From Verrucomicrobiota bacterium (GTDB taxonomy: Bacteria; Verrucomicrobiota; Kiritimatiellia; SS1-B-03-39; UBA6053): a DNA stretch of 55,259 nucleotides. The notes under the pieces are model-generated. The model was not told the DNA's origin and ran no database searches. It saw nothing but the letters and a program-made list of their open reading frames with translations. The DNA is taken from assembly GCA_020831625.1 (NCBI GenBank), contig JAFIGD010000034.1, positions 1 to 55,259 of the forward strand. Reading direction: 5' to 3'. Every line of letters starts with the position of its first letter. Position 1 is the first letter of the stretch. Made by a program: the position numbers and the translations under genes. Of this stretch, positions 1 to 55,259 are shown in pieces.

Positions 1-120
1 GCTCGTCACATGCACAAAATACCCGCCCTCCTTCGGCAGCACCCGCTCCCGCTTTTGGACCATTTTCTCCACATAAGGCCACCCCGGCCCCGGAATCTTC
101 GATGACAACGGAATAATCAT
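1..120 (-). CDS. partial unknown protein, N-terminal 40 residues
   Basis: An open frame reads leftwards from an ATG (complement of 118-120) to the window edge without a stop. The first 40 residues include GPGWPYVEKM and, near the edge, GGYFVHVTS. A G-rich Shine-Dalgarno-like stretch (GGGGGTGG) lies just before the ATG on the minus strand. The YFVHVTS segment resembles the start of REP-associated tyrosine transposases, where a similar string precedes the HUH region, but too little is visible to assign it. The gene diverges from metH with a 116-bp gap. Confidence 0.45.
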   Translation of the reverse strand, partial: MIIPLSSKIPGPGWPYVEKMVQKRERVLPKEGGYFVHVTS

Positions 121-201
121 AACCACCCCCTATCCCACAAATCGCCAACTTCAAGCCAAAAATTCTTTAAAATACCTGTTATTATACTGCAAAAAATTTA
201 G

Positions 202-229
202 TTGAACAATCCGTAAATCCGGATATAAG
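202..229 (+). promoter_or_regulatory. candidate promoter of metH
   Basis: TTGAAC (202-207) and TATAAG (224-229) are separated by 16 bp. The predicted transcription start falls at about 236-237, directly on the metH ATG (237), so the transcript may be leaderless. No Shine-Dalgarno sequence precedes the ATG. No cobalamin or SAM riboswitch fits in the short gap. Confidence 0.4.
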
Positions 230-236
230 AATTGAT

Positions 237-3200
237 ATGAAATTTCCTGTGCATCCATTTATTGACTCCCTTCGTCAACGTATTCTGATTTTAGACGGGG
301 GGATGGGGACGATGATCCAGCAGCGGAAGCTTGGCGAAGCGGATTTTCGTGGCGAACGCTTTGCGGACTGGCCTTCGGATTTGCGGGGGAACAATGATCT
401 TTTGTCATTAACCCGGCCGGAGGTCATTTCAGACATTCACCGCGGGTATCTTGAGGCCGGTGCGGATATTCTGGAAACCAACACCTTTAACAGCACCCGC
501 CTCTCCCAAGGGGATTACGGGATGCAGGAACTTGCCGCTGAACTTAACCGCGAAAGCGCGAAACTCGCCCGCGCCGCCGCCGATGCGTTCAGCACTCCTG
601 AACGCCCCCGCTGGGTCGCGGGCATTCTCGGCCCCACCAGCCGCACCGCATCCATATCGCCCGATGTCCAGGATCCCGGTGCCCGAAACGTCACGTTTGA
701 GGAACTCCGCCTGAATTACGCCGAGGCGGCTTTGGCCCTGCTCGAAGGCGGAGCGGATCTGCTCATGATCGAAACCTCTTTCGATACCCTCAATGCGAAA
801 GCCGCCGGGTTTGCCGTGCTTGAAGTGCTCGAAGCCTGGGACAAACCGGTTCCGGTCCTCATTTCCGGAACCATCACCGACCGCTCCGGGCGCACCCTCT
901 CCGGTCAGACCCCCGAAGCGTTCTGGTACAGTATGAAACACCTGCACCCGGTTGCAGTCGGTTTCAACTGTGCTCTCGGAGCAAAAGATCTCCGGCCCCA
1001 TCTGGAGGAGGTGTCAAAAGTCGCCGACACCTATATCACGTGCCATCCCAATGCCGGCCTGCCCAACGAATTCGGCGGCTACGATGAAACCCCGGAGGAT
1101 ATGGCCAGGGTCATCCGCGAGTTCGCCAAAGACGGACTGCTCAATATCATCGGCGGCTGCTGCGGCACCACTCCGGATCATATCCGCGCCATTGCCGAAG
1201 CCGTGGCCCCCTACCCTCCCCGCGCTCCCGCCAAACCCAAGCCCTACACCCGTCTCTGCGGACTCGAACCCTTCGTCATCCGCCCGGAAACCAACTTCGT
1301 CAATGTCGGCGAACGCACCAACGTCACCGGCTCACGCAAATTCGCCCGGCTGATCAAAGAAAACAGATATGACGAGGCGCTGGATGTGGCCCGCCAACAG
1401 GTGGAAAACGGCGCGCAGATCATCGACATCAACATGGACGAGGGCATGCTGGACGGCGTCGAGGCCATGCGCACCTATTTGAATCTGGTCATGGCCGAGC
1501 CCGACATCTCCAAAGTGCCCATCATGGTCGACAGCTCAAAATGGGAGGTCATTGAAACCGGACTCCGCTGCGTCCAGGGCAAATGCATTGTCAATTCCAT
1601 CAGCCTCAAAGAAGGCGAAGAACCCTTCCGCCGTCAGGCCCGTCAGGCCCTGAAATACGGCGCCGCCGTGGTGGTGATGGCCTTTGACACCGCCGGTCAG
1701 GCCGACACCCTTGAGCGCCGCGTGGAAATTCTCAGCCGCAGCTACACCCTGCTCGTCGACGAAATCGGTTTTGCACCGGAAGACATCATTTTCGACCCCA
1801 ACGTATTTGCCATCGGCACCGGCATCGAGGAACACGCACGGTACGCCATCGATTTTATCGAAGCCTGTCAGGCCCTCAAAACCAAATTCCCGCTCACCCA
1901 CATCAGCGGCGGTATCAGCAACCTGAGTTTCAGCTTTCGGGGCAACGACCCGATCCGCGAAGCGATGCACAGCGTCTTTCTCTATCACGCCATTCAGGCG
2001 GGCATGGACATGGGCATCGTGAACGCCGGCCAGTTGGCGGTCTATCAGGACATCGAACCCGAACTCAAATCCCGGGTCGAAGACCTCATCTTTAACAAGC
2101 GGGACGACGCCACCGAGCGCCTGCTGGAATTCGCCGAAACCTTCAGCGGCAAAACCCGCGAGCGGGTTGTGGACATGTCCTGGCGCGAAAAAGAAATCAC
2201 CGCCCGGATTTCCCACGCCCTGGTCCACGGCATTGACGCCTTTGTCGAGGCCGACGCCGAAGAGGCCCGGGTGACCCTCGGCTCGCCGCTGGCGGTCATC
2301 GAAGGTCCGCTCATGGACGGCATGAACGTGGTGGGCGACCTCTTCGGATCCGGCAAAATGTTCCTGCCCCAGGTCGTGAAAAGCGCGCGGGTCATGAAAA
2401 AAGCGGTCGCCTATCTCGAGCCCTTCTTTGAAACCGCGGACGGCGAGCGCCGGAAAACCAACGGCCGCGTGATCATGGCCACCGTCAAAGGCGACGTGCA
2501 CGACATCGGTAAAAACATCGTCGGCGTGGTCCTTCAATGCAACAACTACGAAGTCATCGACCTCGGTGTCATGGTCCCCTGCGCCAAAATTCTCGACGCC
2601 GCCCGTGAACACAACGCCGACATCATCGGCCTCAGCGGACTGATCACCCCCTCTCTCGACGAGATGGCCTATGTCGCCGCCGAAATGGAGCGCGAAGGCT
2701 TCGACATCCCCCTGCTCATCGGCGGCGCGACCACCTCCAAAATCCACACCTCCGTCAAAATCGACCCCGAATACACCCATCCCGTGATTTACGTCCCCGA
2801 CGCCTCACGCGTGGTCGGTGTCGCCGGAAAGCTGGTCTCCGCCGAACAAAAACCCGAATACATCCGGGAAATCGCCGAGGAATACGAAGGCTACCGCACC
2901 CGCCGCAACGCCGGCAAGCTCACCCTCGCCCCGATCGAAGAGGCCCGCAAAAACAAAGCCCCGGTCGACTGGAGCGCCTACACCCCGCCCGAACCCGCCT
3001 TCACCGGCACCCGCGTCTTTGACAACATCGACCTCGCCGACCTCGAGCCCTACATCGACTGGGGCCCCTTCTTCTCCGGCTGGGATCTGCACGGCCCCTA
3101 CCCCGCGATTCTCGAAGACGACATCGTCGGCGAACAGGCCCGCGACCTCTTCGAAAACGGTCAAAAAATGCTCCGGCACCTCATCCAAGACGGACGCCTC

Positions 3201-3899
3201 CAGGCCAAAGCCGTGATCGGATTCTGGCCCGCCAACACCGTGGACGACGACGATGTGGCCCTCTACACCGACGAAACCCGCTCCACCGAACTGACCCGCC
3301 TCCACTTCATGCGGCGACAGACCGGCACCGGCGAAAACATGCCCCACGCCTGCCTCGCCGACTTCATCGCCCCCCGCGACACCGGCCTGCGCGATTACAT
3401 CGGCGGCTTTGTGGTCACCGCCGGCATCGGCGCCGAAGCCATTGCCGACGAATACGCCGCCGCAAACGACGACTATCACGCCATCATGGTGAAAATCATC
3501 GCCGACCGCTGCGCCGAAGCCCTGGCCGAATATCTGCACCGGCAAGTCCGCACCCTGCACTGGGGATACGTTCCCGACGAAGCCCTCAGCAACGAGGACC
3601 TCATCCAGGAACGCTATCAGGGCATCCGCCCCGCGCCCGGCTATCCCGCCTGCCCCGATCACACCGAAAAAGCCACCCTCTTCGAACTCACCCAAGCGGA
3701 ACCCGCGATCGGCGTGCGCCTCACCGAAAGCTTCGCCATGTTCCCCGGTGCCGCCGTCAGCGGCTGGTACTTCAGCCATCCCGACAGCTATTACCTCAGC
3801 GTCGGCACCATCGACGAGGATCAGCTCCGCGCCTACGCCGAACGCAAAGAAATGACCCTCCGCGAAGCCCGCCGCTGGCTGGCCCCGAATCTGGCGTGA
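237..3899 (+). CDS. metH: cobalamin-dependent methionine synthase MetH
   Basis: Transfers a methyl group from methyltetrahydrofolate to homocysteine through cobalamin, making methionine and tetrahydrofolate in the cytoplasm. At 1220 residues it has the full length of the family. Order: homocysteine-binding domain with zinc-ligand cysteines (FNCALGA and [11 protein letters not shown]), pterin-binding domain (starting near [17 protein letters not shown]), B12 cap and Rossmann domain with [12 protein letters not shown], where His755 is the lower cobalt ligand, and a C-terminal SAM-dependent reactivation domain ([20 protein letters not shown]). The gene stands alone; no metF or B12 gene is adjacent. 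It is followed by two REP-like palindromes instead of a classic T-tailed terminator. Confidence 0.98.
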
Positions 3900-3905
3900 T
3901 CCCGC

Positions 3906-3957
3906 GTTTTCCGACCCTCGGAAAATGGATCCGTCCGTTTTCCGACTCTCGGAAAAC
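3906..3957. repeat. REP-like palindrome doublet after metH
   Basis: Two palindromes of the form GTTTTCCGA-N3-TCGGAAAA(C/T) lie at 3906-3926 and 3937-3957, 31 nt apart start to start, with a 10-nt spacer. The second has perfect 9-bp arms. A second doublet with the same 31-nt phasing lies after rpmE (20368-20419). Each could form a hairpin in RNA, so a role in transcript ending or stability is possible. Confidence 0.7.
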
Positions 3958-4008
3958 AATTCCAGCGTGTTCTCGACAACCCGCCGCCCGCTTTGCTAAC
4001 CGGGATTC

Positions 4009-4545
4009 ATGCGATTATATCGATGGATCCCTCTCATACTGATTGCGCTTCAAAGCTGGAGCGCGTGGTCGGATTCGCCCGCGCCCCCGCCGGAAATCCG
4101 CCTGCAGGAACTGGAACTGGTCATCCGCAGCCTCCGGGCCGAGAACCGCCGCTTACAGGAACGCAACGAACTGCTGGCCAACGAACTGATCCAACTCCGC
4201 CGCCGGATGGAGGAGACGCAACCGCCCCGCGGGGAAGCGCGGCCCGCGGAAGCGGAGCCCGAACCGCCCCCGCCCGGAAATGAAATCCTGTACGTCAACC
4301 CCAACTGGCACTACGTGCTGGTCGGGGCCGGAACCGCGCAGAACCTGCAAGCGGGCCAGGAGGGACGGATTCTCCGCGAAAACGCTGAAATCGGGCGCGT
4401 GCGCATCACCGCGACCAAAGACCGGCAAAGCGTCGCCGACATTCTTCTGGACAGCCTCGGAGACCGCGGTCAGTACCCCCGCGCCGGGGACCGCATCCTC
4501 TTTTTATCCCCCGCGCCGGAGACCCTCGAAGATGACAGCCCCTGA
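4009..4545 (+). CDS. secreted coiled-coil protein of unknown function
   Basis: 178 residues. A signal peptide (MRLYRWIPLILIALQSWSAW, cleavage near residue 20-22) is followed by a charged coiled coil with heptads of L, R and E at about residues 30-68, a proline- and glutamate-rich linker (about 69-92), and a C-terminal small beta domain (YVNPNWHYVLVGAGTAQNLQ onward). The C-terminal part resembles the short barrel of other cell-envelope proteins where an 'NxxYVV...G...G' segment precedes a G-rich turn, but no function is known. Its 3' end overlaps the deaminase start by 14 nt, so the two are probably co-transcribed. Confidence 0.75.
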   Translation: MRLYRWIPLILIALQSWSAWSDSPAPPPEIRLQELELVIRSLRAENRRLQERNELLANELIQLRRRMEETQPPRGEARPAEAEPEPPPPGNEILYVNPNWHYVLVGAGTAQNLQAGQEGRILRENAEIGRVRITATKDRQSVADILLDSLGDRGQYPRAGDRILFLSPAPETLEDDSP

Positions 4546-5113
4546 TTTTCCCGAACAAATTCATCTCACCATTCACCCGGACCTCGCCGCCATGGCCCGC
4601 AGCCTGACCGCCGACACGCCCGAAGCGCGCATCCGGGCGGTCACGGCCTGGGCGAAGTGGAATGTGGACCAGGGCGAGGGCCCCTTTGCGGCCGGGATTT
4701 TCAATCTCGCAAACGGCGCCTGCGTTTCCGCCGGGGTCAACCGGGTGGTCAGCAGTTCGTGCAGTCTCGCCCACGCGGAAGTCATGGCGATCATGCTCGC
4801 GCAACAGGCCCTCCAGTGTTTCAGCCTGGCGGAAAAGGGACAGTATGTGCTCACCACCAGCGCCGAACCCTGCGCCATGTGCTTTGGCGCCATCCCCTGG
4901 TCCGGCGTGTGCGAGGTGGAATACGCCGCAACCCGCGAGGATGTCGAGGCGATCGGGTTTGACGAAGGCCCCAAATCCAAGACCTGGGAGGCGGATCTCC
5001 GGGCGCGCGGCATCCGGGTCGCGGGCCCGATCGGCCGGGAGGAGGCCGCCGAAGTGCTGCGCGCCTATGCCCGCCGCGGCGGCATCGTCTACAATGGAGA
5101 CGCGGGGGCTTAA
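4532..5113 (+). CDS. nucleoside/base deaminase of the CMP/dCMP (GuaD-like) zinc family
   Basis: 193 residues. The zinc-dependent deaminase signature is present: HAEVMAI (His zinc ligand and Glu proton shuttle) and PCAMCFGAIPWSG (PCxxC, two Cys ligands). The spacing and the segment after PCxxC match guanine deaminase and tRNA/nucleoside deaminase relatives. An N-terminal extension of about 30 residues precedes the core. The likely reaction is hydrolytic deamination of a free purine or pyrimidine; the exact substrate cannot be read from sequence. The ATG at 4532 is chosen because the product aligns from there; a longer in-frame reading into the upstream gene has no support. Confidence 0.88.
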   Translation: MTAPDFPEQIHLTIHPDLAAMARSLTADTPEARIRAVTAWAKWNVDQGEGPFAAGIFNLANGACVSAGVNRVVSSSCSLAHAEVMAIMLAQQALQCFSLAEKGQYVLTTSAEPCAMCFGAIPWSGVCEVEYAATREDVEAIGFDEGPKSKTWEADLRARGIRVAGPIGREEAAEVLRAYARRGGIVYNGDAGA

Positions 5114-5167
5114 AGATTTCACATCTTTTTACTGGTAAAACACAGCAAAATGTAAATAATCAAATCG

Positions 5168-5473
5168 ATGATGCTCCCCAAACAACTTTCAACCTCACTG
5201 ATCGTCTTTATCGGCGTGTCCTTTGTGTTTGGTGTGATTGTGTTTATGGGCCCGGAATACCGCAAACACGCGCAACACGAGCGGCGGCTGGAAGACCTCC
5301 GCATGGAGCGCTCACGCGAAGAGGCCCGTCTCCAGGAACTCCGGGTCCGACAGCAGCGGTTTCAGACCGACCGCGATTATGTCCGGAAAACCGCGCATGA
5401 ACTTGGGATGGTGGAACCCCACGAGGTGATTTTCCGTTTCCACGAAGACTCGCACCGCACGCCGCGCCGATAA
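5168..5473 (+). CDS. FtsB/DivIC-like septum formation initiator
   Basis: 101 residues with one transmembrane helix (about residues 9-28, LIVFIGVSFVFGVIVFMG), then an extended coiled coil (about 35-70) and a short end containing RKTAHELGMVEPHEVIFRF, the typical FtsB/DivIC C-terminal motif (ELGMVxPxExIF). Proteins of this type bridge FtsL/FtsQ at the division septum with the coiled coil outside the membrane. The start could be either of two consecutive ATGs (5168 or 5171); no clear Shine-Dalgarno sequence is present. The stop overlaps the larB start (TAATG). Confidence 0.85.
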   Translation: MMLPKQLSTSLIVFIGVSFVFGVIVFMGPEYRKHAQHERRLEDLRMERSREEARLQELRVRQQRFQTDRDYVRKTAHELGMVEPHEVIFRFHEDSHRTPRR

Positions 5474-6144
5474 TGGGACCCAATGCTCCGCCCCCGCCGG
5501 AAACCGACGGCGACCTGCATATCGATTTCGGTCGCGAACAGCGCCTGGGCTTTCCGGAAATCATCTACGGCGAGCACAAATCCGCCGATCAGTTGCAACG
5601 CATCGCGCGGCAATGCGCGGAACAACAGCACAACATCCTCATCAGCCGCTGCCAGCCTGAAAAAGCCGCAGCCCTGGAGGAAGGCGCCTACGACGCTCTG
5701 TCCCGCACCTGGGTGAAACTGCACACGCCGCCGAAAGCGCTGCCCGGAAAGGTCGCGGTCGTTTCCGCCGGCACGTCCGACGCGCCGGTGGTCGGCGAAT
5801 GCGCCAACACCCTCGAATTTCTCGGCATTGACGCCCTCCGCATTCAGGACGTGGGCGTGGCCGCGATCCACCGCCTGCTCTCCCGGCTCGACGAGATTCT
5901 GGCCTGCGATGTCGTGATTTGCGTCGCCGGGTTTGAAGGCGCGCTGGCCTCGGTGCTGGCCGGACAATGCCCGCAGCCGGTGATCGCCATTCCCACCAGC
6001 GTCGGCTACGGCGTCGCCAAAGACGGCTATGCCGCCCTCCACGGGATGCTGGCCAGTTGCGCCAACGGCCTCATGGTCATGAACATCGACAACGGGGTCG
6101 GGGCCGCCCTCGCCGCCCGCAGAATCCTGCGTCTTCTCCCCTAG
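5473..6144 (+). CDS. larB: LarB-like pyridinium-3,5-biscarboxylic acid synthase (nickel-pincer cofactor)
   Basis: 223 residues. N-terminal segment with LGFPEIIYGEHKSADQL, then a PurE-like Rossmann core (VAVVSAGTSDAPVVGECANT, CDVVICVAGFEGALASVLAG, IPTSVGYGVAKDGYAALHGM) ending with NGLMVMNIDNGVGAALAARR. This is the LarB/AIR-carboxylase-like family that carboxylates and hydrolyses nicotinic acid adenine dinucleotide in the first step of nickel-pincer cofactor synthesis for lactate racemase and related enzymes. LarC, LarE and LarA are not in the window. Translation is coupled to the FtsB-like gene by a TAATG overlap, which is probably positional and not functional. Confidence 0.92.
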   Translation: MGPNAPPPPETDGDLHIDFGREQRLGFPEIIYGEHKSADQLQRIARQCAEQQHNILISRCQPEKAAALEEGAYDALSRTWVKLHTPPKALPGKVAVVSAGTSDAPVVGECANTLEFLGIDALRIQDVGVAAIHRLLSRLDEILACDVVICVAGFEGALASVLAGQCPQPVIAIPTSVGYGVAKDGYAALHGMLASCANGLMVMNIDNGVGAALAARRILRLLP

Positions 6145-6150
6145 CGAGGA

Positions 6151-6324
6151 TCACTCCACGATTTGAATCCATGAGGGATCAAAATCCATCGTTGAAAGCA
6201 CTTTATCACGGTCTAAACCCGGCGGCTGCTTCAGGCGAATGCACATTTTTTTATCAGGCACCTCTTCAGTAATTGTGAACTGAGAACCGTGAGGTTGCCA
6301 TGTGAAACGTTTTCTTTCACAGGT
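6151..6324 (-). pseudogene. out-of-frame 3' continuation of the cytosine methyltransferase
   Basis: On the minus strand, one frame away from the methyltransferase, 57 codons run to a TGA at 6151-6153 and read as plausible protein (TWQPHGSQFTITEEVPDKK, then IRLKQPPGLDRDKV, ending DFDPSWIQIVE). The methyltransferase frame itself degrades after residues FEPVKE into NVSHGNLTVLSSQ and a short tail. Adding one base to the T run at 6310-6313 (A run on the coding strand) would join the two frames. The tail matches no domain I recognise. Confidence 0.5.
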
Positions 6325-7286
6325 TCAAAAACCCTCATCTGAACAGGAATCGCTTCGGTGGAGAGCGCAGTGCCGCGGCCCAAAGAATGAAAGACCTCCC
6401 GCAAGACCGCTCTGGCAACATTGACCGGCAAACTGTTACCGGCCTGTTTGCGGGTCTGACTGTCAGAACAAACTTGTTTAAAAGAATCAGGAAACCCTTG
6501 TAAACGCAACATCTCACGGGGAGTAAGGCGCCGCTGTCCGTTCACAAGCAGATAATTGTATGAAGCACCAGCTCTTAAAGCACAGGAATAAGGATAAACA
6601 CTGATGTTCCCCGCTTTGTTTTCATGCCAGATTGTGGGTTCTGAAGTTGGCCTTCTTTTCTGAAGTCGTTTTTCCCGGATATGTTCGGAAGCCATGTGCT
6701 TGGGGTCCACATTTTTCTCAAGAATCTTTTCCAACGGTTTCATCGGAACCCCTCCCATCGGCCATTCGATCTTCAGTTCAGGATCACGAAATCCCACGAT
6801 CCAAACCCGCTCGCGTTTTTGGGGAAGGCCGAAATTCAGAGCGTTCAACACTTTGTATTCAACCCGATACCCCATATCGCAAAGCGTTTTCACAATCACC
6901 TTGATCGTTTGACCTTTATTGTGACCGACCAACAGTTTGACATTTTCCAACACAAACGCCTCGGGGCGTTTCTCGCGGATAATACGGGCTATATCAAAAA
7001 ACAAGGTCCCCCTGGTGTCTTCAAACCCTTTCATTTGCCCGATAATACTGAAAGGCTGGCAAGGGAACCCCGCCAATAAAACATCATGATCCGGAACATC
7101 CAATTCACTGACTTTCGTTATGTCCCCGGAGGGAGGCTCCCCGAAATTCGCCTCATAGGCCTCTCTGCAGTGGAGATCGATGTCACTCGAGAAGACGCAA
7201 TCCACAGGACATCCCCGCTCTTTGCCCACCTGCTCCATCGCATATCTGAATCCGCCAATCCCACAGAAAAGATCGATGAATTTCAT
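6231..7286 (-). CDS. DNA (cytosine-5-)-methyltransferase, likely frameshifted near its 3' end
   Basis: Methylates cytosine C5 in duplex DNA using SAM. Motif I is FIDLFCGIGGFRYAM at the N terminus, motif IV is GFPCQPFS with catalytic Cys76, motif VI is FVLENVKLL, motif VIII is LPQKRERVWIVGF, motif IX is RRLTPREMLRLQGFPDSF and motif X is QAGNSLPVNV. The target-recognition segment between VIII and IX is short. The ATG at 7286 begins directly before motif I; another ATG at 7316 would add 10 residues. No restriction enzyme or other partner is next to it, so it looks solitary. Base composition is clearly lower in GC than the neighbours, suggesting transfer. The last 25 residues look out of frame. 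Confidence 0.93.
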   Translation of the reverse strand: MKFIDLFCGIGGFRYAMEQVGKERGCPVDCVFSSDIDLHCREAYEANFGEPPSGDITKVSELDVPDHDVLLAGFPCQPFSIIGQMKGFEDTRGTLFFDIARIIREKRPEAFVLENVKLLVGHNKGQTIKVIVKTLCDMGYRVEYKVLNALNFGLPQKRERVWIVGFRDPELKIEWPMGGVPMKPLEKILEKNVDPKHMASEHIREKRLQKRRPTSEPTIWHENKAGNISVYPYSCALRAGASYNYLLVNGQRRLTPREMLRLQGFPDSFKQVCSDSQTRKQAGNSLPVNVARAVLREVFHSLGRGTALSTEAIPVQMRVFEPVKENVSHGNLTVLSSQLLKRCLIKKCAFA

Positions 7287-7316
7287 AGGCGTTTGTTGGG
7301 TATCGTGGTAGATCAT

Positions 7317-7585
7317 TTCAGTGAGGCGCGGGATGTTGTAGGTTCAAACCATTGCAGACGGTCAAGGCTTGAAGGATTTTGATGAGTAAGTCAAGCAGGA
7401 TACCCCCTGTTTTTTAGTAAAGTGTATAGTCTTTACGCAAGGAGCGACGATCAATTTTCTGCATGGCGGCACGGGTGATTTTGACAAAAAATGAAGCGGA
7501 GTCTCCCCCCTGGGGATTGACAATTCTTGCGGGTTCCCTAGGGTGGGGGCTTCAAAAAGCTCCCTACCCAACAACATTTATATAC
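7317..7585. other. intergenic region before the NSS transporter
   Basis: About 270 bp without a convincing gene. A G/C-rich hairpin-forming segment lies at 7541-7570 (GGGTGGGGGCTT against AAGCTCCCTACCC, with wobble and bulges, loop CAAA), ending about 15 nt before the transporter ATG, so it could affect translation. TTGACA-like strings occur at 7483 and 7518 but have no good -10 partner. No known riboswitch was recognised. Confidence 0.4.
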
Positions 7586-9175
7586 ATGGAACAACCAACC
7601 CCGAAAGAATCCTGGAACACACGCTTCGGCGTGATCCTCGCCGTCACCGGAAGCGCGGTGGGACTGGGAAATTTCCTCCGCTTCCCCGGACAGGCCGCCC
7701 AGAACGGCGGAGGCCTGTTCATGATCCCCTACCTGATCGCGTTTGTGATTGTCGGGATTCCGCTGGCCTGGTCCGAATGGGCGCTCGGCCGCTACGGCGG
7801 GCGGATGGGATACAACTCCGCCCCCGGGATTTTCCGGAAAGTGCTTTGCTCCAAAAACGGTTCCTACGTCGGCATGCTCGGCACCGTCATGCCGGTGCTG
7901 ATTTACACCTACTATGTTTTGGTCGAGGCCCTCTGTCTCTATTACGCCTGGCATTTTCTCACCGGAACCATTCCCGCACTGGGCGACAGCGTCGAGGCCG
8001 TCGGCGGCTTTTTTGTTCAGTCGCTGGGCCTGGGCTCGAACGGGGCCCTGTTCAGCGCCGAGGGCGCACCGTTTCTGGGCTTTGTTTTCTTTTGTTTCCT
8101 GCTGAACTTCTTCCTCATCTACCGTGGCATCAATCAGGGCATCGAAAAATTCTGCCTGTACGCCATGCCGCTGCTGGTGGTTTGCGCTTTCATCGTCCTC
8201 GCCCGGGTGCTGACTCTGCCCGCGGTGGACGGACGGAGCATCACTGACGGCCTCGGCTTCATGTGGAATCCCGCCGCCGAAGGCGACAGCATCCTCGCCA
8301 CGCTCGCCAACCCCGAAGTCTGGGTCGCGGCCACCGGACAAATCTTCTTCAGCCTCTCCGTCGGCTTTGGCCTCATCCTGACCTATGCGAGTTACCTGAA
8401 AAAAGACGATGATGTGGCCCTCTCCTCCCTCACCTCCGTGGCCGGAAACGGCTTCTGCGAGGTGGTGCTCGGCGGACTCATCGCCCTTCCGGCGGCATTC
8501 ATCTTCCTCGGCCCCGTCTTCCTCTCCGATCCGGAGAACATCGGAACCTTCAGCCTCGGCTTCGTCACCCTGCCCAATGTTTTCAACCAGATGCCCGCCG
8601 GACAGTTCTTCGGCTTCCTCTTTTTCTTTCTGCTGTTTCTCTCCGCCGTCACCAGCTCCCTCTCCATGCTCCAGCCCGCGATCGCGCTGCTCGAAGAGGG
8701 CCTGGGCATCACCCGCAAACCCTCGGTGGCCATCCTCGGATTTGTCACTCTGGTGGGCACCCTGTTCATCGCCTACTTCAGCGCCGGAGCCACCGCCCTG
8801 GACACGGTCGATTTCTGGATGGCCAACTTCTTCATTTTCATCTTCGCCACCGTCCAAACCCTCATTTTCGGCTGGGTCATCGGCGCCAAGAAAGGCTACG
8901 AGGAACTCTGCGCGGGCGCGGAAATCAAGATTCCCCGCTGGATCATGCCGATGATTCAAATCGTCTCCCCCGCTTATCTCCTGATCATCTTCGGATTCTG
9001 GTCGGTGGGTCGTCTGCCCGAACGTATTCAGGGCATGTTCAATCCGCCCGAGGGCGAACCGCCGGTTATTCTGATGTCAGTCGGGTTCATTCTCATCGTC
9101 ATCTCCTTTTTCGCGTTTGTCATCGCCCGCGCCAACCAACGCTGGCCCGATCCTCAACAGGAGCCCCGCTCATGA
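7586..9175 (+). CDS. sodium-dependent amino-acid transporter, NSS family
   Basis: 529 residues with about 12 hydrophobic helices. The N-terminal signature WNTRFGVILAVTGSAVGLGN followed by FLRFPGQAAQNGGG is the unwound TM1 sodium and substrate site of the LeuT/NSS fold (G-N-x-x-R-F-P). Members import amino acids with sodium. The ATG at 7586 is chosen because it begins 10 residues before the conserved segment; an upstream in-frame start at 7463 adds a poorly structured stretch. The TGA overlaps the ATG of the next gene (ATGA), which encodes a tiny membrane protein, an arrangement known for methionine/alanine importers of the MetPS type. Confidence 0.93.
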   Translation: MEQPTPKESWNTRFGVILAVTGSAVGLGNFLRFPGQAAQNGGGLFMIPYLIAFVIVGIPLAWSEWALGRYGGRMGYNSAPGIFRKVLCSKNGSYVGMLGTVMPVLIYTYYVLVEALCLYYAWHFLTGTIPALGDSVEAVGGFFVQSLGLGSNGALFSAEGAPFLGFVFFCFLLNFFLIYRGINQGIEKFCLYAMPLLVVCAFIVLARVLTLPAVDGRSITDGLGFMWNPAAEGDSILATLANPEVWVAATGQIFFSLSVGFGLILTYASYLKKDDDVALSSLTSVAGNGFCEVVLGGLIALPAAFIFLGPVFLSDPENIGTFSLGFVTLPNVFNQMPAGQFFGFLFFFLLFLSAVTSSLSMLQPAIALLEEGLGITRKPSVAILGFVTLVGTLFIAYFSAGATALDTVDFWMANFFIFIFATVQTLIFGWVIGAKKGYEELCAGAEIKIPRWIMPMIQIVSPAYLLIIFGFWSVGRLPERIQGMFNPPEGEPPVILMSVGFILIVISFFAFVIARANQRWPDPQQEPRS

Positions 9176-9318
9176 CCGCCGCCGGATGGATCGTTTTCCT
9201 TGTCGCAGTTCTCGGGATGACCGGACTGCTGGTCTGGTGTGTCTTCAAAGTCGTCAGCACTCCCGGCTCCGAAGACCATCTCCACTCCCCCGCCGATATC
9301 GACACCCACGACACCTAA
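9172..9318 (+). CDS. MetS-like small subunit of the NSS transporter
   Basis: 48 residues: MTAAGWIVFLVAVLGMTGLL continues into VWCVFKVV as one transmembrane helix, followed by a polar tail (STPGSEDHLHSPADIDTHDT). The start overlaps the transporter stop as ATGA, so translation is coupled. In Corynebacterium MetPS, a single-helix small subunit of about this size is needed for methionine and alanine uptake; the position, length and topology fit that class. The assignment rests on these features, since sequences this short carry little similarity signal. Confidence 0.7.
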   Translation: MTAAGWIVFLVAVLGMTGLLVWCVFKVVSTPGSEDHLHSPADIDTHDT

Positions 9319-9343
9319 CCCAACTTTCAAATACCCCTAAAAT

Positions 9344-9449
9344 TTCACCACCTAAGATCCGTGTTTATCCGTGTCCATCCGTGGTTCAAACAAACAAAAA
9401 ACTTCACCACGTAAGATCCGAGTTCATCCGTGTTCATCCGTGGTTCAAA
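9344..9449. repeat. two tandem copies of a 47-bp dispersed repeat
   Basis: Copies at 9344-9390 and 9403-9449 are offset by 59 bp. Both begin TTCACCAC, contain TAAGATCCG, and end ATCCGTG(T)(T/C)CATCCGTGGTTCAAA. The same ATCCGTG core recurs at 28523-28563 and, more diverged (ATCAGTGTCCATCAGTG), at 54970-55000. It fills the gap between the transporter small subunit and ugd. Confidence 0.7.
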
Positions 9450-9468
9450 ACTTAACTGAGACCTCCCT

Positions 9469-10872
9469 ATGAAAATTTGTTGCATTGGCGCCGGATATGT
9501 CGGCGGACCCACCATGGCGATGATCGCCCACAAATGCGCGGACATTGATGTACACGTTGTGGACATCAACCCCGACCGCATCGCCGCCTGGAATTCCGAC
9601 CTGCTTCCGGTCTACGAACCCGGCCTGCAGGAAATCGTCGAAACCAATCGCGGAAAGAACCTCTTCTTCAGCACCGATGTGGACGCGCACATCCGCGACG
9701 CCGACATCATCTTTATCAGCGTCAACACCCCCACCAAACAATACGGCGTGGGCAAAGGCAAGGCCGCCGACCTCAAATACATCGAACTCTGCGCCCGCCG
9801 CATCGCCGAAGTCGCGGTCGGCCACAAAATTATCGTCGAGAAATCCACCCTCCCGGTGCGGACCGCCGAAACCGTGAAACGCATCCTCGCGAACACCCCG
9901 CACGGGGCCACCTTCGATGTGCTCTCCAATCCGGAATTCCTCGCCGAGGGCACGGCCATGACCGACCTCGAGGCGCCGGACCGCGTTCTCATCGGCGGCG
10001 AATCCGCCGCCGCCATCGAAACCCTCGTCAGCGTCTACGCCCGCTGGGTTTCCCGCGACCGGATCCTCACCACCAACCTTTGGTCCTCGGAACTCTCCAA
10101 GCTCGCCGCCAACGCCTTTCTCGCCCAGCGCATCAGCTCCATCAACGCCATCTCCGCCCTCTGCGAGGCCACCCAGGCCGATGTGGATGAAGTCGGACAC
10201 GCCATCGGCAAAGATTCCCGCATCGGCCCCAAATTCCTCAAAGCCTCCGTCGGGTTCGGCGGCTCCTGCTTCCAAAAAGACATCCTCAACCTCGTCTACC
10301 TCTGCGAACACTACGGGCTCACCGAAGTCGCCGAATACTGGAACCAGGTCGTAAAAATGAACGACTATCAGAAAACCCGCTTCGCGCGCAACATGGTGAA
10401 AACCCTGTTCAACACCGTGTCCGGCAAACGGATCGGGATGCTGGGGTACGCCTTCAAAAAAGACACCAACGACACCCGTGAATCCGCCGCGATTTACGTT
10501 TGCCGCGATTTGCTCACCGAACAGGCCCGGGTCGCCATCTACGATCCGAAAGTCACGCCGGCCCAGATCAAAGCCGATCTCCGATACGCCTTCACAAACG
10601 AAAACGGAGAACTCGCCGAGCGCGACCGCAGGCTCATCGACGAAAACGTCCTCTTCTGTTCCTCCGCCGCCGAAGCCGCCCAGGACGCGCACGGCCTGGC
10701 GGTCATGACCGAATGGGACGAATTCAAAACCCTCGACCCCGCCGAACTGTACGACCGGGTCTTCAAGCCCGCCTTCCTGTTCGACGGCCGCAACATCCTC
10801 GACCACAAAGCCTACATTCGGGCCGGGTTTGAGGTCTATGCCATCGGCAAAGGCCTCCTCGACGGAGAATAA
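9469..10872 (+). CDS. ugd: UDP-glucose 6-dehydrogenase, animal-type
   Basis: Oxidises UDP-glucose to UDP-glucuronate with two NAD+. 467 residues: N-terminal NAD-binding domain starting [20 protein letters not shown], the linker helix, and the C-terminal UDP-binding domain ([20 protein letters not shown]). Catalytic Cys267 sits in [17 protein letters not shown]. The N-terminal GYVGGPT (in place of the bacterial GYVGL) and the overall length resemble animal and plant enzymes. UDP-glucuronate feeds acidic polysaccharide synthesis, which fits the later polysaccharide genes but does not prove a link. The agmatine deiminase gene follows after 8 bp. Confidence 0.96.
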
Positions 10873-10880
10873 TCCCCCTT

Positions 10881-11888
10881 ATGCCCACCCCCGCCTACCG
10901 CCTCCCCGCCGAATACGAAGCCCAGTCCGCCGTCTGGCTGACCTGGCCCGGCGCCGCAAACACCTGGAAACACTGCCGCGACGAGCTGGAAGGCTCCTAT
11001 TCGGCCCTTGTTGCCGTTATCAGCCGCTTTCAGCCGGTCGAGTTGATCTGCCGCGCCGCCTGGCAGCCCCATGCCAAACGGAAACTCAACCGGGCCAAAG
11101 CCGACCTGTCCCGGATCACCTTCCACGACTGGCCCAGCAACGACGCCTGGTGCCGCGACCACGGCCCCCTCTTTGTCAAAGCGCCCGACGGCACCCGCGC
11201 GGTGGTCGATTTCGCCTACAACGCCTGGGGCGGAAAATTCCCGCCCTGGGAAGATGACGATGCCATTCCCGAACGGGTCGCGTCGCTCCGGGATCTGCCC
11301 CGGCACCGGCTCCCGATCTTCGGCGAAGGCGGCGCGATCGAAATCAACAGCCAGGGCATCATGCTCACCACCGAAAGCGTCTGGCTCAATCCCAACCGCA
11401 ATCCCGGACTCACCAAAGCCGGAGCGGAAGAGATTTTCAAACAGTATCTCGGAGCCACCGAAATCATCTGGCTGCCCGGCGGCATGGCCGCCGACGACAC
11501 CGACGGACACATCGACACCCTCAGCCGGTTTGTCAACGACACAACAGTCGTCTCGGTCCTGCCCGACGAAAGCGATGAAGACTACGCGGTCCTCCGCGAC
11601 AATTTCGACCGGCTCTCTGAACGCTTTGAGGTCGAGCCCCTCCCCCATCCCCGCACCATTATCCCCGACGGCTGGGACGAGGAGGTTTTGCCCGCGACCT
11701 ACGCGAACTTCCTCATTCTCAACGAGGCCGTTCTCATCCCCTCCTACCGCCAGCCCGGACGCGACGAGGACGCCCTCCACCTCCTGCACGAACTCTTCCC
11801 CGACCGCAAAATCATCCCCGTCGACTGCAGCGACATCATCTGGGAAGGCGGTGCCGTCCACTGCCTCTCCATGCAGGAAGCGCGGTGA
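10881..11888 (+). CDS. aguA: agmatine deiminase / peptidylarginine deiminase family
   Basis: 335 residues. Conserved active-site pieces are WPSNDAWCRDHGP (Asp and Arg contacts), DTDGHID (His) and EGGAVHCLSMQE with catalytic Cys328. This matches the bacterial PAD/agmatine deiminase fold, which hydrolyses agmatine to N-carbamoylputrescine and ammonia for putrescine production. No N-carbamoylputrescine amidase (aguB) is adjacent, so the pathway context is incomplete here. The HAD gene starts with GTG inside the stop codon (GTGA), so the two form an operon. Confidence 0.92.
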   Translation: MPTPAYRLPAEYEAQSAVWLTWPGAANTWKHCRDELEGSYSALVAVISRFQPVELICRAAWQPHAKRKLNRAKADLSRITFHDWPSNDAWCRDHGPLFVKAPDGTRAVVDFAYNAWGGKFPPWEDDDAIPERVASLRDLPRHRLPIFGEGGAIEINSQGIMLTTESVWLNPNRNPGLTKAGAEEIFKQYLGATEIIWLPGGMAADDTDGHIDTLSRFVNDTTVVSVLPDESDEDYAVLRDNFDRLSERFEVEPLPHPRTIIPDGWDEEVLPATYANFLILNEAVLIPSYRQPGRDEDALHLLHELFPDRKIIPVDCSDIIWEGGAVHCLSMQEAR

Positions 11889-12529
11889 CGTTTCAACACG
11901 TGTTTTGGGACTGGAACGGAACCCTTCTCGACGACGCGTGGCTTTGCCGGGATGTGATGAACACCATGCTCCGTGCCCGCGCCATGCCCGAGATGAGCGA
12001 AACCCGTTATCAGGAGATCTTCGATTTCCCGGTTCGGCTCTATTACGAGCGCATCGGGTTCGATTTTTCCCGCGAGTCTTTCGAGGATCTCGGCATGGAA
12101 TTCATTCGCGGCTACGAATCCCGCCGCCGCGAGGCCGTCCTCTATCCCGATGTTCAGGACGGCTTGCAAGCCATCGCCAAAGCAGGCCTGCACCAAAGCA
12201 TTCTTTCCGCCTATCATCACGACACCCTCGTCAGCCTCGTCTCCGAACACGGCCTGCGCGGTTTCTTCCACGACCTGCACGGGCACGACGATCACTACGC
12301 CGCCGGCAAAGTGCCTCAGGGCCGCCGCGCCCTCGAAGCCCTCGGGATGGCCCCCGCCCACACCCTGCTCATCGGCGACACCGTCCACGATGCCGAGGTC
12401 GCCGCCGAACTTGGCATGACCTGCTGGCTCATTCCCGGCGGCAACCAGCCCGTCGCCCGCCTGCAATCCACCGGCTGTCCGCTTTTCACGACCCGCGCGG
12501 AAGCCGTCGCAAAACTCCTGGGCACCTGA
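11885..12529 (+). CDS. HAD-superfamily phosphatase, phosphoglycolate-phosphatase-like
   Basis: 214 residues starting with GTG (11885) that overlaps the upstream stop by 4 nt. Motif I is FWDWNGTLLDD (nucleophile Asp9), motif II is the Ser in ILSAYHHD, motif III is the Lys in AAGKVPQG and motif IV is GDTVHDAEVA. The second acidic residue of motif I (DxD) is Asn11 here (DWN), a variant found in a subgroup of these phosphatases. The helical cap lies between motifs I and II. The substrate is not evident. Confidence 0.85.
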   Translation: MTFQHVFWDWNGTLLDDAWLCRDVMNTMLRARAMPEMSETRYQEIFDFPVRLYYERIGFDFSRESFEDLGMEFIRGYESRRREAVLYPDVQDGLQAIAKAGLHQSILSAYHHDTLVSLVSEHGLRGFFHDLHGHDDHYAAGKVPQGRRALEALGMAPAHTLLIGDTVHDAEVAAELGMTCWLIPGGNQPVARLQSTGCPLFTTRAEAVAKLLGT

Positions 12530-12544
12530 TCAGCGGTCGTCGAT

Positions 12545-15280
12545 TTACGAAACCACCCGCCGTAAACACGCCTGCAGTTCGCCAAGGGTATACGGCTTCT
12601 GCAACATTCCCTGAAACCCGTACTCACTGAAATGCGCCATGACCGGATCCTGAGAATACCCGCTGGAGACAATCGCAACGACTTCAGGGTGAATCTCTTT
12701 GAGATCTTCAAGAACCTGGGCTCCGCTTTTGCCGCCGGGAAGTGTCAGATCCAAAATAACCAAATCAAAAGGGCTGTCCGATTCGAACGCCTCCTTGAAA
12801 ATCCGTACAGCCTCTTTCCCGCATTCCACCGGGGTGACGTCGTGCCCGATGTGTTTCAGCAACCGCGAACTGGTCATCCGGATGGCCGGGTCATCATCAA
12901 GGACCAGCACCCGCAACGCCTCGATGACGCGATCCCGCGGTTTCGGCGGCGGCGGGGGCAAAACCGCCCCTTCAGGACTTGCGGGCAAATGCACCGTGAA
13001 TGTGGTGCCTGTGCCGGAAGATTTCACCTGTATGAGACCGCCATGCGCCTGCACGATACTGTATACAGTGCTGAGCCCCAGACCGTGCCCGGTCGGTTTG
13101 GTGGTGAAATACGGATCAAAAATACTGGAAAGATCCTCTGACGCAATGCCGTCCCCCTCATCCTTGACCTGAACCCGGAGATATTTACCTTCCGGAAGAG
13201 GCGGGCACTCCTGCTCCGACAGTTCCACATTCTCAAGCACAATCTCAAGGGTGCCGCCATGGGGCATAGACTGCACCGCGTTAATCGTCAGATTATGAAA
13301 CACCTGATGAATCTGTTCGGGATCCACATTGGCCAGCCAAAGTTTAGGCTGCACCTTGACTTCGCAGGTGCACTTGGTGCCGTGCAGCGCGAAGTCCGCG
13401 GTTTCCGTAAGCAAATCGCGCAGCGAGGCGGTTTTCCGGATCGGCGCTCCGCCCTTCGAAAACGTCAACAATTGGCCGGTCAATTTCCGGGCGCGCTCTG
13501 TCGCCTGCAACGCGTGCTCCGCAATCCGCCGGGCCTCGTTCCGGTCGGCACCGTCCTCCGCCAGCAACGACAAATCCCCCATCACCACCGAAATCAAATT
13601 ATTAAAATCATGCGCAATGCCTCCGGCAAGCACCCCCAAAGACTGCAGTTTCTCAACGCGGTTCCTCTCCAGCAGCATCTTTCGTGACTCGGTCACATCC
13701 CGGATCACAATCACCACACCGAAGATCTGGCTCTTCTCGTTCCGAATCGGGCTCACGGCCACTTCCACCTGCAGAGGCTCTTTTCCTTTGCGCATCAGCA
13801 AAAGCTCATGATGTGCCAACGGCATTTTTTCGCCGGAAGCTCCCGCCAGCTCGACCAAATCCCCCAACGCCTCCCCGAGGGTTTGATTATAAAGCGACAC
13901 AAAATCCTCAACGGCATTCCCGATCAAATCCCGCGTCGACGTGTCAAACAGCTCGGCCGCCCTGGCATTGGCGATCTCAATCCGCCCCGACAAATCCGTC
14001 GCCAAAACCGCCTCTCCGATACTCCGGAGCGTAACCACCAGCCGCTCTTTCTCTTCAATCTGACTTTTTTCAGAGGCGTGCAGGTCCTCCACTTTCTTCA
14101 ATAAATCCTCATGGGCAAGCTTGAGTTGCCGGCACATGACACCAAAAGCCCCGGTCAGATCCCTGACCTCGTCGTCGTATTTGGTCTCCGGCAGCAAGGT
14201 GTCCCAGTACCCCTGACAAAGATCATTCGCAGCGGTGGCCAACTGAGAAAGCGGACGTGAGATCTGCCGTGAAAAGCCCATCGCAATCACCACCGCCACC
14301 GCGACGGAGATCAGCGTCAAGGAACCGACAATCCCGGCCGCCTGCTGAAACGGCACCAGAATACGCTCCAGAGGAATCACATACACCGCCGTCCATTGAA
14401 TCGCGCTTTGTCCGCGTGGACGGGCGCGCGCGAAAAGATACATCTGGTCTCCGCCTCCGCTGATGTTCGACAACACCCCCAAAGGCCGTCCGAGAATATA
14501 CCGCATATCCGACGGCTCCAGCAGATGCTCAAGCTTGCAGTCCACTTTTTTTCCGTCCACCGTGTAACGGTGGATCAAAGGACGGCCCCGGGCGTCAAAA
14601 ATCTGGCAAAGTTTTCCCGGCGTGTTTTCCAGCAAGGTGTCCATAAGAGAATTCAGCGTGACCTCCAGCACCAGAACCCCGGCAATCATCCCGGCATCAT
14701 CCAGCACCAGCGAGGAATAATAGATCGGGCTTTCCGGTGTCGGGTGCGAGACATACACCGGAATATCCTGCCCCCGTATCGCGGACACATTCATCGCCCC
14801 GATATAAAACCCCGCGCCGGAACGGTTCACCGGGGTCATATCGATTTCAAGATCATTCCGAATCACAAACTGCTGAATGCCCTGCGCATCCAACACCTTG
14901 ACCCCCTGAATCAGATCAGCCCGCTTCAGCAGATAAGACTGAAGCGCCTGAATCAGATACCGTTTTTCCTGCTGCCGCGTCTCCTCGGTGGCCGCATTGA
15001 AAAACCGGCGGAATTCCGACATTTGACTCACCATCAACAGCTCCACCGACCGCATTTCAAGCTGTCCCTCCAACAGACGGGTATGCTGCCGGACGGTAAG
15101 CAGGCTCTCGTCAACCTTCGCATCTAAAAAAACCGACCGCAAATGGCTCAAGCTGAATAAAGGAACCAGAATACCGGGAATCAGCAAAACCACTAAAAAG
15201 AAAAGAATCAGCCGGGTATGAATCCGGTGAGGAAGTAACCTCCGACGGGGCGTACTTGAAATGTCAGTTGAGACAGTCAT
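12545..15280 (-). CDS. hybrid sensor histidine kinase with receiver domain
   Basis: 911 residues. TM1 is at about 23-43, a large extracytoplasmic sensor of double-Cache type spans about 45-312, TM2 is at about 315-338, then HAMP (RQISRPLSQLATAANDL), a coiled coil, a PAS domain (near EAVLATDLSGRIEIANARAA), HisKA with the H box GIAHDFNNL, HATPase with DEGDGI and the G boxes HGLGLSTVYSIV, and a C-terminal receiver (VLVLDDDPAIR, phosphoacceptor in LVILDLTLPGG, KP near the end). The start overlaps the upstream solute-binding lipoprotein stop (ATGA), so the lipoprotein may present a ligand to the sensor. No output regulator lies adjacent. Confidence 0.93.
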   Translation of the reverse strand: MTVSTDISSTPRRRLLPHRIHTRLILFFLVVLLIPGILVPLFSLSHLRSVFLDAKVDESLLTVRQHTRLLEGQLEMRSVELLMVSQMSEFRRFFNAATEETRQQEKRYLIQALQSYLLKRADLIQGVKVLDAQGIQQFVIRNDLEIDMTPVNRSGAGFYIGAMNVSAIRGQDIPVYVSHPTPESPIYYSSLVLDDAGMIAGVLVLEVTLNSLMDTLLENTPGKLCQIFDARGRPLIHRYTVDGKKVDCKLEHLLEPSDMRYILGRPLGVLSNISGGGDQMYLFARARPRGQSAIQWTAVYVIPLERILVPFQQAAGIVGSLTLISVAVAVVIAMGFSRQISRPLSQLATAANDLCQGYWDTLLPETKYDDEVRDLTGAFGVMCRQLKLAHEDLLKKVEDLHASEKSQIEEKERLVVTLRSIGEAVLATDLSGRIEIANARAAELFDTSTRDLIGNAVEDFVSLYNQTLGEALGDLVELAGASGEKMPLAHHELLLMRKGKEPLQVEVAVSPIRNEKSQIFGVVIVIRDVTESRKMLLERNRVEKLQSLGVLAGGIAHDFNNLISVVMGDLSLLAEDGADRNEARRIAEHALQATERARKLTGQLLTFSKGGAPIRKTASLRDLLTETADFALHGTKCTCEVKVQPKLWLANVDPEQIHQVFHNLTINAVQSMPHGGTLEIVLENVELSEQECPPLPEGKYLRVQVKDEGDGIASEDLSSIFDPYFTTKPTGHGLGLSTVYSIVQAHGGLIQVKSSGTGTTFTVHLPASPEGAVLPPPPPKPRDRVIEALRVLVLDDDPAIRMTSSRLLKHIGHDVTPVECGKEAVRIFKEAFESDSPFDLVILDLTLPGGKSGAQVLEDLKEIHPEVVAIVSSGYSQDPVMAHFSEYGFQGMLQKPYTLGELQACLRRVVS

Positions 15281-16596
15281 TCGCTCTCACTCCCCGCGCC
15301 ATGTTCAAACAGCGCGACCGCCGCCGTGTAAGCCCGGTTCATCGCCTCCTCGACGGAGAGTTTGCCCAGCAGCATGTCATGAAATTCCGTGCCCAGAATT
15401 TCGCACAACGCGTCCCATTCCGGAACGCGGGGACGCACCTCAATCCGCAACTGACCGTTCGCATCCAACTCGGCGATTGTGGCCAAAACCGGAAACTGTT
15501 CCCGCAGCTCCGGATGCTCCGCCAAGGACCGAATCCCCGGGGTGGCGTTTCCCCTGCGGACGAGTGTTTCCTGCACATCCGAATGGAAAAGGGCCTCCAA
15601 GGCCTGGACAGACCGCGGCACCGATTGCACATTTGAAGGAACCCCGATCGCCCAAACCCCCAGCGGTGTCACCGGTCCGCGTCCAAAAGCATGCGGAGCG
15701 GGCAAATAAATCACCTGCCCGCGAACTGCCGAGTACGGCTCCTCTTCAACCACGTAAGCCCGGGCCGCCCATCCATACGTCATCGCAACCTGACCGGAGG
15801 CAAAGCGGTTGGTTCGCTGATCCCAGGCCATGCTGTAAATGTCCGGCGGGGAAAATTCAACCAGCGCTTTGGCAAAGCGGGCCGCCTCCAGACCCGCCTC
15901 CGAATGAAACGCCGGACGGCCCTCCTCGCTCAAGAGCGGCACGCCGAACGCCGCGAAAAAATGAGCCATCGTCTGTCCCAGCGGCTGGCCCCGCTGCGCG
16001 TTCCAGGCCACCCCGTACCGCTGCCGCTCCGGGTCATGCATCCGCCGCGCGAGCGCCAGCACATCCTCTGTGGTGACCGGCGGGGGCAGGCCTGAAGCCT
16101 CCAACAAATCGCGCCGCACCCAAAGCAGCTCCGGATGCGGCTGAATCGGCAGCCCGTACAGCGCCCCGTTCATTTCCGCCGCCGAAAAGGCTGTATCCAA
16201 AAACGCGCCCCGATCCACCGAAAGCCGCCCGGAAAGATCCTTCAGAATCCCGTTCACATGATACTCGCCCAGCCACACCACATCAAACGCCACCAAATCA
16301 AACCGGGAAACCTCATCCCGCGCATTCAGCAAGGTCAGCCGCCGCCCGTCATTATACCCCACGATTTCCAACTCCACTTTGCCGCCAAGTTGTTTTTCAA
16401 TTTCCTCCCGGCTCCGTGACATTGCGATCGCAAAGGGATCTCCGACCAGCAGCATCCGAATCACCCGTCCCTCCGCCTCAGCCGGGACCGACCCGCGCGG
16501 TCCGTCACTCCGCCTGAAATCACACGAAACGCAGACAACGATCAACGCGATCCCCGGCAGCCAACTGAAATTTCGTTGTTTTCGCGCGTTTTTCAT
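15277..16596 (-). CDS. extracellular solute-binding lipoprotein (ABC family 1 type)
   Basis: 439 residues. Lipoprotein signal peptide with a lipobox at VCVSC and lipidated Cys25. The body has the family 1 sugar-binding layout: RVIRMLLVGDPFAIAM, EIVGYNDGRR, FDLVAFDVVWLGEY and NGALYGLPIQPHPELLWVRR, and a long C-terminal lobe ending near the terminus. No permease or ATPase gene is present; instead the next gene is a sensor kinase overlapping by 4 nt. It is therefore more likely to be a periplasmic sensing partner than part of an importer encoded here. Confidence 0.88.
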   Translation of the reverse strand: MKNARKQRNFSWLPGIALIVVCVSCDFRRSDGPRGSVPAEAEGRVIRMLLVGDPFAIAMSRSREEIEKQLGGKVELEIVGYNDGRRLTLLNARDEVSRFDLVAFDVVWLGEYHVNGILKDLSGRLSVDRGAFLDTAFSAAEMNGALYGLPIQPHPELLWVRRDLLEASGLPPPVTTEDVLALARRMHDPERQRYGVAWNAQRGQPLGQTMAHFFAAFGVPLLSEEGRPAFHSEAGLEAARFAKALVEFSPPDIYSMAWDQRTNRFASGQVAMTYGWAARAYVVEEEPYSAVRGQVIYLPAPHAFGRGPVTPLGVWAIGVPSNVQSVPRSVQALEALFHSDVQETLVRRGNATPGIRSLAEHPELREQFPVLATIAELDANGQLRIEVRPRVPEWDALCEILGTEFHDMLLGKLSVEEAMNRAYTAAVALFEHGAGSESE

Positions 16597-16766
16597 TTAG
16601 AGGCTCCATTCCAAACAGACAATTCCACTGATATAAATCCTACAGGAATCACCGACGCAGAGCAATGCTGATTTAAACCTTTTAAAACCCCGGCGACTTT
16701 TTGTTGCGGACCGGCCCGGTTCCGCCACGCATTTTTCAAAGCCCCTCTCCCTCATTTCATCTTCCC
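16597..16766. other. divergent intergenic region, lipoprotein/aat
   Basis: 170 bp between the divergent lipoprotein and aat genes. It must hold promoters for both, but no pair of convincing -35/-10 hexamers and no terminator or repeat was found. Confidence 0.3.
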
Positions 16767-17426
16767 ATGTCCACCTCCCACCCGCCCGGCCCCGCCGAAT
16801 ACACCGCCTTTTTCACCCGCCGGCTTCAGGAAATCCTCTCCGGAGAGTCCGAACTCATCTGGGTCTCCTCCCGGGTGCCCGTCGAAGCGCTCCTCCCCGC
16901 GTATTCCCTCGGCATCTTCCCCTGGCCCGGCGACGATCCCGACCTCTTCCCCTGGGTCTGTCCCTGCGAACGCGGCATCCTGCCCTTCGAAAACCTGCGC
17001 GTCGGCAAAAGCACCCGGCGTCAGCTCGCCAAAGCCGGCTACCGCGTCACCCGCGACACCGCCTTTGATCAAGTCATCCGCGCCTGCGCGGAAGTCCCCG
17101 GGCGAGAAACCTGGATCCATCCCGAAATGATCGAAGCCTACTCCCTGGCCCACCGCTGCGGCTTCGCCCACTCTGTCGAGGTCTGGGAAGACGACCAGCT
17201 CGTCGGAGGCCTTTACGGCATCGACACCGGCACCGTCTTCTCCGGCGAATCCATGTTTCACCGCAAGCCCAACGCCGGCAAAGCCGCCATCCTCCACCTC
17301 ATCGACCACCTCCGCGCCCGCGGCGACACCCTCCTCGACATCCAGCAGCTCACCCCCCATCTCGCCGCCCTCGGCGCCGTCGAATGGACCCGCGAATCCT
17401 ACCTTCGGTTTCTCTTGTCCCACTGA
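16767..17426 (+). CDS. aat: leucyl/phenylalanyl-tRNA-protein transferase
   Basis: 219 residues. Transfers Leu or Phe from aminoacyl-tRNA to proteins with N-terminal Arg or Lys, marking them for ClpSAP degradation. Family signatures are present: AYSLGIFPWPGDDP near the N terminus, SMFHRKPNAGKAAI in the core and LLDIQQLTPHLAALGA near the C terminus. In most members the first motif reads AYxxGIFPW and the last one LIDCQxxTxHLxSLGA; here D-I-Q replaces D-C-Q. The ATG at 16767 is preferred over upstream codons because the family starts close to it. Confidence 0.95.
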   Translation: MSTSHPPGPAEYTAFFTRRLQEILSGESELIWVSSRVPVEALLPAYSLGIFPWPGDDPDLFPWVCPCERGILPFENLRVGKSTRRQLAKAGYRVTRDTAFDQVIRACAEVPGRETWIHPEMIEAYSLAHRCGFAHSVEVWEDDQLVGGLYGIDTGTVFSGESMFHRKPNAGKAAILHLIDHLRARGDTLLDIQQLTPHLAALGAVEWTRESYLRFLLSH

Positions 17427-17445
17427 GCCCTTTTAAGATAAAAGG

Positions 17446-17883
17446 CTACTCGGACAAAGGATTCCATACGGTTTCAAAGCCAAAACCCTGGAAATGTTTT
17501 CCGTTTAGAGTCGCAAAACGACTGACCCCGTGAAATCGAAGCGTGAATGCCAGACGGGCATCAATAATTTGCCGAAACCCGGCCGTGGTTGTACGCGCCC
17601 ATTGCCACAAGGATTTGGAAACGTCCGGCTGATAATCCACACAACGCCAGCGCGGATTTTGCTTTAGTTGGCGGCAATATCCCGCAGCTTCGGCCGCAGA
17701 ATACGGGCGTTTAAAAATCGAAGGGTTCCGCAGGGCCATGTACACCTCCACGAGTACCAACTCACAGAGAACAAACTCCTCCGTGTCCTGCCCGCAGGAC
17801 TTCAGGAAACCGCGTGCGCTTTCATGTCGCGGGGAATTCGGATCGGCGGCATAAATGAATAGGTTCGAGTCGGCGGAAGTCAC
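17446..17883 (-). CDS. PIN-domain toxin, VapC family
   Basis: 145 residues. PIN-domain acidic residues are visible: Asp5 in SADSNLFIYAAD, Glu in VLVEVYMAL, and Asp in IIDARLAFTLRFHGVSRFAT, followed by LNGKHF where another Asp is common. VapC toxins are Mg2+-dependent RNases, often cutting initiator tRNA or rRNA. The start codon is GTG (complement of 17881-17883), overlapping the antitoxin stop by 4 nt (GTGA), the standard translational coupling of such pairs. Confidence 0.88.
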   Translation of the reverse strand: MTSADSNLFIYAADPNSPRHESARGFLKSCGQDTEEFVLCELVLVEVYMALRNPSIFKRPYSAAEAAGYCRQLKQNPRWRCVDYQPDVSKSLWQWARTTTAGFRQIIDARLAFTLRFHGVSRFATLNGKHFQGFGFETVWNPLSE

Positions 17884-18140
17884 TCGGGAGCCTCCATCAG
17901 GCGATCCAGCACAGCATCCGCCTCAAGAGACAACGTTGCCGGGTCCCGCAGCATTCCCCCACTGGGACGCAATACGGGCAGATCCCATTGCGGTTCGGGT
18001 TCACGAATTTCCGGACAAGTCTCCACGTAGGACTCCATACCGCGGCGCACCAGCTCCGCCAGCGACCAGTCCCTAGAGGCAGCCACTGACTTCATTTTCC
18101 GATACAACGGATTTGGCAATTGTATTTGAGTTCTAATCAT
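17880..18140 (-). CDS. ribbon-helix-helix antitoxin, VapB-like
   Basis: 86 residues from an ATG at 18140. The N-terminal 45 residues (MIRTQIQLPNPLYRKMK, then ASRDWSLAELVRRGMESYV) have the beta-strand plus two helices of the ribbon-helix-helix DNA-binding fold. The C-terminal half is rich in Pro, Glu and Asp and probably wraps the toxin. A longer in-frame reading upstream exists but would run through the promoter. Likely autoregulator of its own operon. Confidence 0.85.
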   Translation of the reverse strand: MIRTQIQLPNPLYRKMKSVAASRDWSLAELVRRGMESYVETCPEIREPEPQWDLPVLRPSGGMLRDPATLSLEADAVLDRLMEAPE

Positions 18141-18146
18141 GATGGC

Positions 18147-18176
18147 AATATACCAACAACATCTGTTTAATGTCAA
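18147..18176 (-). promoter_or_regulatory. promoter of the VapBC-type operon
   Basis: On the minus strand TTGACA (complement of 18171-18176) is followed after 18 bp by TATATT (complement of 18147-18152). The predicted start of transcription is at or within 1-2 nt of the antitoxin ATG (18140), so the mRNA should be leaderless or nearly so. The region is also upstream of the divergent GltD-like gene. Confidence 0.7.
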
Positions 18177-18258
18177 AAATAAAATCCGGCCAACAGCCCT
18201 CAGAAAATCAGCATCAAAAGGATAGACCCCTGCAAAAGGCTTTGTTAAAGACCAAACT

Positions 18259-19965
18259 ATGAAACAATTTCCCCTCCAACAGCCCCCGCAATACGCCCTG
18301 TCCATACCCGACGGCGAAGGCCGCCACGCAAAAGACCTCCACTGGATGGCCCAGAACGTCCCCTGCCGCGCCGCCTGCCCCGCCGACACCGACATCCCCG
18401 GCTACCTCGACGCCGTCCGTCACGGCGACCACGCCGAAGCCTACCGCATCAACCTCCGCGACAACATCTTCCCCGCCGTCCTCGGACGCACCTGCACCCG
18501 CCCCTGCGAACCCGCCTGCCGCCACGGCTGGGACGGCCTCGGCGAACCCGTCGCCATCTGCTTCTCCAAACGCTCCGCCGACGACTTCATGCAGGCCTCT
18601 GGCCCCGTCCTTTTAGATCCCCTTTTTCCCGCCTCCGGCAAAACCGTCGCCGTCGTCGGCGGCGGTGCCTCCGGCCTCGCCGCCGCCCGCGAACTCACCC
18701 TCTGGGGACACGCCGTCACCGTCTTCGAGGCCCACAGCGAACCCGGCGGCCTCATGATCCAGGGCATCCCCGAATTCCGCCTCCCCCGCGACATCGTCCG
18801 CCGCGAAGTCAGCCAAATCGCGGCCCAGGGCGTCACCTTCAACTGCGGACAGGCCATCGACACCGACCGCCTCAAAACCCTCCAACAGGACTTCGACGCC
18901 GTCATCCTCGCCGCCGGCACCCACGAGCCCAGCCTCCCCGACCTGCCCGGCATCGGTCTCAACGGCGTTCACCACGGCCTCACCTTCCTCAAAGCCGTCA
19001 ACGCCGGAGAACGCCCCGATATCGGCAACGACGTCATCGTCATCGGCGGCGGCTTCACCGCCGTCGACTGCGCCCGCATGGCCCGCCGCCTCGGCGCCGC
19101 CAACGTCGGCATGTACTACCGCCGCTCCCACGCCGAAATGTACATTGGCGAACACGAACTCCATCAGTTCAAAACCGAGGGCGTCACCGCCCGCTTCAAT
19201 GTCGCCCCCCTCGAAATCCTCGACGACGGAAACGGAGCCGTCCGCGCCGTCCGTTTCGCGCAGACCCGCATGGTGGCCGACCCCTCCGGACGGCCCCGCC
19301 CCGAAATCATTCCCGGCACCGAAACCGAAATCCCCTGCGACACCCTCCTCCTCGGCACCGGCCAAAAAGCCGCCGACTGGTGGCAAAACCTCCCCGGACT
19401 CCACATCGCCGGCGATGCCCTCAACGGCCCCGGCTCCCTCATCGACGCCATCGGCCACGGCAAAACCGTCGCCCGCGACGTCGACCGCGCCCTCATGGGC
19501 GCCGACCGCTTTGAAACCGTCGTCGTTGCCGAAGACGCCAAAACCACCGGCCGCACCCGCGACCTGGACGCCCTCCCCCGCCTCGTCATGCCCGAACGCG
19601 CCCCCGCCGACCGCGGCGTCACCGACGAAGTCGAAACCGGTCTCAGCAAAGCCGACAGCGCCGAAGAAGCCTCCCGCTGTTACCTCTGCCACTACAAATT
19701 CGAAATCGACAACGACCTCTGCATCTACTGCGACCGCTGCCTGCAGGTCAAACCCGTCGACAACTGCATCGTCAAAGTCAGCGACCTCATCTACGACGCG
19801 CAGGACCGCATCACCGGCTACATTCCCAGCACCAACACCCGCAACTACAACCGCCTGCACCTCGACCAGAACGAATGCATCCGCTGCGGCGCCTGCGTTG
19901 AAGTCTGCCCCGTCGAATGCATCACCCTCCAGAAAGTCACCCAAGTCACCCGCCCCAAAGCCTGA
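18259..19965 (+). CDS. GltD-like FAD/NAD(P)-dependent oxidoreductase with 4Fe-4S ferredoxin tail
   Basis: 568 residues. N-terminal Fe-S helical domain with the cysteines CRAACPADTDIPGYLDAV and CTRPCEPACRHGW, then FAD-binding VAVVGGGASGLAAARELTLWG and NAD(P)-binding VIVIGGGFTAVDCARMARR domains, as in glutamate synthase small subunit relatives. The C terminus (about residues 470-555) adds ferredoxin-like cysteines: CYLCHYKFEIDNDLCIYCDRC and CIRCGACVEVCPVEC. No glutamate synthase large subunit is adjacent. The fusion suggests electron transfer between NAD(P)H, flavin and ferredoxin with an external partner. Downstream are hexamer repeats and rpmE. Confidence 0.9.
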   Translation: MKQFPLQQPPQYALSIPDGEGRHAKDLHWMAQNVPCRAACPADTDIPGYLDAVRHGDHAEAYRINLRDNIFPAVLGRTCTRPCEPACRHGWDGLGEPVAICFSKRSADDFMQASGPVLLDPLFPASGKTVAVVGGGASGLAAARELTLWGHAVTVFEAHSEPGGLMIQGIPEFRLPRDIVRREVSQIAAQGVTFNCGQAIDTDRLKTLQQDFDAVILAAGTHEPSLPDLPGIGLNGVHHGLTFLKAVNAGERPDIGNDVIVIGGGFTAVDCARMARRLGAANVGMYYRRSHAEMYIGEHELHQFKTEGVTARFNVAPLEILDDGNGAVRAVRFAQTRMVADPSGRPRPEIIPGTETEIPCDTLLLGTGQKAADWWQNLPGLHIAGDALNGPGSLIDAIGHGKTVARDVDRALMGADRFETVVVAEDAKTTGRTRDLDALPRLVMPERAPADRGVTDEVETGLSKADSAEEASRCYLCHYKFEIDNDLCIYCDRCLQVKPVDNCIVKVSDLIYDAQDRITGYIPSTNTRNYNRLHLDQNECIRCGACVEVCPVECITLQKVTQVTRPKA

Positions 19966-19971
19966 ATTCCC

Positions 19972-20018
19972 AATCTTAATCCTAATCTTAATCCTAATCT
20001 TAATCCTAATCTTAATCC
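19972..20018. repeat. tandem TTAATC/CTAATC hexamer repeat
   Basis: About four units of a 12-bp pattern CTTAATCCTAAT directly follow the GltD-like stop codon. Related arrays lie at 28351-28406 and 40681-40716, with variant units CTTAATCGTAAT. No gene is in it. Confidence 0.85.
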
Positions 20019-20085
20019 CCCCCCACCCTGCCCCAAAGCCTTCCTTTCCTTCCTTCCCTTCTGTTCAAAAAAAACCTCTTTTGAC

Positions 20086-20114
20086 TTGCCACCCCCGGCT
20101 TTTGCGCCTATAAG
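20086..20114 (+). promoter_or_regulatory. promoter of rpmE
   Basis: TTGCCA (20086-20091), a 17-bp spacer, and TATAAG (20109-20114). The leader would be about 25 nt with an AAGGA Shine-Dalgarno sequence 10 nt before the rpmE ATG. Confidence 0.65.
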
Positions 20115-20146
20115 TCCACACTCTTTTCCAACCCAAGGACCACTTT

Positions 20147-20353
20147 ATGAAAGCCACTCTCCATCCCGAATACGTTGATTGCAAAATTCACTGCGCCTGC
20201 GGCAATGTGGTTGAAACCAAATCCACCCGCAAAGAAATGCACGTGAACAGCTGCGCCGCCTGCCATCCCTTCTTCACCGGCAGTTCCAAACTGATCGATA
20301 CCGAAGGCCGCGTCGACCGCTTCAACAAGAAGTACTCCCGCTTCCAGCGCTGA
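20147..20353 (+). CDS. rpmE: 50S ribosomal protein L31
   Basis: 68 residues, the normal length. The four zinc-ligand cysteines of the zinc-containing form of L31 are present: HCACGN at the N-terminal third and SCAACHPF, then GSSKLIDTEGRVDRFNKKYS. It sits in the large subunit near the central protuberance. The gene is monocistronic, with its own promoter and a strong terminator. Confidence 0.97.
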   Translation: MKATLHPEYVDCKIHCACGNVVETKSTRKEMHVNSCAACHPFFTGSSKLIDTEGRVDRFNKKYSRFQR

Positions 20354-20367
20354 ACGCGCTCCAAAGC

Positions 20368-20419
20368 CCGTTCCGACCTTCGGAAAACCGCCCCGCGCGT
20401 TTTCCGATCCTCGGAAAAT
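20368..20419. repeat. REP-like palindrome doublet after rpmE
   Basis: Second doublet of the GTTTTCCGA-N3-TCGGAAAA(C/T) palindrome. The copy at 20368-20388 has lost the outer four bases of one arm; the copy at 20399-20419 is intact. Start-to-start distance is 31 nt, as at 3906-3957, although the 10-nt spacer sequence differs. Confidence 0.7.
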
Positions 20420-20421
20420 CA

Positions 20422-20457
20422 CCGTTCCACGCCTCCGGGCGTCGGAACGGTTTTTTT
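20422..20457 (+). terminator. rho-independent terminator of rpmE
   Basis: A long GC-rich stem (CCGTTCCACGCC against GGCGTCGGAACGG, loop about TCCG) is followed by seven T residues. The stem may also end the converging RND transporter transcript, whose stop codon is at its right edge. Confidence 0.9.
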
Positions 20458-23400
20458 CAGCCCTCTTTGTCGGGTTCCGGAACGGATTTGGCGTGGCCGT
20501 GACCCCGCACACCGATCTGGGAAAAGAGCGTATAGATCACCGGGATCACCAGCAGCGTCAGCAGCGTGGAGGTGATCATGCCGCCCACAGCCACCACCCC
20601 GAGCGGGCGGCGGCTTTCGGCGGAGTCCCCGAAGCCGATCGCGATCGGTAAAATCCCCATGATCGTCGCCATACTGGTCATCAGAATCGGCCGCAGACGC
20701 TTCTCCCCGGCCTCCAGCATCGCCGCTTTGGCGTCCATCCCTTTGTCCATGAGCTGATTGGCGAACTCCACCAGCAGAATCGAGTTTTTGGTCACCAGCC
20801 CCACCAGCAGAATCAGGCCCACCTGACTGAAAATGTTGATGTTCATCGAGGGAATGCGCGGCACCATGCGCTGGAGCACCCGGGCGAATCCGGGCACCTC
20901 GGGCGCGAAATTCACCCACCCGTGCAACTGCTCGCCCGCGAAATTCACCCAACTGAGCATATACAGGCCCGCGAAGGCCCCGACAAACGCCAGCGGCAGC
21001 GAGAGCATCACCGTGAAGGGATGCACCAGGCTCTCGAACTGAGCCGCAAGCACCATGTACACCACCACAATCGCCAGGAGAAAGAAGGCGTAAATATCAG
21101 CCGAGGACTCCTGCAGGTCGAGCACCTCACCCGACCAGGCAAAGGCGACATCCTCCGGCAGATGTTCCGCCAGCACCTCCTCCGCCCGGGCGACGGCGGT
21201 TCCCAGCGGCACGCCGGCCGGAGTGGCCTCGATGGTGACCGACCGGCGGCGCTGATAGCGCTCAATCCGGTTCGGGCCGGTGCCGACCTCCACATTCACG
21301 AGGCTTCCAAGCGGAATCAGCTCCCCCGACTCACTGCGGACGTGCAGAGACGTCAGGTCATCCGGGTTCATGCGGTTCTCCTCCCGCAGGCGAGCGATCA
21401 CTTCATATTGCCGCCCCCCGCGCTGCAGATTGCTGACCTCCAGGCCACCGAATTTCACCTGCAGGGTACGGCTGATCTCCTCCAGCGAAATGCCGAGGGC
21501 ACTGGCGCGGTCCCGGTCAAACTCCACCCGGATTTCGGGTTTGTTGAGTTCGAAGGTCTGCCGGACATTCGCCAAAAACCCGGCCCGGCGCAATTGTCCG
21601 CTGATCTCCTGGGTGACCGCGTCCAGCCGGTTGAGATCCGGATGCTGCAGGATGAGCGCGAAGGGCTGGCCAAAGCGAACATCGACCGCCTGAGGCATAA
21701 TCGGAATCGCGATGGCCCCCTCCACCTCCATCCAAAAGCGCGCGGCCAGTCCCTCGGGACCGCCGACCACATCGCGGACATGGCGTCGGTCGCCGGAGGC
21801 CAGCCGAACAAACACAAATGCCTGAGTGGCGCTGCCGGGTCCGTCGAACGGAAGCGCGATGGCGGTGAAAAAGGCGTCGACTTCCGGGGTGTCGAGCAGA
21901 ATGTCCTCAATCTGACGAACCATTCGGTCGGTAAACGCCGGGGTCGCGCCCTCCTGGGTGAAAGCCAGCGCCAGCAGGCGGCCCTTGTCCTCGCTGGGCA
22001 GAAATTCCTGTTCGAGATTCGAGAAAAAGTATCCCGACAGCACCAACGAAAAGACCGCCAGAAACAGCATCGTGGGGCGGTGGTTCAGCGAATAGCGGAG
22101 AGCGCCGACATAGCTGCGGGTGATCCCCTCCAGCCGCCGCTCAAAAAACTGATACAGTTTGCCGTGGTCCTCCGGTTTCACTTCCCGCAGGATGCGCGCG
22201 CCCAGCATCGGAGCCAGGGTCAGGGCCACCAGACTGGACATAATCACCGCGAAGGAAAGGGCCACCGCGAATTCCAGCAGCAGCCGCCCCGTCACCCCGC
22301 CGATGAACGCCAGCGGCAAAAAGACCGAAACCAGAGACAAGGTGGTGGCGATCACCGCGAACGAGATTTCATCCATCGCCATAAATGCCGCCTCCATCGG
22401 TTTTTTGCCCTCCTCAAGATGGCGGTAGATGTTTTCCAGCACCACAATCGCGTCATCCACCACCAGACCGATCGCCAAAACCAGCGCCAGCAGCGTGAAA
22501 ATATTGATACTGAAGCCGATCACAAACATGCCCCCGAAGGTGGCCATGATCGAGAACGGGATCGCAATCGCCGGAATCAGGGTGGACCGGAGACTTCGCA
22601 GAAAGATGAAAATCGTGAACACCACCAGGACAAACGCGATCCCCAGCGTTTGCCAGACTTCGATCACCGCGCGCTCGATGAAAATCGACTCGTCATACGG
22701 GAACGCGAACTCAATGCTGTCGGGCAGCGTGGGTGCGATTTCCGCCATCATCGCCTTCACGCCGTCGGCCACCTCCAGGGTGTTGGCTCTGGACTGACGA
22801 ACCACGCCAAGCCCCACCGAGGGCCGACCGGTGAAGCGGGCGATCGCCCGCTCGTCCTCCACGCCCCATTCCGCCTCGCCCACGTCGCCGAACCGGATCA
22901 CCGCGTCGCCCTCCTGACGGATCACCATGCGCTGAAAATCCTCCGGCGACAACAACTGCGCCCGGGTTTGAATCGTCATTTCCAGATCCAGACTCTCCAG
23001 ACGTCCGCTGGGCAGTTCCACGTTCTGCTCGTCCAGCGCGGTGCGCACGTCCTGTACGGTCACCCCGCGGGCCGCCATGCGCTCCGAATCCAGCCACAGC
23101 CGCATGGCCTGCCGTTTTTCACCGCCGATGATCACATTGCTCACCCCGGGAACCGTCTGCAGCCGCTCACGCACCTGCTCATCCGCAATCCGGGTGAGTT
23201 CCATGGTGTCGAGTTCATCGCTGAAAAACGAAATCCACATCACCGGACGCGCGTTCGCGTCCTGCTTGCTCACGATCGAATCCTCGGCGTCGGAGGGCAG
23301 GCTTCCCCTCACCCGCGCCACCTGATCCCGCACGTCCTGGGCGCCGATATCCACATTGACATTGGGATTGAACTCAATGGTGATGCTGCTGACCTGTTCC

Positions 23401-23657
23401 CGGCTGACACTGGTCAGCCGCTTGATGCCCTCGACCCCGGCAATCACATCCTCCAGCCGCTCGGTCAGTTCGGTTTCCACCACCTCGGCGCTTGCACCGG
23501 ACAGCACGGTGAGCACATTCACAATCGGCGGATCGATATCCGGCAACTCGCGGACCGGCAGACGCTGCAGGCCGAGAATCCCGAACACCAGCAACGAAAG
23601 ATTCAACATGAGCGTCGCCACCGGGCGACGGATAAAGGGAGCACTGAAGGAGGCCAT
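20457..23657 (-). CDS. RND multidrug efflux permease, AcrB/HAE1 family
   Basis: 1066 residues with the standard two repeats of six helices and two large periplasmic loops. N terminus: SAPFIRRPVATLMLNLSLLV. TM4 contains LALVLAIGLVVDDAIVVLEN, with the proton-relay aspartates of the HAE1 family (VDDAIVV). A second relay segment is in the C-terminal half. Works with the adaptor encoded just upstream (gap of 1 nt) and an outer-membrane channel not seen in this window. The large outer loops and length fit drug or lipophile export. Confidence 0.95.
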   Translation of the reverse strand: MASFSAPFIRRPVATLMLNLSLLVFGILGLQRLPVRELPDIDPPIVNVLTVLSGASAEVVETELTERLEDVIAGVEGIKRLTSVSREQVSSITIEFNPNVNVDIGAQDVRDQVARVRGSLPSDAEDSIVSKQDANARPVMWISFFSDELDTMELTRIADEQVRERLQTVPGVSNVIIGGEKRQAMRLWLDSERMAARGVTVQDVRTALDEQNVELPSGRLESLDLEMTIQTRAQLLSPEDFQRMVIRQEGDAVIRFGDVGEAEWGVEDERAIARFTGRPSVGLGVVRQSRANTLEVADGVKAMMAEIAPTLPDSIEFAFPYDESIFIERAVIEVWQTLGIAFVLVVFTIFIFLRSLRSTLIPAIAIPFSIMATFGGMFVIGFSINIFTLLALVLAIGLVVDDAIVVLENIYRHLEEGKKPMEAAFMAMDEISFAVIATTLSLVSVFLPLAFIGGVTGRLLLEFAVALSFAVIMSSLVALTLAPMLGARILREVKPEDHGKLYQFFERRLEGITRSYVGALRYSLNHRPTMLFLAVFSLVLSGYFFSNLEQEFLPSEDKGRLLALAFTQEGATPAFTDRMVRQIEDILLDTPEVDAFFTAIALPFDGPGSATQAFVFVRLASGDRRHVRDVVGGPEGLAARFWMEVEGAIAIPIMPQAVDVRFGQPFALILQHPDLNRLDAVTQEISGQLRRAGFLANVRQTFELNKPEIRVEFDRDRASALGISLEEISRTLQVKFGGLEVSNLQRGGRQYEVIARLREENRMNPDDLTSLHVRSESGELIPLGSLVNVEVGTGPNRIERYQRRRSVTIEATPAGVPLGTAVARAEEVLAEHLPEDVAFAWSGEVLDLQESSADIYAFFLLAIVVVYMVLAAQFESLVHPFTVMLSLPLAFVGAFAGLYMLSWVNFAGEQLHGWVNFAPEVPGFARVLQRMVPRIPSMNINIFSQVGLILLVGLVTKNSILLVEFANQLMDKGMDAKAAMLEAGEKRLRPILMTSMATIMGILPIAIGFGDSAESRRPLGVVAVGGMITSTLLTLLVIPVIYTLFSQIGVRGHGHAKSVPEPDKEG

Positions 23658-23658
23658 G

Positions 23659-24735
23659 TTATTCCTCCGTTTCCACGGTGAGTCCGAACCGTTCCGATTC
23701 GGGACTGAACGCCAGCTTCATCCCCGGACGGGCTTTCATGAGGCCTTCGACCACAACGATATCCCCTTCGGCCAGACCCTCGCGGATCTCCATCATGCCG
23801 TCGAAGCGCAGTCCCACGCGGACGGCGCGCTCTTCGGCCCGGCCGTCCTCATCCTGCCGCAGCACGACCGTGTCGGTTCCGCGCTGCATCACCGCCGCCT
23901 CGGGAACCACCAGCGCCTCCGGGCGGTCGTCCAGCACCAGACTCACCCGCACGAACATGCCGGGACGCAGAAGGGTCTTTTCATTCGAAACCGTCGCCCG
24001 GACCGGCACCGTGCGGGTGCTCATCCGCAGTTCCGGCGCGATAAAAGACACTTCGGCCGCATAGACCTCATCCGGGAACGCCTCGCTCTGCAGCTCGACC
24101 CGCAGCCCTTCTTTCAAAGCGCCCAGGTGACGTTCCGGCACTTCAAAGCGGACTTCCAGCGGATCGGTCCGCACAAGCCGCGCCAGCGGCGTGCCCGGCT
24201 GCACAAATTCGCCCACGCTCACCATGCGTTCCCCCAGCCGACCCGAAAACGGAGCCCGGATCCGGGTGTCGCGCAGTTCCGCCTCCAGCAACTCCATTTG
24301 CGCCCGGGCCTGCTCTTTCACGGCTGAGGCCTGATCCAGCTCCTGCTCGGTGGCGGAATCGGATTCCCGCAAACGCCGGATCCGCTCCAGCGACGATTCA
24401 GCCAGCGCCAGGCGCGAGGCGGTCTCGGCGCGGCGGGCCAGCAAACGGTCCTGATCCAACGAAAACAGCAAATCACCTTTTGAAACCAATTGACCCTGAC
24501 CGACATGAATTTCCACCAGTTCCCCCGTCGCGCGGCTGGACAGATTAAGTTCGTCCAACGAGACCAGGCTGCCCACCAGCCGAACGGTTTCACGCACCGG
24601 CATGGATTTGACCGGGGCGGCTACAACATTCACGGGGAAATCCCCTTCCGGCGGACCGCCGCCGCCGGAAGGCGGCCGGCCGCAGCCGGAAAGGAGACAC
24701 ATCGAAAGGAAAGCGGAGATTATTGTAAATTTCAT
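23659..24735 (-). CDS. RND efflux periplasmic adaptor lipoprotein
   Basis: 358 residues. Lipoprotein signal MKFTIISAFLSMCLLSGC with lipidated Cys18, a Gly/Pro-rich linker, lipoyl half-motifs (VRLVGSLVSLDELNLSSRA, RIRAPFSGRLGERMVSVGEF), an alpha-helical hairpin between them (RAETASRLALAESSLERIRR) and beta-barrel and membrane-proximal domains. The ATG at 24735 starts directly at the signal peptide; an upstream ATG at 24765 would add ten residues before it. Partner of the permease gene that follows. Confidence 0.93.
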   Translation of the reverse strand: MKFTIISAFLSMCLLSGCGRPPSGGGGPPEGDFPVNVVAAPVKSMPVRETVRLVGSLVSLDELNLSSRATGELVEIHVGQGQLVSKGDLLFSLDQDRLLARRAETASRLALAESSLERIRRLRESDSATEQELDQASAVKEQARAQMELLEAELRDTRIRAPFSGRLGERMVSVGEFVQPGTPLARLVRTDPLEVRFEVPERHLGALKEGLRVELQSEAFPDEVYAAEVSFIAPELRMSTRTVPVRATVSNEKTLLRPGMFVRVSLVLDDRPEALVVPEAAVMQRGTDTVVLRQDEDGRAEERAVRVGLRFDGMMEIREGLAEGDIVVVEGLMKARPGMKLAFSPESERFGLTVETEE

Positions 24736-24844
24736 CTTGGATAGTACGGTTGAAGGGATGAACACTTACCCGAAACCCGCCTGAAAACAACTCCGCACCA
24801 TAATTTACTCGACCCCGGTCCGGTTAAGATCTTAAAAAGCGCTT

Positions 24845-25510
24845 ATGGCCACTCCCACGATTGAGAACTACGCGAAAAATATTTGGAAGCTCTCCCAGGA
24901 CCATCCGGACGGTCTGGTCGCGCTCGGAACCCTGGCGCAATGCCTGGGCGTCACCGCCGGCACCATCACCACCATGCTCAAAACCCTGGACGAGGCCGGA
25001 CTGGTTCAGTACCTTCCGCGTCAGGGCGTGCGGCTGACGGATCAGGGCCGGTCCCTTGCGCTGCATGTGCTTCGGCGGCACCGGATTCTGGAACTCTATC
25101 TCGTCAACCGGCTTCACATGGACTGGGCGGAGGTCCATGAGGAGGCCGAAGTGCTGGAACACGCGGTTTCCGATAAAGTGATCGCCCACATGGAGGCCCA
25201 GCTCAGCGACACCTCCCTCGACCCCCACGGCTCGCCCATCCCCGGTTCGGACGGACGCCTGGAGGACGCCCGGGTGCTCAGCCCGCTCGAAAACGCCAAA
25301 CCCGGCGAAACCCTGGTCATCGCCAAAGTGAAGGATCACGCGCCCGATTTTCTCGATTTTCTGGCCCAGCACAACCTCAGACCGGGCACCACCGTCCGCG
25401 TCGACTCCGTGGACACCCGCTCGGGCATTCTGGTGCTGAAGCTGGAATCCGACCGAACCGTCACCCTCTCCCTCGCCGCCGCCGAGGGCGTTGAGGTCAT
25501 CACCCACTGA
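24845..25510 (+). CDS. DtxR/MntR-family metal-dependent transcriptional regulator
   Basis: 221 residues. N-terminal winged helix (YAKNIWKLSQDHPDGLVALG, LAQCLGVTAGTITTMLKTLD, GVRLTDQGRSLALHV), a dimerisation helix region with metal-binding residues (HRILELYLVNRLHMDWAEVH, EAEVLEHAVSD), then a proline-rich linker and an SH3-like FeoA-type C-terminal domain. Such proteins bind Fe2+ or Mn2+ and repress or activate metal transport genes. It diverges from the efflux pair; whether it controls that pair is not shown. Confidence 0.92.
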   Translation: MATPTIENYAKNIWKLSQDHPDGLVALGTLAQCLGVTAGTITTMLKTLDEAGLVQYLPRQGVRLTDQGRSLALHVLRRHRILELYLVNRLHMDWAEVHEEAEVLEHAVSDKVIAHMEAQLSDTSLDPHGSPIPGSDGRLEDARVLSPLENAKPGETLVIAKVKDHAPDFLDFLAQHNLRPGTTVRVDSVDTRSGILVLKLESDRTVTLSLAAAEGVEVITH

Positions 25511-25529
25511 CCCCGACCCCACGAAACGC

Positions 25530-25910
25530 ATGGACCGGCTCTTTGTTTACGGAACCCTCCAATACCCCGAGCTGCTGGAGCATCTGCTCGGGCGCGTTCC
25601 CCCGCACCGCGCGGCCCGGCTCGAGGGCTATGCCCGATACACCGTGCGCGGCGCCGACTACCCCGGCATTATTCCTGAAGAAGGAGCCCGCACCGACGGA
25701 TTGATTCTCTCGGGCATCCAAACCCGTGAGTGGGAACGTCTTGACCAGTACGAAGATGACTTGTATGAACGGAGATGTGTCACGCCAACCTTAGAAGACG
25801 GCGGCCGGATCACCGCCTTCGCATACATAATCCCCGACCACAACCGACACGCCCTCAGCAGGCAGCCATGGCAAAAAAGGCAATCAAAACCCAGAACAAC
25901 CCACGGTTGA
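25530..25910 (+). CDS. gamma-glutamylcyclotransferase-like (AIG2/GGCT) protein
   Basis: 126 residues. N-terminal LFVYGTLQYPELL is the YGxL substrate loop of the family; ADYPGIIPEEG and the acidic segment LDQYEDDLYERR carry the candidate general-base glutamate. Family members open or cyclise gamma-glutamyl bonds; the exact substrate is unknown. The ATG at 25530 lies directly before the conserved core. The 3' end overlaps the kinase gene by 43 nt. Confidence 0.85.
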   Translation: MDRLFVYGTLQYPELLEHLLGRVPPHRAARLEGYARYTVRGADYPGIIPEEGARTDGLILSGIQTREWERLDQYEDDLYERRCVTPTLEDGGRITAFAYIIPDHNRHALSRQPWQKRQSKPRTTHG

Positions 25911-26998
25911 ACACCGAGCATCTGCGACTCCCCGTCACAGACAAGGATTTGCCGCGCCATATTGTCAACGGCTACATGCGGTATGACCACTTTCTGAAGT
26001 TCAGCGAAGGCGGGTCGGCCATTCTTGAGGAATGCCTGGACAAAAACCTCGGCCGGGTCGTGCTGATGAAACGCCTCCATCCCCACCTTCAGGAGGTGGA
26101 GACCGAACGCAAGCGGTTCCTGCGCGAGGCCCGGGTCACCGCCCTCATCCAGCATCCCGGCACCGTGCCCGTGTATGAGATCAGCCGCGACAATCAGGGG
26201 CAGATTTATTTTACCATGAAAAAACTCGAAGGGGAAAACCTCCGGGAAATCCTGCTGGGGATTGTCGCGCACGATCCATACTACGTCGAAAAATATCCGC
26301 TCAAAACCCTGATCGAAATTCTGGTGCAGGTCGGCCAGGCCGTCGCCTTCGCCCACACCCGGGGCGTGATTCACCGCGACCTGAAACCGGCCAATGTGCT
26401 CGTCGGCGGATTCGGGGAGGTCATGGTCCTCGACTGGGGACTGGCCAAGGTCTGGAACGCTGATGACACGGACATGACCGATGAAATTCCGGAAAAAGAC
26501 CACATCAGCCTCGAACTCACCCGGTCCGGCAACCGCTGTGGAACCCCGCTCTACATGTCCCCCGAACAGGCGTCCGGCAAAACCGACCGTGTCGATGTCC
26601 GCAGCGATGTCTACTCCCTCGGCAGCATTCTCTACGAAGTCCTCACCCACGAAAATCTCGTGTGGGGAACCACCAAGGAGGATGTGCTCGAAAAAATTCT
26701 CAACCAAGACGCCATCTCCCCCCGGAAACGCGCCCCGCAGCGCAAAATTCCGTCGGAACTCGATTCCATTTGCTATCGGGCCATTCAGCGCGATCCCAAA
26801 AAACGCTATCCCAATCTGGTGGACATGGTGGAGGACCTTCGCGCCTACCTGTTGCACGAAACCGTCTCCGCCCACACCTACTCGCCCTGGGAGCGGTTCA
26901 TCAACTGGCAGCAGCGCAACCCCGTCATCACCGTCGGACTCGCCTCCGCCTTCCTCGGCATCCTCATCACCCTGATCCTGCAAATCGTCTTTGAGTGA
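25868..26998 (+). CDS. Ser/Thr protein kinase with C-terminal membrane anchor
   Basis: 376 residues. The glycine loop is irregular (FSEGGSAILEECL) with Lys in VVLMKRL. The catalytic loop is complete, VIHRDLKPANVLVG, and the metal-binding motif is LDWGLAKV (DWG in place of DFG). APE-like MSPEQASG and DVYSLGSILYEVL follow. One C-terminal transmembrane helix (about 353-373, VGLASAFLGILITLILQI) ends the protein with almost nothing outside, so it is a membrane-tethered cytoplasmic kinase. The ATG at 25868 is preferred; a longer upstream reading overlaps the previous gene entirely. Common kinase type in PVC bacteria. Confidence 0.9.
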   Translation: MAKKAIKTQNNPRLNTEHLRLPVTDKDLPRHIVNGYMRYDHFLKFSEGGSAILEECLDKNLGRVVLMKRLHPHLQEVETERKRFLREARVTALIQHPGTVPVYEISRDNQGQIYFTMKKLEGENLREILLGIVAHDPYYVEKYPLKTLIEILVQVGQAVAFAHTRGVIHRDLKPANVLVGGFGEVMVLDWGLAKVWNADDTDMTDEIPEKDHISLELTRSGNRCGTPLYMSPEQASGKTDRVDVRSDVYSLGSILYEVLTHENLVWGTTKEDVLEKILNQDAISPRKRAPQRKIPSELDSICYRAIQRDPKKRYPNLVDMVEDLRAYLLHETVSAHTYSPWERFINWQQRNPVITVGLASAFLGILITLILQIVFE

Positions 26999-27037
26999 CA
27001 ATTTTGTACGCCGCGATTTTACAGGATACAATTTTGT
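26998..27037. promoter_or_regulatory. two copies of an ACAATTTTGT box before glnA
   Basis: The 10-bp near-palindrome ACAATTTTGT occurs at 26998-27007 and 27028-27037, 30 bp apart, about 120-150 bp before the glnA promoter. The first copy overlaps the kinase stop codon. It could be an operator pair or a chance repeat in an AT-rich region. Confidence 0.3.
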
Positions 27038-27150
27038 CGATAATCCGCTGTTTTCAGAAAAGGCGGTCGAAATAAAAATTCCTCTGAAACACCTGAAAAT
27101 AAAGGCGTAATTCTTTTTCCTGAAAATTTTAAAGCTTTTGGCATTTTGAC

Positions 27151-27159
27151 TGCTATAAT
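27151..27159 (+). promoter_or_regulatory. extended -10 promoter of glnA
   Basis: TGCTATAAT matches the extended -10 consensus (TG-N-TATAAT) with a perfect -10 hexamer at 27154-27159. No good -35 hexamer is present at 17 bp, which is normal for extended -10 promoters. The leader would be about 85 nt and includes a CCGT-GAAA-ACGG mini-hairpin at 27190-27202. Confidence 0.6.
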
Positions 27160-27250
27160 GCTCACGCGTGAACACGACGCACGGACCGCACCGTGAAAAC
27201 GGCAGCGGATTCGTGAAAACAAACCAACCCTCCCAAGGAGAATACAACCT

Positions 27251-28255
27251 ATGGCACTATCCAAACTTGAATACATCTGGCTTGACGGAACCGTCCCCAC
27301 ACAGGGCCTCCGTTCCAAAACCAAAATTGTGAAAGATTTCGGCGGCACTCTTGAAGAATGCCCCATGTGGAGTTTTGACGGCAGTTCCACCGGACAGGCG
27401 GAAGGCGGATCTTCCGACTGTCTGCTCAAGCCCGTGGCAATCTTCCCCGATCCCGACCGCAAAAGCGCTTTTCTCGTCATGACCGAAGTCCTCAACGCCG
27501 ACGGCAGCGCCCACGAGTCCAACGGCCGCGCGCTGATCGACGACGATGATGATGATTTCTGGTTCGGCTTCGAACAGGAATACTTCCTGATGGACCCCGC
27601 CACCAACCGTCCCCTCGGCTTCCCTGTCGGCGGATACCCCGCTCCGCAGGGTCCCTACTACTGCTCCGTGGGTTCCAAAAACGCCTTCGGCCGCGAAATC
27701 ATCGAAGAGCATCTTGACGCCTGCCTTGAGGCCGGCATCAACGTTGAAGGCATCAACGCCGAAGTGGCCACCGGACAGTGGGAATACCAGACCTTCGCCA
27801 AAGGCGCCAAGTTCGCCGGCGATCAGCACTGGGTCGCCCGCTATCTGCTCGAGCGCATCGGTGAAAAATACGGTGTGTACATCGAACTGCATCCCAAGCC
27901 CCTCGGCGACACCGACTGGAACGGGTCCGGCATGCACGCGAACTTCTCCAACGAAGTCCTGCGGACCTGCGGAAGCAAAGAGACCTACGAGGAAATCTGC
28001 TCCAAGTTCGGCCGCACCATTGGTCGCCATATCTCCGTGTACGGCGCCGACAACGACAAGCGCCTCACCGGCAAGCACGAGACCCAGAGCATCGACAAGT
28101 TCAGCTTCGGGGTTTCCGACCGCGGCGCCTCCATCCGCATTCCCATCGCCACCGTCGAAAACGGCTGGAAGGGCTGGCTGGAAGACCGTCGTCCCGCCTC
28201 CAACGCCGACCCCTACAAAGTGGCCGCCGCCATCATCAGCACCGTCAAAGGCTGA
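27251..28255 (+). CDS. glnA: type II (eukaryote-like) glutamine synthetase
   Basis: Makes glutamine from glutamate, ammonium and ATP. At 334 residues it is in the GSII size class, well short of the roughly 450-470 of bacterial GSI. Signatures: beta-grasp domain with LEYIWLDGT, WSFDGSSTGQAEG, catalytic FGFEQEYFLMD, AEVATGQWEYQ, HPKPLGDTDWNGSGMHANFS and RGASIRIPIATVENGWKGWL. The adenylylation tyrosine loop of GSI is absent, so regulation differs from the enteric type. A GGAGA Shine-Dalgarno sequence precedes the ATG by 8 nt. Monocistronic, with its own promoter and terminator. Confidence 0.96.
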   Translation: MALSKLEYIWLDGTVPTQGLRSKTKIVKDFGGTLEECPMWSFDGSSTGQAEGGSSDCLLKPVAIFPDPDRKSAFLVMTEVLNADGSAHESNGRALIDDDDDDFWFGFEQEYFLMDPATNRPLGFPVGGYPAPQGPYYCSVGSKNAFGREIIEEHLDACLEAGINVEGINAEVATGQWEYQTFAKGAKFAGDQHWVARYLLERIGEKYGVYIELHPKPLGDTDWNGSGMHANFSNEVLRTCGSKETYEEICSKFGRTIGRHISVYGADNDKRLTGKHETQSIDKFSFGVSDRGASIRIPIATVENGWKGWLEDRRPASNADPYKVAAAIISTVKG

Positions 28256-28280
28256 TCCGGCTCACGCCAACCCCAAAAAA

Positions 28281-28311
28281 AAAGGCTCCCCGAACCGGGG
28301 AGCCTTTTTTA
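28281..28311 (+). terminator. rho-independent terminator of glnA
   Basis: Perfect stem AAAGGCTCCCCG against CGGGGAGCCTTT with an AAC loop, followed by Ts. It starts 26 nt after the glnA stop. Confidence 0.95.
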
Positions 28312-28350
28312 TTGGGGTGATGGGGTTTTGTTTTCCTCCCACCAATCTTC

Positions 28351-28406
28351 ATCTTAATCGTAATCTTAATCGTAATCTTAATCGTAATCTTAATCTTAAT
28401 CGTAAC
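28351..28406. repeat. tandem TTAATC/GTAATC hexamer repeat
   Basis: About 56 bp made of CTTAATCGTAAT units, following the glnA terminator. The remainder of the 28319-28590 gap is C/T-rich sequence with two copies of CTGCCTCACAGCCCCCC (28497 and 28571). No gene is visible in the gap. Confidence 0.85.
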
Positions 28407-28522
28407 CCCTGCCTCTCAGCCCCTCCCCAAGCCCCCCTCACCCCCTCCCCCTTCCTTCCCTTCGCTTCCTTCGTTTCCTTCTGTTTAAAACCCTTTCTGC
28501 CTCACAGCCCCCCCTCACCCCA

Positions 28523-28563
28523 ATCCGTGTCCATCCGTGTCCATCCGTGTCCATCCGTGGTTC
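28523..28563. repeat. ATCCGTGTCC tandem repeat
   Basis: Four 10-bp units ATCCGTGTCC, the last diverging to ATCCGTGGTTC. This is the same core as the dispersed repeat at 9344-9449. Confidence 0.85.
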
Positions 28564-28590
28564 AACTACCCCTCTGCCTCACAGCCCCCC

Positions 28591-29958
28591 TCACCCCCCG
28601 AACCGCCCGGCGCACTTCTGAACCCCCTCACTCAGGGTCAGATAAGGCGCAAGAGAGCCCGCGACCTCCCGCATCGGAATCCGTTTCCGCAGAATCCAAC
28701 CCAGTTCCGTCATTAAATCCCCGCCTTCCGGACAAAGCGCCCGGGCCCCCACCAAACAATCCGTCTTCACATCCCGAATCAGTTTCAAAAACCCCCGGTC
28801 TTCCCCCAGGGTGCTGAAGCGCGGCCAGCGGTTCACCGGCAGCACCGCCTCCTCCACCTCCAGACCGCTCCCGCGCGCGGCATCCGCATCCAGACCGATG
28901 CCGGCCACCTGCGGATCCGTAAACACCACCCAGGGCACGGCCTCCGGCTGAATCGGGGCGACCGGATCCCCGCACAATTGCGCCACGACCTGCTCCGCCT
29001 CATACGAAGCCGTGTACACCAGCAAATGACCGCCCAAAACATCCCCGACCGCGTACACGCCCGGCACAGAGGTTTCCAGCCGCTCGTTCACCTGAATAAA
29101 TCCGCGCCCCCGGGTCTCGATGCCCGCGGCATCCAGCCCGAGACCTTCCGTGTTTCCTTTCCTCCCCAATCCCGAAAACAGTGCCTCCGCCTCGAACGTC
29201 AGCGTCGAATCGCCCTGTTTGAGATGAACCCGCACTCCGGTGCCGGTGTTTTCGACGCGCTCCAGGGCGGTGCCGCAAACCACCCGCATGCCCTCCGCCT
29301 CAAAAAAGCCGGCCAGCGCCTCCCCCAGTTCCGCCGGTTGATTCGACATCACATGCGCGCTCCGCTGAATCAAGGTAACCTCCACCCCCAGCCGCTGCAG
29401 CATCTGCGCCATTTCCAAAGCGATATAGCCCCCGCCCAGCACCACGACCGATTCGGGAAGCGCATCCAGCGCGAAAAGCGTTTCATTCGTCAACACCTCA
29501 ATCGAGTCCATCCCCGGCAAGTCCGGCGTCCAGGGACTGGACCCCGTGGCGATCAGAACCGCGTCCCCGGAAATCCGGCGGGAACCGACCGACACCGTCC
29601 GCGCGTCCTCAAGTTTCCCGAAACCCTCGATCAATTCCAGCCCCTCCAGCTTTGGCAGGGAGTCCAGATAATTCCGCTGACGCAATTCAGCGACTTTCTC
29701 CCGCTGTCCCTCAAACAAGTGCCGGGCATTCACCCCCATCGACACCCCCTCCAGTCCCGGAAACAACGGATGCCGGGCATGATGCACCCGTTCCGCCGCC
29801 CGGATCAAATACTTCGAGGGCACGCAGCCCACATTCAGACAACACCCGCCCAGCGGAAGACCCGCGTGCACCAGCGAAACCCGCCATCCCCGCTCAACCG
29901 CCGCATGGGCCGCCGAAACCGCGGCCGTCCCCCCGCCGAGCACCAGCAGATGCTTCAC
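28591..29958 (-). CDS. MerA-like pyridine nucleotide-disulfide oxidoreductase
   Basis: 455 residues. FAD-binding GGGTAAVSAAHAA, redox-active disulfide Cys40/Cys45 in GGCCLNVGCVPSKYL, NAD(P)-binding VVVLGGGYIALEMAQML, FAD-binding second part VYAVGDVLGG and a dimerisation domain with WVVFTDPQVAGIGL. The end reads SLAPYLTLSEGVQKCAG, with Y-T-L in place of the His-Pro-Thr of lipoamide dehydrogenases, as in MerA-like proteins. The HMA domain and the C-terminal Cys-Cys pair of true mercuric reductase are missing, so Hg2+ reduction cannot be concluded. The GTG start directly follows the kinase stop (TGAGTG). Confidence 0.88.
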   Translation of the reverse strand: MKHLLVLGGGTAAVSAAHAAVERGWRVSLVHAGLPLGGCCLNVGCVPSKYLIRAAERVHHARHPLFPGLEGVSMGVNARHLFEGQREKVAELRQRNYLDSLPKLEGLELIEGFGKLEDARTVSVGSRRISGDAVLIATGSSPWTPDLPGMDSIEVLTNETLFALDALPESVVVLGGGYIALEMAQMLQRLGVEVTLIQRSAHVMSNQPAELGEALAGFFEAEGMRVVCGTALERVENTGTGVRVHLKQGDSTLTFEAEALFSGLGRKGNTEGLGLDAAGIETRGRGFIQVNERLETSVPGVYAVGDVLGGHLLVYTASYEAEQVVAQLCGDPVAPIQPEAVPWVVFTDPQVAGIGLDADAARGSGLEVEEAVLPVNRWPRFSTLGEDRGFLKLIRDVKTDCLVGARALCPEGGDLMTELGWILRKRIPMREVAGSLAPYLTLSEGVQKCAGRFGG

Positions 29959-31065
29959 TCAGAACGCCCCCCGCATTCGCAGCACCGTGTAGGAGTACAT
30001 CAACGCCACCAAAAAGCCAAGTCCCAGCACTTTCGGCCAAAGATTGGCGGGTTTCCGCAACGCCGGCCGGCGCGCATGCAGCGCCTCGGCGTCCTGAACC
30101 GAAATTTTCAACGCCGCCTTCTTCCGCTGAACCGGAATGACACGCGCGGCGGGACGGGCGGGCCCCGCCGCCATCGCCGGAGGCTCCACATGCGTCACCG
30201 TGCTTTTCACCGAGGCGTTCAGCGGATACGGAATCATCCGCCCCTCCTCCACCGCCTGCAGATCCTCCAGCACGTCGCCCCAGTCCTGATAGCGGTCATT
30301 CGCTTTCTTGGCCATCAGACGCTCAATCAGGCAGGACAATCCCCAGGAAAGCGCCGGATTGAGGTCGCGCGGATGCGGCAACTGACTGTGCACCTGATGC
30401 GCGGCCACCGTTTCCGGATCATCCGCGCCGAAAGGCACCTCCCCCGTGCCCAAATGATAGAGCGTGGCTCCGAGTGCGTACATATCCGCGCGGCAGTCGA
30501 GATCTCCCTCCACCAGCGCCTGCTCCGGCGGAAAATAGTTTGGCGTGCCCAGGGTCATCCCCTCCTCGATTTCCACCGCCGCGATGCCGGTCACCTGCGC
30601 CAAACCCAAATCGGCCACTTTCGTGCGGCCGTTCCGGTGCAGCAGAAGATTGTCCGGTTTGATATCGCAATGCACCACATGATGCTCCTGCCAGGCGTAA
30701 TCCAGGGCCTCCGCAACCTCTTTGGCGATGCGCAACAACTGCTTTTCTTTCATCGGACGCCCGTTCTCAATCGCGTCCCCCGCCGTCATTCCCGGAACAT
30801 ATTCCATGATATAGTACATGAAATCATCCCGCTCGCCGGCATCGATCACCTGCACCACATTCGGATGAATCAGACTCGCCGCCGCACGCGCCTCATAGAT
30901 AAAGCGCTGAAAGACATCCGGGGAGGCCTCCCTGTCTTTCGCCAACACTTTGATGGCCACCACCCGGTCCAGTTTCTCCTGACGGGCTTTCCAGACCGTC
31001 GCCATGCCGCCCTCGGCGATTTTACTGACAAAGGTATATCCGGGAATATGAAAAGGTTCTTGCAT
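29959..31065 (-). CDS. Ser/Thr protein kinase with C-terminal membrane helix
   Basis: 368 residues. Glycine loop IAEGGMATVWKA, Lys in VAIKVLAK, catalytic loop VVHCDIKPDNLLL, which is a non-RD form (HCD), and metal motif VADLGLAQV (DLG). Activation region GTPNYFPPEQA follows, then a linker and one C-terminal transmembrane helix (about 344-361, VLGLGFLVALMYSYTVL) with a short tail. The kinase-MerA-like order is a tight operon of two. Non-RD and DLG variations suggest altered regulation of activity. Confidence 0.9.
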   Translation of the reverse strand: MQEPFHIPGYTFVSKIAEGGMATVWKARQEKLDRVVAIKVLAKDREASPDVFQRFIYEARAAASLIHPNVVQVIDAGERDDFMYYIMEYVPGMTAGDAIENGRPMKEKQLLRIAKEVAEALDYAWQEHHVVHCDIKPDNLLLHRNGRTKVADLGLAQVTGIAAVEIEEGMTLGTPNYFPPEQALVEGDLDCRADMYALGATLYHLGTGEVPFGADDPETVAAHQVHSQLPHPRDLNPALSWGLSCLIERLMAKKANDRYQDWGDVLEDLQAVEEGRMIPYPLNASVKSTVTHVEPPAMAAGPARPAARVIPVQRKKAALKISVQDAEALHARRPALRKPANLWPKVLGLGFLVALMYSYTVLRMRGAF

Positions 31066-31154
31066 AGGTTCTTCTCGACAAAGATGGAAATTCGTGACAT
31101 TTTCATAAGCGATTGTCCCGCAGACTCAAGACAAAGCCGAAACGAAATCATCTC

Positions 31155-32138
31155 ATGGCCAGCCGACTCCTTATTTTAGCTCTTTTTTGGCGCGTTTTCG
31201 CGCCTGCGCAGGCCCATGCCCGCCCCCAGCCGCCCAAACTGGTCGTTGAACAAGCCGAGATTGATTTGGGAGAAGCCCGCTCCGGCACCGTGCTTTCCCA
31301 CACCTTCCGGCTTGAAAATCATGGAGAACGCCTCCTGCAAATCCGCAATATCCGCACCTCCTGCGGCTGCACCGCCTCGGAAATCTCCACCCGCGAAATT
31401 CCCGCCGGCGGACACGCCACCCTGACTGCCACCCTCGATCTCACCGGGCGCGCCGGCCCGCAGGCCGAACAAATCCGCCTCCAAACCAACGATCCCGAAA
31501 CCCCCAACCGGGTCCTCAGCCTCAAAGCCCTCGCCATCCCCCGCGTGAACGTCACCCCCCGCACCCTGAATTTTCAACAAATTTCCGCCGACGCCCCGCC
31601 CTCAGGCCGCATCCTCATCGAGGCCACAACCGACGCCCCCCTCCAGATAACCGACATCCGCACCGCCCACGCCCGCGTCGAAACCGCCCTGACCGAAGTC
31701 GAGCCCGGTCAAACCTATCATTTGGATATCCGCCCGGTCGAAACCGGCGGCACCGGCCATTTCACCGAACGGATTGAAATTCTCACGGATGATCCGGAGC
31801 AGCCCTCCATCCCCGCACTGGTGATGTGGCAGATCGCCGAGGCGGTCTCCGTCGCCCCCCGCCAACTCAACCTCATGCTGTCCGATCCGCCCCAACCGGT
31901 CACCCGCTTCCTCATGATCCGCGGCCAAACAGACCTCGACCCGCCGATGGAGGTCACCTCGGTCACATGGGAGGGACGGGAGGTTGAGATGAAAATCGGT
32001 GCCGCCGGCAGCTTCGGAACCCGGGTGGAATTCAGCATCACCCCGGAACCCGGGATGAACGGAGAACAGATTCGTATCCGCACCAATGTCCCCGGCTTTG
32101 AGAACCTCTCTCTGCCGGTCCGTGTCCTAACCCCCTGA
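31155..32138 (+). CDS. secreted DUF1573-domain protein
   Basis: 327 residues with an N-terminal signal peptide (ASRLLILALFWRVFAPAQAH). It contains a DUF1573 immunoglobulin-like unit: FRLENHGERLLQIRNIRTSC followed by GCTASEIS, with the Cys-Gly-Cys pair typical of this family, then RLQTNDPETP; two further related beta units follow. Function unknown; such proteins are common in Bacteroidetes and PVC cell envelopes. The ATG at 31155 is preferred because the signal peptide starts there. The divergent kinase begins 89 bp away. Confidence 0.85.
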   Translation: MASRLLILALFWRVFAPAQAHARPQPPKLVVEQAEIDLGEARSGTVLSHTFRLENHGERLLQIRNIRTSCGCTASEISTREIPAGGHATLTATLDLTGRAGPQAEQIRLQTNDPETPNRVLSLKALAIPRVNVTPRTLNFQQISADAPPSGRILIEATTDAPLQITDIRTAHARVETALTEVEPGQTYHLDIRPVETGGTGHFTERIEILTDDPEQPSIPALVMWQIAEAVSVAPRQLNLMLSDPPQPVTRFLMIRGQTDLDPPMEVTSVTWEGREVEMKIGAAGSFGTRVEFSITPEPGMNGEQIRIRTNVPGFENLSLPVRVLTP

Positions 32139-32169
32139 TTGTCCTCTTTCACAAAGAAAGTTTACCCAC

Positions 32170-32814
32170 ATGAAGTTCAACGTTTCCAGTGCGTTTATGA
32201 TGCTGTGCACCCTGGCGTTTGTCAGCTGTGATTCAGGGGGCAGCGACCGCGGCCCCAAAAACCCGATTTCGGTTCTGGTGATGGGCGACAGCCAAAGCAG
32301 CGGCGGAAATTATTCCGGAGTCCCCCCCTGGAGTGCCCTGCTGGCCGCGGAAAAGCCGGAATGGCGGGTCATTAATCAGGCCATTGCCGGCGAGACCTCC
32401 GCAGGCGGCGCCTCCCGAATCCGGGGCGCGCTTCAGCGTCACTCCCCCGATGTCGTGGTGATGATGTACGGCGCGAATGACGCCATCCAGAGCCGCTCAC
32501 AGGCGGACTATGAACAAAACATCCTCAACATGATTGCCAGCGCCAAAGCGGCCGGAGCCAGGGTGGTTCTGGTCAACGTCATGCCGATTTTCGGGGCCCG
32601 TTCCATTTACAACGGCACCGCCGAAGCACTGAACACGCGGCTCATCGGTATCGCCGCCCGGGAACGGGTGCAGCTTGCCAACGTCAGTCGCGAGTTCCGC
32701 GCCGAAGGGTCCAAAGCCTTGTTTCCCGACGGCCTCCACCCGAATCTGGACGCCACCCGGATTCTAATGGTCGGCATTCTGGAGAAAATCAACGCGGCCG
32801 CATCTGATCTGTAA
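32170..32814 (+). CDS. SGNH/GDSL hydrolase lipoprotein
   Basis: 214 residues. Lipoprotein signal with a lipobox at AFVSC (lipidated Cys20). SGNH blocks: block I VLVMGDSQSSGG with Ser (nucleophile), block II INQAIAGETSAGG with Gly, block III MMYGANDAI with Asn, block V FPDGLHPN with the Asp-x-x-His catalytic pair. Likely an esterase or lipase acting on an envelope or polysaccharide acyl group, since it is followed by a membrane glycosyltransferase. Confidence 0.88.
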   Translation: MKFNVSSAFMMLCTLAFVSCDSGGSDRGPKNPISVLVMGDSQSSGGNYSGVPPWSALLAAEKPEWRVINQAIAGETSAGGASRIRGALQRHSPDVVVMMYGANDAIQSRSQADYEQNILNMIASAKAAGARVVLVNVMPIFGARSIYNGTAEALNTRLIGIAARERVQLANVSREFRAEGSKALFPDGLHPNLDATRILMVGILEKINAAASDL

Positions 32815-32872
32815 CCCTTCCCGGGGAGACGGCGCGGATCATGCCCCCGAAAACGAAGGAGAATCCTGAAGA

Positions 32873-33811
32873 ATGAAACTGGACCACCCCGCGGTCAACC
32901 GTCTAATCACCGTCGCTTTATTTCTTCTGGCCTTTTATTTCCGCGCGTCAGGGCTGTTCCATGGACTGGATGAACGGTCGGTGTTTCATCCCGACACGCC
33001 CAAACAGATTCAAAATCTGGACGAGGGCCTTCGAAACAATCACCTGAACTACTACGGGAACTGGTTTTACGACGGCTATCCCTATGGTCTGAACCGGATG
33101 GATGAAGCGGTGATTCGCGTCACCCGCGCGGTCGTTCTCGCCCCTCTGTACCGCTTGACCCATGGACAGGACCATTCCCTCCCGCCCCCCTCCCGCTGGA
33201 GGCTTTTCTATTACACCCGCATCCTCCGGCTGTTTTACGGCATGGTCATCGCCGTGTTGCTGATGACCATCCTGAAGCGGCTGACCGGAAGCCGCCTGAT
33301 CTCCATCTGCGCCCTGGCGCTGTATGCGGTTTCGCCGCTCTCGATTTCCGTCACCCATTACGCCTCGGGAGACATCGGCATTGATCTCTTTCTCGCCTTC
33401 GCCCTGTTCTTCCTGACCCTGCACACCCGCAAACCCGCGCAACGCTATTTGTTCGCGGCCGGCGTCTCGGTCGGCTTCGCATTTGCCAGCAAATACCAGG
33501 GCGCGCTCGGCGCGTGGATTGTCGCCGTGTACGTGCTCCAACACGCCTTCCCCCTTAAGAAAAAAACGTTTCTGATCTTTCTCCAACGGGGAGCGGTTTC
33601 CGCCACGGGCTTTTTCGCCGGCGCGTTTCTGTTCACCCCGGGATTCTGGTACGACCCGTCCACCACCTGGCGCCTGATGCGGATCAATTTCCGGAACATC
33701 AAAAATTACACGGCCCCGAATCGTTTCTCGAGCTGCCCCGCCACACCCGAATCGCCACCGGTCTCACAAACAACATTCCCCCGGTTGTGGCCTCCCTCGG
33801 CGGACTCTTGA
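32873..33811 (+). CDS. membrane glycosyltransferase (GT39/ArnT-like), 5' part of a frameshifted gene
   Basis: 312 residues in this frame, of which about 278 are genuine. Several hydrophobic helices are present; the first helix VALFLLAFYFRASGLFHGLD is followed by the acidic loop typical of polyprenyl-phosphate-dependent glycosyltransferases (D in ERSVFHPDTPKQ). ALYAVSPLSISVTHYASGDI and FASKYQGALGAW fit GT39-like membrane proteins. After INFRNIK the frame changes to a Pro/Ser-rich tail; the natural continuation is in the frame one base earlier (KLHGPESFLELPRHTRIA). One missing A in the run at 33701-33705 would restore one reading frame of about 926 residues. Confidence 0.75.
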   Translation: MKLDHPAVNRLITVALFLLAFYFRASGLFHGLDERSVFHPDTPKQIQNLDEGLRNNHLNYYGNWFYDGYPYGLNRMDEAVIRVTRAVVLAPLYRLTHGQDHSLPPPSRWRLFYYTRILRLFYGMVIAVLLMTILKRLTGSRLISICALALYAVSPLSISVTHYASGDIGIDLFLAFALFFLTLHTRKPAQRYLFAAGVSVGFAFASKYQGALGAWIVAVYVLQHAFPLKKKTFLIFLQRGAVSATGFFAGAFLFTPGFWYDPSTTWRLMRINFRNIKNYTAPNRFSSCPATPESPPVSQTTFPRLWPPSADS

Positions 33812-35652
33812 CCCTTGCGGCACTGATCAGCCTTCTTTTGGCCTTTCGCGCCTCCCGGAGAAACCCGGGCGCAACCCCTCCGGACCGCCCCGCCCGGGCG
33901 CGGGCAAATTTATGGATCGCCACCGCCGGCTTTCCGTTTTTCACGATCCTCATCTCCACCGCCATGAAACCCATGGTGCACCCCTACCACTTTTCGTTTC
34001 TGGTGATCCCGCTGATCCTCTCCGCAGGCCTGGCGCTGCACGCCCTTCACGTCCGTTCCAAACCGCAAAGCGCCGGCCTGGCTGTCGCGGTGACCGGGCT
34101 GATCTTTCTTCAGGCCCTGCCGGTCACCCTGCGGGAGGACAGGCTCTGGCGCGAACCCAGCATCATCCCGATCTACGAACGCTACGCCTCTCACTCCACC
34201 CTCCGGCCCCTGCACATTGAACGCCGTTTTCCGTCCGAGCGCCCCGGCGTGAAAACGTTTTATCTGCATCCCGGCGGTCTGTCGGTTTTCCGCAACCGCC
34301 CCCGCGAGATCACCAGCCGCCAACGTCTCTGGTGGCGGGAACATGAGCAACTCCCCGTTCCCCCGCGCCCCCTCCATGACACCGTGCCGGGGTGGATCTT
34401 CCTCCATGGCGCCCGCTTCCCCAACAGCGACCACCTGTTCCGCATTCCCGGCGGCGAAAACCACCGCGTCCGCCTCGTTCACAATCAACCTCCGCCCGAA
34501 ACCCTTCACCTGGGAATCCGGTCCGGCTCCCGCCCGGTGTTTCTCGAGGGAACCCTTGGCAACGCCGAATTTTCGGTCGATCTGCCCCCGCACACCCAAA
34601 AACTTGTCAAACTGCACCCCGGACCGCCTCAACGCGTTTTCCCGGCCGCGGACGGACAGCCCCGCACCCAGATCCACGAACTGCGCGTTTCCGCCCGGCC
34701 GGGGGCGGCCTGGATCGAAGTGATTCATTCCCCGCTGCAAAAAATACTCTTCACCGCCTTCGGACCCGACGCCCACACCGCCCCGCCGCCGCCGCTGAAT
34801 GAGGAGGCCGCGGAGGTGCTCGAGACCGTCCGTTTTCTGGACCGTGATGAATCCGTCACCGTCCTCCCGCCCGCGCATCCCCTCTTCACGTCCGAAGGCC
34901 TGCCCGCCGGGAACTATCAACTCCGGGCCACCCTGGTGAACCTGTCCGATCAACCCGCGCCCTTCTCCTTCTCCCTTGAGGATTCCCTGACCCCGTCGCC
35001 TAACGTCCATCCAACCGGACGCGCCTCTCCGGTTCTGCACGTGCCTCCGGGCGTCTCCGTGCACACCGCTGCCTTCCAAAAATCCTTCGCACCGTTCGAG
35101 GTCGACCTCTCGCTGAACACGAACGCCCGGGGGCTGCAATTGATCTCGTGGTCGTTCACGCCCGTCCGGGACCAAACCCCGCCCCCGAAATCCACCCCGC
35201 CCCCCCTTTCGTATCATCCTCTGGATATCCGCTACCGGGAAGGCATCCGCCTGACCGGATTTCATCTCACCCTCCCCGACAACGCCTTCGAACCGATCAC
35301 CTGGGCGGTCAGAGCCGAAATCGACGCGGCCCTCAACGTCAAGGCCTTCAGCGAAACCGCCGTGTTTATTCACCTCCTCAAAGAAGACGACTCCATCTTT
35401 CAAACCCTGGATTTCCCTCTGGAACAAGCTGGCTACGCCCCCTGGAACCATCTGCACGCTGCCCTGCCGGAGGCGGGATACGGGGATCTCGAACATCTGA
35501 ACGTGCGCATCGGCCTGTACACCCCAAGAAAACGCCTGCGCAAACCGCCCGACGCGCGGGCAACGTTCGGCCCGGCACCCGCCGTGTCACGCAACGCCGT
35601 CTACGTCCACAGCATCCGCTCGCCGGCGTCAGGCGCAAGCCTTCCGGAATAA
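33787..35652 (+). CDS. membrane glycosyltransferase, 3' part with large soluble domain
   Basis: 621 residues from a GTG at 33787, but the same frame reads as good protein back to about 33703, so this is the 3' part of the gene beginning at 32873. Remaining helices come first (ASLGGLLTLAALISLLLAF, FPFFTILIST), followed by HPYHFSFLVIPLILSAGL. A long beta-rich soluble region occupies the last 480 residues, which in GT39-like proteins of this layout would be periplasmic. No catalytic site was recognised in that part. Function of the soluble region is unknown. Confidence 0.7.
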   Translation: MASLGGLLTLAALISLLLAFRASRRNPGATPPDRPARARANLWIATAGFPFFTILISTAMKPMVHPYHFSFLVIPLILSAGLALHALHVRSKPQSAGLAVAVTGLIFLQALPVTLREDRLWREPSIIPIYERYASHSTLRPLHIERRFPSERPGVKTFYLHPGGLSVFRNRPREITSRQRLWWREHEQLPVPPRPLHDTVPGWIFLHGARFPNSDHLFRIPGGENHRVRLVHNQPPPETLHLGIRSGSRPVFLEGTLGNAEFSVDLPPHTQKLVKLHPGPPQRVFPAADGQPRTQIHELRVSARPGAAWIEVIHSPLQKILFTAFGPDAHTAPPPPLNEEAAEVLETVRFLDRDESVTVLPPAHPLFTSEGLPAGNYQLRATLVNLSDQPAPFSFSLEDSLTPSPNVHPTGRASPVLHVPPGVSVHTAAFQKSFAPFEVDLSLNTNARGLQLISWSFTPVRDQTPPPKSTPPPLSYHPLDIRYREGIRLTGFHLTLPDNAFEPITWAVRAEIDAALNVKAFSETAVFIHLLKEDDSIFQTLDFPLEQAGYAPWNHLHAALPEAGYGDLEHLNVRIGLYTPRKRLRKPPDARATFGPAPAVSRNAVYVHSIRSPASGASLPE

Positions 35653-35654
35653 CC

Positions 35655-38363
35655 CTACCACCGCTCCAGCGGATCGAGCAGCCCCGGCAGTTCCCGCGCC
35701 CAGTCGGGCCGCGCCAGCCGCTGTTCGGAAAGCCAGTCGGGAATCGGCCCGAAGGGATACCCCGCGTCCGGCACAAACAGTCCGATGTCACCCTGCGAAC
35801 GGGTGTAATCCACCTCCGCCACCCGGACCACATCGCTGCCGCCCCGCCGCACCCGCACCGGCACCCCGCTGCCGCCGTCCGCGGCTTCACCAAAAGTCAC
35901 CTCGAAATCGCCCACCCGCACCCCGTCCGGGATGCGCTCCACCGCCGGTGGATCGTCCCCCGGCCACAGCACCGTCACAAACCGCCCCCCCTCCCCGCGC
36001 GCGGTCCAGCGCACCCCCGCGGTCTGCTCGGGACTTCCATTGCTGTGCTCAAAATCAAAGCGCGAAAACGCCGCCCGCTCCGGGGCGATCCGGATCGCCG
36101 TGAACCGGTCCCCCGCCCGGACCGCCGCGCCCTGATCCTCCAGTTCCGTCCCCAGCACATGCGCGTTAAACGTCACATCCAGCGCCTCCGGCCCCGCCCA
36201 CGTGTCGCACAGCACCAGCGCGTCCCGCGACAACCCCTTCAACAACACCACCGCGCGCTGATAGCGGAGTTCCCCGTTCAGCTCATGCCGGTCCCAGCGC
36301 TGATCCCACTCCTCCGGCGGCAGTTTCGGCATCCGCCGCAACCGGCGGCTGCTCACCTCGCCCACCGCCACATCCGCGTGATCCGATGTCTCAAACGCGA
36401 TCAGCCGCTCATGCCCGTCCATCACCGCCCACGGCATGTCCGCCGTCCCGAACGAAAGGCGGTTGTGCATATGCTCCTGACCCGCCCGCGGGTTGTAGGA
36501 CACATGATGGTCCACCATCAGTGGCCGCGCATCCGCCGCCCAGTGCAGCGACAACTGATCCCCGTGGTAATGCCCCCGGTTCGGCCCCGCTTTAAAGGTC
36601 ACAAACGTCTCCCGCTCCGTGCCCGGACGGTTCCGCAAAATCACCCCGAACCCCGGAAACTCCTCCGAGGTCCAGGTTCTAGGATCCATTCCCCCGAGGT
36701 CCACCCGCGGCGGACCGCCCTGCGTCGGATGCGTGTCCCCGTGGGGAATCATCCGCCGATGCCGCCCGCCGTCCGGCTGGGAACTCCGCACCAGAAACGC
36801 CTCCCCCTCCGTAAACCGCTCCCAGGTCCGAAGATCAAACCCCAGACTCTCCCCCGCACTCTCCTGAATCCGCCCCCAAATCTGCAGCGCGTGCCGCTGA
36901 TAGCCCGGACACTCCTGCCCCGCCCCGCCCGGCAGGGTGATGCTGTGATGCAAATCCGCCCGCAGCGCCAGCTCCCCCAGCCGCCGGATCTCGTCGAACC
37001 GGGGATGCTCCCCCAGCCGGGTGAAGCGGAACAGCGGCCGCTGAATCACATCCGTCCAGAAATTCGGATTCTGAACCGACCAGCCGTACCACGGCGTGCC
37101 GTAATAATCCGGATCCAGCACCCCCTGCGACCAGACCAGATCCCCGAAATCCCCGCGCTGCCCCGTGCGCCCCCGGTCCTGACGCGCCTGCTGCCGCCAC
37201 ATCCCCGTCGGATTCACCTGATCCCCCACAAACGGATGCGGCAGCCCCGACGTCTGTCCCGGCTCAAACCCGTCCAGAATATAATGCCGGTTCAGCTTGT
37301 CCAGCTCCCCCATCGCCTGACGCATCACCAAACTCCGCACCGCGCCCGTCTCCCAGGCGTCCCGCGGCGCCGCCCGCAGCCACCACATCCGCGCCCCGTT
37401 GCGAATCCCCGGCATCACCAGCCGGAACGCGTCCCCCGCATCCGAAAGCTCCACTGCGATTTTCCCCTCATGCGGCCGGGTCCACTGCCCCGCCCGCACC
37501 GTCACCGCCCCCACCGCCAGCGCGTCATTCGCCGCCGCCGCCATCCAGCCGTCATCCATCGCCTGACTCCACCGCGGCAGCAGAAACACCAGCACGTCCC
37601 CCATCCGCGACTGACCCGGCCGCAGCGTGCCCGTCTGCACATTCGTGTTCATCGGCTGTCCCGCGCCCCCGCCGTGTTGCGTATACAAAGACTCCGCCGC
37701 TCCCCGGAACCCGTCACCCGCCAGCGGATCATATCCCCAGGCCGTCCCCTCCGGCAAATTCACCCGCTCCTCAATCTCCAGCATGTCCCGGCCCGGCCGC
37801 AGACGAATCCGCAGCCGCAGCGAACCGCCCCCCTCGAACCGATACGCCTGCAACAGCGTGATCTGCACCGGCCCCCGGCCCGACACCGTGAGTTCATACG
37901 ATTCAAGCGGCGGCGCGTTCCGCCAAAACCCTTCGCCCAGCCAATCCCCCTCCCGCAGACGGATTCCCGAAATCGGCGGCGGAGCCGCGCTCCCCTCCGC
38001 CCGCAGCGGCACCCGCCCCACAATCACCCCGTTCGTGAACTCCAACACGTCCCCGCTCTCCCGCAAGTGCAGGGTGTTTGCCGTCGGCTCCGGCCGGGCC
38101 GAAAACGTCACCCGGGCGTGATGCCCCCCAGCGACATCCGCCAAAATCCAGCGCTGAGCCCCGGACGGCGTTCGTTCCCACTGACTCGGAACCGCCTCGC
38201 CGTCCACCATTACCGCCCCCTGATGGTTCGCCGGACTCTCCACCCGCACCGGAGCCTGCTCCTGATCCGCCCGCAGCGGATTCCGAATCCACTGCTCCGC
38301 CCTTCCCTCACCGAAAGTCAAAGTTCCCAATACGATTCCGATCATGATTCGATATGAATTCAT
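35655..38363 (-). CDS. secreted heparinase II/III-like polysaccharide lyase candidate
   Basis: 902 residues with a signal peptide (SYRIMIGIVLGTLTFGEGRA). An N-terminal beta region is followed by an alpha-helical toroid (about 350-540) and a C-terminal beta domain carrying GHYHGDQLSLHWAADARPLM with VDHHVSYNP and HNRLSFG, the heparinase II/III family signature (H-x-H-x-D...D). The family degrades uronic acid-containing polysaccharides by beta-elimination. Substrate cannot be read here. Its stop lies 2 bp from the glycosyltransferase stop, convergent. A divergent promoter region separates it from the glycosidase-like gene. Confidence 0.78.
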   Translation of the reverse strand: MNSYRIMIGIVLGTLTFGEGRAEQWIRNPLRADQEQAPVRVESPANHQGAVMVDGEAVPSQWERTPSGAQRWILADVAGGHHARVTFSARPEPTANTLHLRESGDVLEFTNGVIVGRVPLRAEGSAAPPPISGIRLREGDWLGEGFWRNAPPLESYELTVSGRGPVQITLLQAYRFEGGGSLRLRIRLRPGRDMLEIEERVNLPEGTAWGYDPLAGDGFRGAAESLYTQHGGGAGQPMNTNVQTGTLRPGQSRMGDVLVFLLPRWSQAMDDGWMAAAANDALAVGAVTVRAGQWTRPHEGKIAVELSDAGDAFRLVMPGIRNGARMWWLRAAPRDAWETGAVRSLVMRQAMGELDKLNRHYILDGFEPGQTSGLPHPFVGDQVNPTGMWRQQARQDRGRTGQRGDFGDLVWSQGVLDPDYYGTPWYGWSVQNPNFWTDVIQRPLFRFTRLGEHPRFDEIRRLGELALRADLHHSITLPGGAGQECPGYQRHALQIWGRIQESAGESLGFDLRTWERFTEGEAFLVRSSQPDGGRHRRMIPHGDTHPTQGGPPRVDLGGMDPRTWTSEEFPGFGVILRNRPGTERETFVTFKAGPNRGHYHGDQLSLHWAADARPLMVDHHVSYNPRAGQEHMHNRLSFGTADMPWAVMDGHERLIAFETSDHADVAVGEVSSRRLRRMPKLPPEEWDQRWDRHELNGELRYQRAVVLLKGLSRDALVLCDTWAGPEALDVTFNAHVLGTELEDQGAAVRAGDRFTAIRIAPERAAFSRFDFEHSNGSPEQTAGVRWTARGEGGRFVTVLWPGDDPPAVERIPDGVRVGDFEVTFGEAADGGSGVPVRVRRGGSDVVRVAEVDYTRSQGDIGLFVPDAGYPFGPIPDWLSEQRLARPDWARELPGLLDPLERW

Positions 38364-38429
38364 CCTGTGTTCCTCTTAAAATTCTGAATTGAATTGACGT
38401 ATTTCGTTTCGTGCAACATACAAATAAAC

Positions 38430-40625
38430 ATGTTTCTTTCGCATTATCCATCTTTTTTTCGAACCGGTTTCCTGATCCTCGGGCTTTCGGCCGCGTCCGT
38501 AAACGCCCAGATGCGGATTCTCACGCCCGACCCGGCCGCCCGCATCACCGCCGAGGCCCGGCTCTCGCAGGACGGGCCGCCCGGCGTGCGCATCGTCACG
38601 CCCCGCAACAGCGGCGCCACCGGCGCCGTCGTGCTGCAAAACGCCCAGCGGCCCGTCGAAGCCCAAATCACCGAACTCCGCCACCACGCCGGCGGCCCGG
38701 CGTTTCCCGCCAGCCTCCTTCAGATCCGCTACGGCTTCAACGGCATGCACGACCAGCCGCAGTCAGGAAGCACCCAGGTCATTTGGATCACCGCAAATGT
38801 CCCTCACAATGCCCCGCCCGGCGACTACACCGGCCGCCTGCAGATTCCCGGCGGCGCGGCGGTTCCCGTCCGCCTCGAAATCGGCAAATGGATCGCCCCC
38901 CGTCCGAGCGACTACGGCGTCTGGCAAAGCTACCTCCACTCCCCCGAAACCATCTCCCGGCACTACAACACCACCCTCTGGTCCGACAAACACTTCGAAC
39001 ACATGGAACCCACCCTCCGTATGCTCGGACAACTCGGCAACCATGTCATGTACCTCAACACCACCGGACGCACCCACTTCGGCAATGAGCACACCATCAT
39101 CCGCTGGACCGGGTCCGGAAACAACCTCCAGCCCGAATTCAGCGCCCTCGAAACCTATTTCAGCCTTTGGGACCGCCATGTCGGGCCGCCCAAAGTGATC
39201 ATCGTCTACATGCAGGAGGCCCCCTGGTGGCGGAACACAAACGAGACCATCCGTGTCACCCGGGTCTCCCGCCCCGGCGACGCCGGCGGCAACGTCCTCG
39301 AACTGCCCCACTTTTCCGCGGAGGGACAGGCCCGGCTCTGGCGGCAGGCCTTCGCCGGACTCGTCCAGCGCGTCCGCGCCATGGGATGGGACGACACCAA
39401 AATTCTCATCGGCATGGTCGGGGATGAACGCTCCTTCCCCGAAGCCAAAGAAAAATTCTACAACGAGGCCGCTCCCGGCATCGCCTGGGCCACCTTCACC
39501 CACGGGCGGGGCGATCCGCGCATCCCCGACGACTGGGAGACCCCGCACACCCTCTCCGGCCTTGATTTCCGGTATGTCGAATTCCCCTACGCCCCCGCCC
39601 GAGGCCGCGGCGCCTCCTTTCCCGCCGACCCGCTCGACCGCGAGGGTCAGTGGCGCAACTCGTTTCCCTTCCTCACCTCCATGCGCCAAACCCAATACGA
39701 CAACACCGGACGGGTCGACAACGATCAACCCATGTACTGGCGGTACATGGCCCTCGCCTCCGCCTGGGCCGAATACCGCGGCTTCGGACGCATCGGGTTT
39801 GACTTCTGGTCCGTCGACGGTCCGCCGCTGATCGGCCGGTTCCACCGCTGGAACAACCTCTACCGCGACAACCCCCGCCACCTCGCCCAGCCCGGACCCG
39901 ACGGAGCCCTCTCCACCCAGGTCATCGAAATGGCCCGCGAAGGCAACACCGCCACCGAAGCCCTCCGCATGATTCACGACGCCCTCACCGTCAGCGGCCA
40001 GCGCTCCAAAGTCTCCGGCAACCTCCGGCGCGAGGCCCAAGCCGCCTACATGGCCTACTACGAGGATTTTCACAAAAACTGGACCCGCGACCGGAGCGGT
40101 CTGCACGACGACCTCGCCCGCATTGTCGGCACCGACTGGCAGACCCGGCTCCGGACCCTCTACGACACCGCCGGCGATGTCGCCGCCGCCCTCGGAACCG
40201 CCCCGGCCGTGTCTGCCCCCGCCGCCCCCGCCGTCCCGGCGGCACAGCCCCGTCCACAGCCCGACCGCCCCGCCGCCCGGCCCGAAATCGAAGGCGAACT
40301 CCGCACCTGGACCAGCGCCAACGGCCAAACCGTCGAAGCCGCCTACCTCGGCTACGAACGCGGGCAGGTCGGACTCCAGCTCGCCAACGGACAACGCACC
40401 GCCGTCGCCATGAGTTCCCTCTCCGACGACGACCGCGCCTGGGTCCGCAACGAGGCCGGCTTCCGCCAGTGGCGAAACCGCGAAGGCGTCGGCGTCGAGG
40501 CTCTCTTCATCGAATTCCTCGGCCGCGAAATCACCGTCGAAGCCCCCGACGGCCAACGCCACAACATCCCCGTCGACAGCCTCCACCCCGAAGACCAGGA
40601 CCACCTCCTCAACAATCTCTTGTGA
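38430..40625 (+). CDS. secreted glycosidase-like protein with two C-terminal SHD1 domains
   Basis: 731 residues. Signal peptide MFLSHYPSFFRTGFLILGLS, cleavage near ASVNAQ. The middle (about 130-520) resembles TIM-barrel proteins of the DUF4091/GH123-like group, with GVWQSYLHSPETISRHYNTT, IIVYMQEAPWWRN and IGFDFWSVDGPP, but the family is not certain. Residues 624-678 and 679-731 are two Sla1-homology (SHD1) domains (RTWTSANGQTVEA..., RQWRNREGVGVEALFIEF), which in PVC bacteria sit on secreted proteins. The ATG at 38430 precedes the signal peptide; a TTG at 38394 would add 12 residues and is unlikely. Confidence 0.72.
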   Translation: MFLSHYPSFFRTGFLILGLSAASVNAQMRILTPDPAARITAEARLSQDGPPGVRIVTPRNSGATGAVVLQNAQRPVEAQITELRHHAGGPAFPASLLQIRYGFNGMHDQPQSGSTQVIWITANVPHNAPPGDYTGRLQIPGGAAVPVRLEIGKWIAPRPSDYGVWQSYLHSPETISRHYNTTLWSDKHFEHMEPTLRMLGQLGNHVMYLNTTGRTHFGNEHTIIRWTGSGNNLQPEFSALETYFSLWDRHVGPPKVIIVYMQEAPWWRNTNETIRVTRVSRPGDAGGNVLELPHFSAEGQARLWRQAFAGLVQRVRAMGWDDTKILIGMVGDERSFPEAKEKFYNEAAPGIAWATFTHGRGDPRIPDDWETPHTLSGLDFRYVEFPYAPARGRGASFPADPLDREGQWRNSFPFLTSMRQTQYDNTGRVDNDQPMYWRYMALASAWAEYRGFGRIGFDFWSVDGPPLIGRFHRWNNLYRDNPRHLAQPGPDGALSTQVIEMAREGNTATEALRMIHDALTVSGQRSKVSGNLRREAQAAYMAYYEDFHKNWTRDRSGLHDDLARIVGTDWQTRLRTLYDTAGDVAAALGTAPAVSAPAAPAVPAAQPRPQPDRPAARPEIEGELRTWTSANGQTVEAAYLGYERGQVGLQLANGQRTAVAMSSLSDDDRAWVRNEAGFRQWRNREGVGVEALFIEFLGREITVEAPDGQRHNIPVDSLHPEDQDHLLNNLL

Positions 40626-40680
40626 CCCGTCACTCGCAATTCGACACTTGACACTTGCATGAGATCCGGCCGGATAATGG

Positions 40681-40716
40681 CTCTTAATCTTAATCGTAAT
40701 CGTAATCGTAATCCTA
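40681..40716. repeat. TTAATC/GTAATC hexamer repeat
   Basis: Third copy of the hexamer array (CTTAATCTTAATCGTAATCG...). Together with the next array it fills the 236-bp gap before the WYL regulator. Confidence 0.8.
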
Positions 40717-40729
40717 AGCTTTATGATTC

Positions 40730-40819
40730 CACATTCGTCACTCGTCACTCGTCACTCCACATTCGTCACTCGTCACTCCACATTCGTCACTCGTCACTCG
40801 CACATTCGTCATTCCTCAC
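40730..40819. repeat. tandem repeat with CATTCGTCACTCGTCACTC units
   Basis: Four imperfect copies of a 21-bp unit (ACATTCGTCACTCGTCACTC, variants) run up to about 20 bp before the likely -35 region of the WYL gene. CGTCACTC-type strings also occur at 40629-40637. Confidence 0.8.
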
Positions 40820-40826
40820 TTAAACC

Positions 40827-40856
40827 TTGCCCCGACACCATCCAGCGGCCTATGAT
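40827..40856 (+). promoter_or_regulatory. weak promoter of the WYL regulator
   Basis: TTGCCC (40827-40832), an 18-bp spacer and TATGAT (40851-40856). The ATG (40862) is only 5 nt after the -10 box, so the transcript would be leaderless. Confidence 0.35.
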
Positions 40857-40861
40857 CGGGC

Positions 40862-41884
40862 ATGAAAAAACCCGACCGACGCCCGCCTCCCTGCCGCTCA
40901 CAGTACACCCACCTCGTCACCATCGCCGAATGGCTTCGGGAAAACCGGTGTCCCGGACGGAACGGCATCGCCGAAAAGCTGGAAATCAGCACCCGCACCG
41001 TCTCCCGGATCATGGACACCCTCCGCGACCGCATGGGCGCGCCCGTCGCGTATGACCGCGTTAAAGACCGCTATTATTTAACCGAGTCGAGTTGGTTTCT
41101 CCCGCAGGTCGCCCTCACCGAAGGCGACCTCTTCGCCCTCCTCATCGCCCGCCAGTCCGTCGCCCAGTACCGGGGCACACCCGTCGAAAAAACGCTTGAA
41201 CGTATTTTCGACAAGATCGCCGGCGACCTCAAAGACCACATTTCCATCCACAACGACTACACCAACCGCGGGATCCTCAGCTTCGCCCCGTCGCCGGTTC
41301 TTCCCGTGCGGCCGGAAATATGGAATGTGCTTCTGAACGCCGCCCGCAAACAGCAGACCGTCCAAATCGCGTATCACAGTCTGCGCTCCTCGAAAACCGA
41401 CAAACGGCTCGTCGACCCGCACCACATCCTCAACATGCAGGGCGACTGGTATCTGTTCGCCCGGGACCACCGGCACAACGGCATCCGGCAATTCCAGCTC
41501 CACCGCATCCGCGCCGCCCGTCCCCGGAATCAATACTTCGAACCCGACCCCGGCTTCGATCCCGAAAAAATCATCCAAAGCAGTTTCGGAAGTTTCGCCG
41601 ACTGCGCCGACCTCGTCACCCTCCGGCTGCACATCCGCCCGCCGATTTCCGATCTACTGGCCGACCGGACCTTCCACCCGCAACAAACCGTTCAGAAACG
41701 CAAAACCGGATTCGAGATCAGCTTCCCCGTCAGCGCCGCCGGGGACAAGCCCTTTTTTCATGTCCTGCAATGGATCCTCAGCATGGGCCGCCACGTCACC
41801 GTCCTCGAACCCGAAGCCCTCATCCAAATCCACGCCCGGGAACTCCAAGCCGCCGCATCCCAGCTCCCGCCCGCAGAAAAATAA
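40862..41884 (+). CDS. WYL-domain transcriptional regulator upstream of the cas operon
   Basis: 340 residues. N-terminal winged HTH (HLVTIAEWLRENRCPGRNGI with AEKLEISTRTVSRIMDTLRD), a central region and a WYL domain (about 155-225) with IAYHSLRSSKTDKRLVDPHH and the conserved GDWYLFARDHRHNGIRQFQL, then a C-terminal WCX-like part (residues 245-335). WYL proteins often sense nucleic acids or oligonucleotides and control CRISPR-Cas or phage-defence genes. Its position directly before a cas operon on the same strand makes it a likely regulator of the locus. A palindrome lies 17 bp after the stop. Confidence 0.92.
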   Translation: MKKPDRRPPPCRSQYTHLVTIAEWLRENRCPGRNGIAEKLEISTRTVSRIMDTLRDRMGAPVAYDRVKDRYYLTESSWFLPQVALTEGDLFALLIARQSVAQYRGTPVEKTLERIFDKIAGDLKDHISIHNDYTNRGILSFAPSPVLPVRPEIWNVLLNAARKQQTVQIAYHSLRSSKTDKRLVDPHHILNMQGDWYLFARDHRHNGIRQFQLHRIRAARPRNQYFEPDPGFDPEKIIQSSFGSFADCADLVTLRLHIRPPISDLLADRTFHPQQTVQKRKTGFEISFPVSAAGDKPFFHVLQWILSMGRHVTVLEPEALIQIHARELQAAASQLPPAEK

Positions 41885-41900
41885 TTTCACTTTTTTCTCA

Positions 41901-41921
41901 GAGTGACACTATATGGCACTC
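41901..41921. promoter_or_regulatory. 21-bp palindrome, candidate operator
   Basis: The arms GAGTGACA and TGGCACTC pair as GAGTGnCA-N5-TGnCACTC (one mismatch per arm). It lies between the WYL gene stop and an extended -10 box (TGGTATAGT, 41927-41935), covering where a -35 element would be. Probable regulator binding site, unassigned. Confidence 0.5.
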
Positions 41922-41926
41922 ACGTG

Positions 41927-41935
41927 TGGTATAGT
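41927..41935 (+). promoter_or_regulatory. extended -10 box before the small acidic ORF
   Basis: TGGTATAGT (TG-N-TATAGT) 12 bp before the ATG at 41948. No matching -35 is visible, but the palindrome overlaps that position. Confidence 0.35.
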
Positions 41936-41947
41936 GGGCAAAAATCG

Positions 41948-42193
41948 ATGGACCAGAGCGGACAAGAAAATGAAGACCAAATTAACAAAGACCATCAGGG
42001 AATCTTTAAGCACAACAAGCCTAAAACCCCAAAACATTTTATCCTCAAAGATCTGGATTCCATACCGGATGACTCCGAGGAAAATCGAGACCTCAGCGAT
42101 GATGCTATCGCTGAATTTATGCGAGAAATTCACCTGGATCGTGTGGAGAAAAAACGGGCGGCCTTGCAAAAACAAGACCGCCCATCCCAATGA
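41948..42193 (+). CDS. small acidic protein of unknown function before cas3
   Basis: 81 residues from an ATG at 41948. Highly charged, with acidic stretches (SIPDDSEENRDLSDDAIAEF) and a basic C-terminal end (RVEKKRAALQKQDR); predicted partly helical. No similarity recognised. It could be an antitoxin, an anti-CRISPR-like regulator or a chance ORF. An upstream start at 41903 is possible but would lie in the palindrome. Lower GC than the WYL gene, like the cas3 side. Confidence 0.45.
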   Translation: MDQSGQENEDQINKDHQGIFKHNKPKTPKHFILKDLDSIPDDSEENRDLSDDAIAEFMREIHLDRVEKKRAALQKQDRPSQ

Positions 42194-42200
42194 TACAGAA

Positions 42201-42211
42201 CCTAGAATAGG
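42201..42211. promoter_or_regulatory. CCTA-N3-TAGG palindrome, copy 1
   Basis: CCTAGAATAGG, with flanking AA and TT extending the palindrome to AACCTAgaaTAGGTT. 85 bp upstream of copy 2 and just after the small ORF. Confidence 0.45.
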
Positions 42212-42265
42212 TTTCAATCCGCGGGGAAGTGTTGCCTCCCTGACAACAAAAACATAAAAGATCAT

Positions 42266-42293
42266 TTGACAAAGACAAGCTTATTCCTATTAT
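42266..42293 (+). promoter_or_regulatory. promoter of the cas3-led operon
   Basis: TTGACA (42266-42271) and TATTAT (42288-42293) spaced by 16 bp, with transcription starting around 42300 and cas3 starting at 42308. A short leader of about 8 nt results. Confidence 0.7.
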
Positions 42294-42296
42294 AGG
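42286..42296. promoter_or_regulatory. CCTA-N3-TAGG palindrome, copy 2 (over the -10 box)
   Basis: CCTATTATAGG spans the -10 hexamer (TATTAT) of the cas3 promoter. A protein bound here would block transcription, so this pair (see 42201-42211) is a candidate repressor site for the cas operon. Confidence 0.5.
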
Positions 42297-42307
42297 TTCT
42301 TACTTGG

Positions 42308-44515
42308 ATGAAAACGTACTTTGCACATACACTGAAAAACCACCCCAAGGAATCTTGGGAGGTATTGGAAACCCATCTCAGAGAGGTTTCAGAATTGGCG
42401 GGAGAGTTTTCAGAAGCATTTGGCGCGGCGGAATGGGCTAAGCTCGCAGGGGTTTGGCATGATTTGGGGAAATATTCGGATGAATTTCAGTATTACCTCA
42501 CGGCTCAGAACGACATGCATATTCAGGAGGTTGCGGGCAAAGTCGACCACACTACAGCCGGAGCACAGTTTGCGGTCAAAAAAATGGGCGTTCCCGGTCA
42601 TCTCTTGGCTTATTTGATATCCGGCCACCACACAGGTCTGATGGATATGTTCAGCGAACACGCATGTCTCGATGCTCGACTGAAAAAAGAAGTTTATCCG
42701 ACTCCAGGGGCTCCGGAAACCCTCTTAACTTCAACCATCCCTTCCCCGCCTTCGATCCTCATGCGAGCCCACCAAACAAAAGAATGTGGTTTCGCCGTCT
42801 CATTTTTCACGCGGATGCTTTTCTCCTGCCTGGTCGATGCCGATTTTCTGGCTACCGAACAGTTTATGAATCCCGGTCAAGCGGCCAGCCGACCGAAAAC
42901 TGAATCCGACATACTGAAACGAATGCTGGAGGCTTTGGACAAAAAACTGGAGGATTTTGAAAATCCGAAAACTCAGGTGGAGCAGGAACGGGCACATGTC
43001 TTGGAAGCCTGCAAAACAAAGTCATCCGAACCTCACGGTCTCTTTTCACTCACCGTACCCACGGGTGGAGGAAAAACCCTCTCATCCTTGGCCTTTGCCC
43101 TCCGGCATGCACTGCACAACGGCATGAGCCGCATTATTTATGTGATTCCATTCACATCAATTATCGAACAGAACGCCCAAGTTTTCAAAGACATTTTCGC
43201 GCAACTCGGTTCCGACCTTGTTTTGGAACATCATTCCAACACCCAACCGAAAGAAGAGACCGAGCGCAGTCGACTGGCTGCCGAAAACTGGGACGCCCCC
43301 CTGATTGTCACCACCTCCGCTCAATTCTACGAATCGCTCTTCGCCAATCGGACCTCGAAAACTCGTAAGCTTCACAATATTGCCAATGCGGTGATCATCC
43401 TTGATGAAGCCCAAACCCTCCCCGTCGATTACATTGCACCCTGCCTTGCAGCACTTCGGGAACTCACACAACGATACCACAGCACCGTTGTGCTTTGCAC
43501 GGCAACCCAACCCAGCATTCGTAAAACCGAAGATTTCCCCATTGGTTTGGAGGATATCCGGGAAATCATCGATAACCCGATCCGGCTGTATCATCAATTG
43601 CAACGCACAAAAACCGAATATGTCGGGATGGTGTCCGACCAAACACTCGCCGATAAACTGACCTCGGAAAAACAGGTGCTTTGCGTGGTGAATTCACGAA
43701 AACACGCGCAAACTCTTTTTCAGAAATTAGGGTCCGACTCCGCGCATTTTCACCTCTCCGCCCTCATGTGTCCCGCGCACCGCAGTAAGAAACTCGACAA
43801 GGTCCGCGAAAGACTGAATGAAACAAAACCTGTTCGTTTGATCTCCACTCAACTCATTGAAGCTGGGGTCGATGTCGATTTCCCGGTGGTATACCGTTCC
43901 ATGGCCGGATTGGACTCCATCGCCCAGGCGGCCGGAAGATGTAACCGCAACGGAAAAAATCCTGATCTCGGTAACGTGCTCGTATTTGACTCCGAACATC
44001 AGGCTTCGGAGAAATACTTTCGCGAAACTGCCAATATCGCCAAACAGGTTCTCGACATGGAACCGGATCCCCTTGGACTCTCGGCCGTGGAACGTTATTT
44101 CAACATATACCTCTGGCAACAGCGATCACGGTGGGATCAAAAAGACATTCTTGGTTTATTTAATCTCGGACAAACGAAGGACGCCCCCTATCTCTTCAAC
44201 TTCCGAAAGGCGGCGGAAAGATTCAAGCTCATCGAATCCGGCCAAATCACCGTATTTATTCCTTATGGAGATGAATCCAAACCGCTCTTCAAGGATCTCC
44301 GAAATTCGGCGGTTCCTTTGCACCGAGCACTTTGCAGATCTCTCCAACGCTATGCGGTCAACATCTACCCCAATCACTTTTACGCGAACGAACGCGATTT
44401 TGAAATGGTGCGGGAAGAATTCCCGGTTCTGCTGTGCCCGGAGCAACACTATTCCGAAGATTGCGGGCTCACGCTCCCAAACGAATCCACCCCAAACCCA
44501 ACCCTGATCATTTAA
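42308..44515 (+). CDS. cas3: Cas3 HD nuclease/helicase, type I-C
   Basis: 735 residues. Fused HD nuclease (His51-Asp52 in [26 protein letters not shown]) and superfamily 2 helicase: Walker [16 protein letters not shown] (Lys256), Walker [10 protein letters not shown], motif [11 protein letters not shown] and C-terminal motifs with [17 protein letters not shown] and RCNRNG. Cas3 is recruited to R-loops formed by Cascade and degrades target DNA from the nicked strand. The gene leads the effector block; cas5c starts 4 bp after its stop. Confidence 0.97.
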
Positions 44516-44519
44516 ACCC

Positions 44520-45254
44520 ATGTCCTACGGAATCACCCTCGAAATCTCTGGCGATTACGCCCTCTTCAGCCGACCTGAAATGAAGGTCGAGCGCGTCTCC
44601 TACGATGTTATTACGCCTTCCGCCGCCCGCGGGGTGTTGGAGGCCATCTACTGGAAACCCCAAATCCGGTGGGTGATTGACCGCATCCGCGTTCTTCGCC
44701 CCATCCAGTTCACCAACATCCGCCGGAATGAAATTGGAACAAAAATTCCTGTGAAAGGTGGACAAGGTGTCAACGCGGCCATGAAAGCCTCAACCGGTGA
44801 CTTTCATCTGAATGTGGAAGACCATCGTCAACAACGCGCCGCCCTGCTGCTCAAGGATGTCTGTTATTGGATAGAAGCCCATTTCGACATTCTTGATCGA
44901 AGATTCGACAGGAACGGCCCGGAAATGCCCCAGTCTGCAGTCGCGGGGAAACATCTGGACATGTTCCAAAGACGTGCGCGTAAAGGACAGTATTTTCATC
45001 ATCCTTATCTTGGCTGCCGCGAATTTCCCGCTTCATTCCGCCTCATCGAGGGTGATGCGCCTCCGGAAATACCCGACAGCCTTCAAGGTGAAAAGGACCT
45101 CGGCTATATGCTGCATGACATCCTCTTCGAACAAAATCAGAAAACCAAGGAAGTGAAAAACACCCACCCCCGGTTTTTCCGAGCCAAAATGATCGATGGT
45201 CTCATCGAAGTCCCCGCCCTGAATACCGAAAACAACCAGGAGCTTTGGTCATGA
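44520..45254 (+). CDS. cas5: Cas5c (Cas5d), pre-crRNA endonuclease of type I-C
   Basis: 244 residues. RAMP-fold protein with the subtype I-C N terminus [20 protein letters not shown] and [14 protein letters not shown]. In type I-C Cas5 replaces Cas6, cutting repeat RNA below its hairpin and keeping the 5' handle of the crRNA. The cas8c start overlaps the stop as ATGA. Confidence 0.95.
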
Positions 45255-47050
45255 TCCTTCAAGCCCTCAACGAACTCTACGACCGACTCAAAGACGATTC
45301 AGCCTACGATCTCCCCCAGCCCGGCTACTCTCCCCAGAAAATCAGCTTCCGTGTCGTCATCAAACCCAACGGCACCCTCTTTGACATCCAGGATGCCCGG
45401 GTCCCCAATGAAAAAGGGAAACTGATCTCGGATCGAGTAATGTGCTTTGGGAATGGAAAAAGATCAGGCAAAACACCAAAGCCAAATACTTTATGGGACA
45501 AGCAATCCTACATGCTCGGAGTATGTGAAAATGAAGGAGAAGAAGAGAAAGCTCTTGCCCAATTTGATTCATTTCGAAATCACCACCTTAACCTCGAAAA
45601 AGATGTGAATCATCCATCATTTTCCGCTGTTTGTCGATTTCTTGAAAATTGGTCGCCAGATAAAGTGGGGGACTGGCCTATATTGAGCGAGTTAATCATT
45701 GGTTTTGGGGTTTTCCAAATTCAAGGCGAACCTCGCCTTGTTCATGAAAACACAAAAATACAGAAATGGTGGCAAAATTACACCGAAAACTCCTCAAATA
45801 ATTCAGATGCGGATGTAGGCCAATGTTTAGTGAGTGGGGCTTTTGAAAAAATTGCAAGACTTCACGATGATATTAAGGGGATTAGACCCCCTAAGGGCAC
45901 ACAGGGAAAAAACGCTCCCTTGGTCTCTTTCCAGAAAAACACCCCATATGAATCCTATACGCTCGTTCAGGGCCTCAATGCACCCATTTCACAGAATGTT
46001 GCCATCAAATATACAGCGACTTTAAACGCTCTATTGGCCTCAAGTCGTCATTGTTTTTATATGGCCGACACTACCTGTGTATTCTGGACAGACAAACCCA
46101 CTGTCACTGAAAATATTTTTCCCATGTTCATTTCCGAAGGAAGCCGGGCACCCATGATGACATCGGAAGACATCGAGCTCCGAGAAAAACTTCAAGCATT
46201 CCTAAAAGCGGTTCGCGAAGGAAAAATGTCTTACTCGGATATCGGCGACAACCCGGATGAAACAAAATTTTTCATCCTTGGTTTGGCACCCAATGCCGCC
46301 CGTATCTCCATCCGCTTTTTTTACCAATCCACCCTTGGCGAACTACTCGACCACCTTCACCAACACCAAAGCGATCTTCGCATTGTGAAAAGGTTTGAAG
46401 AAGACAATAGCAAAGGATTCGCTGACCCGGATTTCCCAGCATACTGGATGGTATTGAACCAAACCGTACGCAAAGGGGACAACTATAACCCACTCTTATC
46501 AGGTGCACTGATAAGATCATTAGTTGAAGGAAGTTCTTACCCAGAGGCATTGTACACTGCCGTCATGCGCCGAGTTCATGTAGAACGCGATATCAATTAT
46601 ATCAAAGCCGCCATTCTCAAGGCCATTCTTGTCCGAAACCACAAACAGAAAGTGTCCATTATGTTAGACCCTGACAACACCGAACCCGCCTACCGGCTGG
46701 GGCGTCTTTTCGCCGTGCTGGAAAAAACCCAGGAAGATGCTGGAAACAGCGGCGTGCGCGAACGCTTTTATAGCAGTGCCTCCGCCACCCCCGCCACTGT
46801 TTTTCCTCGCATCCTCCGCACCTACACGCACCATCTTGCCAAGTTGCACCAAGGGATGAAAATTAAAAGAGAGCGACTCGTCCAAGAGATCGTTGCGCCT
46901 CTCAATGGATTTCCCAACCACCTTGGTCTTGTGGAACAGGGTCTTTTTGCCATCGGCTACTACCATCAGCGCAAAGACCTCTTTACAACAAAGCCAAAAG
47001 AAGAATCCGAAACTGAACCTGAGAACCAACCCCAACTCCCCAACCTCTAA
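45251..47050 (+). CDS. cas8c: Cas8c (Csd1), large subunit of type I-C Cascade
   Basis: 599 residues. Starts [16 protein letters not shown] as in Csd1, and contains [20 protein letters not shown] near residue 340, then a Trp/Tyr-rich C-terminal part with [20 protein letters not shown] and [10 protein letters not shown]. Cas8c recognises the PAM and closes the R-loop; an internal start can make the Cas11c small subunit, but that cannot be located surely here. The ATG at 45251 is preferred over the TTG six bases earlier because of the 4-nt overlap. Lower GC than host genes. Confidence 0.96.
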
Positions 47051-47068
47051 AACCAAAAGGAAACCACC

Positions 47069-47920
47069 ATGAATAACCGCTATGACTTTCTCTATTTCTT
47101 CGATTGTACCGATGCCAACCCCAATGGCGACCCCGACGCGGGTAACCTCCCCCGCGTCGATGCCGAAACCGGACAAGGCCTCGTCACCGATGTCTGCCTT
47201 AAAAGGAAAATCCGTAATTTCGTTCAAACCGCCGCACCTGAAAAACGCATTTATTTTCAGGAACGCACTGTTTTGAATACCACCAAAAGGGAAGCTCACA
47301 AAGTTGTAGGAATTGACCCGAAAGATTCAAAAACTCCCAAGCGTGAACTTCGAGACCAAGCGAGTTCATGGATGTGCGCAAATTTCTACGACGTACGTAC
47401 TTTTGGGGCGGTTATGTCTCATGACGTAAATTGTGGTCAGGTGCGTGGGCCAGTTCAAATTTCTTTTGCACGTTCAGTTAATCCAATTGTATCTGCAGAA
47501 CATGCAATCACGCTTTGCGCTGTTGTAAGTGAATCAGATGCAAAAACTAAAGAAACCGATATGGGCCGAAAATTCACCGTGCCCTACGGACTCTACCTTG
47601 CAAAAGGATTCGTCAATCCGTTTCTGGCCGAACAAACCGGTTTCTCCGAAGAGGATCTCGAACTCCTCTTCACGGCCTTGGAGAACGCTTTTCAATTCGA
47701 TCAATCCGCCGCCCGGCCCGCCGGAAGCATGAATGCGCGCAAACTCATCATCTTCAAGCACGACAGCAAGCTCGGTTCCGCTCCCAGCCACAAACTCTTC
47801 GAAAAGGTCACGGTCGCTCGCCCGGATGAGACAAAGCCCCCCCGAACCTTCTCAGACTATTCCGTCACCATCGACCGTCAGTCCCTCCCTCAGGGCATCG
47901 AAATCATCGAACGGCTCTAA
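47069..47920 (+). CDS. cas7: Cas7c (Csd2), backbone of type I-C Cascade
   Basis: 283 residues. Classic Csd2 start: [47 protein letters not shown], then [20 protein letters not shown] and [17 protein letters not shown]. Multiple copies line the crRNA. AAGGA Shine-Dalgarno sequence 9 nt upstream of the ATG (47069). Confidence 0.97.
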
Positions 47921-47927
47921 AACCGAC

Positions 47928-47976
47928 CTCCACGGCGTCGCGGACTTGTTTCAGTCGCCCGACGCCGTGGAGCCTT
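47928..47976 (+). terminator. strong hairpin between cas7 and the accessory gene
   Basis: CTCCACGGCGTCG (47928-47940) pairs exactly with CGACGCCGTGGAG (47960-47972), a 13-bp stem with a 19-nt loop, followed by CCTTTT. It begins 7 nt after the cas7 stop. It may terminate or attenuate transcription before the accessory and adaptation genes, or process the mRNA. Related CGACGCCGTGGAG strings recur at 48005 and, with a base change, at 48926. Confidence 0.6.
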
Positions 47977-48005
47977 TTCCCCGCCCCGCACATCTCTTCC
48001 CGCCC

Positions 48006-48043
48006 GACGCCGTGGAGCGTCACCCGACGCGCAACAAGTCATG
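48006..48043 (+). repeat. 38-bp direct repeat, copy 1, ending at the accessory-gene start
   Basis: Starts with the 16-nt hairpin GACGCCGTGGAGCGTC (GACGC/GCGTC arms), continues CCCGA(C/A)GCGCA(A/T)CAA(G/A)TC and ends in the ATG of the accessory gene. Copy 2 at 48927-48964 ends in the cas4 ATG. They differ at five of 38 positions. Confidence 0.85.
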
Positions 48044-48907
48044 AACACCCAAAACGAACGCAAACTCTGCGCCCGTGCCGCCGCCCTCGGCGAAAGCGCA
48101 AGCCCGGATGCCTTCGCCGAACTGACCCAACTCACCCAATCCGACTCCCCCCGCGTCCGCCGCCTCGCCGCGTCCGCCCTGGGCAAGCTCGCGGGCATCG
48201 TCCCGGGCAAGCAGACCGTGGACACTCTCATCCCCCTGCTCCAGGACACCCACCCCCAGGTCCGCCAATACACAGCCAAGGCCCTCTCCGCCTTCGGCGC
48301 GGATGCCGAACCAGCCCTCCCCGATCTCCGCGACCTCTACAAAAACCCTGCCGAAAAAGACTACGTCAAGCGCAGCGTCCTCCGCGCCGGCACCACCATC
48401 CGCGAAGCCGTCCGCATCCGCGATGCGCAGGCCGTGCATCACTGCCGCCGCTGCGGCACCCGCCTCGAACCCGACGAATACGCCCGCTCCATGCGGGCCT
48501 TCCAGCGCCCCTTCTGCGAGCCCTGCTTCGACGAGGTCTACCTCGACCGCCGCAACTTCGAAACCAAAGTCGAACTCCAAAAAACCATCCGCGCCAAAGA
48601 CGGCACCCTGGTTCAATCCGACGGGGAACGCAAAATCGCCGAACTCCTGAGCGCCGAAAACATCCGCTACCGCTACGACGAACGCTTCCGCATTCTCGAC
48701 GGCTACGCCATCCGCCCCGATTTCTATCTCCCCGAATACGATGTCTACATCGAATTCTGGGGCATGGACACCGCCGACTACAAAATCGGCATGCTGAAAA
48801 AACAAAAACTCTATCAACAGGAAGGCAAAAAACTCATTTCCCTCTACCCCGACGACAAACCCCGCCTCCGGGAAACGCTCCTCGGAAAACTGGAGCGTCT
48901 TAAATAA
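48041..48907 (+). CDS. HEAT-repeat, zinc-binding and PD-(D/E)XK nuclease-like protein in the cas operon
   Basis: 288 residues, encoded between cas7 and cas4 on the same strand. Residues about 20-115 are helical HEAT-type repeats (DSPRVRRLAASALGKLAGIV, THPQVRQYTAKALSAFGADA). Residues 133-163 form a zinc-binding unit with Cys135, Cys138, Cys159 and Cys162 (HHCRRCGTRLEP, RPFCEPCFDEVYLDRRNF). Residues about 190-285 resemble PD-(D/E)XK nucleases such as those on helicase-IV-like proteins: Glu196 in SDGERKIAELL, Asp227 in RPDFYLPEYD, Glu238 in YIEFWG, and Lys253/254/256 in MLKKQK. No Cas family was recognised. Host-like GC, unlike cas3-cas7. Plausible roles are DNA processing in adaptation or in target cleavage; neither is shown. 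Confidence 0.85.
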   Translation: MNTQNERKLCARAAALGESASPDAFAELTQLTQSDSPRVRRLAASALGKLAGIVPGKQTVDTLIPLLQDTHPQVRQYTAKALSAFGADAEPALPDLRDLYKNPAEKDYVKRSVLRAGTTIREAVRIRDAQAVHHCRRCGTRLEPDEYARSMRAFQRPFCEPCFDEVYLDRRNFETKVELQKTIRAKDGTLVQSDGERKIAELLSAENIRYRYDERFRILDGYAIRPDFYLPEYDVYIEFWGMDTADYKIGMLKKQKLYQQEGKKLISLYPDDKPRLRETLLGKLERLK

Positions 48908-48926
48908 TCTACCCCCCACAACCCCG

Positions 48927-48964
48927 GACGCCGTGGAGCGTCCCCCGAAGCGCATCAAATCATG
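48927..48964 (+). repeat. 38-bp direct repeat, copy 2, ending at the cas4 start
   Basis: Same 38-bp element as 48006-48043, five differences, ending in the ATG of cas4 (48962). Together the two copies bracket the accessory gene. Confidence 0.85.
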
Positions 48965-49621
48965 GCCACTCCCGCTAAAACTCCACCCTACACCGACGAA
49001 CAACTGCTCCTGCTCTCGGGCATCCAGCACTGGATCTATTGCCCCCGGCAATATGCCCTCATTCATCTGGAGCAGATGTGGACAGAAAACCGCTACACCG
49101 CCGAAGGCCGGGTGGTGCATGACCGCGCCCACGAGGCCGGCACGGAAACGCGCCGGAATTTGCGCATCATCCGGGGCCTGACCGTAAAATCCTACCAGCT
49201 TGGACTCACCGGAGTTTGCGACGTGGTGGAGTTCGAACGTCAGCCCGATGGATCGGAGCGCATCCTGCCCATCGAGTACAAACGGGGCAAACCCAAGGAA
49301 CACCTGGCCGATTCAGTGCAACTCTGCGCCCAGGCAATGTGTCTGGAGGAAATGAACGACTGCGCCATTCCCACCGGGGCCATTTTTTATCACAAAATCC
49401 GCAAACGACAGGAAGTCCACCTGGACGAACCCCTGCGGGAGATCACCCGCAAAGCCGCCGCCGCCATGCAGGAAATCATGGGCGGCGGCATCACCCCGGT
49501 CATGGACTATCAATCCAAACGCTGCGATGCCTGCTCCCTGATCGATCTTTGCAATCCCAAGCGCCTGAATAAATCCGCGTCCGCCTATCTCGCGCGCGCC
49601 CAAAAGGAATTGACGGAATGA
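48962..49621 (+). CDS. cas4: Cas4, spacer-processing nuclease
   Basis: 219 residues. RecB-like nuclease with an Fe-S cluster: Cys27 in WIYCPRQYAL and the C-terminal cysteines in RCDACSLIDLC; nuclease motif residues in GLTGVCDVVEF and PIEYKRGKPKEH, with QLCAQAMCLEE following. In type I-C Cas4 trims prespacers and selects PAM ends. The start of cas1 overlaps the stop (ATGA). Confidence 0.96.
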   Translation: MATPAKTPPYTDEQLLLLSGIQHWIYCPRQYALIHLEQMWTENRYTAEGRVVHDRAHEAGTETRRNLRIIRGLTVKSYQLGLTGVCDVVEFERQPDGSERILPIEYKRGKPKEHLADSVQLCAQAMCLEEMNDCAIPTGAIFYHKIRKRQEVHLDEPLREITRKAAAAMQEIMGGGITPVMDYQSKRCDACSLIDLCNPKRLNKSASAYLARAQKELTE

Positions 49622-50643
49622 AAAAACTCCTGAACACCCTCTACATCACCACCCAGGGCGCGTATCTGCACAAAGAAGGGCTCAGCCTGGTGGTCCGCAT
49701 CGAAAAAGAAGACAAATTCCGGGCCCCCATTCATAACCTCGAAGCCGTCGTCGGCTTCGGGAACGTGCTGTGCAGTCCGTTTCTCATGGCCTTTTGCGCG
49801 GAAAACAACGTGGCCATTTCGTTTTTGAGCCAATACGGCAAGTTCCTCGCCACTGTCCGCGGCCCCGTGAGCGGCAACGTGCTGCTGCGCCGACAACAAT
49901 ACCGCGCGGCCGATCAAACCGACCAATCCTTTCATCTCGCCCGCAACATGGTTTTCGGCAAAATCTCCAATGCCCGGCAGGTGCTGCTGCGGGGACGACG
50001 GGACGAAACCGGAGACGGGGACGCCCTGTCCCTCGCCTCCGAAAAACTCCGCCACACCCTGCTGTCGCTGGCGCGGGTGAACGACATGGAATCACTGCGC
50101 GGCAAAGAAGGCGACGCCGCGAAATTGTATTTTTCCTGCTTCAACCACCTCATCACCCAACAAGCGGAAAGCTTCAACTTTACCGACCGCAACCGGCGTC
50201 CGCCCACCGACCCCGTGAACTGCCTTCTGTCATTCTACTACACTCTCCTCATGCACGACTGTTCCGGTGCCCTCCAGGCTGTCGGCCTTGACCCCGCCGT
50301 GGGCTTTCTGCACACCGACCGACCCGGGCGCATGAGTTTGGCTCTGGACCTCATGGAGGAGTTGCGGGCCATGTTCGCCGACCGGCTGACCCTCTCCCTC
50401 ATCAACCGCAAGCAAATCCACGCCGGCTGTTTCGAGTTGCAGGAATCCGGCGCCGTCTGGCTGAACGACAAGGGACGTAAAATCGTCCTCGACGCCTGGC
50501 AGCAACGCAAACAAGAAGATATCGTGCATCCCTTCATCGGCGAAAAAATCAAAATGGGCCTCATCCCCCATGTGCAGGCCACCCTGCTCAGCCGCCACCT
50601 GCGCGGAGAACTCGACGATTATCCACCCTTCCTCTGGAAATAA
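49618..50643 (+). CDS. cas1: Cas1, CRISPR integrase
   Basis: 341 residues. N-terminal beta domain (MKKLLNTLYITTQGAYLHKE) and C-terminal helical domain. Metal-binding segments include NRRPPTDPVNCLLSFYYTLL and GLDPAVGFLHTDRPGRMSLA followed by LDLMEELRAMFADR, the type I-C Cas1 signature. Together with Cas2 it inserts prespacers at the leader end. Confidence 0.97.
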   Translation: MKKLLNTLYITTQGAYLHKEGLSLVVRIEKEDKFRAPIHNLEAVVGFGNVLCSPFLMAFCAENNVAISFLSQYGKFLATVRGPVSGNVLLRRQQYRAADQTDQSFHLARNMVFGKISNARQVLLRGRRDETGDGDALSLASEKLRHTLLSLARVNDMESLRGKEGDAAKLYFSCFNHLITQQAESFNFTDRNRRPPTDPVNCLLSFYYTLLMHDCSGALQAVGLDPAVGFLHTDRPGRMSLALDLMEELRAMFADRLTLSLINRKQIHAGCFELQESGAVWLNDKGRKIVLDAWQQRKQEDIVHPFIGEKIKMGLIPHVQATLLSRHLRGELDDYPPFLWK

Positions 50644-50657
50644 AGGAACGCCACCCC

Positions 50658-50951
50658 ATGATGGTACTGGTCAGCTACGATGTCAACACCATGGACAAAC
50701 GAGGACAACGCCGGCTCCGCCGTGTGGCGAAAGCCTGCGAAGATTACGGCACCCGGGTACAATACTCCGTATTCGAATGCATTGTGAACCCCGCTCAATG
50801 GGTCACCTTCAAAAACCGACTGCTTAGCATTTTCGATGAAGAAGTGGACAGCCTGCGCTTCTATTTTTTGGGATCGAATTGGGAAAAGAAAATGGAGCAT
50901 CACGGCGCGAAAGACACGCCAAACCTTGAATCCGACTCCTTAATCATCTAA
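50658..50951 (+). CDS. cas2: Cas2
   Basis: 97 residues. Starts VLVSYDVNTMDKRGQRRLRR with the Asp8 position of Cas2 ferredoxin-fold proteins, and ends with a typical FYFLGSNWEKKMEHHGAKD. Dimer bridging two Cas1 dimers. AAAGGA Shine-Dalgarno sequence 10 nt before the first of two consecutive ATGs (50658/50661). The leader and CRISPR array follow. Confidence 0.97.
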   Translation: MMVLVSYDVNTMDKRGQRRLRRVAKACEDYGTRVQYSVFECIVNPAQWVTFKNRLLSIFDEEVDSLRFYFLGSNWEKKMEHHGAKDTPNLESDSLII

Positions 50952-51164
50952 GCTGAAAAACAGTCGGATTTCGCCGAAAAAAAGCAATCGCGAACCCCCG
51001 GCGCTCACAAAAACCCTGGCAGGTTCGCGAAAAACAAAAGCCCTTGGTTTCCTTGCGTTTACAGGTCCCACTGTTCTTTGACAATTCAACGAACCCCAAA
51101 AACAAACCGGGTTCGCGAAACAAAACGCTTTGCACCTTCACACTCAACATGTTACGAGAACACA
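50952..51164 (+). promoter_or_regulatory. CRISPR leader
   Basis: 213 bp, AT-richer than the array, between cas2 and the first repeat. It contains a TTCTTTGACAATTC element (TTGACA at 51078-51083) that could be the -35 of the pre-crRNA promoter. A GGTTCGCGAA box occurs at 51022 and 51110 in direct orientation and in inverted orientation (TCGCGAACC) at 50988, so 50988-51030 can form a 9-bp stem. These may be integration or host-factor sites. Confidence 0.8.
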
Positions 51165-54100
51165 GTCGCCCCCCACGCGGGGGCGCGGATTGAAACAACT
51201 CACTCCGCGCCAGACCGACTCAAAACCTGGTCGCCCCCCACGCGGGGGCGCGGATTGAAACAAGTTTGCGGGTAAAACGTAAATTTGCTTTCTTGTCGCC
51301 CCCCACGCGGGGGCGCGGATTGAAACTCCCGCCACGATTTGCGGTACGCCTGCCACGCACGTCGCCCCCCACGCGGGGGCGCGGATTGAAACCCGCCGGG
51401 AGCACGGCGAATCAGATAAACCCAGTCGCCCCCCACGCGGGGGCGCGGATTGAAACCTTTGAACGTGACATGATTCTGTGTCAGCGTCGTCGCCCCCCAC
51501 GCGGGGGCGCGGATTGAAACTGTACCGAATGCGGTACGGGTCGGAATAACGCCAGTCGCCCCCCACGCGGGGGCGCGGATTGAAACCCACATCCATGCGT
51601 GCATATTAACCACATCAGGTCGCCCCCCACGCGGGGGCGCGGATTGAAACAGCGGCGGCAATAACGGCGGAAGTGTACCGGCGTGTCGCCCCCCACGCGG
51701 GGGCGCGGATTGAAACGTCGGGTTGCTGGACCTCTACCCCGGCGCGGCGTCGCCCCCCACGCGGGGGCGCGGATTGAAACACCAGGGACGCGCCTAATTT
51801 TGTCGGGCCTGAAGTCGCCCCCCACGCGGGGGCGCGGATTGAAACACACAATCCCAATAAAATAGGGTTTGCCACTGACGTCGCCCCCCACGCGGGGGCG
51901 CGGATTGAAACACACGAGCGCGGCAGTGTTTCGTGGGCTGGCCCGTCGCCCCCCACGCGGGGGCGCGGATTGAAACAAAAGTTATATACCTAGCCTCCCC
52001 AAAAAACAGACCGTCGCCCCCCACGCGGGGGCGCGGATTGAAACCAGCTTGGCGACCGGGAACATAGATTCTGGGAAGTCGCCCCCCACGCGGGGGCGCG
52101 GATTGAAACCGTCCGGCGAAGCGCGAACGTGGAGTGTTGCGGGTCGCCCCCCACGCGGGGGCGCGGATTGAAACCGTATGGATGGCTTAACCTGGCCTCG
52201 CCCGTCCGTCGCCCCCCACGCGGGGGCGCGGATTGAAACTCCCCTTAACTGTAATATTTCCACTACCAAGATTGTCGCCCCCCACGCGGGGGCGCGGATT
52301 GAAACATTGATTCGTCGTGATACCCGCCTCGAAAAAGCAGTCGCCCCCCACGCGGGGGCGCGGATTGAAACCCGCGCGGTTGCGTCTGCGGTGTCGCCAA
52401 ACTCGTCGCCCCCCACGCGGGGGCGCGGATTGAAACCAAAACATGCGCGTAAAGCCGGATCTGATCCGCGTCGCCCCCCACGCGGGGGCGCGGATTGAAA
52501 CAAATATCTCGACGATGAGGATGTTGTCCACACGTCGCCCCCCACGCGGGGGCGCGGATTGAAACCGTATTGGTTCCAGACCAACGTCACCACGAGCAAG
52601 TCGCCCCCCACGCGGGGGCGCGGATTGAAACTGGCGAGATGGGAGGCGTGGCGGGTGCGGGCGGAGTCGCCCCCCACGCGGGGGCGCGGATTGAAACCTC
52701 CAATATTCCGGACCTTTCCCTGGGCCCTTCGTCGCCCCCCACGCGGGGGCGCGGATTGAAACGTCAGTTACCTCCATCGGAAGCTATGCGTTCAGCGTCG
52801 CCCCCCACGCGGGGGCGCGGATTGAAACGCGGAGTACTCTCATCCATGGAGAAGAAGTACCGTCGCCCCCCACGCGGGGGCGCGGATTGAAACTTCGTCA
52901 TCGACAACCAGCTCAAGACTCAGCAGGTCGCCCCCCACGCGGGGGCGCGGATTGAAACACAGACCACGGCATTGCGGAAGTTGCCAGATTGTCGCCCCCC
53001 ACGCGGGGGCGCGGATTGAAACATGAAACCGGGGGATGCTTTTGACCCTTGGCCTGTCGCCCCCCACGCGGGGGCGCGGATTGAAACCTCGATAACAAGG
53101 TTGAGCTTATCAGCACACCTGTCGCCCCCCACGCGGGGGCGCGGATTGAAACCACATCATATCCGCCTCCCGGAACTCATCCGGGTCGCCCCCCACGCGG
53201 GGGCGCGGATTGAAACCGGCGACGGTCCATGAAGCGGAAGACGGCCGGGCGTCGCCCCCCACGCGGGGGCGCGGATTGAAACCGGACGATCCGCGGCTGA
53301 CCCGCAAGGACCGGCGTCGCCCCCCACGCGGGGGCGCGGATTGAAACCGCGCATCCCCGCCTCTACTCGGCCTTTGAGCAGGTCGCCCCCCACGCGGGGG
53401 CGCGGATTGAAACTGCTGTTTCAGTAGGGTGTCCATATCAAGCCGGGTCGCCCCCCACGCGGGGGCGCGGATTGAAACCAAAGCAAAGCGGCATAACTCC
53501 ACCGGGCTTTCGTCGCCCCCCACGCGGGGGCGCGGATTGAAACCGGCGAGTGGAAAAACCTCCGCTGCGCCCCCGTCGTCGCCCCCCACGCGGGGGCGCG
53601 GATTGAAACGTGGAATTCGACGGCAGCGACCCCAGCTACAAGTCGCCCCCCACGCGGGGGCGCGGATTGAAACTTCCGTTTGGCCATGTGCAAGACACTT
53701 GATGAAGTCGCCCCCCACGCGGGGGCGCGGATTGAAACCCGTCTGAGCGGATGCCATGGAGGAGGATCACCCGTCGCCCCCCACGCGGGGGCGCGGATTG
53801 AAACTCGCCAATCGCCATACAGCTGCTCATCAAGATGGTCGCCCCCCACGCGGGGGCGCGGATTGAAACCTTGTTGTGATTCAATGTACCGTTCAATTTT
53901 TGTCGCCCCCCACGCGGGGGCGCGGATTGAAACCCGTTTAGGTCTCCCGCCGTCGTCCGAACCTGCGTCGCCCCCCACGCGGGGGCGCGGATTGAAACAC
54001 GGTCGCCGCCTGCGTTGCGCTCGGGAAATCGTCGCCCCCCACGCGGGGGCGCGGATTGAAACTTTGTATGTAATACATAATTATTAACCCCTTTCGTCGC

Positions 54101-54843
54101 CCCCCACGCGGGGGCGCGGATTGAAACGCGCCAACCTCAGCGAGAAGGACTGGGACTTTGTCGCCCCCCACGCGGGGGCGCGGATTGAAACACTGGCGAC
54201 GGGCGCTCCCGTGCAAGTGACCCGTCGCCCCCCACGCGGGGGCGCGGATTGAAACCGCAGAGATGCGGTCGAGGAGGTCGGATTCGGTTGTCGCCCCCCA
54301 CGCGGGGGCGCGGATTGAAACATCCGTGGTTAAAAACTCTTTGGATTTTTCCGCATGTCGCCCCCCACGCGGGGGCGCGGATTGAAACCGCGCCTCCCCC
54401 TGGTACACCGCCGCCAAGCACGTCGCCCCCCACGCGGGGGCGCGGATTGAAACATTAGTTTGAGGGCGCGGCAGGGATTGCGAAGTTGTCGCCCCCCACG
54501 CGGGGGCGCGGATTGAAACGCTGTACCTGGATGATGATGGGTGGAGCTGGCTTGTCGCCCCCCACGCGGGGGCGCGGATTGAAACTCCGGGGGGGCCGGA
54601 TTAGTTGTTGATGACGAGTCGCCCCCCACGCGGGGGCGCGGATTGAAACCCTGGGAAAAGACCGGCTCATCAAACCCGAGAGGTCGCCCCCCACGCGGGG
54701 GCGCGGATTGAAACTTCCTGGGTGGCGGTGGCGGGGAGGGCGGTGAGTCGCCCCCCACGCGGGGGCGCGGATTGAAACAGCGGAGACGGCTGAAGCCTGA
54801 TTTTTCAAATCGTCGCCCCCCACGCGGGGGCGCGGATTGAAAC
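51165..54843 (+). CRISPR. type I-C CRISPR array, 57 repeats and 56 spacers
   Basis: Counting start positions by eye gives 57 copies of a 32-bp repeat beginning GTCGCCCCCC and ending GGATTGAAAC; all copies appear identical. Internal hairpin: CGCCCCC against GGGGGCG with a CACGC loop. Spacers are 32-36 bp, mostly 32-34; spacer 13 (51977-52012) is the longest. The ATTGAAAC end is the crRNA 5' handle, so spacers are read in the + direction. The leader is on the left, next to cas2, so newest spacers are at the left. Open frames within the array are artefacts. Confidence 0.99.
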
Positions 54844-54875
54844 TATATTATGTGACGTTGCGGACTCATTGCCGA

Positions 54876-54907
54876 TCTCCACCCCACCCGGAAGCGAGTA
54901 TTAAAAC
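54876..54907 (+). CRISPR. degenerate terminal repeat
   Basis: 32 bp with 21 matches to the array repeat, ending TATTAAAAC where the repeat has GGATTGAAAC; it keeps the CCCCAC core. The intervening 54844-54875 is exactly 32 bp, a spacer length. This is the decayed trailer-end repeat, giving 57 spacers in total, the last of them ancestral. Confidence 0.75.
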
Positions 54908-55074
54908 CTTTTGCTCTGTGCCTCCGTGAGAATCCCCCCCACACCAAAGCGCGGACAAAACATCACGCTATCAGTGTCCATCAGTGTGATCAGTGGTTTT
55001 ATCGCTTTCCGCGCGGTACGCAGACGGCGCAGATTGAAACGGAATCACGTACAGGCCGAGGCCAGCGACGGCTG
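54908..55074. other. array-distal intergenic region with repeat remnants
   Basis: No gene. 55026-55040 (GGCGCAGATTGAAAC) matches the last 15 bp of the CRISPR repeat in 14 positions, so a further broken repeat may exist. 54970-55000 carries a diverged version of the ATCCGTGTCC dispersed repeat (ATCAGTGTCCATCAGTGTG). Confidence 0.5.
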
Positions 55075-55144
55075 AGCCCTCTCCCGAATGCCTGAAAACA
55101 TTCAGGCCATTTCCCGCCCCAGGGCGGGTACGGGAGGGCTTTTA
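55075..55144 (+). ncRNA. possible three-way-junction RNA ending in a terminator
   Basis: An outer stem AGCCCTC..CCCG against CGGGAGGGCT (2-nt bulge) encloses two hairpins: AATGCCTGAA with TTCAGGCCATT (bulged C, loop AACA) and CCCGCCC with GGGCGGG. TTTT follows the outer stem directly. This looks like a structured 3' end of a transcript that is not identified; the upstream boundary is unknown. Confidence 0.45.
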
Positions 55145-55259
55145 TCGGGGTTAATGGGTAAATCTTCTAGTACTCAGTAAAGCATAAATCTTCGCATAGG
55201 ATTAGTCTATTTTGGATGCTGGGGATGGGAGGAGGGGCTTGTGCAACCTGGAAGGTTGT
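55145..55259. repeat. distal end, ends in a palindrome at the window edge
   Basis: No gene recognised. CAACCTGGAAGGTTG (55244-55258) is a palindrome with 6-bp arms around GGA, one base from the window end. Confidence 0.35.

Follow-up and report, generated by a model that had tools for sequence, protein, structure and literature searches.

Homing endonuclease genes, one of the closest described systems, are solitary nuclease genes in intergenic positions that pass from one genome to another (PMC10448857, PMC3943268). Another is formed by REPs, which are usually present in more than 100 copies per genome (PMC2817692), and CGTC-tagged REPs have been reported without a dedicated enzyme (PMC3733652). 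The protein family considered here is not new, as it is already included in PADLOC under the name HEAT_CxxC_PDDEXK; among the literature searched, no paper using this name was found. In the window, that is, the whole stretch of 55,259 nucleotides that was analysed, a member of the family resides inside a type I-C cas operon, accompanied by a short hairpin element, called M in this article. Probably, if by a narrow measure of confidence, M and the nuclease gene represent a mobile unit similar to a homing endonuclease gene, located in a hot spot of the operon, and not a required component of the CRISPR-Cas system.

The gene, its protein and its family

The gene occupies positions 48041..48907 of the forward strand and encodes 288 amino acids, which confirms the open reading frame that an earlier note, made from the sequence alone, had placed between cas7 and cas4 on the operon strand. 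Its upstream neighbour is cas7 (Csd2; 47069..47920, forward strand; Pfam PF05107, 6e-101), and cas4 lies downstream (48962..49621, forward strand; PF01930, PADLOC Cas4c). The operon is otherwise a complete type I-C system, with the order WYL-cas3-cas5c-cas8c-cas7-[HEAT-nuclease gene]-cas4-cas1-cas2-CRISPR array; every cas gene in it is an I-C match in Pfam/PADLOC, and the array (51163..54843, forward strand) is built of about 57 units with a 32-nt repeat of the I-C type. Short units of CACTCGT / CACATTCGT, repeated in tandem, are located at 40728-40804, immediately upstream of the gene for the WYL regulator. The reading frame is more than a product of chance, since homologues are present in 66 of the 388 genomes of the phylum and the dN/dS ratio between the window copy and a copy from the same genus is about 0.09 (0.037/0.389).

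The protein is composed of three parts. The HEAT-repeat domain (residues about 13-115; 48077..48385, forward strand) is recognised by Pfam (PF13646, E=9e-16, the sole Pfam match of the protein), by the helices of the AlphaFold2 model and by alignment A1, which comprises 36 homologues down to 42% identity and in which R41, S45, G48, K49, Q73, Q76, Y77 and Y108 of this part are invariant. It is followed by a zinc-ribbon-like unit with four cysteines, C135-x2-C138 ... C159-x2-C162 (48443..48526, forward strand), and by the nuclease domain (residues 166-288; 48536..48904, forward strand), which is supported by alignments A1 and A3 and by the AlphaFold2 domain model. All four cysteines are invariant in A1, as are E196, D227, E238, K254 and Y258 of the nuclease domain. 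The anatomy proposed earlier, namely HEAT repeats, a zinc unit built on exactly these cysteines and a PD-(D/E)XK-type nuclease, is thus supported by Pfam, PADLOC, the alignment and the model. As to the nuclease residues that had been named, the two glutamates and the aspartate are conserved throughout the 36 homologues, while K254 is the only invariant position of the proposed stretch K253-K256.

The full-length PADLOC-DB model PDLC01150 matches residues 1-287 of 288 (E=1e-148, 492 bits), and the hallmarks contained in its name, that is, HEAT repeats, two CxxC motifs and the catalytic Glu/Asp/Glu/Lys, are all conserved in A1. Because PADLOC-DB holds this model, the earlier statement that no Cas family was recognised turned out to be incomplete. 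The AlphaFold2 model of the protein is confident (mean pLDDT 89). When the C-terminal 123 residues were modelled alone, the best PDB match in Foldseek was the catalytic domain of the I-Bth0305I homing endonuclease, 3r3p (probability 1.00, TM 0.51/0.62, with a modest E-value of 0.01), and the next matches were 3hrl and AbaSI, representing DUF559/AbaSI-like nucleases. The predicted fold therefore fits a solved member of the PD-(D/E)XK/Vsr-like nucleases, and the protein is presumably an active endonuclease of the Vsr/homing type.

The hairpin element M and the edges of the unit

M, an imperfect hairpin of 35 nt, has the form GACGCnGTGGAGCGTC-loop-GACGCGnAACAAGTC and comprises three short helices. 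Its 5' copy (48006..48040, forward strand), placed directly before the start codon of the nuclease gene, constitutes the left edge of the unit and is the best match of covariance model R1 in the genome (50.9 bits). The 3' copy (48927..48961, same strand; 38.7 bits with R1) is partly decayed, with a part of its pairing lost, and ends directly before the start codon of cas4. In other words, the gene is flanked by two direct repeats, which share 85-88% identity. Moreover, a REP-like palindromic stretch made of inverted M pieces, to which no strand was assigned, lies between cas7 and the nuclease gene (47919..47973) and shares 95% identity with the 3' flank of the gene in a sibling species.

The M motif is also carried by the leaders of other family copies, 0-65 nt upstream of the start codon and in the sense direction. 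Near the gene (up to 150 nt away), the strict core motif shows a 118-fold enrichment, and in a hold-out of 49 unseen loci, with the pattern fixed beforehand, the enrichment was 23-fold for the strict and 15-fold for the loose version. In the 4.9 Mb host genome, the covariance model found two good matches, one on each side of the HEAT-nuclease gene, and an interpretation of M as one of the genome's ordinary intergenic REPs was rejected on this basis. Among 388 genomes, 24 matches were found, and 20 of them lie immediately next to a family member; the seeds are among these 20 by construction, so the informative part of this result is how few matches occur elsewhere. The other four include one relic, one element in the slot between cas7 and cas4 before a four-helix-bundle gene, and two elements standing alone. 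The relic (L234, G145:C83) lies in an I-E operon before cas7e and consists of an intact M and approximately the first ten HEAT codons, the rest being deleted. At one locus (L134, 1639-5985), six M copies are present, five of which lie outside the leader position. Three follow the gene consecutively, and two are located between beta-propeller genes unrelated to it; M behaves there in a REP-like manner.

M-type elements are found in one main clade of the family, which includes the window copy, and the other clade shows a variant arrangement. In this second clade (L067, L071, L075, L078, L080), GCTGACTTTGCTTCGCGCG occurs upstream and an inverted copy of it downstream, and homology between the copies stops at these repeats. 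A general presence of terminal inverted repeats was rejected, as only 7 of 73 loci exceeded the 99% background, although such repeats are clear in the group of L067 and L075.

The structure of M is supported by covariation: among 58 distinct sequences, whose seeds were chosen by eye for their head and tail sequence and thus carry a selection effect, 63 cells were changed on both sides, compared to 12.9 after shuffling, 95% of cells pair, and all slid controls were flat. This alignment was fitted to the model, and an unfitted alignment of 40 sequences gave the same picture. Folding of the 5' copy with RNA parameters yields a minimum free energy structure identical to that deduced from covariation, whereas DNA parameters fail to reproduce it, leaving the outer helices unformed. 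On the sense strand, G.U cells (26) exceed A.C cells (9), and G and A are retained on either side of the internal loops, a pattern expected of sheared G.A pairs. These features favour M as a leader RNA hairpin rather than a DNA structure. The free energy of M is not significant relative to shuffled sequences, and an Rfam search near the gene returned nothing above threshold.

Comparison of copies places the unit edge at M. Compared with three I-C copies, the sibling-species copy shows DNA homology from the first base of M (-35/-36) to a point no more than 5 nt from the stop codon; in the window, homology with the L031 copy starts exactly at 48006. M is present on both sides of the gene in the window and in L031, L032, L041, L046, L155, L156 and L157, and a downstream copy, on the same strand, was detected in only about ten loci. 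In the window (about 5 nt), L046 and L157, the downstream repeat extends across a start codon into 5-11 nt of gene sequence, and in the window cas4 uses this start codon as its own. Such a repeat may have originated from tandem duplication followed by deletion, or from an exchange resembling that at attachment sites. A clean empty site with both flanks was sought and not found, so the right edge is provisional and any target duplication hypothetical; in the genus of L032, where such a site was sought, the flanks are not syntenic.

The closest homologue comes from a sibling species of the same genus (G015), with 93% identity at the amino acid and 90% at the nucleotide level, and it lies beside carB, as identified by Pfam. 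At this carB site, genome G000 carries the counterpart gene without the HEAT-nuclease unit. The DNA flanking the unit is 80-82% identical between the two species, versus 90% for the unit itself, which points to a more recent exchange of the unit. The sibling species has its own I-C operon with no HEAT-nuclease gene, and its cas7-cas4 gap holds only a DUF2442 ORF. In that operon (G015:C219, L113/L114), cas4-cas1 is 93% identical to the window at the nucleotide level, the effector part is diverged, and in cas7 only the last 89 nt match, indicating a module swap with a breakpoint near the end of cas7. Insertion sites of the unit across the family are many and unrelated. By these comparisons, the HEAT-nuclease gene moves horizontally as a single gene, and has done so repeatedly.

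According to the mobile-unit interpretation, the hairpin leader M and the HEAT-zinc-nuclease ORF would form a self-contained unit, inserted on the operon strand at the junction of the effector module (cas3-cas5-cas8-cas7) with the adaptation module (cas4-cas1-cas2), where it breaks no cas gene and is presumably co-transcribed with the operon. The HEAT and zinc parts would recognise nucleic acid, probably M or its transcript, and M, acting as a leader RNA hairpin, may control expression, mark the ends of the unit, or both. Cleavage and repair would then spread the unit, with the nuclease driving its own propagation. Alternatively, M could be only a translational control hairpin, bound by the protein in its own leader, with the gene spreading passively by ordinary recombination and the nuclease playing no part in mobility. 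The sense-oriented position of M shortly before the start codon, together with its RNA-type fold, G.U bias and G/A internal loops, would agree with such control; it would leave unexplained the second same-strand copies downstream, sometimes containing a start codon and first codons, and the coincidence of the unit edge with M. As a complete account, this alternative is possible but doubtful, and it is partly compatible with the mobile unit.

Distribution of the family and its association with cas genes

The family includes 286 relatives in GTDB species genomes, with Thermodesulfobacteriota among the hosts. Its spread between phyla reaches Desulfuromonas, Geothermobacter and Desulfomicrobium, at 71-74% identity, and single genomes may hold several copies, fragments and broken copies. 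Searches of phages and viral contigs gave no matches, and a viral or phage origin was rejected accordingly; plasmid carriage was likewise rejected, the plasmid matches being only UvrD-type relatives of the nuclease domain. Of 127 loci labelled for cas genes with the aid of neighbour clusters, 122 were placed on the tree: 27 lie at I-C loci, 17 at other cas loci (I-E included), and 78 have no recognised cas neighbour, the last being an upper figure because some of them sit on short contigs. The context changed at least 25 times on this tree, and at least 15 of these changes are forced by supported branches. Non-CRISPR neighbours are mostly housekeeping genes, with no neighbour family occurring more than 2 times in 84, and two of the neighbours are type I methyltransferases.

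Such a pattern bears on the possibility that the protein is a stand-alone anti-phage nuclease, mobile like many defence genes, which gathers at CRISPR and restriction loci because these are defence islands. The presence of the family and of the related PDC-S69 in PADLOC, the two methyltransferase neighbours and the strong conservation of the protein, with its dN/dS of about 0.09, would fit this role, yet the predominance of housekeeping genes around the non-CRISPR copies and the results of the phage, viral and plasmid searches make it unlikely.

The cas7-cas4 junction itself proved to be a hot spot for mobile single genes. The earlier view that type I-C operons normally have no gene at this place is half true: among 60 I-C operons that lack the HEAT-nuclease gene (L262-L321), 48 were readable, and 24 of these have a tight junction, whereas 21 carry another small gene. 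The slot genes encode four-helix-bundle 23S rRNA intervening-sequence proteins (23S-IVP), ORF6N, BRO-N, PIN and Fic-like ORFs; the last four names were assigned by eye, and Pfam was used for one slot gene. The effector and adaptation modules are also decoupled at the junction, with a cas7-cas4 correlation of r=0.34 versus 0.89 (cas7-cas8) and 0.78 (cas4-cas1) within modules at the 26 I-C loci compared for co-inheritance with the HEAT-nuclease gene.

The 23S-IVP genes resemble the HEAT-nuclease gene in being single small genes of the same slot (L231, L279); they differ in encoding another protein and in having M beside only 1 of 23 examined, and M as a shared hallmark of the two was rejected. 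Some four-helix-bundle genes (L241-L245, about 1400-1500) are flanked by their own palindromic repeats of the type GAGATTTGAAATTTCAAATCTC, distinct from M. Two slot ORFs (L265, L271) contain HEAT-like repeats fused to a four-helix-bundle domain, linking HEAT to a second class of mobile genes; as such fusions, they were rejected as divergent relatives of the HEAT-nuclease.

Cas-adjacent copies amount to 44 of 122 overall and to 42 of 88 in the part of the tree containing the window copy. This is far above chance, as an I-C locus is found in only 79 of 376 genomes and makes up a small share of each. The recurrence next to cas4 and cas7 in different genera, a check that had been suggested for a CRISPR role, was indeed observed: the approximately 27 I-C loci come from Verrucomicrobiota, Kiritimatiellota and Thermodesulfobacteriota, and nearly all have the cas7-X-cas4 arrangement on the operon strand. 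A functional link to CRISPR would explain the excess too, and to this extent the excess counts against the mobile-unit interpretation.

With such a link, the protein would be a genuine accessory nuclease of CRISPR that I-C, I-E and other operons have taken up repeatedly for prespacer trimming, target degradation or assistance to Cas3/Cas4. Apart from adjacency, it could draw on the invariant catalytic residues and on a weak correlation of HEAT-nuclease distances with those of cas1 and cas2 (Mantel r 0.18-0.32 at I-C loci; 0.17-0.32 with cas4 included). Against it, the gene is missing from most I-C operons, with roughly 11 of the 79 I-C-bearing genomes having it there; the same slot accepts genes as diverse as those listed above; and its distances show no correspondence with cas7, cas8 and cas5 (Mantel r 0.05-0.12, p>0.18, 26 I-C loci). 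For instance, between the window and L118 the HEAT-nuclease protein is 88% identical, compared to 61% for Cas7, 32% for Cas8 and 47% for Cas4. Judging by these comparisons, the gene is not co-inherited with the effector cas genes within I-C.

Additionally, most homologues lie outside CRISPR loci, often between housekeeping genes, which the earlier note had itself named as evidence against a CRISPR role. The accessory-nuclease explanation is thus quite improbable, and of the options put forward in that note, an unrelated cargo gene fits better than a prespacer-trimming or target-cleaving nuclease. Although over-represented at cas loci, the family does not behave as a stable component of CRISPR. 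For a CRISPR role, which is possible, the only support is position, and position is poor evidence. Recurrent residency in cas operons alone does not make a gene a component of CRISPR.

Relation to known systems

A nuclease gene with its own covarying, edge-marking hairpin represents a defined and testable object that would amount to a minimal mobile element of a new type, and it hints at the way in which cas operons acquire and exchange their modules. By analogy with the lifestyle of TnpB and IscB, here with a Vsr-like fold, M might even be an RNA cofactor, a hairpin from the ends of the unit that the protein binds and is directed by; this is highly improbable, and if true it would reveal a new kind of RNA-dependent mobile nuclease.

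The PADLOC entry HEAT_CxxC_PDDEXK describes the same protein family, and its model provides only a name, without the mobile behaviour, the hairpin or the non-CRISPR majority of copies. Free-standing homing endonuclease genes of the Vsr/EDxHD type, such as that of I-Bth0305I, offer the closest solved fold of the catalytic domain. Unlike them, the protein described here contains HEAT and zinc parts and is accompanied by a covarying hairpin, its nuclease is a predicted one, and one conserved target site is replaced by many unrelated sites of insertion. The unit is also reminiscent of REP/RAYT systems, in which one gene of the nuclease type is bordered by short imperfect palindromes that are occasionally found alone or in clusters, as at L134. 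The enzyme, however, is no Y1/HUH tyrosine transposase but, according to Pfam, PADLOC and the predicted fold, a protein of the HEAT plus PD-(D/E)XK type, and M, with two good matches in 4.9 Mb, is an element of low copy number.
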